Positions 1 to 35,529 of a stretch of DNA of 35,529 nt are shown here, one piece after another. This DNA comes from Tepidisphaeraceae bacterium (GTDB lineage: Bacteria; Planctomycetota; Phycisphaerae; Tepidisphaerales; Tepidisphaeraceae): positions 1-35,529 of the forward strand of contig JANWHF010000345.1 of assembly GCA_025450555.1 (NCBI GenBank), written 5' to 3'. Below the pieces are notes generated by a model. That model was given only the letters and a program-made list of their open reading frames with translations. It was not told where the DNA came from and searched no databases. Made by a program: the position numbers and the translations under genes. Within the stretch, counting starts at the first letter, position 1; each line of letters begins with the position of its first letter.

Positions 1-1148
1 TGGGCGCGGGGTATTCCAGCCCGACCGTTGCGGAGGGAAGAGTGTTTGTCATCGGCAGGCAGGTCAGCGAGCCGCCGCCGAAGACCTCTAATGCGTTCTT
101 GCGCGTCCATATCCCCGGCGACGAGCAGATCCTGTGCTTCAGCGAAGCGGACGGCCGGAAAATATGGGAGCAGAAATATCCAAGCAATTACACGATGAGC
201 TACAACGCCGGCCCGCGGGCGGCGCCGCAGGTGGATGGGAATCGTCTTTACACGCTTGGCGGCGAGGGCGATCTGCAATGCCGCGACGTGAGCGACGGAA
301 AACTGATCTGGCAAAAGCATCTGGATCACACGCCGATGTGGGGCTTTGCCGCCAGCCCGCTGATCGATGGCGATCATCTGATCGTCATCGGGGCCGACCC
401 GGATGGAATTGCCTTGGCGCTGGACAAAAACACGGGTGGGCAAATCTGGAAGGCGCTACCGGCCAAGGAGCCAGGCTACAGTTCCCCGATCATCATTGAA
501 GCGGGCGGATCTCGGCAGTTGATCGTCTGGCACCCCGCGGCACTCAACTCACTCGATCCGCGAACGGGAAAGCTTCTGTGGAGCGAGCCATTTACCGTCA
601 CCAGCGGCATGAGTATCGCCACGCCGGTCCAAGCGGGCAATCTGCTGTTCGTCACCTGCTTCTACAACGGATCGATGATGATGCGGCTCGATCCCTCGCA
701 GCCGACGGCCAAGCTGCTCTGGAAAATCGGCGGGAAAAATGAACGTAAAACCGAAGCCCTCCATGCGGTGATGTGCACGCCGATCATCAGAGAGGGCCAT
801 ATCTATGGCGTTTGCAGCTATGGCCAGCTTCGCTGCCTCGATGCCCTTTCGGGCAAGCGCATCTGGGAAACCTTCGACGCTACGACAGGTGATCAAGGCA
901 CCATTCGCTGGGCCAACGCCTTTATCACGCCCAATGGCGACCGCTATTTCCTCTTCAACGAAAGCGGCGACTTGATCATGGGACGATTAAGCGTCAAGGG
1001 ATTTGAGCAGATCAGCAAGGCGCATCTGATCGATCCAACCAACGTCGATCCGGGTCGAGCGGTTGTGTGGTGTCAACCGGCGTACGCGGATCGAAGCATC
1101 TTCGTGCGGAATGATCGGGAGATTGTGTGCGCGTCGCTGAGTAGGTGA
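1..1148 (+). CDS. PQQ-like beta-propeller protein, 5' end cut off by window
   Basis: The reading frame is open from base 3 (GAGYSSPTVAEGRVFVIGRQ), upstream of the first possible start, a GTG at 42, and those residues already read as a propeller blade. The gene therefore begins before the window. About 380 residues are visible, with repeated blades of the BamB/quinoprotein type such as 'DGNRLYTLGGEGDLQCRDVSDG', 'GKLIWQKHL' and 'TGKLLWSEPF', in which a Gly-x-x-hydrophobic-Trp signature closes each blade. Proteins like this are common in planctomycetes as secreted scaffolds or possible dehydrogenase-like proteins. No catalytic residues can be assigned from this fragment, and a signal peptide would lie outside the window. 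The stop is TGA at 1146-1148. Fold assignment is firm; function is unknown. Confidence 0.85.
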   Translation, partial: GAGYSSPTVAEGRVFVIGRQVSEPPPKTSNAFLRVHIPGDEQILCFSEADGRKIWEQKYPSNYTMSYNAGPRAAPQVDGNRLYTLGGEGDLQCRDVSDGKLIWQKHLDHTPMWGFAASPLIDGDHLIVIGADPDGIALALDKNTGGQIWKALPAKEPGYSSPIIIEAGGSRQLIVWHPAALNSLDPRTGKLLWSEPFTVTSGMSIATPVQAGNLLFVTCFYNGSMMMRLDPSQPTAKLLWKIGGKNERKTEALHAVMCTPIIREGHIYGVCSYGQLRCLDALSGKRIWETFDATTGDQGTIRWANAFITPNGDRYFLFNESGDLIMGRLSVKGFEQISKAHLIDPTNVDPGRAVVWCQPAYADRSIFVRNDREIVCASLSR

Positions 1149-1168
1149 TCGACGTTGTAGCACTCTTC

Positions 1169-1313
1169 TTTTAGCCGCCCCACCTGTGGGGCGCGGCCAG
1201 AGCGTGTTGAGCGCAGAAGCATCACTCGAAGAGCAGGTCGCGCCTTTCGGCGCTTTAAAACGAAGGATCCAGGTCGCGCCATTAGACGCGCTCCGCAGGC
1301 GGAGCGGCTAAAA
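1169..1313. repeat. MITE-like palindromic element with TTTTAGCCGC ends
   Basis: A 10-bp terminal inverted repeat (TTTTAGCCGC at 1169-1178, GCGGCTAAAA at 1304-1313) encloses about 145 nt. Inside are two perfect 8-bp hairpins with 2-nt loops: CGCCCCAC/GTGGGGCG at 1176-1193 and CGCTCCGC/GCGGAGCG at 1289-1306. It fills the gap between two convergent genes and could also stop transcription, but neither hairpin has a clean U-tract. It looks like one of several short palindromic elements in this window. Confidence 0.5.
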
Positions 1314-1336
1314 AGGGGGTAGTCAGCGCCGTTGGG

Positions 1337-2233
1337 CTAATTATTCCCGTTCCGGCTCGCTTCCAGATATCGCCCATGTCGTCCGGTATCCCGGCGGCGG
1401 AGGAACTCGATCATTTTCTTGACGTGCTCGTTGATGCCGTTTTGTGTGTCGTATTCGGCCATGGCAACGGCAAAGGGCTTTTTGCGATTGTAGAGATTGC
1501 GATAGGCCGCATCGATGGCGGCGATGTCTTCCTCGGCGAAGCCGGCGCGGCGCATGCCGGTGTCATTGACGCCGCGCACTTTGTCGGCCCCGTCCACCTT
1601 GCAGAAAGGCGGGACGTCGTGATGGATTCGGGCGTATGCCGCGACAAAGGAGTAGCGGCCGACCGTCACGAAGTGATGCAACCCAACGCCGCCGGCGAGC
1701 GTCACGTAATCTTCGCACAGCACATGACCGGCGACCATGACATTATTGGCGAAGGTCGCGTTGGAGCCGATCTGCGCATCGTGGCCGATGTGGCAATTGA
1801 CCATGAACAGGCCATTGTCGGCGATTCGGGTGATGCCGCCACCCTTTTCGGTGCCGGCATGAACGGTCACCGCTTCGCGGAAGACATTGGCGCTGCCGAT
1901 TTCCAGTTGGGTTGAGCCGCCTTTGTATTTCTTATCCTGGGGCGCGGCACCGATGACGGAATTGGGAAAAAAGACGTTGTCCTTGCCGATGGTCGTGCGC
2001 CCCAGGACCGTCACATTGTTGAGCAGCCGGCAGCCGGTGTCGATTTTAACTTCAGGCCCGATCACGCAGAACGGCCCGATCTCGACATCCTCGGCAATCT
2101 CGGCCTGCGGGTCGATCACCGCGTGCGGCGAGATCTTGGGCATCGAATCGGAAAAGAATCGGAATCTCAGCAGGGAATGGAACCAGGGCGCACGCTTGGA
2201 TTCTTTGCCCTTTTCGGCTGATTCCTGTTTCAT
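1337..2233 (-). CDS. lpxA: Acyl-ACP--UDP-N-acetylglucosamine O-acyltransferase (LpxA)
   Basis: LpxA carries out the first step of lipid A synthesis, moving a 3-hydroxyacyl chain from acyl carrier protein to the 3-OH of UDP-GlcNAc in the cytoplasm. The protein shows the left-handed beta-helix hexapeptide pattern ('AEIAEDVEIGPFCVIGPEV') and the motif 'REAVTVHAGTEKGGG', then 'NCHIGHDAQIG', where the catalytic His is expected. The C-terminal helices follow ('GFAEEDIAAIDAAYRNLYN'). The ATG at 2233 is chosen because GGTGA stands 5 nt upstream. A GTG at 2242 is also possible. Most LpxA proteins begin close to the sequence at the internal ATG at 2143 ('MPKISPHAVIDPQAEI'), which would remove about 30 unusual basic residues. 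The gene lies 42 nt downstream of lpxC/fabZ and is surely co-transcribed. Confidence 0.95.
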   Translation of the reverse strand: MKQESAEKGKESKRAPWFHSLLRFRFFSDSMPKISPHAVIDPQAEIAEDVEIGPFCVIGPEVKIDTGCRLLNNVTVLGRTTIGKDNVFFPNSVIGAAPQDKKYKGGSTQLEIGSANVFREAVTVHAGTEKGGGITRIADNGLFMVNCHIGHDAQIGSNATFANNVMVAGHVLCEDYVTLAGGVGLHHFVTVGRYSFVAAYARIHHDVPPFCKVDGADKVRGVNDTGMRRAGFAEEDIAAIDAAYRNLYNRKKPFAVAMAEYDTQNGINEHVKKMIEFLRRRDTGRHGRYLEASRNGNN

Positions 2234-2275
2234 AATGGTCACCGGCGACTCCCAGTTCCGGACGTAAACGGTCGA

Positions 2276-3598
2276 TCAGACCGGCTCGGCATCCACGAGC
2301 ATGAATTTAATATCCGCTTCGCAAGCCAGCTTATCTTCAACAAAAGCCTTGCAACGAACGTGTCCAGTGCGGCTCTTCACGCGCACCGCCACCGCTTCCA
2401 AGAGCAGTTGATCCCCTGGCACAACCGGATGTCGCATCTTCACCTTATCCATACTCAGCAGGACCGCAAGTTTCCCGGTGTGTTCCAGCTTCTGGCTTAA
2501 AAGCAGGCCACCGAGCTGAGCCATCGCCTCGACAATTAAGACGCCGGGCATGATGGGGGTGCCGGGGTAATGCCCCTGAAAGAAGATGTCGTTGAAGGTC
2601 ACGTTTTTGATGCCGACCGCCTTCTCGTCGCCCTGAATTTCCAGGACGCGATCGACCAGCAGCATCGGATACCGATGCGGCAAGATCCTCTGAATCCGGC
2701 GGATGTCCATGGCCGCATCGCGGTGGACCAACTGCTCGCGCTGATAATTGGCTTCCTGCTCGAGCAACCGCCGGGCAAGCATGTGATTGAGGCGGTGGCC
2801 GCTGCGAAATGCGATGATCCGCCCGCGGATCGGCCGGCCGACCAGCGATAGATCGCCGATCATATCCAGCACTTTGTGCCGGGCACATTCATCCGCAAAA
2901 CGGAACTGGTTCTCGATCGGCCCATCTTTAGCGATCACCAATAGCTCTTTGGGAGACAAATGCTTGCCTAGGCCGCGGGCGCGCAGCTCGCGGGCCTCTT
3001 CTTCGAAGACGAACGTGCGAGCGGGGGCAAGTTGCGAGACGAAATCATCGCCGCCCAGGCGAAAACTGAATGTCTGATGGCCGACCGGTTGAGCAGCCTC
3101 GAAATCGTAAACCAGCTCAAGCCGATCAGTGGGGCCCGGCAGGGCCGCTAAAGTCGCGCCATCGGCCGTCACCTGAACGGGCTTGCGGATGATGAGCGGC
3201 GTCAGCGCCTCTTCCTGCTCGACGACACCGGCCTCTTCAATGGCATCGACAAACCCCCGGCTGCTGCCATCGCCGCCCGGAATCTCACCGACCTCTCCGC
3301 CAGCGACCTTCACCACCGCATTGCTGATGCCCATTCCAGTCAGGGCCGCCAGGCAATGTTCGACCGTTTCGACGAATAATGTGCCGTTACGTAAACATGT
3401 ACGCCGCGGGCGGTTAAGAACGTTGGCGATCAGGGCAGGGATGGTGGCAACCTTGCCGTCCTGCTCGCGGACGAAGGTGATGCCGGTGTTGGGACCCGAG
3501 GGCGCAAAGGTGAGCGTGGCCGTCTCACCCGAGAACAGCCCGGGGCCTACAAATGATGCCTCGCGGGAAACCGTCTTTTGTCGTTCGATTACAGCCAC
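2276..3598 (-). CDS. lpxC-fabZ: LpxC-FabZ fusion: UDP-3-O-acyl-GlcNAc deacetylase / 3-hydroxyacyl-ACP dehydratase
   Basis: This is a bifunctional enzyme of 440 residues. Residues about 8-280 are LpxC, the zinc deacetylase that commits the pathway to lipid A. The zinc ligands His81 ('VETVEHCLAAL'), His241 and Asp245 ('ECARHKVLDMIGDL') are present, and so is His268 ('SGHRLN'). Residues about 298-440 are FabZ, the hot-dog dehydratase, with 'ILPHRYPMLLVDRV', the catalytic His343 in 'FFQGHYPGTPIMPGVLIVEA' and Glu357. The start is a GTG at 3598, with GAGCGGAA just upstream. The fusion is known in several Gram-negative lineages, including Bacteroidetes and planctomycetes. It is first in an operon with lpxA, so the organism is expected to make lipid A. 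Confidence 0.96.
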   Translation of the reverse strand: MAVIERQKTVSREASFVGPGLFSGETATLTFAPSGPNTGITFVREQDGKVATIPALIANVLNRPRRTCLRNGTLFVETVEHCLAALTGMGISNAVVKVAGGEVGEIPGGDGSSRGFVDAIEEAGVVEQEEALTPLIIRKPVQVTADGATLAALPGPTDRLELVYDFEAAQPVGHQTFSFRLGGDDFVSQLAPARTFVFEEEARELRARGLGKHLSPKELLVIAKDGPIENQFRFADECARHKVLDMIGDLSLVGRPIRGRIIAFRSGHRLNHMLARRLLEQEANYQREQLVHRDAAMDIRRIQRILPHRYPMLLVDRVLEIQGDEKAVGIKNVTFNDIFFQGHYPGTPIMPGVLIVEAMAQLGGLLLSQKLEHTGKLAVLLSMDKVKMRHPVVPGDQLLLEAVAVRVKSRTGHVRCKAFVEDKLACEADIKFMLVDAEPV

Positions 3599-3635
3599 TT
3601 CCGCTCGTTAATTCCTCAATTGCTTGACAAACAAC

Positions 3636-3663
3636 ATTATACTCATGGCCGTCCAACCTTAAA
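3636..3663 (-). promoter_or_regulatory. Candidate promoter of lpxC-fabZ/lpxA operon
   Basis: On the minus strand a perfect TATAAT lies at 3641-3636, about 38 nt before the GTG start. A weak TTTAAG -35 lies at 3663-3658 with a 16-nt spacer. Initiation near 3629 would give a leader of about 30 nt. The -35 is poor, so this call rests on the -10. Confidence 0.35.
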
Positions 3664-3800
3664 GGCGAGTCCGATAATCATCGGTCTGAGGCGGTTGAGA
3701 CGTTAAAAAATGGGATCCAACGGCTGTGTCCGCCAGCCATGTACTTTGCAAACCATCTTACTTTGGAATTCCCCGCGAGGTTCTCGTTGGAGGCGCCATG

Positions 3801-3900
3801 AAAGAGCCGCGCACGAAGTAAGCGGATTCGCGGGCGCATCTCCCGGCTTACGCGGACCGCGCTCCTGCGCGCAATCCGCTTACTTCGTGCGCGGCTCTTT
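3801..3900. repeat. 100-nt element with perfect 28-bp inverted repeat
   Basis: Arms 3801-3828 and 3873-3900 are exact reverse complements over 28 bp, beginning with AAAGAGCCGCGCACGAAGTA, around a 44-nt GC-rich loop. The element sits 20 nt past the stop of the SGNH hydrolase gene and well upstream of lpxC, and may end transcription from the former. No transposase is encoded, so it may be a non-autonomous mobile palindrome. I see nothing further in 3664-3800. Confidence 0.75.
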
Positions 3901-3920
3901 GCGCGCTCACTTCGCGTGGG

Positions 3921-4556
3921 TTAAAGATTCCGCGTCGTTTCCAGCCAGGTGCGGGCGATGAGCATGTGACCGGTGGAGGTGGGATGGACGCCATCGGTGG
4001 TCCAGGCGATGTCGGGGCGCATTTTGATGGCGGACACAAAAGCGCTATGAAGGGGGATGATCGCATCGGCGTAATAGCGCTCGCCAATCTTGCGAACCAC
4101 TTTCACGTAGGGCGAAAGATATGCGTTTCCGTCCTTATGGGCAGGAGCCATGATGACCGTCGGCTCGCAGAGGACGATCTTGCATGCTGGCAGAAGCTCG
4201 CGCGTTTGCGCGACCAACTGATTGTAAGTGGCCTCAAAAGTTTCAACCGGCACGCCTTCTTTGCGGCCATCCAATCCGTGCCAGACGTCGTTGATTCCGA
4301 TCATGACTGAAAGCACATCGGGCCGATGGGCGATGACATCATTTTGCCAGCGGCCGGCCAGGTCGGTGATGCGGTGGCCAGAGATCCCCATGTTCATGAC
4401 ATACGGGGCGCGCATCGGGTCGGCGGCCAGCAGGTAGTCGCGAATGCGCAGGACATATCCAATGCCCAGATGCTCGGCATCTTCGTTGCGCTGGCAATCG
4501 GTAATGCTGTCGCCGATGAAAAGCAGCTTCGTTTGGGGGGTGAAGGAGATGGACAT
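3921..4556 (-). CDS. SGNH/GDSL-family hydrolase
   Basis: This is a 211-residue esterase or lipase of the SGNH fold. Block I is 'LLFIGDSITD' with the nucleophile Ser. Block II supplies Gly in 'MNMGISGHRI', block III Asn in 'MIGINDVWHG', and block V Asp and His in 'TTDGVHPTSTG', so the whole catalytic set is intact. The ATG at 4556 ('MSISFTPQTKLLFIG') is preferred over an upstream start at 4736, because the extra residues are low-complexity, do not resemble the family and overlap the divergent gene. No signal peptide is seen, so it is probably cytoplasmic. The substrate is unknown; relatives remove acyl or acetyl groups from lipids or carbohydrates. Confidence 0.9.
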   Translation of the reverse strand: MSISFTPQTKLLFIGDSITDCQRNEDAEHLGIGYVLRIRDYLLAADPMRAPYVMNMGISGHRITDLAGRWQNDVIAHRPDVLSVMIGINDVWHGLDGRKEGVPVETFEATYNQLVAQTRELLPACKIVLCEPTVIMAPAHKDGNAYLSPYVKVVRKIGERYYADAIIPLHSAFVSAIKMRPDIAWTTDGVHPTSTGHMLIARTWLETTRNL

Positions 4557-4633
4557 GATTGTATGTCTTACCGACGTGGCCGCATCGGCGCGAACGGGAA
4601 AATCTCCTGATGAGCCGATAGAATGGCCGCCAC

Positions 4634-5899
4634 ATGGGTGAGATTCATCGCGATCAATATGTTTCGACCGTTCGGGCCAATGTGCCGCTCTGCAGCGAGC
4701 ACTATCGGCTGGTGTTGCAACTGCCGGAATTTCCACCGACCGAGCCGGGGCAATTCATTCAGATTTCGTGTCGAGATTTGGATGTGGATTATGGGCCGGA
4801 GCATGAACTGGTGGAGCAGGATGGCCGGTGGTCGAATCCGATTGGAATGGAACTTCAATCACCGCTGGCGATACTCAGAAGGCCCTTTTCGCTGGCGGGG
4901 CGCCGGGACGTGGACGGCGACGACCCCCCTACCCAGCGACGCACCACAGCGATTCATAAAATACATGAGTTTGTCAAAGATGATTTGGAAGAACGGTGGG
5001 CCAGATTGGCCCGGGCCGGGCGCGACGTGAAGCCCGCGTCTGAAGCGACCAAAACTTTGCAATCGCCAAAGCAGATTGTCAGCGCGGATCGTGTCGAACT
5101 GGACATCATTCATCGCGTTGTCGGCGTCGGCACCGATTGGATGAGCAGGCTTAAGGTCGGTGATCGGGTTCATATTCTGGGGCCGTTGGGGAACAGATTC
5201 ACGCTACCGGCGCAGGAGCTCTCTCCCTCTCCCGGTACTCCGGGGGAAGGTCAGGGTGGGGGTCGAATGTCGGTCGCGACCCCCACCCCAACCCTCCCCC
5301 GGAGTACCGGGAGAGGGAGAGAAAGCGACGCTACGGTTGCGAGCGCCGAGAAGGATCAGCAATCCATTTTGGTCGGCGGCGGCGTGGGGATTCCGCCAAT
5401 GCTTTACCTGGCGGAAAGACTCGTGGGCCGATCGGCAGTCGCCTTCTGCGGCGCGCTGCGGCGAGATCTGCTGCCGCTGTCCATTCGCGAAGGAATCCGC
5501 GGCGTGGGTGATTCAGCACCGCGAGAGGACATCGTTGAATTTGCCCGCCATGGCGTTGCGTCGGTCATTACCACCGACGATGGCAGCTATGGATTCCAAG
5601 GCTTCGTGACGCAGGCGCTCGAGCAATACCTCGATTCGCGTGAGCCAGCCGCTGTGAAGCCGATCATCTACACCTGCGGCCCTGAACCGATGATGAAACG
5701 GGTGGCGGATATCGCGCATGCGCGCGGCATCGAGTGCCAGATTGCTGTCGAACGCGCCATGGCGTGCGGCATGGGCACCTGCCAGAGTTGCTGCATCAAA
5801 GTCCGCCGGCCCCCCGCTGCTTCAGGCGGGCGCGACTGGGTCTATCGACTGGCCTGCACCGATGGGCCGGTGTTTCGAGGGGCAGAGTTGCTTTGGTAG
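4634..5899 (+). CDS. pyrK: PyrK-like dihydroorotate dehydrogenase electron transfer subunit, enlarged
   Basis: This ferredoxin-reductase-type flavoprotein has a PyrK C-terminus. The FAD motif is 'LRRPFSLAG' (81-89), 'LKVGDRVHILGPLGNRF' follows at 173-189, the NAD-side glycines are in 'ILVGGGVGIPPMLYLAERL' (245-263), and a [2Fe-2S] set lies at Cys378, Cys383, Cys386 and Cys408 ('CGMGTCQSCC...LACTDGPVF'). PyrK passes electrons from the PyrD flavin to NAD. At 421 residues it is far longer than the usual 250 or so. About 65 extra residues follow the FAD motif (90-155), and residues about 197-230 are the in-frame translation of an inverted repeat. No pyrD lies in the window. The ATG at 4634 has no clear Shine-Dalgarno site. 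A TAGAAT 9 nt upstream would suit a leaderless message, but this is weak. Confidence 0.82.
   Translation: MGEIHRDQYVSTVRANVPLCSEHYRLVLQLPEFPPTEPGQFIQISCRDLDVDYGPEHELVEQDGRWSNPIGMELQSPLAILRRPFSLAGRRDVDGDDPPTQRRTTAIHKIHEFVKDDLEERWARLARAGRDVKPASEATKTLQSPKQIVSADRVELDIIHRVVGVGTDWMSRLKVGDRVHILGPLGNRFTLPAQELSPSPGTPGEGQGGGRMSVATPTPTLPRSTGRGRESDATVASAEKDQQSILVGGGVGIPPMLYLAERLVGRSAVAFCGALRRDLLPLSIREGIRGVGDSAPREDIVEFARHGVASVITTDDGSYGFQGFVTQALEQYLDSREPAAVKPIIYTCGPEPMMKRVADIAHARGIECQIAVERAMACGMGTCQSCCIKVRRPPAASGGRDWVYRLACTDGPVFRGAELLW
5221..5321. repeat. Inverted repeat inserted in frame in pyrK
   Basis: Two 45-nt arms, 5221-5265 and 5277-5321, are reverse complements with only a few mismatches around an 11-nt loop. 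The core is CCCTCTCCCGGTACTCCGGG. The same core recurs between genes at 9653-9774. Here it lies inside the pyrK-like frame without breaking it and encodes a Pro/Gly/Arg-rich insert ('SPSPGTPGEGQGGG') between the FAD and NAD domains. Confidence 0.9.
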
Positions 5900-6200
5900 T
5901 TGATTTGGCCCATGACGCGCGCAACGCGGCGCCATAGTGCGGCCGGTTCGTCCCTAATGGCTTATAGCATCAAGATTTAATTGTAGAACATCGTTCGACC
6001 ATTCCCGACTCGCCGCGCGCGTCATTTTGTGTCCTTTTGTGTCATGCGTCAGTTTGGCCTTCTTTGCGCCCAACAAAGAGCGGTGCAAGAAATCGAACAT
6101 CGCGGAAGAATTTGCCGTGCCGATCAGACAATACTGGTGTAAATCGGGCACTGCTGGGCCTCACTTGGGGTTTTTTGCAGGGTTGTTGACTGAGAACTTC
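5900..6200. other. Intergenic region, no gene seen
   Basis: About 300 nt lie between the pyrK-like gene and the protease gene. No convincing ORF, RNA gene or strong hairpin was found. The region must hold the protease promoter, but no good -35/-10 pair stands out. Confidence 0.5.
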
Positions 6201-6211
6201 AGGAGTTGCCA

Positions 6212-8368
6212 ATGTTTGGATTGCTCAAACACCGCACAAAACGCAAGACGCCTGCGAAGGGTGCAAAATTCCGCGCGATGATCGAAGGGCTCGAAAGCCG
6301 AACGCTTCTGTCGGCTGCAGTCGAGGCGACGTTAAAGCCGAACCTCAGCATCCTCGCTTCCTCGACGACGACATCCACCGATGTGCAGGGGTACACACCG
6401 GCGCAGATGGCCAAAGCGTATGGCTTCGATCAGATTTCACTACCGGGTGGAGTGACTGCTGATGGCAAGGGGCAGACCATCGCGATCATCGACGCCTACA
6501 ACGATCCGAATATTTCCGCCGATCTGAAAGTGTTCGACAGCCAGTTCAGTCTCCCGGATCCGACCAGCTTCAAGATCGTCAACCAGACCGGCGGGAGCAA
6601 GCTCCCCACCACCGACTCCGGCTGGGCGGGTGAAATTTCGCTTGACGTTGAATGGGCGCATGCGATGGCGCCGGGCGCGAACATCCTGCTGGTCGAGGCG
6701 AATTCTTCCAGCGTTGATGACCTGATGGCCGGCGTGAAATATGCACGGACGCAGGCAGGTGTGTCGGCGGTTTCGATGAGCTGGGGCGGAAGCGAATTCT
6801 TCAGTTGGGGCTTCGGCAACAACAGCGGCGAATCACAAAGCCAGACGAATTTTGATCCATTTTTCACAACCCCTTCCGGACATCAGGGCATTACCTTCGT
6901 TGCCTCCGCTGGCGACAGCGGAACCTTCTCCGGCGTCGAATGGCCGGCGAGCTCACCCAACGTGCTGTCCGTCGGCGGCACCACGCTGAACCTGCAAAGC
7001 GACGGCACCTACCTCAGCGAAAGCGGCTGGAGCGGAACCAGTGGCGGTTATAGCCAGGTGGAATCGGAGCCAAGCTGGCAAAGCAACATGCAGAATAGCG
7101 GCGCGCGAAGTTCGCCGGATGTGGCGTACGATGCCGACCCGAACACGGGCATGCCGGTTTATGACTCGCTGCCCGACCAGGGATACAGCGGCTGGCAGGA
7201 AGTGGGCGGCACAAGTGCCGGCGCGCCGCAGTGGGCGGCGCTGATCGCCATCGCCGACCAGGGCCGCGCCCTGCAAGGGCTCGGCACGCTCGACGGCGCA
7301 AATCAGACGATGTCGATGCTCTACAACCTCTATAGCGCGCCCGGGTCCACCGATTACTCGACCTACACCTCTTATTTCAATGACGTGTCATCGAGCAACG
7401 GCGGCCGCGTGCGATGGCGCTGGGGATTCGGCGGCTTTGGAGATCAAGGATCGGCAACCAGCGGATATGACATCATCACCGGGCTGGGAAGCCCGCATGC
7501 CAATCAGATCGTCGATGCCTTGTCCGGTCTTTCCACTTCGAGCGGATCAACGGGATCGACCGGCTCATCCGGGTCAACCGGGACTGGTTCAAACGGGTCG
7601 AATTCCAATGGCGGCGCGACCAGCACGCCTCAGCAACTCCCGGCTTCACCACTGACGGCTGTTGTGGTCGCGCAATCGAACGACAATGCGATGGAAGGTT
7701 CATCCGGCTGGATCAAGCTGCGCATCATCAACACCGGAGCCGGCCTCTATCAGGGTCCGACGACGATCGATCTGTACGCCTCTTCCGACAGCAGCTATTC
7801 CGCCGACGACACCCATATCACCACGCAGGATCAGGCGAGGCTCACGCTGCGAGCCGGCACGTCGAAAGTGATTCGGATCAAATACGATTATCCGACCGGA
7901 CTTTCCAGCGGCGATTATTACGTGATTGCCTCGGTGAACGCGGTCGGCACCGATACTGCCGCCGCTCAGGCGGCGACGAACCTGCCGATTACACTTTCTC
8001 CGGCAACAGTAGATCTAGCGGCTTCCTTCCCGCAAAGTTCGGTAGCGGTGACGCCCGGTACGAATTCAGCCGCGACGGTCACGATCAGCAATGAGGGCAA
8101 TGTCACCGCGATCGGCACGCTCTCATTGAGCCTCTACGCATCCGATGATCAGACGCTCGACAGCTCTGACCAGCTTCTCACCACGCTCCCGAGCGTGAAG
8201 ATCAGGCTCAAGCCGGGAAAGTCGATCACGTTGCACGTCCGCTTTGGCGCCCCAAGCGATCGACCGGCGGGAAATTATGACCTGATTGCATCGATTAAAT
8301 CAGCGACGCAGATCGCGGACTCGAATTCATCGAATGACACAGCGGTTGTCGCGACAAGCATCGCATAA
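6212..8368 (+). CDS. Secreted sedolisin-type (S53) serine-carboxyl protease with C-terminal beta domains
   Basis: The ATG at 6212 is set by AGGAG at 6201-6205. The N-terminus is basic and carries the planctomycete motif 'IEGLESRTLLSAA' (25-36) instead of a classical signal peptide. The S53 catalytic domain spans about 58-440: Glu141 and Asp145 ('WAGEISLDVEWAH'), oxyanion Asp235 ('ASAGDSGTF') and nucleophile Ser335 ('VGGTSAGAPQWAA'), then 'DIITGLGSPHANQ', where the calcium site usually lies. A Ser/Gly/Thr linker leads to two CARDB-like beta-sandwich domains. The usual N-terminal pro-kumamolisin domain is absent. The protein probably acts outside the cytoplasm on other proteins. A strong hairpin follows the gene. 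Confidence 0.92.
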   Translation: MFGLLKHRTKRKTPAKGAKFRAMIEGLESRTLLSAAVEATLKPNLSILASSTTTSTDVQGYTPAQMAKAYGFDQISLPGGVTADGKGQTIAIIDAYNDPNISADLKVFDSQFSLPDPTSFKIVNQTGGSKLPTTDSGWAGEISLDVEWAHAMAPGANILLVEANSSSVDDLMAGVKYARTQAGVSAVSMSWGGSEFFSWGFGNNSGESQSQTNFDPFFTTPSGHQGITFVASAGDSGTFSGVEWPASSPNVLSVGGTTLNLQSDGTYLSESGWSGTSGGYSQVESEPSWQSNMQNSGARSSPDVAYDADPNTGMPVYDSLPDQGYSGWQEVGGTSAGAPQWAALIAIADQGRALQGLGTLDGANQTMSMLYNLYSAPGSTDYSTYTSYFNDVSSSNGGRVRWRWGFGGFGDQGSATSGYDIITGLGSPHANQIVDALSGLSTSSGSTGSTGSSGSTGTGSNGSNSNGGATSTPQQLPASPLTAVVVAQSNDNAMEGSSGWIKLRIINTGAGLYQGPTTIDLYASSDSSYSADDTHITTQDQARLTLRAGTSKVIRIKYDYPTGLSSGDYYVIASVNAVGTDTAAAQAATNLPITLSPATVDLAASFPQSSVAVTPGTNSAATVTISNEGNVTAIGTLSLSLYASDDQTLDSSDQLLTTLPSVKIRLKPGKSITLHVRFGAPSDRPAGNYDLIASIKSATQIADSNSSNDTAVVATSIA

Positions 8369-8435
8369 CGAATGCGACTGGATACAAAACCAATGAGCAT
8401 GGATGCCAATGCAATAAGACTGAAAAACGAATAAG

Positions 8436-8494
8436 CCGTCGGCGGTCTTCCCCGAGTGGGTTTCCCCCCGCCCGCTCAAACCGCCGACGGTTTT
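8436..8494 (+). terminator. Rho-independent-like terminator of the protease gene
   Basis: CCGTCGGCGGT (8436-8446) pairs perfectly with ACCGCCGACGG (8480-8490), followed by TTTT and an AT-rich run. A second near-perfect pairing inside the loop (GAGTGGG with CCCGCTC) lengthens the stem. It starts 68 nt past the protease stop. Confidence 0.75.
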
Positions 8495-8585
8495 GAATTT
8501 TGGCTCGATGGTTGGGTCTGGGGCGGGTGGATCGGTTGCTTCTCTATCGGCAATCGTGTTCGCCCCAGATCCAGCCGTCGGGCAG

Positions 8586-8610
8586 CGTAGCACAGGCTTC
8601 GGAGCCTGTG
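8586..8610. repeat. Half-copy of the GTAGCACAGGCT repeat family
   Basis: CGTAGCACAGGCTTCGGAGCCTGTG contains an 8-bp perfect hairpin with loop TCGG. It shares its core with the elements at 26434-26504 and 33223-33277. It lies directly after the stop of the deacetylase gene on the minus strand and could help end that message. Confidence 0.7.
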
Positions 8611-8611
8611 A

Positions 8612-9625
8612 TTAGTCCATGGTGTCCAATGCACTCAGGTGCCGCACCACGCTTCGACCGAGTGCGCGCAGGTTGTAGCCGCCTTCCAGAGCGCTGACGA
8701 TTTTGCCGCCGCAATGTGCATTGGCCGCTTGCCCCAGCAACTCAGTCATCTGCCCAAACCCGGCTTCGCTGAGATTGATCTGCGCCAGCGGATCGTCGCG
8801 ATGCCCATCAAATCCCGCGGAAATCAGCAGAAACTCGGGTTTGAATGCGTCCAAGGCTGGCAAGACTTTTTCATGAAATGTTGAGATGTACTGGGCATCG
8901 CCGACGCCGGGGTTCATGGGCAAATTAAGTGTAAAGCCCTTACCTTTGCCGATACCTGTTTCCCGGGCGAATCCGCTGCCCGGATACAGCGTGCGCGGGT
9001 CCTGGTGCAGGCTGATAAAGAGGACACTGGGATCCTCTTCAAAGACGGCCTGGGTGCCATTGCCATGATGCACGTCGAAATCAACGATGGCGACTTTGCC
9101 GATGCCGTGCGCCTGCTGAAGATATCGGGCCGCGATCGAGATATTTGCAAACAGGCAGAATCCCATCGCCTGACCTGGCTCGGCATGATGCCCCGGCGGG
9201 CGAACCGCCGCGAAAGCGCGGGCCGCTTTTCCGCTGGCCACCGCATCGCAGCAGGAAATCAGTGCTCCGACCGCTGTCATGGCAACTTGAAAACTCTCTG
9301 GTCCGACGGGTGTGTCACCCTGATCCAGCACGCCGCCGCCCATGGCGCAAACGCGGCGGACATGTTCGATGTGCTCGCGCGGATGCACTGCCAGGAGCCA
9401 ACGCTCATCGGCTGGCGTTGGCTCGGGAAGCTCGATCAGCTTGCGGCGAGCCGTCTCCATCGTTCCCAGGTCAATTGAAAAATCGGGAAAGGGATCGGAA
9501 GAATCGATCAACTTCGCTTGACGCATGGCGCGGGCGATAGCGCGAATCCGATCGGGCCGCTCAGGATGATGCGGGCCGGTCTGATGAAGTGCGAATCGCG
9601 GGCTGGAACAGAAAGCGGTGGGCAT
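8612..9625 (-). CDS. Histone deacetylase / AcuC-like zinc deacetylase
   Basis: This 337-residue protein covers the full arginase-deacetylase fold. The active-site pair His146-His147 lies in 'VRPPGHHAEP'. The zinc ligands are Asp184 and His186 in 'IVDFDVHHGNGTQ' and Asp273 in 'SAGFDGHRDDPL', and the catalytic Tyr317 is in 'LEGGYNLRAL'. Bacterial members remove acetyl groups from lysines (AcuC, acting on acetyl-CoA synthetase) or from polyamines. The partner cannot be told from sequence. The ATG at 9625 fits the family start. It appears monocistronic, bounded by repeat elements on both sides. Confidence 0.94.
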   Translation of the reverse strand: MPTAFCSSPRFALHQTGPHHPERPDRIRAIARAMRQAKLIDSSDPFPDFSIDLGTMETARRKLIELPEPTPADERWLLAVHPREHIEHVRRVCAMGGGVLDQGDTPVGPESFQVAMTAVGALISCCDAVASGKAARAFAAVRPPGHHAEPGQAMGFCLFANISIAARYLQQAHGIGKVAIVDFDVHHGNGTQAVFEEDPSVLFISLHQDPRTLYPGSGFARETGIGKGKGFTLNLPMNPGVGDAQYISTFHEKVLPALDAFKPEFLLISAGFDGHRDDPLAQINLSEAGFGQMTELLGQAANAHCGGKIVSALEGGYNLRALGRSVVRHLSALDTMD

Positions 9626-9652
9626 TGGGAATTCAACCTACGCTTCGGCGAT

Positions 9653-9774
9653 CTCTACTCATTCCCGTCCCCGGTACTCCGGGGGAGGGTTAGGGAGGGG
9701 GCTTATTCAAGGCCGTTGGAATACCGCCCCCACCCCAGCCCTCCCCCGGAGTACCGGGAGAGGGAGTAAGAGAG
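9653..9774. repeat. Inverted repeat, same family as the pyrK insert
   Basis: Imperfect arms of about 50 nt (about 9653-9702 and 9726-9774) contain the core CCCGGTACTCCGGGGGAGGG and its complement. The element sits between the 5' end of the deacetylase gene and the 3' end of the large cytochrome gene. Its arms match those at 5221-5321 closely. Confidence 0.85.
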
Positions 9775-9804
9775 ACCGTCAATAGATATATTTGGGCCAA
9801 TGCT

Positions 9805-12800
9805 TTATTTCCCTACCGGCGCGGCGGCGGCCTTCAACTCTTCTTCCGCGCCAGGCGGCAGCGGAACCTGATTGGGATTGCGCAGGTACGCCACCAGATC
9901 GCGAATATCTGAATTGCTGAAGTTATCGAGAAGCCCTTCAGGCATCATCGAAAGCTCGCTGAGCTTCCGCCGTTTGATTTCATTTTTGGGGATCAGCAAA
10001 TCTTCGTTGGGCATCACGACGGTGATCGATTTGTCATCTTCCTTCTTGACGATCCCCACAATCGTTCGGCCATCGGTCGTCTGGATGGTCGTGCTACGAT
10101 AATCATTGGGGATGATCGCATTCGGATCGACCATGTTTTCCAGCAGATAAGAAAGGTCACTGCGATTGGACCCGGTCAGATCAGGACCGACATGGCCGCC
10201 GGCATCGTAGAGCGTGTGGCATTGCATGCAGGTCTTGGCAAAAAGCACGCGACCATGCGGCATGCTCGGGGCCTTGCCGCGCGCTTCGACGATCCGGCGG
10301 ACCTGGTCGATGCGCGCCTTCTTGTCGGCCGGGCTGTCGCGCAGAATGCCCCAGACCTTGGCAACCTCCTGATCCAGTTCCGGATCGCTGAGCGTGCGGA
10401 GCTGGCGAACGATGTCGGCTGAGAAGTCCTTCGAGGAAACTTTGCCCGCCTGCACGGCCGACACCAGTTCCTTGGCATATTCCGTTCGCGAGGAAAGCGT
10501 GATCAGCGCGTCCTTCTTTTCCTGCTGGTCGTATGACCCATAGTGCGACAGGATCGCCTCGGCCGTCTTGGGATCATCGTAGGTTGCCAGGCCGCGAAGC
10601 GCTGTCTCGCGAACCGCCTGATCGCCCAGCAAATCCTGCAATTGTGCCGGCAGCTTTGAATCCTTAATGCCGAGCAGCGATTCGATGGCATCATTGCGAT
10701 CGGCCGGCTTGACGTTGCTGTCGCCGGCGATCTTGCGCATCTGATCAATCGCTGTTTCGCTGCCGAACGTCACCGCGAGGGCCCTCGATTCCTTGCGCAC
10801 CTGCGCGTCTGAACTTTCTGCCAACATTGGCTCCAGCGATTTCCACCCTCCCGGCATCTCGACGCTGCGCCGGCCGCGCAGGCTGTCGCGGATTCCAGTG
10901 AGTAGATCGAGTTGCCTCTGCGAATTGCTCACATGAGACAGCGCCGTCACCAGCTTTTCGGTCGCATTGCCGCCGATGCTTCCAATTCGACGAGCGGTGA
11001 AGGAAAGAATGTTGGGAATCTCTGTACTCGATGCCATCGCCAGGGCGCGATCCGGATCGGCCGCACACGGCGCTTCCATCGCATACCAGTCCATCAACGG
11101 CAGATTGTGGTCCTTGGCATCTTCGTTGTGCGAAAGCAGCCCGGCAAGAATATCCCACGTCTGCTCGGCCGGCATGCGCTGACAGGCCGACGCGAGATAG
11201 AGCCGCACCACCGGCGATTGGCTTTCCTTCGCCAGCCGGGCAAATTCTTGAACCGCCTCGCTCGAGGGATGCTTGTCTTCGCAGAGGAATTGGATCGTCC
11301 AAGCCGTCACGTAAGGCTGGTCGCTCCTGAGCAACTCCATCGCGACGTCGTCGCTGATCCCATTGATGCAATGCAAGGCCCACAGCGCTCGAAGCTTTCG
11401 GCTTTCATCGGGATTTTTGCGAAGAATTTCCAGCAACCGGGTCTTTGCGCCTGAATCCAGCACTCCCGCCGCGGCTCGTTCCTGAAGCGCACGCCGCGCT
11501 TCGCGCACGCGCCATTCATGCTTATCCAGTTGCAGTTTCACCAGGTCGGAATCATCCATTTTGCGAAGGTCGATCTGCGTGGTCGGCGTGTTGCCATAAA
11601 CGACCTTGAAGATTCGGCCGGTGGTGAAATCATGCACCGCCGGGTTGGGGCTGTGGCATTGATTGCGATCGTACCAGTCGATCATGTAGACCGAGCCGTC
11701 CTGGTCGTAGCGAAGATTGACGATCTGGCTGAACAGATCGTTGAAGAGAATGAAATCCTTTCCGTGGTGGCCCACAAAGCTCGAACCTTTGACCTCGGGG
11801 AGATCCATGTTGATGCGGGCGCCATGGATATTGTTCATGAAGTATTGCCCGACAAACTGCTGCGGCCATGAGCCGCCCTGGTAGACCATCATGCCGGCAT
11901 GCGCGTGCCCGCCACCGGCTGCATCGGACTTTCCATTGGCCGCCCAGGGATTGGGAGCCTTGGCCCAGTGAACGTGGTCGGCAATCGTCTTGATGTCGTC
12001 ATAAACGTAAGGGTCATCATGCTGCCCGGCCTGGCGCAGGTAATGTGCTCCTTGGACGATGTGCCAGAGATGCGGAATGACGCAGGCTTCGATGATGCAC
12101 TGGCCGTGATCATCCCAATCGATGCCCCACGGGTTGCTGGTTCCCTCGGCAAAACGCTCGAAAATGTGCTTGGTGGGATGATAGCGCCAGATGCCGGCGT
12201 CGATGTAAGTCCGCTCGTTGCGCGGTGTTCCAGGCTTGCCGACGTAAGACTTCGTGAACACCCCCTGGTTTCCATAGAGCCAGCCATCGGGTCCCCAGGC
12301 GAAGGTGTTGAGTGTTTCATGCGTGTCCTGATAGCCAAACCCGTCGAGCAGAATCTGCGGAGGGCCGGCCGGCTTATCGCCGCTGGCATCGACGGGGATG
12401 TACATCAGGTAAGGCGCGGCCCCGACCCACACGCCGCCGAACCCCACTTCGATCCCGCTGACGAGGTTGAGGCCATCCATGAAGGTCGTGCGCTTGGTGA
12501 AATGGCCGTCACCTTTGGTGTCCTCGAAGATGAGGATGCGATCGTTGCCCATGCCTTCCTTGGCGCGCTGCGGGTAGGTGAGCCCTTCCACAACCCACAG
12601 CCTGCCGCGCTCGTCTTCCGTGAAGGCGATCGGGTTCACAATGTCCGGTTCCTGGGCATAGAGATGCGCCTTGAAGCCCTCCGGCATCGTCATCACCTGC
12701 GCCGCCAATTCCCCGGGGATTCCGGCATATTTATAAACGTCCGGCTTGAGGTTCGTCGTGGCGCTGGGATCGAGCTCGTTGGCGAAGGTCGGACGCTGAT

Positions 12801-13356
12801 CGTAGAAGACGAAGTTGTCGAAATTGATGTGGCCCCAGCCGCCCTTCTTGTCATCGACGAGCCGGATGTAGATCCGGTGATCCATCAGCTTTTGAAGATC
12901 GACGACAACGGGGCGAAGGTCTTCGCTGTCGGTGGCGGTGCTTTGAAACACGATTCGGTCGCCCGGTGATTCGACGAGTTCCACCCGCGTTTCCGGCCAC
13001 GATCCGCCGCCGATAAGAAAGCTGCCCCAGCGATGCGTGACCTTGAAAGGGACGCTGGTGAGAGTGCCGGTGCCGTCGTCACCATGCTTTTCGAATCCGC
13101 CGATCCAGTATTCACCCTGATGACGCGACCATGACGTATCGCGACGTGGGTGAACGGTGTCGCCGCGCACGGGCTGATCGTCAAAGGCGTTACCGGTGGC
13201 AGTCCAGTCCTTAAGCGTGCCGGTCTCGAAATCGAGATTCAATGGTTTCCCGTCGTCCCCGAGCGGACGAATAGGCTCATTGGACTGAGCAGCCAATTCC
13301 ACGGCAGCAATTCCGCCGACAATCAGACAAGCCGCGATCAAGCGAGAGATTCTCAT
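9805..13356 (-). CDS. PVC-type membrane-bound dehydrogenase-like protein with HEAT repeats and C-terminal cytochrome c domain
   Basis: This secreted protein has 1183 residues. The ATG at 13356 gives a signal peptide ('MRISRLIAACLIVGGIAAVE'); an upstream start at 13476 would bury it. After a beta-sandwich domain (about 35-190) comes the propeller-like 'putative membrane-bound dehydrogenase' domain (about 210-600; 'MPEGFKAHLYAQEPDIVNPI', 'GTSNPWGIDWDD'). Alpha-helical HEAT-type repeats follow (about 620-1000), then a Planctomycete-Verrucomicrobia haem-binding domain with 'CMQCH' at 1043-1047 and the downstream Met-rich stretch. Such proteins are hallmarks of planctomycetes and are thought to oxidise extracellular substrates, perhaps sugars, in the periplasm. 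The substrate is unknown. Confidence 0.92.
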   Translation of the reverse strand: MRISRLIAACLIVGGIAAVELAAQSNEPIRPLGDDGKPLNLDFETGTLKDWTATGNAFDDQPVRGDTVHPRRDTSWSRHQGEYWIGGFEKHGDDGTGTLTSVPFKVTHRWGSFLIGGGSWPETRVELVESPGDRIVFQSTATDSEDLRPVVVDLQKLMDHRIYIRLVDDKKGGWGHINFDNFVFYDQRPTFANELDPSATTNLKPDVYKYAGIPGELAAQVMTMPEGFKAHLYAQEPDIVNPIAFTEDERGRLWVVEGLTYPQRAKEGMGNDRILIFEDTKGDGHFTKRTTFMDGLNLVSGIEVGFGGVWVGAAPYLMYIPVDASGDKPAGPPQILLDGFGYQDTHETLNTFAWGPDGWLYGNQGVFTKSYVGKPGTPRNERTYIDAGIWRYHPTKHIFERFAEGTSNPWGIDWDDHGQCIIEACVIPHLWHIVQGAHYLRQAGQHDDPYVYDDIKTIADHVHWAKAPNPWAANGKSDAAGGGHAHAGMMVYQGGSWPQQFVGQYFMNNIHGARINMDLPEVKGSSFVGHHGKDFILFNDLFSQIVNLRYDQDGSVYMIDWYDRNQCHSPNPAVHDFTTGRIFKVVYGNTPTTQIDLRKMDDSDLVKLQLDKHEWRVREARRALQERAAAGVLDSGAKTRLLEILRKNPDESRKLRALWALHCINGISDDVAMELLRSDQPYVTAWTIQFLCEDKHPSSEAVQEFARLAKESQSPVVRLYLASACQRMPAEQTWDILAGLLSHNEDAKDHNLPLMDWYAMEAPCAADPDRALAMASSTEIPNILSFTARRIGSIGGNATEKLVTALSHVSNSQRQLDLLTGIRDSLRGRRSVEMPGGWKSLEPMLAESSDAQVRKESRALAVTFGSETAIDQMRKIAGDSNVKPADRNDAIESLLGIKDSKLPAQLQDLLGDQAVRETALRGLATYDDPKTAEAILSHYGSYDQQEKKDALITLSSRTEYAKELVSAVQAGKVSSKDFSADIVRQLRTLSDPELDQEVAKVWGILRDSPADKKARIDQVRRIVEARGKAPSMPHGRVLFAKTCMQCHTLYDAGGHVGPDLTGSNRSDLSYLLENMVDPNAIIPNDYRSTTIQTTDGRTIVGIVKKEDDKSITVVMPNEDLLIPKNEIKRRKLSELSMMPEGLLDNFSNSDIRDLVAYLRNPNQVPLPPGAEEELKAAAAPVGK

Positions 13357-13528
13357 TGAACGATCCCGTGAGTCTGTAGGTGAAGCGAAGCGCCCGGATT
13401 GCCCAGCCAAAAGGAGACCGGGCGGCCGCCGGTGCGAGCGCGGGTCAATGTAACGGCGGTCGCCGTCCAATTCCACAATTTTGATTGAGTATCCGCGAAA
13501 CGGAAGCAGGTACAGCCTGAATTTTTAA

Positions 13529-16500
13529 TCAGGCCTTGCTCGTTCCGGCGAGCTTCTTAAGCAATTTGGCCAGTGCGGCTTGCACTTTCTTCGCGGCCCG
13601 CGCTTGTTTGGCGGCAGCGATGCGCGCCTGCCGGGCGGCCTTCTGGGGCGCGAGGCGGGCGGCGCGGATTTCCTTATTCGTCGGCTGGGTCGCCCTCGTT
13701 TGAACCGCGGGAGCCACGACTGCACGGGCAGCCGTGGTCGTAGGGGTGGTTGTCGCCGCGGCCATCGTTGCAGGCGCCGCGGCGGGCGCGCTGGAGATGA
13801 GTCGCGCGCCCGCCCAGTCGCCGTGATCGTAATCGGGGCCGTCACCGGCATCGCCGCAGATGAGGGTGAGTTGCTGGACTCCGGTCACATCCAAATTGAA
13901 GCTTTGTGTAGCGCTGGTCGGCGTCATCACGCCGCTGTCGAAGACTTTCACGCCATCAGCGAGCACCTGGAAATCGACGGTACCATTGACGGTTTCTTCA
14001 TCATCGATGCCGACGTCGCAGAGGAAGTTGCTATAAGCGCCGCCGAGGTTGTAGACGATCTGCGAAATTGCATTGGTCCCCAACCCTTTTGCATAGGTAA
14101 CGCCATTGAGCGTAAGCGTATGGCCATCGCCCGAACCGGAGCCGCCAACGCTCATGTCTTTCTCAACCGGCCCCCAGCCGTTGGTGGCGGAGACCCAGTT
14201 CAAGTCGCTGAGATACGTGACAGTGGAAGCGGCGGCGAAGGTTGTCGCGGGTGCGACATTGCTGGCAGCCGAATCGCCCGCGCTGTTGCTGGCGATCACA
14301 CGATAGGAATAGGTCGTGCTGGCAGAGAGCCCGGTATCGCTGTAGCTGGTGGTGTTGGCGGCCAGCGTGGCGATGGTCGTGAAATTGACCCCATCGGTCG
14401 ATCGCTGGACCTTGAAGCTGCTTTCGTTGCTGGAATTGTCGGTCCAGGACAGATTGATCTGGCTGGAAGAAATCGCGCTTGCCGACAAGTTCGACGGCGC
14501 GACGGGAACGACCGGCGTCGAGCTTGGGATGAGCCGAGCGCTGGCCCAATCGCCATGATCGTAATTGGGGCCATCACCGGCGTCGCCGCAGATGAGAGTG
14601 AGCTGCTGCACGCCGGTCACGTTCAGGTTGAAGCTTTGTGTGACGCTGGTCGGCGTCATGACGCCGCTGTCGAAAATCTTGGTGCCGTCGGCGAGCACCT
14701 GGAAATCCACCGTGCCGTTGGTCGTTTCCTCATCATCGATGCCGACGTCGCAGAGGAAGTTAGTGTAAGCGCCGCCGAGGTTGTAAACGATTTGCGAGAT
14801 GGAGTTCGTACCCAGGCCCTTGGCGTAGGTGACTCCGTTGAGCGTGAGCGTATGGCCATCACCAGCGCCTTGGCCGCCGACGCTCATGTCTTTTTCAACC
14901 GGTCCCCAGCCGTTGGTCGCGGAGACCCAATTCAGATCGCTGAGATAGACCAGCGGCGCGACCGGCGTGGTCAGAGTGGCGGTATTGGTGTACGCGGAAT
15001 TTCCGCCGAGATTCGTTGCGCGCACGCGATAGGAATAGGTGGTGTTGGGCAAAACATTCGTATCGGAATAGCTGGTGACATTGGCGCCGGTCGTTGCGAT
15101 CTGCGTGAAGTTCGCGCCATCGGTGCTGCGCTCGATGAGGAAGCCGGTTTCATCGTTGGCGGCATCCTGCCAGGAGAGATTCACGCTGGTATAGCTCGGC
15201 GCGGCGGCAACCAGATTGGTCGGCGCCGTCGGCGGCGGCGAGACGGTTGTGTTGGTCAACTGAAACCAGTTGAACGTGAAGCCGGTGGCTTGGTTGCCGT
15301 TCTGGTCGTAGCTGATGCGAAGCACGTGGGCGCCGGCGGGCAGCGTGGCGGTAGTCGAGATGGTCGTCCAAGTGTTGAAGCTGCCCGTGTAAGGTACGGA
15401 AATCGGGCCAGTGACATTCTGCCCATCGCAATTGACGTGGAAGATCGGCGAAGTCGTCTGGGCATTGCCGACGCGGAAATCGATGCGATAGGTTCCGCCC
15501 TGCGCTAGGTTGATGGTGTAATCATCCCACTCGCCGGCGTAGTTCCAGCCGATGGCATAGCCGCCGCCGGTGTCGGTCGATGTCGAGACATCGACGCCCT
15601 CGGCAAGGCGATACTGGCCGCCCTGGTTCTTCGCATCGGCATCGTGATAGGCGATGCCTTCGCCGCCGTGGTTGTAATCTTCAGCTTGAATGACAGCGCC
15701 GTTGCCTGGAGCCAGGCCCCAGTACGGCGCTTCGCGGAGCGTGGGCGGTGATGTGGCCCAGGGCGAGAATGTTTCGCTGCCGCCGGAGGTCGTATACCAC
15801 TGCGACCCGGTGACAACATGACCTTCACCATAAATGGTATCGCCCGTGCCCGGCCCATCGCCGCCGGGGCCTGAAGCATTGCCCCACCAGTTATTCTGGG
15901 CATTGAATGGGCCATCATATGAATTGCCATTGATGACGAGCGACAGATGGCTGCCGTATGCGAAGGAATTGCCGTAGAAATTGTTGTAGTTGACGACGAA
16001 TCCGGAGCTGTTGCCCGGCACACCCTTGCTGTCGACCGCGACCGCCGGGCCGGTATTGTCGTAGACGGTGTTGTAGTCGATCGTGACGTTGTGGTTGTTG
16101 CCCTCGAAGCGCAGGCTGCCGCTGTACTGGTCGAGCGTATCGGTGACGTAATTGCCGGTGATGGTAATGCCGGTGGTGTTGAAGAAGAGCACCGCCTTGC
16201 CGTTGTGATCCATCACGTTGTTGGTCACGCGAATGTTGGACTGCGCATTGACGATGGAGGCTTCAAAAGCGCAGGCGGCTTCGAGGGTGGTGGTGCTGTT
16301 GCCGCCGCGATTGTTGATGAAGGCGTTGGAATCGATCGTTACGTTGGTGAGATTCCCGCCGGAGATGCCCTGGTCGGTGTAAATCCCCCGGCCACCGTCG
16401 CTGCCAGCATTGTTGTTGTTTCTAAGGAGATTGTACTGGATGATGGCAGGATCGGTGCTGCTGTTGTTGGCCAGGAAGATGCCCGAGACGTTGTTCTGGA

Positions 16501-16987
16501 TGACGTTGTTGAAGATATGCGTGCCGGACATGTTGGGCGCAATAACGATGCCGGCGCCGGTGGAGGTGTCCTGATTGGTTTCGCTTTGCACCGTGAAACC
16601 GTCGATCGTCACGTCGCTGGCCTTGATGGAAAAGGCGGAGGTGCGGAAGCTTCCCGAGAGGACTCCAGTTACGACAGTTTCACTGGCTGAACCTGTGATG
16701 CGCGAACCATTGCGGGCATCGACGCCGGCCTGAGCTCCTTTAAGCGTGAGCGATTTGGTGATGACGACTTGCTCGGGATAAGTGCCGGCGTCGACGGTGA
16801 TGACCGCGCCGGGCGAGGCTGCGTTCACCGCAGCCTGAATGGTCGAATATGCGGCGGTGCTGCCGACGATGTGGGCCGCGAGGAGACGGCGTTCTTCCAG
16901 AAGTTCGAGTGTCGGGATGCGACGATGTTTTCGATTGAGCCGCCTTTGAATGCGCAATGCACGACGCCGAGATTTGAACCAAAACAT
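13529..16987 (-). CDS. Large secreted modular protein: beta-helix, CBM6-like, two FN3-NPCBM units
   Basis: This is an 1152-residue protein. The ATG at 16987 has GGGAAGG 5 nt upstream. The N-terminus is Arg-rich and carries the planctomycete export-like motif 'LELLEERRLLAAHI' (27-40). Domains in order: a right-handed parallel beta-helix of the pectate-lyase/NosD type (about 40-385, with repeated 'ITGNYV' and 'IFNNVIQNN' rungs); a CBM6-like carbohydrate module (about 430-590, 'VIQAEDYNHGGEGIAYHD'); then FN3, NPCBM, FN3, NPCBM; and a basic Ala/Lys/Arg-rich tail of about 85 residues. It probably binds polysaccharide at the cell surface or in the matrix. No lyase catalytic residues could be assigned. 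Confidence 0.88.
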   Translation of the reverse strand: MFWFKSRRRALRIQRRLNRKHRRIPTLELLEERRLLAAHIVGSTAAYSTIQAAVNAASPGAVITVDAGTYPEQVVITKSLTLKGAQAGVDARNGSRITGSASETVVTGVLSGSFRTSAFSIKASDVTIDGFTVQSETNQDTSTGAGIVIAPNMSGTHIFNNVIQNNVSGIFLANNSSTDPAIIQYNLLRNNNNAGSDGGRGIYTDQGISGGNLTNVTIDSNAFINNRGGNSTTTLEAACAFEASIVNAQSNIRVTNNVMDHNGKAVLFFNTTGITITGNYVTDTLDQYSGSLRFEGNNHNVTIDYNTVYDNTGPAVAVDSKGVPGNSSGFVVNYNNFYGNSFAYGSHLSLVINGNSYDGPFNAQNNWWGNASGPGGDGPGTGDTIYGEGHVVTGSQWYTTSGGSETFSPWATSPPTLREAPYWGLAPGNGAVIQAEDYNHGGEGIAYHDADAKNQGGQYRLAEGVDVSTSTDTGGGYAIGWNYAGEWDDYTINLAQGGTYRIDFRVGNAQTTSPIFHVNCDGQNVTGPISVPYTGSFNTWTTISTTATLPAGAHVLRISYDQNGNQATGFTFNWFQLTNTTVSPPPTAPTNLVAAAPSYTSVNLSWQDAANDETGFLIERSTDGANFTQIATTGANVTSYSDTNVLPNTTYSYRVRATNLGGNSAYTNTATLTTPVAPLVYLSDLNWVSATNGWGPVEKDMSVGGQGAGDGHTLTLNGVTYAKGLGTNSISQIVYNLGGAYTNFLCDVGIDDEETTNGTVDFQVLADGTKIFDSGVMTPTSVTQSFNLNVTGVQQLTLICGDAGDGPNYDHGDWASARLIPSSTPVVPVAPSNLSASAISSSQINLSWTDNSSNESSFKVQRSTDGVNFTTIATLAANTTSYSDTGLSASTTYSYRVIASNSAGDSAASNVAPATTFAAASTVTYLSDLNWVSATNGWGPVEKDMSVGGSGSGDGHTLTLNGVTYAKGLGTNAISQIVYNLGGAYSNFLCDVGIDDEETVNGTVDFQVLADGVKVFDSGVMTPTSATQSFNLDVTGVQQLTLICGDAGDGPDYDHGDWAGARLISSAPAAAPATMAAATTTPTTTAARAVVAPAVQTRATQPTNKEIRAARLAPQKAARQARIAAAKQARAAKKVQAALAKLLKKLAGTSKA
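13790..14950 (-). repeat. Tandem FN3-NPCBM duplication within the modular protein gene
   Basis: The NPCBM coding units at about 13790-14220 and 14519-14950 are nearly identical at the protein level (both begin 'YLSDLNWVSATNGWGPVEKD') and remain very similar at the DNA level, differing mostly at third positions. This indicates a fairly recent internal duplication. Confidence 0.8.
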
Positions 16988-17197
16988 AAGACCTTCCCAC
17001 GGGCAAACACGCCCGCTCCCTTCCACTTGGTCCCAGGACAATCACGAGCTGCTCGTGAGTTCGGTGGACCGACTTCAATAACAACTTCGCGCGACTGCGA
17101 CGCGCACCGCAAGCGGTTGCGGCTAAACGGCACAGGAAGCGGCTGCGCCGGCAGTATACTTCTCAACCCATCCAGAAACTTTCCGTCATCGAATAAT

Positions 17198-19261
17198 TCA
17201 TGGCGTTCCACCGATTTCGATTTCATCGGGGGCAAGTGGGTCGTCGATGACTCTCTTCTTTCTCGCGGGGACCTGCGAAACGGGACGGTCCCCGTAACCA
17301 TACGTCGCAGCCATGTCGAAATAGGCTTCCCCGCGGCGCGAGACGTCATTGACGATGACACCCAAAACCGTTGCCCCGACGGAAACCAGTCCTTCATTGG
17401 CCAAGCGGGCAGCTTTACGCATCGATTGCCCTGCGCGAAGCACCAGCAACGTGAGATCGCAGCAGGCGGCGATGATGCGCGCGTCGGCCAATCCCATCAC
17501 CGGCGGCGCATCGACAATCACCTGGTCATACTTGTCGGCCAGCGTTTCCAGCATTTCGGAGAAGGTCGGGCTGTTGAGCAACTCGGCGGGATTCATCGGC
17601 TTGATGCCGCAGGGCATCAGGTACAGATTCGCAACCGGCGTCACATGAATCGCCGCCTCGAGCTGCGCTTCTTCCCGCAGCACCGCACAAAGCCCCAGCC
17701 GACCGTCACGGACACCAAAGACCGAATGCTGCCTCGGGCTGCGCAGATCGGCATCAATCAAGAGCACGCGCTTGCCGGCCTGCGCCATGACACAGGCGAG
17801 GTTCGCCGCCGATGTGGTCTTTCCCTCGGCCGGCGAGGGCGAAGTCACCAGAATTGTCTTGGATCGGTCCTTGGGCGCGCCAAAGTAGATGGCTGTTCGC
17901 AGGGATCGATAAGCCTCGGCCACGTCGCTGCTCGGGTCCATCACCACCTTCTGCCCCGCCACAATTTGGCTCGCGCCGCCGGGGATTTGCGGGATCACGC
18001 CAAGCACCGACGAGCGCACGGCAGCGCGAATCTCTTCAGTAGATCGGAGGCGGTCGTCCATCCAGTCGCGTCCCCATGCAAGTGTCACGCCAGCAACCAG
18101 ACCAAGCATTAATGCGATGGCCAGCGTGCGAAGCGGGGCGGGATAGGACTTGCGGGCAATAGAAGCCGACTGGAAAAAGTCGATGTTTACGTCGCCGGCG
18201 GCGTTCTGAAGGTTCACGTCATGGATGCGCGTTTCCAGCGTATCGACGAGCCTTCGCTGGCGGTCGGTGTCGGCTTGCAGCCGGGCATACTCGGCGATCT
18301 TCGCGCTGACTTCGACCGCCTTTCTGTTCTCCTCGTCGAACTGCTTTTGCAGATCATCCCGCAAGGCTTGTGAACGCAGATACCGGCGCTGCAAGGCATC
18401 CGCATAACCCGATGAGAGGACTTCCAGCCGCTGCCGCGCTGCGACAACTGCCGGATGGTTCGGCAGATACCGCTGCTGCAGCTCCTCAAGCCGCTGCTGC
18501 AGTTGGAGGATGTCCATCCGCAGCATCTGCTCGTCTTCGGAGCTGACCAGCACATTGCCCGGCGAGGTCATCGCGCGTACTTCGGGTGGCACCGCCTTGG
18601 CGGCGGCTTCGTAATCCTGCTTATCCTTGAGCACCTGCGCCCGCATGGACTCCAGCGATTGCGAAATCGTAGCGAGCTGTTGGAAGACGACGTTCTGCTG
18701 GTCTTTGCCGCTGAGCACCCCGTACCGCGACTCCAGATCGGCCATTTTCGCCGTCGTTGCGGCCAGGCCCTGGTTCACGCCATTCAATTCGGATTTGTAT
18801 GCCTCCAGCACGTCGGCGCTGTTGGACCGCTTGTGCGGGCGCGTCTGCCAACTGATATAATTATCGATAATCGCATTAACAATGATCGGAGCCTCGTCGC
18901 GATAAGGCGTCTCGAAGGCAACTTCGATCGTGTCGTCCTTGCGGCCGACATCGACCTCCATGTTGTTGCGCAGGTCTTCCAGCGCCGCTTCGGAATCAGT
19001 AAAGGTCTTAAGATCCCTGACCGTCTTCGCCTTGGGAAGATTGGCCGGCGTGCCCAGCGCGCCTGCCAGGACATCGCGCGCCATGATCTTTTCGCGCTGG
19101 GTATAGAGGAAATTCGCGTATTGCCCGACGTCTCCATTGTCTCCGGCGAGGCGCGAGCCAGCCGGCTGCACGGTGAAGATGCCGCGGCTGGTGTAGCGTT
19201 TTTGCGCGGTCGAGATAAAGACAATTGCCAGCAACAACGCAACAATCACGGGCGCGATCAC
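17198..19261 (-). CDS. Exopolysaccharide tyrosine autokinase (Wzc/BY-kinase type)
   Basis: A chain-length-determinant (Wzz) region with two membrane segments (about 3-18 and 378-396) flanks a long periplasmic coiled coil (about 150-345). A cytoplasmic BY-kinase domain follows, with Walker A 'TSPSPAEGKTTSAANLA' (473-489), Walker A' 'LLIDADLRSP' (500-509) and Walker B 'QVIVDAPPVMGLADARII'. The tyrosines near the C-terminus ('EAYFDMAATYGYGD') are the likely autophosphorylation cluster. It controls polymer length and export in capsule or exopolysaccharide synthesis. The GTG at 19261 is the first conventional start, but it falls only just before the first membrane helix; coding clearly continues upstream (see 19262-19390). 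The nearby surface protein on the same strand may share the matrix role. Confidence 0.92.
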   Translation of the reverse strand: MIAPVIVALLLAIVFISTAQKRYTSRGIFTVQPAGSRLAGDNGDVGQYANFLYTQREKIMARDVLAGALGTPANLPKAKTVRDLKTFTDSEAALEDLRNNMEVDVGRKDDTIEVAFETPYRDEAPIIVNAIIDNYISWQTRPHKRSNSADVLEAYKSELNGVNQGLAATTAKMADLESRYGVLSGKDQQNVVFQQLATISQSLESMRAQVLKDKQDYEAAAKAVPPEVRAMTSPGNVLVSSEDEQMLRMDILQLQQRLEELQQRYLPNHPAVVAARQRLEVLSSGYADALQRRYLRSQALRDDLQKQFDEENRKAVEVSAKIAEYARLQADTDRQRRLVDTLETRIHDVNLQNAAGDVNIDFFQSASIARKSYPAPLRTLAIALMLGLVAGVTLAWGRDWMDDRLRSTEEIRAAVRSSVLGVIPQIPGGASQIVAGQKVVMDPSSDVAEAYRSLRTAIYFGAPKDRSKTILVTSPSPAEGKTTSAANLACVMAQAGKRVLLIDADLRSPRQHSVFGVRDGRLGLCAVLREEAQLEAAIHVTPVANLYLMPCGIKPMNPAELLNSPTFSEMLETLADKYDQVIVDAPPVMGLADARIIAACCDLTLLVLRAGQSMRKAARLANEGLVSVGATVLGVIVNDVSRRGEAYFDMAATYGYGDRPVSQVPARKKRVIDDPLAPDEIEIGGTP

Positions 19262-19390
19262 AAGCCATTTGTTGCGCCACAGAACACCCAGCAGGTTCGT
19301 CGTGCCGGGCTGTTGTGCTGGACTTGGAACTGACGACCATTGGCCGTAACCCTGACCGCGATCTGCGGAATGGGAGTTATTGGAAATGAT
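19262..19390 (-). other. Probable N-terminal extension of the autokinase from a non-ATG start
   Basis: In frame with the kinase and free of stops, this stretch encodes 'NLLGVLWRNKWLVIAPVIV' across the GTG, which is the normal sequence before the first Wzz membrane helix. It contains no ATG, GTG or TTG in frame. The only candidates are ATC at 19390 or ATT at 19387, placed 7 or 10 nt after a strong GAGGGAG (19404-19398). A frameshift error in the sequence is the alternative. Confidence 0.5.
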
Positions 19391-19404
19391 GTTTGGACTC
19401 CCTC

Positions 19405-19778
19405 AAAAGTGACACTCCCGCGGATCCTGGATCCTTGTGAAATGCGAGCATCAGACTACTTCCGCGCCGCCATCCAGAGCAAGTGCAAATCCATTGCGTG
19501 GCCCGACGGCTAAAGCGTATCTTCGGCACATTCAGGATAAACGGCCGGAGTAACTTCGGCACCTCAATGAAAACGCTACGACTTGCCGCAAAAGTCCAAT
19601 CTTCCCCGACGAGCTTGCGGTATTGGATGCGAATCAGTCAAAAGCCGAGATGTGATCGCGATCCGGCAATTTTGGCGTAGCCGAATCGTGTATGCTGCTG
19701 TTAAATATTGCGCAATCGGCGACATCCTTCATCCTGGGTCTTGAAGGGCGTGCGCCGGGCGGGAAAGGACATTTCGGA
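19405..19778. other. Divergent intergenic region before the ubiquitin-like operon
   Basis: About 370 nt lie between the autokinase and the conjugation operon. It must hold promoters for both, but no strong -35/-10 pair was found; TATGCT near 19690 is a weak -10 candidate. A start at 19692 would add 29 residues to the modifier, but those residues do not fit a beta-grasp protein and have no ribosome site. Confidence 0.45.
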
Positions 19779-20048
19779 ATGGGGATGGTCAACGTTCAGG
19801 TGTGGGATGCCACGGGTGCTAAGCGGCAGGAGGTTCAGATGCCCGATGACGCCCCGATCAATCGCATCCTGGCGGTGCTGATCGAGAAGATGAAATTCCC
19901 GCAGTATGCCCCCGACGGGCAGCCGCTGAGCTACAAGTTCCACCACCGCGCTTCAGGGAAACAATTGCTCGATGAACAATGCCTTGGAGACGTCGGCGTG
20001 CGCGACGGCGATGTGCTGCGCCTTCAACCGGAAATAACCGCGGGATGA
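19779..20048 (+). CDS. YukD/EsaB-like ubiquitin-like modifier (beta-grasp)
   Basis: An 89-residue beta-grasp protein that is probably the modifier conjugated by the downstream enzymes. It opens with strand 'MVNVQVWDATGAKRQEVQMP', continues with the helix 'INRILAVLIEKMKF', then 'LSYKFHHRASGKQLLDEQCL' and a final strand 'VRDGDVLRLQPEITAG'. The chain ends Ala-Gly directly before TGA, so a C-terminal glycine is exposed without processing. The ATG at 19779 is chosen with GGAAAGGA about 10 nt upstream; the ATG at 19785 is possible. The E1-like gene follows after 1 nt. YukD-type proteins also work in type VII secretion, but no ESX genes are here, and the E1/E2/RING/JAB neighbours favour a ubiquitin-like role. 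Confidence 0.85.
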   Translation: MGMVNVQVWDATGAKRQEVQMPDDAPINRILAVLIEKMKFPQYAPDGQPLSYKFHHRASGKQLLDEQCLGDVGVRDGDVLRLQPEITAG

Positions 20049-20049
20049 C

Positions 20050-21345
20050 ATGGCTCTTCACGATTTAATCACCTTCGGCGGATCATCGGGCGAGCCCCCT
20101 GCCGCTCCCGCAGCGCCGGCGCCCATCCGCGTCAGCCATGCCGAGACGCAGGCAGCGCAAGATGACCGCTTTCATCGCTTTGGCCTGATCAGTTGGTGGG
20201 ATCAAAAGAAGCTGGCCAATGCCCGGGTGCTGGTGGTTGGAGCCGGCGCTCTGGGCAATGAAATCGTCAAGAACCTCGCGCTTCTGGGCGTCGGCAACAT
20301 CCTGATTGCCGACATGGATCGGATCGAGAATTCAAATTTGTCGCGATCGATCCTGTATCGCGCTTCGGACAACGGATCATTCAAAGCGGAAGTGGCTGCC
20401 CGCGCTGCGCGCGAAGTTTATCCAGAGATCAAAGCCGAGGCGTTTGTCGGAAACGTTGTCTACGACCTGGGCATGGGCGTCTTTCATTGGGCCGACGTGG
20501 TCATCGGAGGTCTGGACAATCGCGAAGCTCGGCTGGCGATCAATCGCAATTGCTGGCGCGTCAATCGGCCATGGATCGACGGCGCGATCGAGCAGATTCA
20601 GGGAACCGCGCGGGTCTTCGCGCCAGATGGCCCCTGTTACGAATGCACGATGTCTCAGACCGACTGGAAGCTGCTGCAAAACCGACGGTCTTGCAATCTG
20701 CTGTCGCGCCCGGAGATGGAAGCCGGCAAGACGCCAACAACGCCGACCATCGGCTCAATCATCGCTGGTGTGCAATGTCAGGAAGCGATCAAGCTTCTTC
20801 ATGGCATGGAAACGATCAAAGGGCGCGGCTGGGTCTTTAATGGCATGACCACCGATTCCTACGCCATCGAATTTCAGCGCAAGGAAACCTGCTACAGCCA
20901 CGAGATTCTGGAGCAGATTATGCCGCTGGATGCGCGGGCGGATTCGATAACGGTCGGTGAGATATTGACCGAAGCGCGCCGGCTGCTGGGAAGTGGTACC
21001 GAGCTTGAACTGGGTCGCGATGTGCTGGAAAAGCTCGTCTGTCCGCGCTGTGGCCGCGAAGAGCAAGCTTTCATGTCGCTGGGAAAAGTCCCGGCTGATC
21101 GCGCGACCTGCCCGCATTGCCCGGACTCTCGGCGGGAAGTCGTCACCTTCTACAAGATTCGCGGGAACGAAACATTTCTCGATCGCACGCTGGCGCAGAT
21201 TGGCGTGCCTGCGTTCGACATCATCATCGCCCGCTGTCGCGATCGCGCAATCGGGCTCGAATTGGCCGGAGATGCGCAGGCGGTCTTGAAGTCCCTGGGA
21301 CCGGCCGACATTGCCTCCAGCCAGGAGGGACTGGCATGGGAATGA
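20050..21345 (+). CDS. E1-like ThiF/MoeB-family adenylating enzyme with zinc-ribbon extension
   Basis: This is a 431-residue E1-like protein expected to adenylate the C-terminal Gly of the modifier. The Rossmann nucleotide loop is 'VVGAGALGNEIVKNL' (62-76). It is followed by 'IADMDRIENSNLSRSILYR' (Asp88, Asn95, Arg99), Lys112, and 'GGLDNREARLAINRNCW' (Asp155). 'CYEC' (196-199) is the first zinc knuckle of the family. Cys215 ('RRSCNLLSR'), ahead of 'TPTTPTIGSIIAGVQCQEA', is a candidate thioester cysteine (inference). Beyond residue 280 an extension of about 150 residues carries a second pair, 'CPRC' (331-334) and 'CPHC' (354-357), which looks like a zinc ribbon and may recruit the E2. The first 40 residues are Pro/Ala-rich. 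It overlaps the JAMM gene by 10 nt. Confidence 0.93.
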   Translation: MALHDLITFGGSSGEPPAAPAAPAPIRVSHAETQAAQDDRFHRFGLISWWDQKKLANARVLVVGAGALGNEIVKNLALLGVGNILIADMDRIENSNLSRSILYRASDNGSFKAEVAARAAREVYPEIKAEAFVGNVVYDLGMGVFHWADVVIGGLDNREARLAINRNCWRVNRPWIDGAIEQIQGTARVFAPDGPCYECTMSQTDWKLLQNRRSCNLLSRPEMEAGKTPTTPTIGSIIAGVQCQEAIKLLHGMETIKGRGWVFNGMTTDSYAIEFQRKETCYSHEILEQIMPLDARADSITVGEILTEARRLLGSGTELELGRDVLEKLVCPRCGREEQAFMSLGKVPADRATCPHCPDSRREVVTFYKIRGNETFLDRTLAQIGVPAFDIIIARCRDRAIGLELAGDAQAVLKSLGPADIASSQEGLAWE

Positions 21346-22145
21346 AAGGGAAGAAACGTCGAGGAGCGTCGTCTGAAGCGTCCGCTGTGGTTGATCCCCT
21401 GGCCGGAACTGCTGCGCCGGAGGATGCGATCGACGACGGCGTCGAAGACGAAGATCACCATCTGGCAGCCCAATGCCGCTTTGATGATGATCCGGCTCCT
21501 GCCACGGAGCAGACTGACCTCGAGGCGCCGGCAGATGAATCGCATGTCGCGCCTGGTTGCCCGGATGCGGACGCCATCGATCTTTCGGAGTTTCCTCTTA
21601 GGCTGATCGGTGAAGATCTTCCGGATCGGCAGAAAAAGTATCAGGTCATCGTCGATTCGGCAGTGATGAATGAGATTCATCGCCACGGCAAGTCCAATAC
21701 CGACGTGGAACTCTGCGGCGTCTTGATCGGAAACGTCTACCAGGATGGCGCAGCACCCTACCTTTTGATCGATGCTTCAATCCGGGGAAATGCCGCCGTG
21801 AGCAAAGGCACACAGGTCACTTTTACTTCCGAAACCTGGACGCGCATTCACGAAGTGCTGGAGCGCGATTATCCCGATCATCGAATCGTCGGCTGGTATC
21901 ACACGCATCCCGGCTTTGGCATCTTCCTGTCAGGAATGGACCTTTTCATCCAGGATCATTTTTTCAACGCGCCCTGGCAGGTGGCTTTCGTGTACGACCC
22001 GATCGGCGGCGATGAGGGAATGTTCGTCTGGCGAAAGGGCAAATCGCTTCGCGAGCCTCACCTGCTGACCGGCGATACGCGCGGCGCGCGAGGTGGGTGG
22101 CTGCATCGCGGCGTGGATTGGATCAAGCATCGCTTCGCTTCATGA
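21336..22145 (+). CDS. JAB/MPN (JAMM) metallopeptidase, predicted deconjugase
   Basis: The ATG at 21336 has AGGAGG at 21323-21328, and the gene starts inside the end of the E1-like gene. The protein has 269 residues. The first 90 or so are acidic and low-complexity, likely disordered. The MPN domain follows with a complete JAMM motif: Glu125 ('DVELCGVLIG'), His189 and His191, Ser199 and Asp202 ('YHTHPGFGIFLSGMD', pattern HxHx7SxxD). Zinc binding and isopeptidase activity are therefore expected. Because the modifier already ends in Gly, the likely job is removing it from targets rather than maturing it (inference). Its stop overlaps the next start as ATGA, which shows translational coupling. 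Confidence 0.94.
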   Translation: MGMKGKKRRGASSEASAVVDPLAGTAAPEDAIDDGVEDEDHHLAAQCRFDDDPAPATEQTDLEAPADESHVAPGCPDADAIDLSEFPLRLIGEDLPDRQKKYQVIVDSAVMNEIHRHGKSNTDVELCGVLIGNVYQDGAAPYLLIDASIRGNAAVSKGTQVTFTSETWTRIHEVLERDYPDHRIVGWYHTHPGFGIFLSGMDLFIQDHFFNAPWQVAFVYDPIGGDEGMFVWRKGKSLREPHLLTGDTRGARGGWLHRGVDWIKHRFAS

Positions 22146-23443
22146 GTGCTATGGCCGAAGGCAAGATCATCATCACGCATGAAGATCTGCACAGCCGGCG
22201 GGTGGAAAACCGCCTGCGCGAGCAGCAGGCGATCGCGCGCAATCGCCTTTACGCTTCGCTTGAGGAAGACGCGCTGCCGGTCGCGACGACGAAGCCGACT
22301 CGATTCTGGCATGGGTCAGCATTCATCATGGCGGTCTTTGGACTGCTCGGCGCGATGCTGGCGTGGTGTGCGAGCGTGGGATTTGCCGCAGTTCTTTTGC
22401 ACGGCGGAGGAAAAGTGATCGGCTATCGCCCTACCGCCAAAGCTGATGCGCTCGCGCTGATCAAGGCGTTGAACGACATTCAGGTCGCGCAGGACGCGAG
22501 CCGGTATTCACCGGAGCAGGCGAAGCTCGCCGCCGATGAAGTGCGCGCCAGTGGTCGCGAGAATCCTTACTTTGCAGTCGCAACTGATTCGCGGCTTTCC
22601 GACGCGCAACGCGAAGTAAAGGTCGGCGAGCTCGATGACTCGGCCCGATACAGCGCTTTCCTCGTCGAAGTGCTGCGATATGGAATCTGCGGCCTCATGA
22701 TCGCCATGTGCCTGGCGATGGCCGAGCTGATCGGCCAGCGGAAATTCGGACAGGCGTCGCGCGTCGGGGCAGTCGGCGCGTTCCTTGGACTTATCGGCGG
22801 CGTTATTGCCACGCTGCTTGCCGGACGAATCGCGACCTGGGCCGGCAATATGGTCAGTCACGGCTCAATCTCCATTCGACAAATGGCTTCCGATTCTGCC
22901 GTCTGGGCTGCCCTTGGCCTTTCGCTTGGCCTGGCGTCAGGCCTGGTCATGCGGAACTGGAAGAAGCTGGGCATTGGCCTGCTCGGTGGACTTGTCGGTG
23001 GCGCGATTGGCGGCGCTCTCCTTGGGCCGATGCGGCGATGGACTCATGATCCCCAGATTGCGCAATTGGTTGCGCTGGTTGTCATTGGCATTGTCGCCGG
23101 GGCGGGAACGGGCCTGATTGAACACGCAACGCGCTCCGGCTGGTTGAAGGTGACAACCGGCATCATCGCCGGCAAACAATTCATCGTTTACCGAAACCCG
23201 ACCTACATCGGCAGCTCACCCGATTGTCAGATTTATCTGTTCAAAGATCCAAAAGTCGGCAAGCGCCACGCGGCGGTTCATATCACGCCGGCGGGAATTG
23301 AACTTGAGAATCTGCCATTGGGAATTTCGACAATGGTCAATGGGCGCGCGGTCGATCGCGTTCCACTGAAAAACGGCGATCGAATCGCAATTGGCAATAC
23401 GCAATTTGTCTTCCAGGAAAAGCGACCCAGCGCAGCGAGGTGA
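22142..23443 (+). CDS. Polytopic membrane protein with C-terminal FHA domain
   Basis: The ATG at 22142 overlaps the JAMM gene stop (ATGA). The protein has 433 residues. The N-terminus (1-55) is charged and helical. A membrane segment at about 58-86 is followed by a loop of about 85 residues, then five or so Gly-rich segments at about 172-196, 205-228, 253-270, 274-296 and 307-326. The C-terminal FHA domain (about 339-427) shows 'TYIGSSPDCQIYL', 'GKRHAAVHI', 'TMVNGRAV' and 'LKNGDRIAIGNTQFVF'. The usual Gly-Arg and Ser-x-x-His of phosphothreonine readers are Gly-Ser and Gly-x-x-His here, closer to the YscD-like type, so binding may not need phosphate. I do not recognise the membrane part. It may tether the conjugation machinery to the membrane (inference). 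Confidence 0.85.
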   Translation: MSAMAEGKIIITHEDLHSRRVENRLREQQAIARNRLYASLEEDALPVATTKPTRFWHGSAFIMAVFGLLGAMLAWCASVGFAAVLLHGGGKVIGYRPTAKADALALIKALNDIQVAQDASRYSPEQAKLAADEVRASGRENPYFAVATDSRLSDAQREVKVGELDDSARYSAFLVEVLRYGICGLMIAMCLAMAELIGQRKFGQASRVGAVGAFLGLIGGVIATLLAGRIATWAGNMVSHGSISIRQMASDSAVWAALGLSLGLASGLVMRNWKKLGIGLLGGLVGGAIGGALLGPMRRWTHDPQIAQLVALVVIGIVAGAGTGLIEHATRSGWLKVTTGIIAGKQFIVYRNPTYIGSSPDCQIYLFKDPKVGKRHAAVHITPAGIELENLPLGISTMVNGRAVDRVPLKNGDRIAIGNTQFVFQEKRPSAAR

Positions 23444-23451
23444 TTGGAAGT

Positions 23452-24123
23452 ATGGCGACCCTTTTGATGGAACTTGGTAGTCACCGCCGCGCCGGCCAGC
23501 TTTCCGGGCGCGTCCTGATCGGCAGCCTTCCGATCAACACGATCCGCGTCGAGGATTCGGTGGTGTCGAAGGTGCATGCCTGGATCGGAAAAGATCGCGA
23601 TGGTTTTTATGTTGCCGACGCAGGCAGTCGCACCGGCACGTTCGTGAATGGACAGCGCGTGTCGTCACGACAGCCGCTTCGCGATGGCGATGAGATTCGC
23701 GTTGGCCCGTTGCGATTGTGGATTAGTCCGAATCTGTCGGCACCGCCCGATGCAGAGCCTATTGACTTGACGCCCAAGCCATTGAAAGGCGCCCAGGTTC
23801 AAGGCGGCGTGTTCCACGAATGTCGGTGCGGCGCGCCAATCTGGGTGCCGGCGGGATTCGATCTGCGCAGCGGCCAATGCCGGTTTTGCGGGCGGCCGAT
23901 TGCAGGAAGCGAATTGACCGTTGCTGTTGAGGAAACAAGTAGAGGTGCTGCATTTGCAGATGCGGGGCTATGCATCTGTTCGATCTGTCAGTCGCCGATC
24001 GAGCGGGCGGAAGCGACGCACGGATGTCCGGCATGTGGGCTACTCTTTCACGAGGAATGCTGGAAAGAAAATCGAGGGTGTGCTGCATATGGATGCGCGC
24101 AGGTCGGGGTCACGGACGGATGA
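23452..24123 (+). CDS. FHA - zinc ribbon - prokaryotic RING protein, candidate E3 ligase
   Basis: A 223-residue soluble protein. The FHA domain (about 1-92) has 'VLIGSLPINTIRV', 'SVVSKVHAWI' (Ser39, His42) and 'GTFVNGQRV' (Asn66). The Arg that usually follows the first Gly is Ser. A zinc ribbon uses Cys124, Cys126, Cys143 and Cys146 ('CRCGAPIWVPAG...CRFCG'). A RING-like treble clef at 176-215 has Cys176, Cys179, Cys192, Cys195, His200, Cys203, Cys210 and Cys215, spaced C-x2-C-x12-C-x2-C-x4-H-x2-C-x6-C-x4-C, as in the prokaryotic RING families. Within a locus with E1 and E2 it is the natural E3 candidate. The ATG at 23452 has GAGGTGA 8 nt upstream; a GTG at 23440 would overlap the previous stop. 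Confidence 0.87.
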   Translation: MATLLMELGSHRRAGQLSGRVLIGSLPINTIRVEDSVVSKVHAWIGKDRDGFYVADAGSRTGTFVNGQRVSSRQPLRDGDEIRVGPLRLWISPNLSAPPDAEPIDLTPKPLKGAQVQGGVFHECRCGAPIWVPAGFDLRSGQCRFCGRPIAGSELTVAVEETSRGAAFADAGLCICSICQSPIERAEATHGCPACGLLFHEECWKENRGCAAYGCAQVGVTDG

Positions 24124-24138
24124 GAATACGATCTGGAT

Positions 24139-24236
24139 AGCCCCGTTTATGATAGCCGCGACGCGCCAGCGGAGCGCTTTCTCAGAGCGCAGGGGAAAGC
24201 ACTCCGCTATCGCGTCGCGGCTAACTAAACGGGGCT
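24139..24236. repeat. 98-nt inverted repeat between RING and E2 genes
   Basis: Arms 24139-24180 and 24196-24236 are near-perfect reverse complements, starting AGCCCCGTTTA and including TAGCCGCGACGCG, around a 15-nt loop. It lies 15 nt past the RING gene stop and 42 nt before the E2 start. It could attenuate or process the operon transcript. The TAGCCGC core resembles the ends of the element at 1169-1313. Confidence 0.85.
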
Positions 24237-24278
24237 GACAGCGGTCGCTGTAAGATTTTGAGCCGGAGCAGTGCATTG

Positions 24279-24983
24279 ATGTTGGAAACAACCACCTTAC
24301 CCAGAACGATTTCCTTTGCGTGTCCGGGCTGCGGAAAACGTTTTTCGGTGCCATCGGGCTACGCGGGTCGAAAGGCCAACTGCAAGTTCTGTCATGGGCC
24401 CATTGTCGTTCCAGCCGCGCCTGAGCCGCCCGTGAACGCGCCGATTCCATCGCCTTCGGCTTCGCAAAGATTTGCGCCGCTGGAACCGGTGTCGCAGGAG
24501 CATAATCAGAAGTTGCCGATGCGCACCCGTCGGCTGATTGCCGAAGCGCGGCAAATCGAGCAGGCGTTTTTGAACTCGTCGATAATCAAGGTGACGCCCA
24601 TCGCTGGCGATCCGCCGGAGGTTTACAAAATTGAATATCGAATCAAAGGTCTGCGAAAAGGCTGGTTTGGCCGGCCACGTGTGTGCAGCGAGCATCGCGT
24701 GGAGATTCGTCTCACCAGCGAATACCCCCGCCTGTCGCCGCAGTGCAAGATGCTCACGTCGATCTTTCACCCCAATATTGACGCCGCCACCATCTGCGTG
24801 GGAGATCATTGGACGGCCGGCGAACGTCTGGTCGATTTGATCATCCGCATTGGAGAGATGATCGCCTACCAGGCTTACAACATCAAAAGCCCGCTTGATG
24901 GCCAAGCCGCGATGTGGGCAGATCTTCACGCCAACCGGCTTCCGATCGATCCGCGGGTGCTGAGCGCAGCCGAATTGAGTTGA
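24279..24983 (+). CDS. E2-like ubiquitin-conjugating (UBC-fold) protein with N-terminal zinc ribbon
   Basis: This is a 234-residue protein. A zinc ribbon at 12-45 has Cys15, Cys18, Cys35 and Cys38 ('CPGCGKRFSVPSGYAG...CKFC'). A Pro-rich linker leads to a UBC fold at about 82-220: 'VEIRLTSEYPRLSPQCKM', then the HPN motif at 164-166 and catalytic Cys173 in 'IFHPNIDAATICVGDHW', then the conserved tail 'NIKSPLDGQAAMW'. HPN and Cys are both intact and one residue closer than in eukaryotic E2s, so thioester transfer of the modifier is expected. The zinc ribbon resembles that of the preceding RING protein. The ATG at 24279 is preferred (GGAG 11 nt upstream); a TTG at 24258 is possible. It is the last gene of the conjugation cluster. 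Confidence 0.9.
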   Translation: MLETTTLPRTISFACPGCGKRFSVPSGYAGRKANCKFCHGPIVVPAAPEPPVNAPIPSPSASQRFAPLEPVSQEHNQKLPMRTRRLIAEARQIEQAFLNSSIIKVTPIAGDPPEVYKIEYRIKGLRKGWFGRPRVCSEHRVEIRLTSEYPRLSPQCKMLTSIFHPNIDAATICVGDHWTAGERLVDLIIRIGEMIAYQAYNIKSPLDGQAAMWADLHANRLPIDPRVLSAAELS

Positions 24984-25066
24984 CGCAATTTCACAACGTT
25001 TATCGGACATCACTCGGGAAGTTGGCGCATTTACAATTTTCACTTGCGAAAAATGGTGGTTTGCCG

Positions 25067-25102
25067 TTTGATTGTGCGCCTGCCCTTTCGCGGGCGATCA
25101 AA
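25067..25102 (+). other. Hairpin in the leader of the lipoprotein gene
   Basis: TTTGAT (25067-25072) pairs with ATCAAA (25097-25102), and an inner CGCCTGC/GCGGGCG stem has one mismatch. It ends 7 nt before the ribosome-binding site at 25110-25114. It may be a weak terminator for the operon upstream or a leader structure; there is no U-tract. Confidence 0.3.
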
Positions 25103-25119
25103 TCTCAACAGGAGCATCG

Positions 25120-25806
25120 ATGCAGAGCACGGGTTGGGTCAAATGGGTCTTAGCGCTGGGTCTCTTGAGCGGGTGCATGGAAAAGCCCAAGCCGATTCCC
25201 CCGCCGCCTGAACCAGGCCCGGCCAGCCCGCAGGACCTTGCGCGAATTCGTGCGGATCTGCGCCGCAATGATCCCAACGCCCAGGTGGGCGAGGTGGAAG
25301 CGGTTTACAATAAGCTGGTTGCCATCACCGGTTTGCCCGTGCAGGATTTCCGCAGCGGCGAGGCGATGACGATTGTTGATTCGGAACAGCACCTCATCGC
25401 CAATGCCGTCGTGGACAATGTCACCGGTCAGTATGTGGTCGCACGCTATGACGTGGTCAAGCGCGAGCCGCGCAATGGCGACGTTGCCGTGCGATTGTCG
25501 GAACACCGGCCGCCGCCGTCGATGCAACCTGAAACCGGTGGCGCGGGCGCTAACGATACCAATGCGGCTCCGCAGCCTGCCAATCCTCCAGTTGAGTCGA
25601 AGCCCATTGAGTCACCGGCAAACAATCCGCCGGCCGACAACACCAATGCTGCGCCGCAAAAGAGCCAGCCCGCGCCGGCAAATAATAACAGTGAGAACGT
25701 TCCCAGTCCGGCAGCGGGCCCGGCTCCTGATGAGAAAAAGCCGCCCACCGAACCGGCGCCCAAGACTGAATCGCCCGCGCACAGCCCAGGCGAATTGAAC
25801 AAGTGA
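25120..25806 (+). CDS. Lipoprotein with Pro/Asn/Ala-rich C-terminal half
   Basis: The start is fixed by AGGAG 5 nt before the ATG at 25120. The protein has 228 residues: a lipoprotein signal with lipobox 'LLSGC' (Cys19), a small folded region at about 40-130 ('DLARIRADLRRNDPNAQVGE', 'VYNKLVAITGLPVQDF') and a disordered tail rich in Pro, Asn, Ala and Glu. I do not recognise the folded part. It is probably anchored in a membrane, with the tail reaching through the periplasm or wall. Its stop overlaps the maf start (GTGA). A link to the conjugation operon 136 nt upstream is possible but not shown. Confidence 0.75.
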   Translation: MQSTGWVKWVLALGLLSGCMEKPKPIPPPPEPGPASPQDLARIRADLRRNDPNAQVGEVEAVYNKLVAITGLPVQDFRSGEAMTIVDSEQHLIANAVVDNVTGQYVVARYDVVKREPRNGDVAVRLSEHRPPPSMQPETGGAGANDTNAAPQPANPPVESKPIESPANNPPADNTNAAPQKSQPAPANNNSENVPSPAAGPAPDEKKPPTEPAPKTESPAHSPGELNK

Positions 25807-26411
25807 CCGTATCGCCTACTGAACGTAGCTCGGCTTCGCGCAGGCTCATTCTCGCCAGCGCCTCACCAAGGCGAAGGCAACTTCTGGAAGACGCGAAGTT
25901 CGATTTTGTCATTGAGCCGGCCGACATCAATGAGGAAAATCATCCGCCTCTTGCGCCCGGTGACCTCGCGCAATGGTTGGCGGTTGCCAAGTGCGCGGTG
26001 ATTGCCGATCGCTTTCCATCCGACGTCGTTTTGGCGGCGGATACGGTCGTCGCTCTCGGATCGCAGATCCTTGGGAAACCGACGGACGCCGCCCACGCGC
26101 GGGAAACGCTTGGGCAACTATCGGACACCATTCATGAAGTGATTACGGGCGTGGCGGTCGCCTGCCGAACCGCGTCACTGAAGCTCGACGCCCGCGTCCA
26201 TTCAACGGTGCAGATGCGAAGGCTTTCCTCAAGCGAAATCGACGATTATGTCGCCTCCGGCCAATGGAAGGGCAAGGCCGGAGGCTACGGCATTCAGGAT
26301 TCCGATCCTTTCGTCACCCGCATGTCCGGCGATTTGACCAATATCGTCGGGCTTCCCATGCAAAAGACGATCGAGCTTTTGGCGGCCGCGGGAATTCGAC
26401 CCAGGGAATGA
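25803..26411 (+). CDS. maf: Maf-family nucleotide pyrophosphatase
   Basis: A 202-residue housecleaning enzyme that hydrolyses dTTP, UTP or modified nucleotides to the monophosphate. It shows the N-terminal loop 'LILASASPRRRQLL', 'VVLAADTVVALGSQILGKP' with the catalytic Asp, and 'GKAGGYGIQD', with 'NIVGLPM' near the end. The pattern is closest to the YhdE (dTTP/UTP) group. The start is a GTG at 25803 overlapping the lipoprotein stop, so translation is likely coupled. Full length for the family. Confidence 0.95.
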   Translation: MTVSPTERSSASRRLILASASPRRRQLLEDAKFDFVIEPADINEENHPPLAPGDLAQWLAVAKCAVIADRFPSDVVLAADTVVALGSQILGKPTDAAHARETLGQLSDTIHEVITGVAVACRTASLKLDARVHSTVQMRRLSSSEIDDYVASGQWKGKAGGYGIQDSDPFVTRMSGDLTNIVGLPMQKTIELLAAAGIRPRE

Positions 26412-26433
26412 AAGAGGGAAATCGCATAGCAGT

Positions 26434-26504
26434 CTCGTAGCACAGCCTTCCAGGCTGTGAGTCGAAAATCACAGGCTGGAAGCGATGGAAGCCTGTGCTA
26501 CGAA
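26434..26504. repeat. GTAGCACAG palindromic repeat
   Basis: TCGTAGCACAGCCTTCCAGGCTGTG (26435-26459) faces its complement at 26470-26503. The right arm carries a small internal duplication (GGAAGCGATGGAAGC). Same family as 33223-33277 and the half-copy at 8586-8610. It lies between maf and the next gene. Confidence 0.85.
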
Positions 26505-26529
26505 TCGCGCAGCGTTGCTATACTTGCCC

Positions 26530-26898
26530 ATGGTGCTCGCCGAGCAATTTCACAATTGGACGTCCGATGCGCTGGTCGTGTTGATCGCGGCGGCCGGTCT
26601 GTATTACCTCTTTATTTCACGAGCCGCTCATCGGTTATCAACTGTCGAAAACAGGGACGTCAATGAACGCCGCATCCGCTTGCGGCGGATCAACGCGGTG
26701 ATGATGATCGTGCTGGCGGCGCTGCTTTTCCTGGCCACGCGCGTTCTGGGCACTCATCCAAGGTCCTTGGCGCTTGTGATGCTTGGCATCCTGGTGTTGC
26801 TGGTGGTGATTGTCTGGCTCGCGATGGTCGATTTACGTATGCTGATGCAGCTTCGCGATCGCCGGCGCGATCACGACGCCTGGCAGCACCGCAACTAA
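26530..26898 (+). CDS. Small membrane protein, function unknown
   Basis: A 122-residue protein with three predicted membrane helices (about 13-32, 57-76 and 83-108) and a basic C-terminus ('LRDRRRDHDAWQHRN'). The ATG at 26530 is chosen because an earlier start at 26485 lies within the repeat element. The charged loop after helix 1 ('ENRDVNERRIRLRRIN') is probably cytoplasmic. I recognise no family. It is followed after 19 nt by the DUF192 gene and is likely in one message with it. Confidence 0.65.
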   Translation: MVLAEQFHNWTSDALVVLIAAAGLYYLFISRAAHRLSTVENRDVNERRIRLRRINAVMMIVLAALLFLATRVLGTHPRSLALVMLGILVLLVVIVWLAMVDLRMLMQLRDRRRDHDAWQHRN

Positions 26899-26917
26899 AA
26901 TTCGTGAAACGGTCGAT

Positions 26918-27373
26918 ATGGATTTCCTCTTCCCGGCGATTGTCTTCCTGGCGCTCTTCACGAGCGGCTGCCAACAATCCCCATTGGGGCTGGCAACCGT
27001 GAAGATGAACATCGGCCAGCGCGCCTACACGCTTGAAGTGGCCAACACGCAGGCCTCGGAAGAACATGGCCTGATGGAACGCGATTCGATGCCGGAAAAT
27101 CATGGCATGATTTTCGTTTTTGCCAACGAACGTGTCCTGGAATTCTGGATGAAAAACACGCGGTTCCCGCTCGACATTCTGTTCCTCGATTCTGATGGGA
27201 AGGTCGTTTCGATCAAGCGGATGGAAGCCTACGATCTGCACACGACTTCGAGCGTCTTTCCCGCGAAGTACGCGATCGAGCTGAATGCCGGGCAGGCACA
27301 GGTGTCGGGCATCAAAGTTGGAGATCAGCTTTCCATTCCGGCCGTGGCGAAAGACTCGCGAGAGGCACCATAA
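26918..27373 (+). CDS. DUF192 (COG1430) lipoprotein
   Basis: A 151-residue protein with a lipoprotein signal ending 'LFTSGC' (Cys18). The DUF192 domain shows 'EHGLMERDSMPENHGMIFVF', 'LEFWMKNTRFPLDILFLD' and 'YAIELNAGQAQVSGIKVGD', all family hallmarks. DUF192 proteins are small secreted beta-barrel-like proteins with no settled activity. The start is the ATG at 26918. It lies between two genes for membrane proteins on the same strand. Confidence 0.93.
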   Translation: MDFLFPAIVFLALFTSGCQQSPLGLATVKMNIGQRAYTLEVANTQASEEHGLMERDSMPENHGMIFVFANERVLEFWMKNTRFPLDILFLDSDGKVVSIKRMEAYDLHTTSSVFPAKYAIELNAGQAQVSGIKVGDQLSIPAVAKDSREAP

Positions 27374-27417
27374 AAGCTTCTGGAATTCCATTCACATTCC
27401 CTACACTCTGTCACCGG

Positions 27418-28101
27418 ATGTCCACAACGCCTTCTCCCATTTTTTATGAGAAACCAAGTCGCTGGCGCATTTGGGTGCGCCGTGCAATGCTCCCGGCGAT
27501 CATCATCGCGCTGGGATTGCTGGCGTTGGTCTATGGTCCTCCCGTTTCACGACACGTCGAACTTCTGCGCTGGCAGCGGCGGGCAATGCAATTTGATCGG
27601 CCTGCGGATCAAGTGGTTTATGAATCCGAACCCGCGCGCGCCCGCGCGCTAAATAGAACCGTGGCCGATGTGGAGGCGGCAAATCCGTCCGGCGCGCCGG
27701 CCTATCAATTCAGCCGAACCTGGCGCGAGTTCTATCGGATTTTCGAGCCTCCCGGGCGAAAGCCGGGCGCACTTCTGTTTCTTCACGAGCGATGGACGCC
27801 AAAAGGACAACGCCGCCTGGTTGCTGTGGACCTGCCGGCACGAGCGGAGCAGCCGACGATTCATATGCTGGTTTTTCGCCCGGGTGCCATGGGGAGCAAT
27901 CCAGGTTTGCTCGATGAAAGCAGTTGGATCCCGCCATTCCTAACGGAGCCGAGGCCAGTTGGGCTAAGAATCATGGCTGGCCAAGTCGATCCCCGTGATG
28001 TTTCCCACTTCACGATCGCATGGCAGGCCGACGCGCAGTCAGGCATCATCGATGGCTATCTGCTGGAAAACGATCGCGTCGTTCTAGAAGAACGACGCTG
28101 A
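27418..28101 (+). CDS. Single-pass membrane protein, function unknown
   Basis: A 227-residue protein with a short basic N-terminus, one membrane helix (about 23-42, 'LPAIIIALGLLALVYG') and an extracytoplasmic domain of about 185 residues. The last part ('DVSHFTIAWQADAQSGIIDG', then 'LLENDRVVLEERR') looks like beta strands. I do not recognise a family. The ATG at 27418 is 44 nt after the DUF192 gene, so it probably belongs to that operon. It is convergent with the MFS gene, 9 nt away. Confidence 0.7.
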   Translation: MSTTPSPIFYEKPSRWRIWVRRAMLPAIIIALGLLALVYGPPVSRHVELLRWQRRAMQFDRPADQVVYESEPARARALNRTVADVEAANPSGAPAYQFSRTWREFYRIFEPPGRKPGALLFLHERWTPKGQRRLVAVDLPARAEQPTIHMLVFRPGAMGSNPGLLDESSWIPPFLTEPRPVGLRIMAGQVDPRDVSHFTIAWQADAQSGIIDGYLLENDRVVLEERR

Positions 28102-28110
28102 AAAAGCGAT

Positions 28111-29391
28111 TTACACCGCCACGCCCATTGTGCGTGGATCGATTTCCGTCATCGGATCGATGGATTGTGCATCAGGCGTTCCGAGCGATCGAATGAGGGG
28201 AATTGCTCCCACGGCGAGAATCATCATGATTCCCAGCGCCACAAATGGGCCGAGGTAGCGCATTGGCCGGGCAGCGTCGGCGCCGAATGAATCGGTCCAG
28301 TAGCCCATCAGCCATGGACTTGCGCCGGCAATCGTCCCGGCAATCGAGAGAAAGATGCCCACCAGGCGTCCTCGGACATTTGCGGCGACGCGCTCGAGCA
28401 TGGCGGCATCGCTGATGGCATAGCTGCCAAGCTGAAATGCCTGGAACAGGCAAAGGCCCAGCAAAACATGAGCGCGGCCGAAGAACGGGACGGCAGCGAT
28501 GGCGATGCCGCCGGCAATCAGCACGATCACTAAACCAGGCAGCCTTTTTCCGCGCGGCGTCAGGTAAACCGCCAGCGGATTGGCAACGATGCCAATCAGC
28601 ATCATCGCGCCGACGATGAAACCCGTTCGTTTCGGATCGAAACCCATCGCCTTTTGCGGATAGATGCTGGCCAAAGTCAGCGATGCGATGCCGGCAAAAT
28701 CGCGGAAGCTGAGAATCGCGGCGATGCCGATTACCTTCTTGCGCAACGAAGGGCCGAGCGGCGGATGGATTTGTTGTCGGGAAGCGGCAGGCTGCTGCAC
28801 CATTCTCGCTTCACGGCCGAAGATCAAAAACAACACACCAACGAAGATGCCCATCAGGCCCAGTTCCACGCACGGCTTCTGCCAGTTGGCGACGTGCCAG
28901 AGTGTCCAGTGTGCGGTTTCCGCGCGCCACCCGGCATATTGCGGCCCAACAAAAAATCCCAGCCCCGAGCCCATCCCCAGGAGGCCAATCGCCATTCCCG
29001 GCGATCGATTGAAATGCTCCGACACCAGCGAATTGGCCGCAGGATGGAACAGCGTTCCCGCAGCGCCGCCCACCACCGCTAACCCCAGCAGCATCGGATA
29101 ATCGCGCGTAAACCCGATCGCGATAATCGCGGCAGCATTGAAAATCAGCCCCCACCCCAGCAGAGCCCGCCTGCTGTAGCGATCCGCCAGCACCCCGGCC
29201 CCGTAGCTCCCGAAGGAATAGACCAGCAGGTAAACCGTAACAATGAGGGCCGCTCGTTTGACTCCGGGCAAATGAAGATCCGCCGCGATCATCAGGTACA
29301 ATGGGACGAGCATCGTTCCATAGGCGTGCGTAAAGGCATGCAGGATCACGGATAAGGCTAATGTCAGCGGGCCGCGCTGGCGGTCGATCAT
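28111..29391 (-). CDS. Major facilitator superfamily transporter (Fsr-like)
   Basis: A 426-residue protein with about 12 membrane helices in two halves separated by a charged loop ('LIFGREARMVQQPAASRQQI'). MFS motif A is seen as 'AGVLADRYSRRALLGW', and 'GTLFHPAANSLVSEHF' resembles the fosmidomycin-resistance branch. The N-terminus 'LHAFTHAYGTMLVPLYLMI' fits that group as well. The substrate is unknown; efflux is likely. The ATG at 29391 is preferred over an upstream TTG at 29418. It stands alone on its strand. Confidence 0.88.
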   Translation of the reverse strand: MIDRQRGPLTLALSVILHAFTHAYGTMLVPLYLMIAADLHLPGVKRAALIVTVYLLVYSFGSYGAGVLADRYSRRALLGWGLIFNAAAIIAIGFTRDYPMLLGLAVVGGAAGTLFHPAANSLVSEHFNRSPGMAIGLLGMGSGLGFFVGPQYAGWRAETAHWTLWHVANWQKPCVELGLMGIFVGVLFLIFGREARMVQQPAASRQQIHPPLGPSLRKKVIGIAAILSFRDFAGIASLTLASIYPQKAMGFDPKRTGFIVGAMMLIGIVANPLAVYLTPRGKRLPGLVIVLIAGGIAIAAVPFFGRAHVLLGLCLFQAFQLGSYAISDAAMLERVAANVRGRLVGIFLSIAGTIAGASPWLMGYWTDSFGADAARPMRYLGPFVALGIMMILAVGAIPLIRSLGTPDAQSIDPMTEIDPRTMGVAV

Positions 29392-29591
29392 GGGCGGATT
29401 ATACGGATCGGCGAACAAGCGGTCACTTTGTCCGATCCGGAGTCGATTGCCATCGACAAACGTCCGGGCCGCGAACGGTTCTTAGAAGTAGCACGTTGCA
29501 GATTTGACGGCTGGGGCGTCGATGAACTTGTATTCATGCCCCCCGAAAATGGATTGACAAGTCAGCGCAAGATTCGGCTCTGGAGCGACGT

Positions 29592-30593
29592 ATGACACTG
29601 CGAATATTGCGGACTTCATGGACGGCGGCGAAGTTTCTGGGTCACCACATGCCGCGGCTTCGCACGTGGGGCATGGTGGGCATGTGCCTGGTCATGATGT
29701 GGAGCGTCGATCAGCCGGCGCGGCGAGCCGAAGGATCGCGCGTGCGCAAGCCTCGCGCCTGGTTCGATGCCAAGGGACTTTGCGTTTTTCCTCTTGCATG
29801 CAAGCAACTGCCCTCCTCACGCGATCAACTGCTCGAAGCGCTGACGGTCGGGTGGCACAAGTCTTTGAAGTTCCCTGCTGCCGACGATTCATTCATTTCC
29901 ATCGACGGCTCCCGCTATCCCGCTCTTTCGAGCCTCAAAATGGACCTCGGCGGTGCGAAGATGGATCTGACCAAAGACAAGAAGAATTCCAAGCCGAAGG
30001 GACGCGTTGAATCGGAATTGACGGTTGGCAATTTCGATCTCGATGGACGCCCGATGTTGTGCGATCGCGCGAAGATGGATCTGCATTTTACGGCCACACG
30101 TGCCCGGCTCGACATGGAACACGATCAGGCGGGCCGGCCGTGCATCATGCTGTCCGATGCAAAACAGGCCCGGCTCGATTTTCGTACCACGCGCGCCGAT
30201 CTGGAGCGAATCGTTCTCGTGACCCTTCGCGCGCAGGCCAAGAACTACGGCGTCAGCATCGACAAGGTGGAGATCAAGCTCGACGCCGATACCGGCCGAT
30301 CGCTTTCGCTGGATCTACATCTGCTGACGAAGGTCGCATTTGTGCCGGCGGGAATGCGGTTTCGGGCGCACGTCGATATCGACGACTCGATGAATGCGAA
30401 GCTCACGCACCTCACGTGCGAGGGAGATGAGGCCTTGGGGCCCTTGATCGTCGGCTTCATTCGCCCCGGCCTGGCTAAATATGAAGGACGATCGAAGCCA
30501 GTCTTCAGCTTCCCCACGGGAAAACTCAAGCTGCGCGACATTCAAGTGCACAGCGGCGACGAGATTCAGGTGGCGGCAACTTTTGGAAGCTGA
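29592..30593 (+). CDS. Secreted protein of unknown function, weakly LmeA/DUF2993-like
   Basis: A 333-residue protein. The N-terminal 45 residues include a hydrophobic stretch ('WGMVGMCLVMMWSVDQPA') that is probably a late signal peptide or anchor. The rest alternates long amphipathic strands with repeated Lys-Met-Asp-Leu phrases ('LKMDLGGAKMDLTKD', 'AKMDLHFTATRARLDM'), ending 'FSFPTGKLKLRDIQVHSGDE'. This layout recalls lipid-binding DUF2993 proteins, but the likeness is weak. GGAG lies 7 nt before the ATG at 29592. It converges on ribokinase with 15 nt between. Confidence 0.65.
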   Translation: MTLRILRTSWTAAKFLGHHMPRLRTWGMVGMCLVMMWSVDQPARRAEGSRVRKPRAWFDAKGLCVFPLACKQLPSSRDQLLEALTVGWHKSLKFPAADDSFISIDGSRYPALSSLKMDLGGAKMDLTKDKKNSKPKGRVESELTVGNFDLDGRPMLCDRAKMDLHFTATRARLDMEHDQAGRPCIMLSDAKQARLDFRTTRADLERIVLVTLRAQAKNYGVSIDKVEIKLDADTGRSLSLDLHLLTKVAFVPAGMRFRAHVDIDDSMNAKLTHLTCEGDEALGPLIVGFIRPGLAKYEGRSKPVFSFPTGKLKLRDIQVHSGDEIQVAATFGS

Positions 30594-30608
30594 TGTACGT
30601 TCGAGCGA

Positions 30609-31574
30609 TCAGCGCGGGCCGGTAGGAACGAGCAATTCAACCGCGGCCCTGTCCGGGAGTGACGGCTGCGCGCCAAATTCCTGGCAGGCAACGGCGCCCG
30701 CGGCGTTGGCAAATCGCAGGGCATCGGGCAATTCCATCTCTTCGACATGCGCCACCGCCCAGGCAGCGATGAACGCGTCGCCGCAAGCGGTTGTATCCAC
30801 TACATTCACTTTGTGGCCGCGAATCGTTCGGATGGTCCCATCCCGTCCGACATACCTCGCGCCCTTGCTGCCCAGCTTCAGAAGGACGGCCTTACAGCCA
30901 AGCTGCGCCAGCCGACTGGCAATCTGCTTGGCATCCACTGCGCGCCTACCGCGGCCGCGCGCCGCGCGATGGGCACCAATCAGATTCTCGGCTTCACTCT
31001 GGTTGGGCATCAGGACATCCACCTGGCATAGCGCGCGAGGCAGGCCCTTTTCTGGAGCTGGCGCGGGATCAAGAATCGTGTACACGCCATGCCGATGGCA
31101 GATTGCAATCGTGTGAGCAATCGTTTCGAGTGGCACCTCCAGTTGCATGACAACCGCCGAGGCCGAGGCCAACAGGCCTTCGGCGGCATCGATGTCGGCG
31201 GGGCAAAGGTGGGCATTCGCACCGGCCGCCAGCACGATTGAGTTCTCCCCCTTGCGATCCACCAGGATCATCGCGACTCCGGTGGAAACGCGTTCCGTGA
31301 CGGTCACCCGTTTCGTATTCACCTGATGTTGCGCCAGCCCGCTGAGCAGTCGCGAGCCAAAATCATCCTGACCGACACGTCCCACCAGATGCACTTCCGT
31401 CCCCGGCGCAGCGAGCCTGGCGGCGGCAACCGCCTGATTTGCCCCCTTACCGCCGGGCATCGTAACGAATCGGTCACCGGCCACGGTTTCGCCCGGCGCA
31501 GGCATGCGGGCCGTGCGAACCACCAGATCCATGTTGATGGAACCAACAACGACAATACGCTTCTTTGCAGCCAT
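30609..31574 (-). CDS. rbsK: Ribokinase (PfkB family)
   Basis: A 321-residue sugar kinase that phosphorylates ribose, or a related sugar, with ATP. The start motif 'VVVGSINMDLVVRTARMPAP' and 'MPGGKGANQAVAAARL' bind the sugar. 'VVDTTACGDAFIAAW' holds the anion hole and the catalytic base Asp266. Length and motif order match ribokinase. It diverges from the sugar ABC ATPase gene with a 112-nt shared upstream region, which suggests both serve pentose uptake. Confidence 0.92.
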   Translation of the reverse strand: MAAKKRIVVVGSINMDLVVRTARMPAPGETVAGDRFVTMPGGKGANQAVAAARLAAPGTEVHLVGRVGQDDFGSRLLSGLAQHQVNTKRVTVTERVSTGVAMILVDRKGENSIVLAAGANAHLCPADIDAAEGLLASASAVVMQLEVPLETIAHTIAICHRHGVYTILDPAPAPEKGLPRALCQVDVLMPNQSEAENLIGAHRAARGRGRRAVDAKQIASRLAQLGCKAVLLKLGSKGARYVGRDGTIRTIRGHKVNVVDTTACGDAFIAAWAVAHVEEMELPDALRFANAAGAVACQEFGAQPSLPDRAAVELLVPTGPR

Positions 31575-31686
31575 CAGGATGGCAAGTTAACCGCAAAGAT
31601 GTGAAAGGTGACAATGCCAAATCTGCGACAAACGTGCAAATCACGCGATCCTGCCGTTTTTATCCGTGGCGTAGTAAGTTAATGAC

Positions 31687-33207
31687 ATGGAACCGGTGCC
31701 GCATTCAACTTCTTCTCCAGCCTTGTTGGAGATGACTCACATCACTAAGCGGTTTGGAGAAACCATTGCGCTGGCGGATGTGAGCCTGAGCGTGCAGGCG
31801 GGAGAGGTTCATGCGCTGATCGGCGAAAACGGCGCCGGCAAATCGACGCTGATGAAAATCCTCTCAGGCGCTCAGCGCGCCGATAGCGGAACGATCACTT
31901 TTGCCGGGCAACCCTTCGCACCAACGAGTCCGCTCGATTCTTTGCGGGCCGGCATCGCGATGATCTATCAGGAGCTGAACCTCGCCCCCCATCTGACGGT
32001 CGAGGCGAACCTGATGCTTGGCCGCGAGGCATCGGCATGCGGATTTTTGACCGACGAAATCTTCGGTGGAAGCTGGTCGCGCAAGTGCGGGCAGACCCTC
32101 CAGCGACTGGGTCTGCACATTCCCATCAACCGCATCGTCGGAAAGCTCGGTGTGGCCGATCAGCAGATGATCGAAATCGCCCGCGCGCTCATCAGCGGCG
32201 CGCGGCTCATCATCATGGATGAGCCGACCAGCGCGCTGGCGCAACACGAAGTGCAACGCCTGTTCGACATCATCCGGCAACTACGCAACGAGGGCATCGC
32301 GATCGTCTACATCAGCCATTTCCTGGAAGAGATCGAAGCGATCGCCGACCGGATCACGATCCTGAGGGACGGCCGCACAATCGCAAGTGGCCCGCTGCAT
32401 CGATGGACGCGTCCGAAGATCATCGAGGCCATGGTCGGCCGGCAGGTGGATGAAATGTATCCGCGGGTCGATCACACGATCGGCGAACCCCTGCTGCGCG
32501 TGAGCGGACTTTGCGGACGCAAGCTTCCCAAGCAGGTCGATCTTGTGCTCCATCGTGGCGAAATTCTGGGAATCGCCGGGCTCGTGGGCGCAGGACGAAC
32601 CGAAATGCTCCGGGCCCTGTTTGGCCTCGACCCGCGCAAGCAAGGCCAAGCCACGCTGAATGGCGTCAAAATCTCGCGCTTCGGCCCGGACGTCTGGAAC
32701 GCCATGGGCGTCGGACTGCTCAGCGAAGATCGCAAAGGAGAGGGACTCGCGCAGAATCTTCCGTGCAGCAGCAATATCACCCTTTCGGCCCTCAAGAAGC
32801 AGTCGATCATGGGATGGCTCGGTCGAGATGGCGAGCGGACCGCATCCATCCGCCTCGCGCGGCGGCTCAATATCAAATGGGCCGACTGCGGCCAGCCGGT
32901 TTCGAGCCTTAGTGGAGGCAATCAGCAGAAAGTCGCTCTGGCGCGATTGCTGTATGCCGATGCCGATGTGCTGCTGATGGATGAGCCGACACGGGGGATT
33001 GATGTCGGGGCGAAGGTGGACATTTACCGCGCGATGGGGGAACTGACGCAACAGGGAAAAGCCATCGTGATGGTCAGCTCCTATTTGCCTGAATTGATGG
33101 GCGTATGCGATCGCATTGCGGTAATGAGCCGAGGCGTGCTTTCGCCGCCCTACCCGGCCGAGGAGCTGACCAGCGAAAAGATCATGCAAATGGCTGTTGG
33201 TTCATAG
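31687..33207 (+). CDS. rbsA: Sugar ABC transporter ATPase with two nucleotide-binding domains (RbsA/MglA type)
   Basis: A 506-residue protein with tandem ATPase domains. The first has 'IGENGAGKSTLMKILSG' (45-61) and 'LIIMDEPTSALAQHE'. The second has a non-standard P-loop region ('GIAGLVGAGRTEMLRALFG'), an intact signature 'LSGGNQQKVALARLL' and 'LLMDEPTRGIDVGAK', as usual in CUT2 ribose, galactose and xylose importers. The permease and binding-protein genes normally beside it are missing: dnaA follows on the other strand. They must be elsewhere, or the gene is an orphan. The ATG at 31687 has only a weak ribosome site. Confidence 0.93.
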   Translation: MEPVPHSTSSPALLEMTHITKRFGETIALADVSLSVQAGEVHALIGENGAGKSTLMKILSGAQRADSGTITFAGQPFAPTSPLDSLRAGIAMIYQELNLAPHLTVEANLMLGREASACGFLTDEIFGGSWSRKCGQTLQRLGLHIPINRIVGKLGVADQQMIEIARALISGARLIIMDEPTSALAQHEVQRLFDIIRQLRNEGIAIVYISHFLEEIEAIADRITILRDGRTIASGPLHRWTRPKIIEAMVGRQVDEMYPRVDHTIGEPLLRVSGLCGRKLPKQVDLVLHRGEILGIAGLVGAGRTEMLRALFGLDPRKQGQATLNGVKISRFGPDVWNAMGVGLLSEDRKGEGLAQNLPCSSNITLSALKKQSIMGWLGRDGERTASIRLARRLNIKWADCGQPVSSLSGGNQQKVALARLLYADADVLLMDEPTRGIDVGAKVDIYRAMGELTQQGKAIVMVSSYLPELMGVCDRIAVMSRGVLSPPYPAEELTSEKIMQMAVGS

Positions 33208-33222
33208 GCTCTGCTGGATCTT

Positions 33223-33277
33223 CGTAGCACAGCCTTCCAGGCCGCGAAGAAACCACAGGCTGGAAGCCTGTGCTACG
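33223..33277. repeat. GTAGCACAG palindromic repeat
   Basis: CGTAGCACAGCCTTCCAGG (33223-33241) faces CCACAGGCTGGAAGCCTGTGCTACG (33253-33277). It lies between the convergent sugar ATPase and dnaA genes, where it can act as a bidirectional terminator. Same family as 26434-26504. Confidence 0.88.
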
Positions 33278-33292
33278 TCCAATGTACCAAAT

Positions 33293-34651
33293 TCATTGCG
33301 ACGTCAACTGCGATTCGAGCTGCGCAAGCTGTTCAGCAATTTGCTTGTCCATTTTGGTGTCTTCGTCGATGGTACGAACCGCGTGCAGCACGGTGGTATG
33401 ATCGCGGCCGCCGAAGTACCCGCCGATTTCTTCCAGACTGTAACGCGTGTGACGTCGCGCGAGGAACATGCACATCTGCCGGGGGAAGGCGATGCTCTTG
33501 TGGCGCTTTTTGCTCTGCAAGTCGCTCAGGCGGACGTTGTAGTACTTGGTCACAGCATCGAGAATCTGCTGGATGGTAATTCGCTTCTGTTCATTAGTGA
33601 CGGTATCGCCCAGAGCCGCCTTGGCCAGTTCAAGATCGATTCGGCCATTCTGCAACAGGCTCATGCCCTGGATCTTGGTGATGGCCCCTTCCAGCTCGCG
33701 CGTGTTGTTCTCGACCTTGGCAGCGATGTAGCAGACCACATCGTCCGGCAGCGCCAGCCCGCGCATCCGCGCTTTCTTCTGCAGGATCGCCATGCGCGTT
33801 TCATAGCAGGGCTTTTCGATCCTCGCGACCAGGCCCCAGTTGAATCGGCTCACCAGCCGCTCTTCCAGTTCTGGGATTTCACTTGGCGGGCAATCGGCTG
33901 ACAGGATGATCTGCTTGTGCTGCTGATAGAGCGTGTTGAAGGTATGGAAGAATTCTTCCTGCGTTCGATCGCGGCCCGCCAAAAAGTGGATGTCGTCAAT
34001 CACCAGCATATCGACGTGGCGATAGCGGTGGCGAAATTGATGCATGTCGCCATTTTCGACGGCGAGGATGAACTGGTTGATGAACGAATCACACGAGTGA
34101 TAGAGAATTCTCGCATCCGGCGTGCGATGCAGCACCTTCTGGCAGACCGCCTGCAGCAGATGCGTCTTTCCCAGGCCCACGCCGCCATGAATAAACAATG
34201 GGTTGTATGCCTGGCCTGGCTGCTCCGCTACCGCTACGGATGCCGCGTGTGGCAGGCGATTGCATGGGCCGGTGACGAAATTCTCGAACATGTAATCGGG
34301 ATTCAGCGGAAGCGGCTGCTCCCCTTCATTGAAGACGCCTCCGCGCGCCAACGTGGTGCAGTGAAAACTCACTGCCACCAGCCGGCCGGTGATGGATTGG
34401 GCGGCGGCGGTGAAAGGCTGCTGGCACTGGCTCTGGCAAAAATTGAGCTGGGCCTGCGTCGGCACTGTCACCTGAATGACGCCGTTGGTCAGTTGCCGCG
34501 GACTCATCTGGTCGAACCAGGTGCGATGCAGCGCAGGATGGTGCGCGCGTACCTGATGAAGGATCTGCTGCCAGACGGCGGCTTCCAAACCAACTGGCTC
34601 CTGAGCGCGGCGACTGGCGTCGCGCGGGAAAGGCATGTGGGTCGTTGTCAT
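33293..34651 (-). CDS. dnaA: Chromosomal replication initiator protein DnaA
   Basis: A 452-residue initiator. Domain I is at about 22-95, followed by a short linker. The AAA+ domain has Walker A 'GGVGLGKTHL' (156-165) and Walker B 'MLVIDDIHFLAGRD' (215-228), with the Arg-finger region 'LEERLVSRFNWGLVARIEKP'. The C-terminal DNA-binding domain carries the signature 'YFGGRDHTTVLHAVRTI'. It binds origin boxes and opens the duplex. The ATG at 34651 fits the family start. No dnaN, recF or gyrB follows, unlike many bacteria, and no clear TTATCCACA box was found nearby, so the origin may be elsewhere. Confidence 0.96.
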   Translation of the reverse strand: MTTTHMPFPRDASRRAQEPVGLEAAVWQQILHQVRAHHPALHRTWFDQMSPRQLTNGVIQVTVPTQAQLNFCQSQCQQPFTAAAQSITGRLVAVSFHCTTLARGGVFNEGEQPLPLNPDYMFENFVTGPCNRLPHAASVAVAEQPGQAYNPLFIHGGVGLGKTHLLQAVCQKVLHRTPDARILYHSCDSFINQFILAVENGDMHQFRHRYRHVDMLVIDDIHFLAGRDRTQEEFFHTFNTLYQQHKQIILSADCPPSEIPELEERLVSRFNWGLVARIEKPCYETRMAILQKKARMRGLALPDDVVCYIAAKVENNTRELEGAITKIQGMSLLQNGRIDLELAKAALGDTVTNEQKRITIQQILDAVTKYYNVRLSDLQSKKRHKSIAFPRQMCMFLARRHTRYSLEEIGGYFGGRDHTTVLHAVRTIDEDTKMDKQIAEQLAQLESQLTSQ

Positions 34652-34747
34652 GACGGGTCTTAGTTCGAGAGGCGAATTCGGCGATTACGACTTTTGCGGT
34701 TGCATCATTTCCCCGGCGGCGAAATGACCGTCGGAACGGTTCAATCA

Positions 34748-34766
34748 AAATGTAGACTCTACATTT
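34748..34766. promoter_or_regulatory. Perfect 19-bp palindrome in the dnaA leader
   Basis: AAATGTAGA-C-TCTACATTT is a 9-bp perfect inverted repeat with one central base. It lies 97 nt before the dnaA ATG and about 40 nt after the predicted start of transcription. The size and symmetry fit a dimeric repressor site. It does not match a DnaA box, and I cannot name the regulator. Confidence 0.5.
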
Positions 34767-34807
34767 ACTTCACGACTCCAACAAATTCTTTTTCGCGCGG
34801 CGACACG

Positions 34808-34837
34808 CATATAACGATCCTCATCGACATCCGTCAA
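34808..34837 (-). promoter_or_regulatory. Candidate dnaA promoter
   Basis: On the minus strand TTGACG (34837-34832) and TATATG (34813-34808) are 18 nt apart, a good sigma-70-type match. Initiation near 34801 would give a leader of about 150 nt that contains the palindrome at 34748-34766. Confidence 0.5.
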
Positions 34838-34882
34838 CACAAAACCGCAACGCATTTTGACGATTAGAAATGTCGCAGCATG

Positions 34883-35524
34883 TCAGGGCGTCGGACTTTT
34901 GCCCTCGGCATTTCTTTGTGGAATTGGCAGCCCTAGTTCAACCATCACTTGTTTCAGATCACTCCACACCAGCGCTTTGGTTTCGCGCGAATCGACACGC
35001 AAGATGTAGGATGGATGGAAAGTCGGCATCAATTTGATACCTCTCCATTCGTGCCAGTTGCCGCGCAATCGTCCCATGCTCGACGTCACCTGAAGCATGT
35101 GACGCGTCGCCGGCAGTCCAAGCGTTACGATCACCTGCGGACGGATGATTTCAAGCTGTCGCTCGAGATATGGCGTGCAACTGGCAATTTCATCAGGCGA
35201 AGGTACACGATTGCCCGGCGGCCGGCATTTGACGATATTGGCGATATAGACCTGCTGGCGGGCCAACCCCATGCCGGCGATCATTTTTGTCAAAAGCTCG
35301 CCCGCGCGCCCTACAAACGGTCGGCCGGTGCGGTCTTCGGTTTCACCCGGCCCCTCACCGATGAAAAACAGCCGAGCCTCCGGATCGCCTTCACCGAAAA
35401 CAGTTTGCGTGCGCTGCTCGCACAATCGGCAGAGCGTGCAGCCTCTAACTTGTGATTCATCCAGTGCTGCCATCGCAGCGATTTTCTGCTCTCGCGACAG
35501 TGCAGGAGACTCGGCCGTCGGCAC
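34883..35524 (-). CDS. Family 4 uracil-DNA glycosylase, start uncertain at window edge
   Basis: An iron-sulfur uracil-DNA glycosylase that removes uracil from DNA in base excision repair. Cys29 and Cys32 ('GCTLCRLC') with two later cysteines ('VKCRPPGNR', 'EIASCTPYL') would hold the [4Fe-4S] cluster. The catalytic motif is 'FIGEGPGETEDRTGRPFVGR', and 'PTFHPSYILR' closes the active site. The first start seen is a GTG at 35524, only 5 nt from the edge, and the frame stays open, so the real start may lie outside. It is upstream of dnaA on the same strand, but dnaA has its own promoter. Confidence 0.93.
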   Translation of the reverse strand: MPTAESPALSREQKIAAMAALDESQVRGCTLCRLCEQRTQTVFGEGDPEARLFFIGEGPGETEDRTGRPFVGRAGELLTKMIAGMGLARQQVYIANIVKCRPPGNRVPSPDEIASCTPYLERQLEIIRPQVIVTLGLPATRHMLQVTSSMGRLRGNWHEWRGIKLMPTFHPSYILRVDSRETKALVWSDLKQVMVELGLPIPQRNAEGKSPTP

Positions 35525-35529
35525 AAAAA

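Follow-up and report, generated by a model that had tools for sequence, protein, structure and literature searches.

A dispersed palindromic element read in frame between the FAD and NAD domains of a PyrK-like protein from Tepidisphaeraceae

Reviews describe Rickettsia palindromic elements (RPE) as palindromes of 105–146 bp that lie in frame within conserved genes (PMC2229807, PMC10969869), and one of them states that an RPE-bearing guanylate kinase of Rickettsia was shown to be active (PMC2229807). RPE and the protein-coding palindromes of Wolbachia are credited to Ogata et al. (2000, 2002, 2005), as cited in PMC2229807, PMC10969869, and PMC3733652. Di Nocera and colleagues listed intragenic REPs, which were most numerous in Opitutus terrae and R. 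conorii and of which more than half form dimers or groups that encode 20–30 residues; according to these authors, the surviving intragenic REPs may occupy linkers and loops (PMC3733652). In-frame fusions have also been reported for ERIC and the 107-bp Correia element (PMC2229807, PMC10969869). The locus described here places protein-coding palindromes, which were first seen in Rickettsia, in a GC-rich lineage of another phylum, with five genes affected in one incomplete genome.

The window, i.e., the whole stretch of DNA that was analyzed (35,529 nt), is contig C345 of a Tepidisphaeraceae genome assembly (G000; 3.56 Mb, 58.5% complete, 357 contigs). The ORF at 4634–5899 matched PF10418 (DHODB Fe-S domain, E 6.5e-12) and the PF00175 NAD domain. 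Its nearest solved relatives by sequence were the PyrK subunits 5ksw_B and 1ep1_B (PDB), and 5ksw_B was also the top Foldseek match for the predicted fold (E 3e-15). The FAD, NAD, and Fe-S motifs and the PyrK Fe-S domain, which are expected of a PyrK, were all found in this ORF. The NCBIfam equivalog score was 113 bits, under the cut-off of 224, and the protein is therefore called PyrK-like. The gene and the repeats have the following layout.

4634–5899, plus strand: intact 421-aa ORF of the PyrK-like gene (dihydroorotate dehydrogenase electron-transfer subunit).
4877–4900, plus strand: FAD-binding motif RRPFSLAG, intact, at invariant or nearly invariant columns.
5372–5401, plus strand: NAD-domain motif VGGGVGIPPM, intact, at invariant columns, beginning 15 nt past the insert.
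5750–5794, plus strand: Fe-S motif ERAMACGMGTCQSCC, intact, at invariant columns, within PF10418.
5220–5322, unstranded: palindromic element core of two inverted REP-like arms (5220–5265 and 5277–5322).
5225–5250, unstranded: REP-like unit 1, small palindrome CCCTCTCCCGGTACTCCGGGGGAAGG.
5292–5317, unstranded: REP-like unit 2, small palindrome CCCTCCCCCGGAGTACCGGGAGAGGG.
9658–9770, unstranded: intergenic copy of the element, with a histone-deacetylase-family gene on one side and a DUF7133/HEAT/cytochrome c gene on the other.

The repeat in pyrK is, as the original prediction held, an inverted repeat; its measured length is 103 nt instead of the predicted 101 nt. The repeat is near-perfect, its 46-nt arms being 93% complementary on either side of an 11-nt spacer, and a smaller palindrome of 26 nt (CCCTCTCCCGGTACTCCGGGGGAGGG-like) lies within each arm. 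The RNA fold of the repeat had an energy of -100.9 kcal/mol (z -12.1 against dinucleotide shuffles), which was equaled by 0 of 200 shuffles, and the intergenic copy folded with equal strength. Within the window, the core pattern gave 8 matches on both strands, with 0.00 expected, and these fell solely on the pyrK site and the intergenic copy, which agrees with the claim that the two share a core. An Rfam search of the window gave no matches.

Further repeats were observed in the same window. A second palindromic family, the CACAGCCTTCCAGGCTGTG-type repeat, occurs at 26436–26459 and 33254–33277, and elsewhere in the genome it also adjoins or sits inside copies of the element (contigs C111, C177, C356, and C7). 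At 3801–3900, between LpxC/FabA-type and GDSL genes, a loop of 44 nt separates the perfectly matching 28-nt arms of an inverted repeat, perhaps another palindromic family. At 24142–24234, a 40-nt inverted repeat with 80% complementarity is flanked by two ORFs. Two 300-nt direct repeats (13787–14086 and 14519–14818), 83% identical and 732 nt apart, lie within a long ORF.

The genome has relatives in 21 other genera of the same family, and we compared the PyrK-like protein with homologues from inside and outside the family. The homologues of the relatives matched the protein piecewise only, at residues 1–93, 151–195, and 240–421, and two insertions were located by alignment.

5219–5356, plus strand: net in-frame insertion of 46 codons (138 nt, residues 196–241) relative to the closest relatives, by protein alignment, with the empty site in loci L056 and L057 of the sister genus.
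4910–5080, plus strand: second lineage-specific insertion, 57 codons in the FAD domain (residues 93–149), by alignment with homologues.

The ORF is uninterrupted through the repeat, which contributes LSPSPGTPGEGQGGGRMSVATPTPTLPRSTGRGRE to the protein, as expected from the claim that the reading frame is kept. Residues 196–241 were present in none of the 25 aligned homologues, a few of which are partial. At the empty site, the DNA of the sister genus reads CTGCCGGCGAAGGAA joined directly to GGACTGGCC; in the present gene, 138 nt separate CTACCGGCGCAGGAG from CAATCCATT. The empty site indicates that the gain of 46 codons comprises the 103-nt palindrome and approximately 35 nt on its right, and these 35 nt show only a loose likeness to the element's outer end. 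The addition foreseen in the original prediction, about 34 Pro/Gly/Arg-rich residues, was thus right in being in frame and too small when set against the relatives. From the sequence, the insert would yield the tryptic peptide MSVATPTPTLPR. That these residues are ancestral and were lost by the relatives, with the likeness to the repeat arising from convergent composition, is scarcely credible: the homologues that lack them come from both within and outside the family, and the pyrK copy shares 78–88% DNA identity over approximately 100 nt with other copies in the genome (E down to 2e-30). The insertion at 4910–5080, which the original prediction does not mention, was considered as a second copy of the repeat; this was rejected because it is single-copy, with no other copy found in the genome. 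It contains a helix (residues 102–127) in the structure model.

An AlphaFold model built from 19 sequences (mean pLDDT 71.5) gave pLDDT values of approximately 31–46 and no secondary structure for residues 194–238, and values of 74–93 for the flanking blocks. The final FAD-barrel strand (178–185) precedes this stretch, and the initial NAD-domain strand (243–249) follows it; the model strands and the fold match agree in placing the insert between the two domains, as originally proposed. The insert is accordingly predicted by the model to be a disordered linker.

Counting the copies of the core, a check attached to the original prediction, revealed a dispersed family of approximately 39 copies in the 58%-complete genome, 27 of them paired and 12 with a single arm. 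The element core spans approximately 105–140 nt, and copies that retain the outer inverted ends GTGACACAATCGGCG...CGCCGATTGTGTCAT reach approximately 165–190 nt in total. Terminal inverted repeats of this type were found at many copies; both are present in the copy on contig C12, and they are eroded in the pyrK copy. By DNA search (E 1e-6), the element was detected in 17 of the 26 genomes that belong to the family and in none of the 35 that represent other families of the class, and a search of a plasmid collection gave no match. An exact 39-mer scan of named genomes, from which near relatives may be left out, gave one contig, from a MAG labelled Proteobacteria. On this 5-kb contig (JAFEDO010000151.1), a near-perfect paired copy lies at 3131–3260 of locus L132; it may reflect horizontal spread or misbinning.

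At least five genes carry the element in frame: pyrK, cinA, a sugar ABC ATPase gene, and the genes for a PD40 protein and a membrane glycosyltransferase. These cases are ORFs that run through element copies with homology on both sides. Copies that lie at the ends of genes or precede probable starts (contigs C201, C326, C216, C98, C111, C356, and C144) were kept outside the intragenic count, and the five compared genes do not include the copies on C79 (one arm, in a melibiase-family protein), C177 (position 7765, in another frame near the C-terminus), and C220. Clean empty sites were found in relatives for four of the five genes (pyrK, cinA, the ABC ATPase, and the glycosyltransferase). In cinA, the insert splits the C-terminal CinA domain, the Pfam match ends at 124/155, and the relatives join IALA directly to GDREMIRDR. 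In the two-domain sugar ABC ATPase, the insert lies in the linker between the ATPase domains, and in the PD40 protein it lies in a linker that varies among relatives.

These cases bear on the suspicion that the assembly is chimeric, with two loci joined at the repeat and an artefactual in-frame junction. An assembly of 357 contigs with dispersed repeats, which are typical join points, invites this suspicion, and two copies on C220 have the same flank in opposite orientation, which looks suspicious. Against this, the two sides of the repeat in pyrK are collinear halves of one gene, in the same frame and closest to the same relatives, and the same holds independently in the other four genes; a random join would not be expected to give this five times. 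We regard a chimera as very improbable.

The left arm is read in one frame in all five genes as a PSPGTPGEG-like segment (LSPSPGTPGEGQGGG, VPSPGTPGEGQGGG, IPSPGTRGEGHGGG, TPSPATAGEGWSGG, and IPSPGTPGEGQGGG). With equally open frames, this agreement has a chance probability of approximately 0.004, a value from small numbers and a post hoc comparison. The frame used is no poorer in stop codons than the others (27/54 open versus 57/108). The idea that the element is unusually stop-free was rejected, since 84 of 162 frames were open (52%), compared with 49% for random 105-mers of the window. In the other two frames, the pyrK copy would encode SLPLPVLRGKVRVGV, which is hydrophobic and basic, and ALSLSRYSGGRSGW, and the shared frame plausibly reflects selection against them.

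Repeats were also observed at these genes in other genera. In the cinA of another genus (G004, locus L105), a low-complexity repeat (SSFIVHRS, then a stop) lies at the palindrome's loop; the gene ends early, with the last ~35 residues of the CinA domain replaced. In the PD40 linker of the sister-genus genome G001 (L135, 1470–1650), a further palindromic repeat family is read in frame (TGVPPV...HGRDARVT), and this family gave 97 matches on both strands, at roughly fifty places in that genome.

The dispersion of the copies and the empty sites lead us to infer transposition, presumably by an enzyme acting in trans. The Y1_Tnp genes (PF01797) on contigs C31 and C130 make poor candidates for a RAYT as the mover: they are flanked by unrelated inverted repeats of their own, with no element copy adjoining. 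The search for a mover covered the 58%-complete assembly, from which approximately 40% of the genome is missing, and it found no transposase with matching ends; the pattern of the element's ends matched once, within the C12 copy of the element itself. No target duplication was obvious at the full-length copies, and one candidate was located at the pyrK site.

5201–5207 and 5328–5334, plus strand (left copy): ACGCTAC, possible 7-nt direct repeat.

Approximately 0.06 such matches are expected by chance, and removal of this repeat together with its interior (127 nt) would shift the frame.

We consider it highly probable that a small mobile element, palindromic and non-autonomous, has left one copy in pyrK and that this copy is now a coding linker in a gene kept by selection. 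The element, made of two inverted REP-like units, would have entered the PyrK-like gene once this lineage and the sister genus had separated. As the total gain is divisible by three and contains no stop, the gene now encodes 46 additional residues, a Pro/Gly/Ser-rich and probably disordered linker that joins the FAD barrel to the NAD domain; selection would have maintained the remainder of the enzyme. The original description of an intergenic repeat becoming coding sequence is right in that the repeat is coding; a mobile palindrome that lands anywhere and survives in genes if the frame is kept describes the case better.

The gene could instead be a recent pseudogene, destroyed or being destroyed by the insert and still open by chance. 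Among the 27 paired copies, the pyrK copy has the arms that resemble each other most closely (40/44), which argues for a young insertion and might have left no time for decay, and the same protein carries the second insertion of 57 codons. Against the sister-genus genome G022, dN/dS was 0.09 for the part of the gene upstream of the insert and 0.08 for the part downstream; these values are rough, with dS near saturation, and if the insertion is young, most of the constraint that they record is older than it. The PyrK-like protein keeps the residue at each of the 64 columns where the other 18 sequences in the alignment (A1) show no variation, the FAD, NAD, and Fe-S motifs on both sides of the insert are intact as had been claimed, and the ORF shows no frameshift or other sign of decay. 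Of the two outcomes that the original prediction named as refuting it, relatives with the same residues and a frameshifted, dead gene, neither was observed. The frame is also kept in all five conserved genes that were compared with relatives. A dying gene is thus improbable; judged by the dN/dS values, the invariant residues, and the structure model, pyrK looks alive, and the enzyme may well retain catalysis.

The sister genus carries an in-frame insertion of its own in pyrK, at a third loop (after EKYLDA/ERYLDG), derived from other dispersed repeats with tens of copies.

1028–1165 of L056 and approximately 860–1000 of L057 (minus strand in L057): sister-genus pyrK insertion, repeat types GGGTTCAGGGTTCAGG, AAATCTCAAATTTCAGA-like, and TCAGTCCTCAGTCC.

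Within this insertion, whole-codon differences separate G022 from G001, and constraint is relaxed (dN/dS approximately 0.44 over 42 codons). The repeats at this loop bear on whether the present insert is in service, i.e., whether the linker, or the very stable mRNA hairpin, has been selected for a role such as translation pausing between domains or a new contact surface. The hairpin lies exactly between domains in both PyrK and the ABC ATPase, as such a role would have it. The insert is confined to one genome and hence shows no conservation, and the use of other repeat families at another PyrK loop by the sister genus looks like tolerance and not function; selection for the insert is therefore a decidedly improbable reading. 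A broader conjecture, to which we give little credence, is that several unrelated palindromic families independently lengthen the same loops and linkers (PyrK, CinA, and PD40) and that some of the linkers or hairpins are selected. If this were true, dispersed repeats would be a standing supply of disordered linkers in this bacterial family.

The pyrK insert stands as a comparative and well-supported case of a phenomenon that is known but under-sampled. Its added interest lies in the frequency of such cases in one genome and in the parallel gains of repeats in the same genes of the sister genus, which together offer a comparative system for the rate at which repeats become protein and for the positions and frames that are tolerated. 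In annotation, stretches such as SPSPGTPGEG and TPTLPRSTGRG should be recognized as repeat-derived.

The size and copy number, the in-frame occurrence in unrelated genes whose orthologues lack the element, and the common frame are those of protein-coding palindromes. Like RPE and the Wolbachia palindromes, the element is approximately 100–190 nt long and dispersed, with copies in intergenic DNA and, in frame, at tolerant protein positions of unrelated conserved genes. It differs from RPE, which belong to obligate intracellular bacteria, in its GC-rich lineage of a different phylum and in its two REP-like units. Homology to the RPE families, which were compared by description, is unlikely given the phylum and the composition. 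For RPE, an enzyme carrying the element (guanylate kinase) was shown to be active, whereas activity of the PyrK-like protein is a prediction. Like REPINs and BIMEs (PMC3116915), the element consists of two short inverted palindromes that form a long hairpin with a variable spacer, and it occurs as singlets and pairs in tens of copies; like the intragenic GTAG/CGTC REPs (PMC3733652), some of its copies lie inside genes. Unlike REPINs and REPs, it has no adjacent RAYT in the 58%-complete assembly and has longer outer terminal inverted repeats, and the aligned copies do not share a GTAG or CGTC tag at any fixed position of the unit. The size, the terminal inverted repeats, and the lack of a transposase gene resemble those of MITEs (ERIC, Correia/NEMIS, and RUP; PMC2229807, PMC10969869); no partner insertion sequence was found for the element in the 58%-complete assembly, and removal of the candidate target duplication at pyrK would shift the frame. 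The element therefore functions like RPE and intragenic REPs and has a REPIN/MITE-like anatomy. Given the lack of a GTAG/CGTC tag and of an adjacent RAYT in the assembly, together with the MITE-like ends, we class it as a new family within a known phenomenon, that of protein-coding palindromic elements.

Follow-up and report, generated by a model that had tools for sequence, protein, structure and literature searches.

The window, a 35,529-nucleotide stretch of DNA from a Tepidisphaeraceae bacterium, contains six genes on the forward strand in the order UBL, E1, JAMM, membrane FHA protein (FHA/TM), FHA-RING and E2. The UBL gene (19692-20048, +) encodes a YukD-type modifier (Pfam YukD, 9.9e-11) whose likely start at ATG 19779 gives a protein of 89 residues with the C-terminus ...PEITAG. 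In the family alignment PEITAG is invariant and either terminal or followed by a few variable residues, as expected for a modifier that is trimmed by JAMM where needed, and it would provide a C-terminal Gly usable by E1. Burroughs et al. are said to have proposed in 2011 that YukD-like UBLs might be conjugated. The E1-like adenylating enzyme (20050-21345, +) has a ThiF fold (Pfam ThiF, 3.4e-53) and a candidate catalytic Cys, in RRSCNLL, that is conserved in the alignment. The JAMM/JAB deconjugating metalloprotease (21342-22145, +; Pfam JAB, 2.3e-13) has an intact HTHP...SGMD motif, and its family keeps HTHP, or in some members HSHP, together with SxxD. Downstream of the membrane FHA gene lies the E3 candidate (23440-24123, +; start ATG 23452 or GTG 23440), in which an FHA domain is followed by a zinc-ribbon-like segment and a RING of Prok-RING_1-like type, and which has no C-terminal membrane helix here. 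Its Pfam matches are FHA at 6.1e-17 and Prok-RING_1 at 6.2e-5, the latter under that model's curated cut-off, and the RING zinc ligands are kept across the family alignment. The last gene encodes an E2-like conjugating enzyme (24258-24983, +; likely start ATG 24279; Pfam UQ_con, 9.7e-9) with the motif HPN...ICVGDHW, of which H171, P172, N173 and C180 are invariant in the family. A 102-bp palindromic element occupies 24137-24238, between the RING stop codon and E2; with about 40 similar sites in the same genome (79 matches, both strands), it is REP/BIME-like.

The locus therefore has the E1 adenylation domain, E2 catalytic Cys, JAMM metal motif and RING zinc ligands of an E1/E2/RING/JAMM-type operon. 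From these intact catalytic motifs the UBL, E1, JAMM, RING and E2 look active, and the gene set looks like a complete ubiquitin-type tagging machine, with tag, E1, E2, RING E3 and tag-remover.

The membrane FHA gene, assigned from its Pfam matches, homologues and topology, spans 22142-23443 (+), from ATG 22142 to TGA 23441-23443, and encodes 433 residues; homologues in 30 further loci rule out a chance open reading frame. Direct reading of the junctions gives ATGA overlaps both between E1 and JAMM (21339-21348, GGAATGAAAG) and between JAMM and the membrane FHA gene (22139-22148, TTCATGAGTG), where the start of the gene overlaps the JAMM stop codon. At its 3' junction (23437-23460, GAGGTGATTGGAAGTATGGCGACC) the TGA is followed by 8 nt and the RING ATG at 23452, and the alternative RING start at GTG 23440 would produce a GTGA overlap. 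An initial sequence-only reading, which had placed the gene in a conjugation operon and had described ATGA coupling to JAMM and an 8-nt gap to RING, proves exact on both junctions.

Topology of the membrane part and the FHA pocket

The membrane FHA protein begins with a conserved, predicted cytoplasmic motif, ITxDDLxSxxVDxxLxxQxA (residues 8-32; 22163-22237; all coordinates within the gene are on the + strand). Hydropathy places TM1 at residues 59-80 (22316-22381), TM2 at 176-195 (22667-22726), TM3 at 208-228 (22763-22825) and TM4 at 252-271 (22895-22954). TM5 (residues 275-296; 22964-23029) carries the glycine zipper GGLVGGAIGG and is the most conserved membrane segment, and TM6 (residues 306-327; 23057-23122) contains the invariant residues G320 and E327. 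The family-mean hydropathy likewise has six peaks, at residues 61-74, 178-194, 210-230, 252-264, 281-294 and 306-324. Between TM1 and TM2 lies a lineage-specific extracytoplasmic loop, L1 (residues 81-175; 22382-22666), assigned from alignment and hydropathy. The mean loop charges across the family follow the positive-inside pattern: the short loops L2 (1.8 K+R versus 0.3 D+E) and L4 (1.3 versus 0.1) are basic, as is the segment after TM6 (3.2 versus 1.7), and L5 is acidic (0.5 versus 1.2). This pattern places both the N-terminal tail and the FHA domain in the cytoplasm, and the protein is predicted to be N-in/C-in. An AlphaFold2 model of low confidence (mean pLDDT 60, pTM 0.42) has six long helices, a C-terminal beta domain and a helical hairpin in L1; derived from an alignment three sequences deep (the window, L012 and L013), it backs the topology as support and not as proof.

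These results bear out much of what had been read from the letters of the gene: about six glycine-rich helices were expected, the FHA domain is predicted inside and not outside the cytoplasm, and the membrane part had been called an unrecognised family. Indeed, when residues 1-330 were compared with Pfam, no family apart from the FHA families matched more than one of 22 members. Within the membrane part, the alignment is best conserved at the TM5 glycine zipper and at W75, G320 and E327. That the zipper helices are so well kept, together with W75 and E327, suggests that this part is more than an anchor.

The C-terminal FHA domain (residues 333-427; 23138-23422) has the invariant residues W334, K345 and H376. 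Its top Pfam match in the window is PF16697, the YscD cytoplasmic FHA (E = 9.5e-11), followed by PF00498 (E = 3.4e-10), and the FHA fold was recovered by Pfam profile in 22 of 22 homologues. Comparison with PDB sequences identified GarA and OdhI as the closest solved FHA relatives; both are soluble and keep GR, SRRH and NGT, motifs that the membrane FHA protein does not keep. When 31 homologues were aligned with GarA, the Arg of GR was found in none (Ser, Ala, Cys or Gly stands in its place), the Ser of SRxH in two and the Asn of NGT in none, and what remains of the pocket is the His (31/31) and a later Asn (30/31). In the window GR reads G-S, just as the earlier label of a Gly-Ser type FHA had it. 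The canonical phosphothreonine pocket is thus lost family-wide, and on these pocket residues a role as phosphothreonine reader was rejected: the membrane FHA domain very probably does not read phosphothreonine, although it could bind phosphopeptides by an unusual mode.

Loss of the pocket bears directly on a second proposed role, in which the protein would sense a signal, either through the extracytoplasmic loop or membrane core or by an FHA domain reading phosphothreonine, and would gate the E3. The FHA fold itself and a lineage-specific L1, about 90 residues long in the window's family and about 70-95 in several groups, are what such a sensor would be expected to have. However, the pocket is lost in 31 of 31 homologues, and L1 is dissimilar between groups and nearly absent in loci L060, L061 and L064-L067, which argues that sensing by L1 is no core function. 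With the loop optional and the pocket missing, the suggestion that a phosphorylated signal is sensed through this FHA domain is not supported, and we regard a sensor of either kind as quite unlikely.

A membrane protein with a cytoplasmic, pocket-less FHA domain has a precedent in SctD (YscD/PrgH/MxiG) of type III secretion systems (T3SS), whose FHA domains lack the phosphothreonine residues and have been read as phosphorylation-independent interfaces (PMC4045390, PMC3635987), that is, as docking surfaces. The architectures differ, SctD having an N-terminal FHA domain, one membrane helix and a large periplasmic domain, and the protein described here six membrane helices and then a C-terminal FHA domain; no secretion genes of the T3SS kind were found near the operon. 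Despite the PF16697 match, topology and operon content speak against membership of the SctD/YscD family.

Conservation of the operon and its relation to known systems

Whole-genome protein searches in a phylum sample of 294 Planctomycetota genomes and a class sample of 298 gave matches to the membrane FHA protein in 9 and 23 genomes, respectively. One class match (G294) covers only the FHA region and was not counted, which leaves 22 class genomes with the gene. Within the window's own family, 17 of 25 sampled genomes besides that of the window had a match; the relatives JADYZN010000033.1 and JADLBV010000026.1 are Phycisphaerales MAGs. In most of 30 homologous loci, drawn from across the phylum, the genes follow the arrangement UBL-E1-JAMM-FHA/TM-RING-E2, all in one direction and separated by short gaps; missing parts are explained mostly by contig ends and by a few splits. 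In one split set (L051) RING and E2 do not come after the membrane FHA gene and E2 lies on another contig, and in another (L045) the membrane FHA gene stands directly behind UBL.

Loci found through the membrane FHA gene say nothing on whether it is obligatory, so we reversed the search and used the E2 alignment as an independent bait. In the class sample, with cognate E2 matches at E below 1e-60, both genes were present in 22 genomes, E2 only in one, the membrane FHA gene only in none and neither in 275 (Fisher 2e-32, a descriptive value only, as it ignores shared ancestry). The phylum sample gave 9, 2, 0 and 283 for the same categories (Fisher 1e-15, likewise descriptive and blind to shared ancestry). 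The one class exception, G429, is a 65%-complete MAG; of the two in the phylum, G051 is an 84%-complete MAG with its E2 near a contig end, and G171 has a truncated copy of the gene in an operon remnant (L129, 7536-8129) that retains only the 3' half, with the truncated gene, several RINGs and E2. More distant E2 matches (among L130-L147) belong mostly to E1-UBL-E2-JAMM operons that have no membrane FHA gene; in two of these (L139, 3195-4493, -; L140, 4718-5995, -) a soluble FHA protein whose pocket looks canonical is encoded just after JAMM. Close relatives of the operon thus keep the gene and only these distant operons do not, which makes it the hallmark of one sub-type and not of all bacterial UBL operons. 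Its place in the operon, first proposed from the window, is borne out by the coupling there, by contiguity in relatives and by its presence with the cognate E2 in 22 of 23 class and 9 of 11 phylum genomes, and the sequence data strongly support the membrane FHA protein as a core member of the UBL-E1-JAMM-FHA/TM-RING-E2 conjugation operon. Across eight genomes, distances of E1 and JAMM follow those of RpoB (r 0.82 and 0.81, respectively), the pattern that vertical inheritance would give, and no plasmid-borne relatives of the operon were found.

Operons with E1, E2, RING and JAB genes and a YukD-like Ubl were predicted in 2011 (Burroughs, Iyer and Aravind, as cited in PMC4197634 and PMC7159879), with related operons in Planctomycetes, Acidobacteria and Actinobacteria (PMC4197634). 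As those citing papers present it, the set is the same, a YukD-like UBL, E1, E2, RING E3 and JAB/JAMM; the difference, as far as they describe those operons, is that the membrane FHA gene is here found to be near-obligatory in one sub-type. The archaeon Caldiarchaeum subterraneum likewise has Ub, E1, E2, RING E3 and an Rpn11-type JAMM in one operon, but this five-gene set lacks a membrane FHA subunit, and the UBL here is YukD-like (PMC4197634). Bil is also a bacterial UBL conjugation system with E1, E2 and JAMM, but it consists of four genes, BilABCD, with a tandem-UBL BilA, and is anti-phage, whereas the present operon has a single UBL, a RING E3 and the membrane FHA protein. With its single UBL and six-gene order the operon does not belong to Bil, and the BilD model gave only a partial match to E1. 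Bub, another bacterial UBL conjugation system, was compared through its description in PMC13373217. Our literature search found no description of the membrane FHA gene, with a mention in Burroughs et al. 2011 possible, and our profile searches covered the phylum Planctomycetota; as far as checked, a membrane FHA subunit that is near-obligatory and has lost its phosphothreonine pocket is new.

The RING partner and the Wzc-type neighbour

In relatives, the FHA domain of the RING protein has the pocket Arg in 15 of 16 sequences, the Ser in all 16 and the Asn in 9; the window's RING FHA is the sole one of the 16 in which Ser replaces Arg (GS versus GR). Since the RING FHA keeps Arg and Ser and the membrane FHA has no pocket, the two domains differ in kind, and the RING FHA may read phosphothreonine in relatives. 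Pairing of the two FHA domains was considered as a general mechanism and discarded as not required: several loci among L057-L067 have a RING without an FHA domain yet retain the membrane FHA gene, an indication that its FHA needs no FHA partner. Several tandem RING paralogues occur per operon in L060, L064, L066 and L067, and these point to several E3 specificities.

Two C-terminal membrane helices are predicted for the RING protein in 24 of 25 relatives and are absent only in the window and L038. The E3 of this operon type would thus normally be a membrane protein, and in the branch of the window and L038, where RING has no helices, the operon encodes no membrane part other than the membrane FHA protein.

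The RING paralogues also bear on the possibility that the membrane FHA protein is itself the main substrate, as had been suggested at the outset, with UBL attached to a cytoplasmic lysine and removed by JAMM so as to switch the membrane part on or off. K345 of the FHA domain (AGKxF) is the one invariant lysine in all homologues, the aligned position in GarA is Ser, and the gene stands directly behind JAMM, or in L045 directly behind UBL. A lone invariant lysine may just as well have a structural role or lie in an interface, however, and the several RING paralogues suggest more than one target; we consider a main-substrate role improbable.

Upstream of UBL and divergent from it lies a gene (17198-19261, -) for a Wzc/CpsD-type polysaccharide co-polymerase with a BY-type tyrosine autokinase (NCBIfam TIGR01007, 171 bits against a cut-off of 108). 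The gene adjoins UBL in the window and in 12 other same-family loci, 13 of the 17 with upstream sequence, and no conserved genes were found downstream of E2 in same-family loci. Further away in the window are genes for a histone-deacetylase-family protein (8612-9625, -; Pfam 8.8e-98) and for LpxC fused to a FabA-like (FabZ-type) dehydratase domain (2276-3598, -).

This neighbour suggests a function in polysaccharide export, in which the Wzc-type tyrosine kinase would be regulated or tagged and the membrane FHA protein would couple both at the membrane. In addition to the shared adjacency and the lack of anything conserved downstream of E2, the distance matrix of the membrane FHA protein correlates with that of Wzc at r 0.84 versus 0.66 with RpoB (full-length RpoB, eight genomes); a correlation with Wzc given RpoB of 0.94 proved to be an artefact of partial RpoB sequences and was discarded. 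The excess is small and so is the sample, and we do not take it as strong evidence. Moreover, outside the window's family the Wzc-type gene does not lie close to the operon. Wzc occurs in several paralogous copies per genome, also in genomes that lack the operon, and paralogues and contig ends blur a comparison of Wzc loss with operon loss. A role in polysaccharide export therefore seems distinctly doubtful, and the Wzc-type kinase is best treated as a lead, a candidate pointer to the target or substrate that belongs to the context and is no proven part of the system.

A conserved chromosomal neighbour also argues against the glycine-zipper membrane part being an effector, such as a pore or channel, held under UBL control as in an abortive anti-phage system. 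The GGxxGGxxGG helices and the invariant membrane-edge residues E327 and W75 would suit an effector, and other bacterial UBL systems, Bil and CBASS, are anti-phage (PMC13373217, PMC10097602). On the other hand, PADLOC gave no match for UBL, FHA/TM, RING or E2 and only generic models for E1 and JAB, there was no sign of a defence context around the operon, and both the tracking of RpoB by E1 and JAMM and the absence from plasmids are unlike a mobile defence system. An effector of this kind is very unlikely.

A putative membrane platform

Topology, pocket loss, co-occurrence and the RING helices are best reconciled if the membrane FHA protein is a dedicated inner-membrane platform for the conjugation machinery, acting through a phosphate-independent FHA interface; we put the probability of this reading at roughly 0.55. 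We infer docking, partner and substrate as follows. The six glycine-rich helices would fix the protein in the inner membrane, with the N-terminal motif and the C-terminal FHA domain facing the cytoplasm. Lacking the pocket, the FHA domain would most likely offer a docking surface that does not depend on phosphate, as has been suggested for its counterpart in T3SS SctD. The protein would tether one or more of UBL, E1, JAMM, RING and E2 to the membrane, where tags could then be attached to, and removed from, substrates located at the membrane or close to it. In most relatives a RING E3 with its own two helices would share this location, and in the window and its nearest locus the membrane FHA protein would be the sole membrane part. 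Of the three roles put forward in the sequence-only reading, placing the pathway at the membrane is the best fit, and the two C-terminal helices of 24 of 25 RINGs speak for the membrane as its site; the role itself stays conditional. Counting against a platform, a second anchor would in part be superfluous where RING carries helices of its own, as it does in most relatives; the signs that the membrane part does more than anchor, and the chance of an unusual mode of phosphopeptide binding, weigh on the same side.

A more specific version would be a membrane-embedded UBL ligase complex. In it, E2, RING and JAMM would be held together at the inner membrane by a scaffold from a new six-helix family that bears a pocket-less FHA, and its targets would be envelope machinery, the neighbouring Wzc kinase for example. 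Eukaryotic membrane E3 complexes have an analogous layout, but we hold this version to be speculative and unlikely to be right in full.

The near-constant presence of a six-helix, pocket-less FHA protein in the gene set suggests the cell membrane as the site at which tagging is organised. The vertical look of the operon, its own membrane subunit and its mostly membrane-anchored RINGs would together point to a housekeeping role, in contrast with the best-studied bacterial UBL systems, Bil and CBASS, which are anti-phage. UBL tagging in bacteria would then have a housekeeping, membrane-centred form, and a defined protein and interface would offer a handle for finding UBL substrates.
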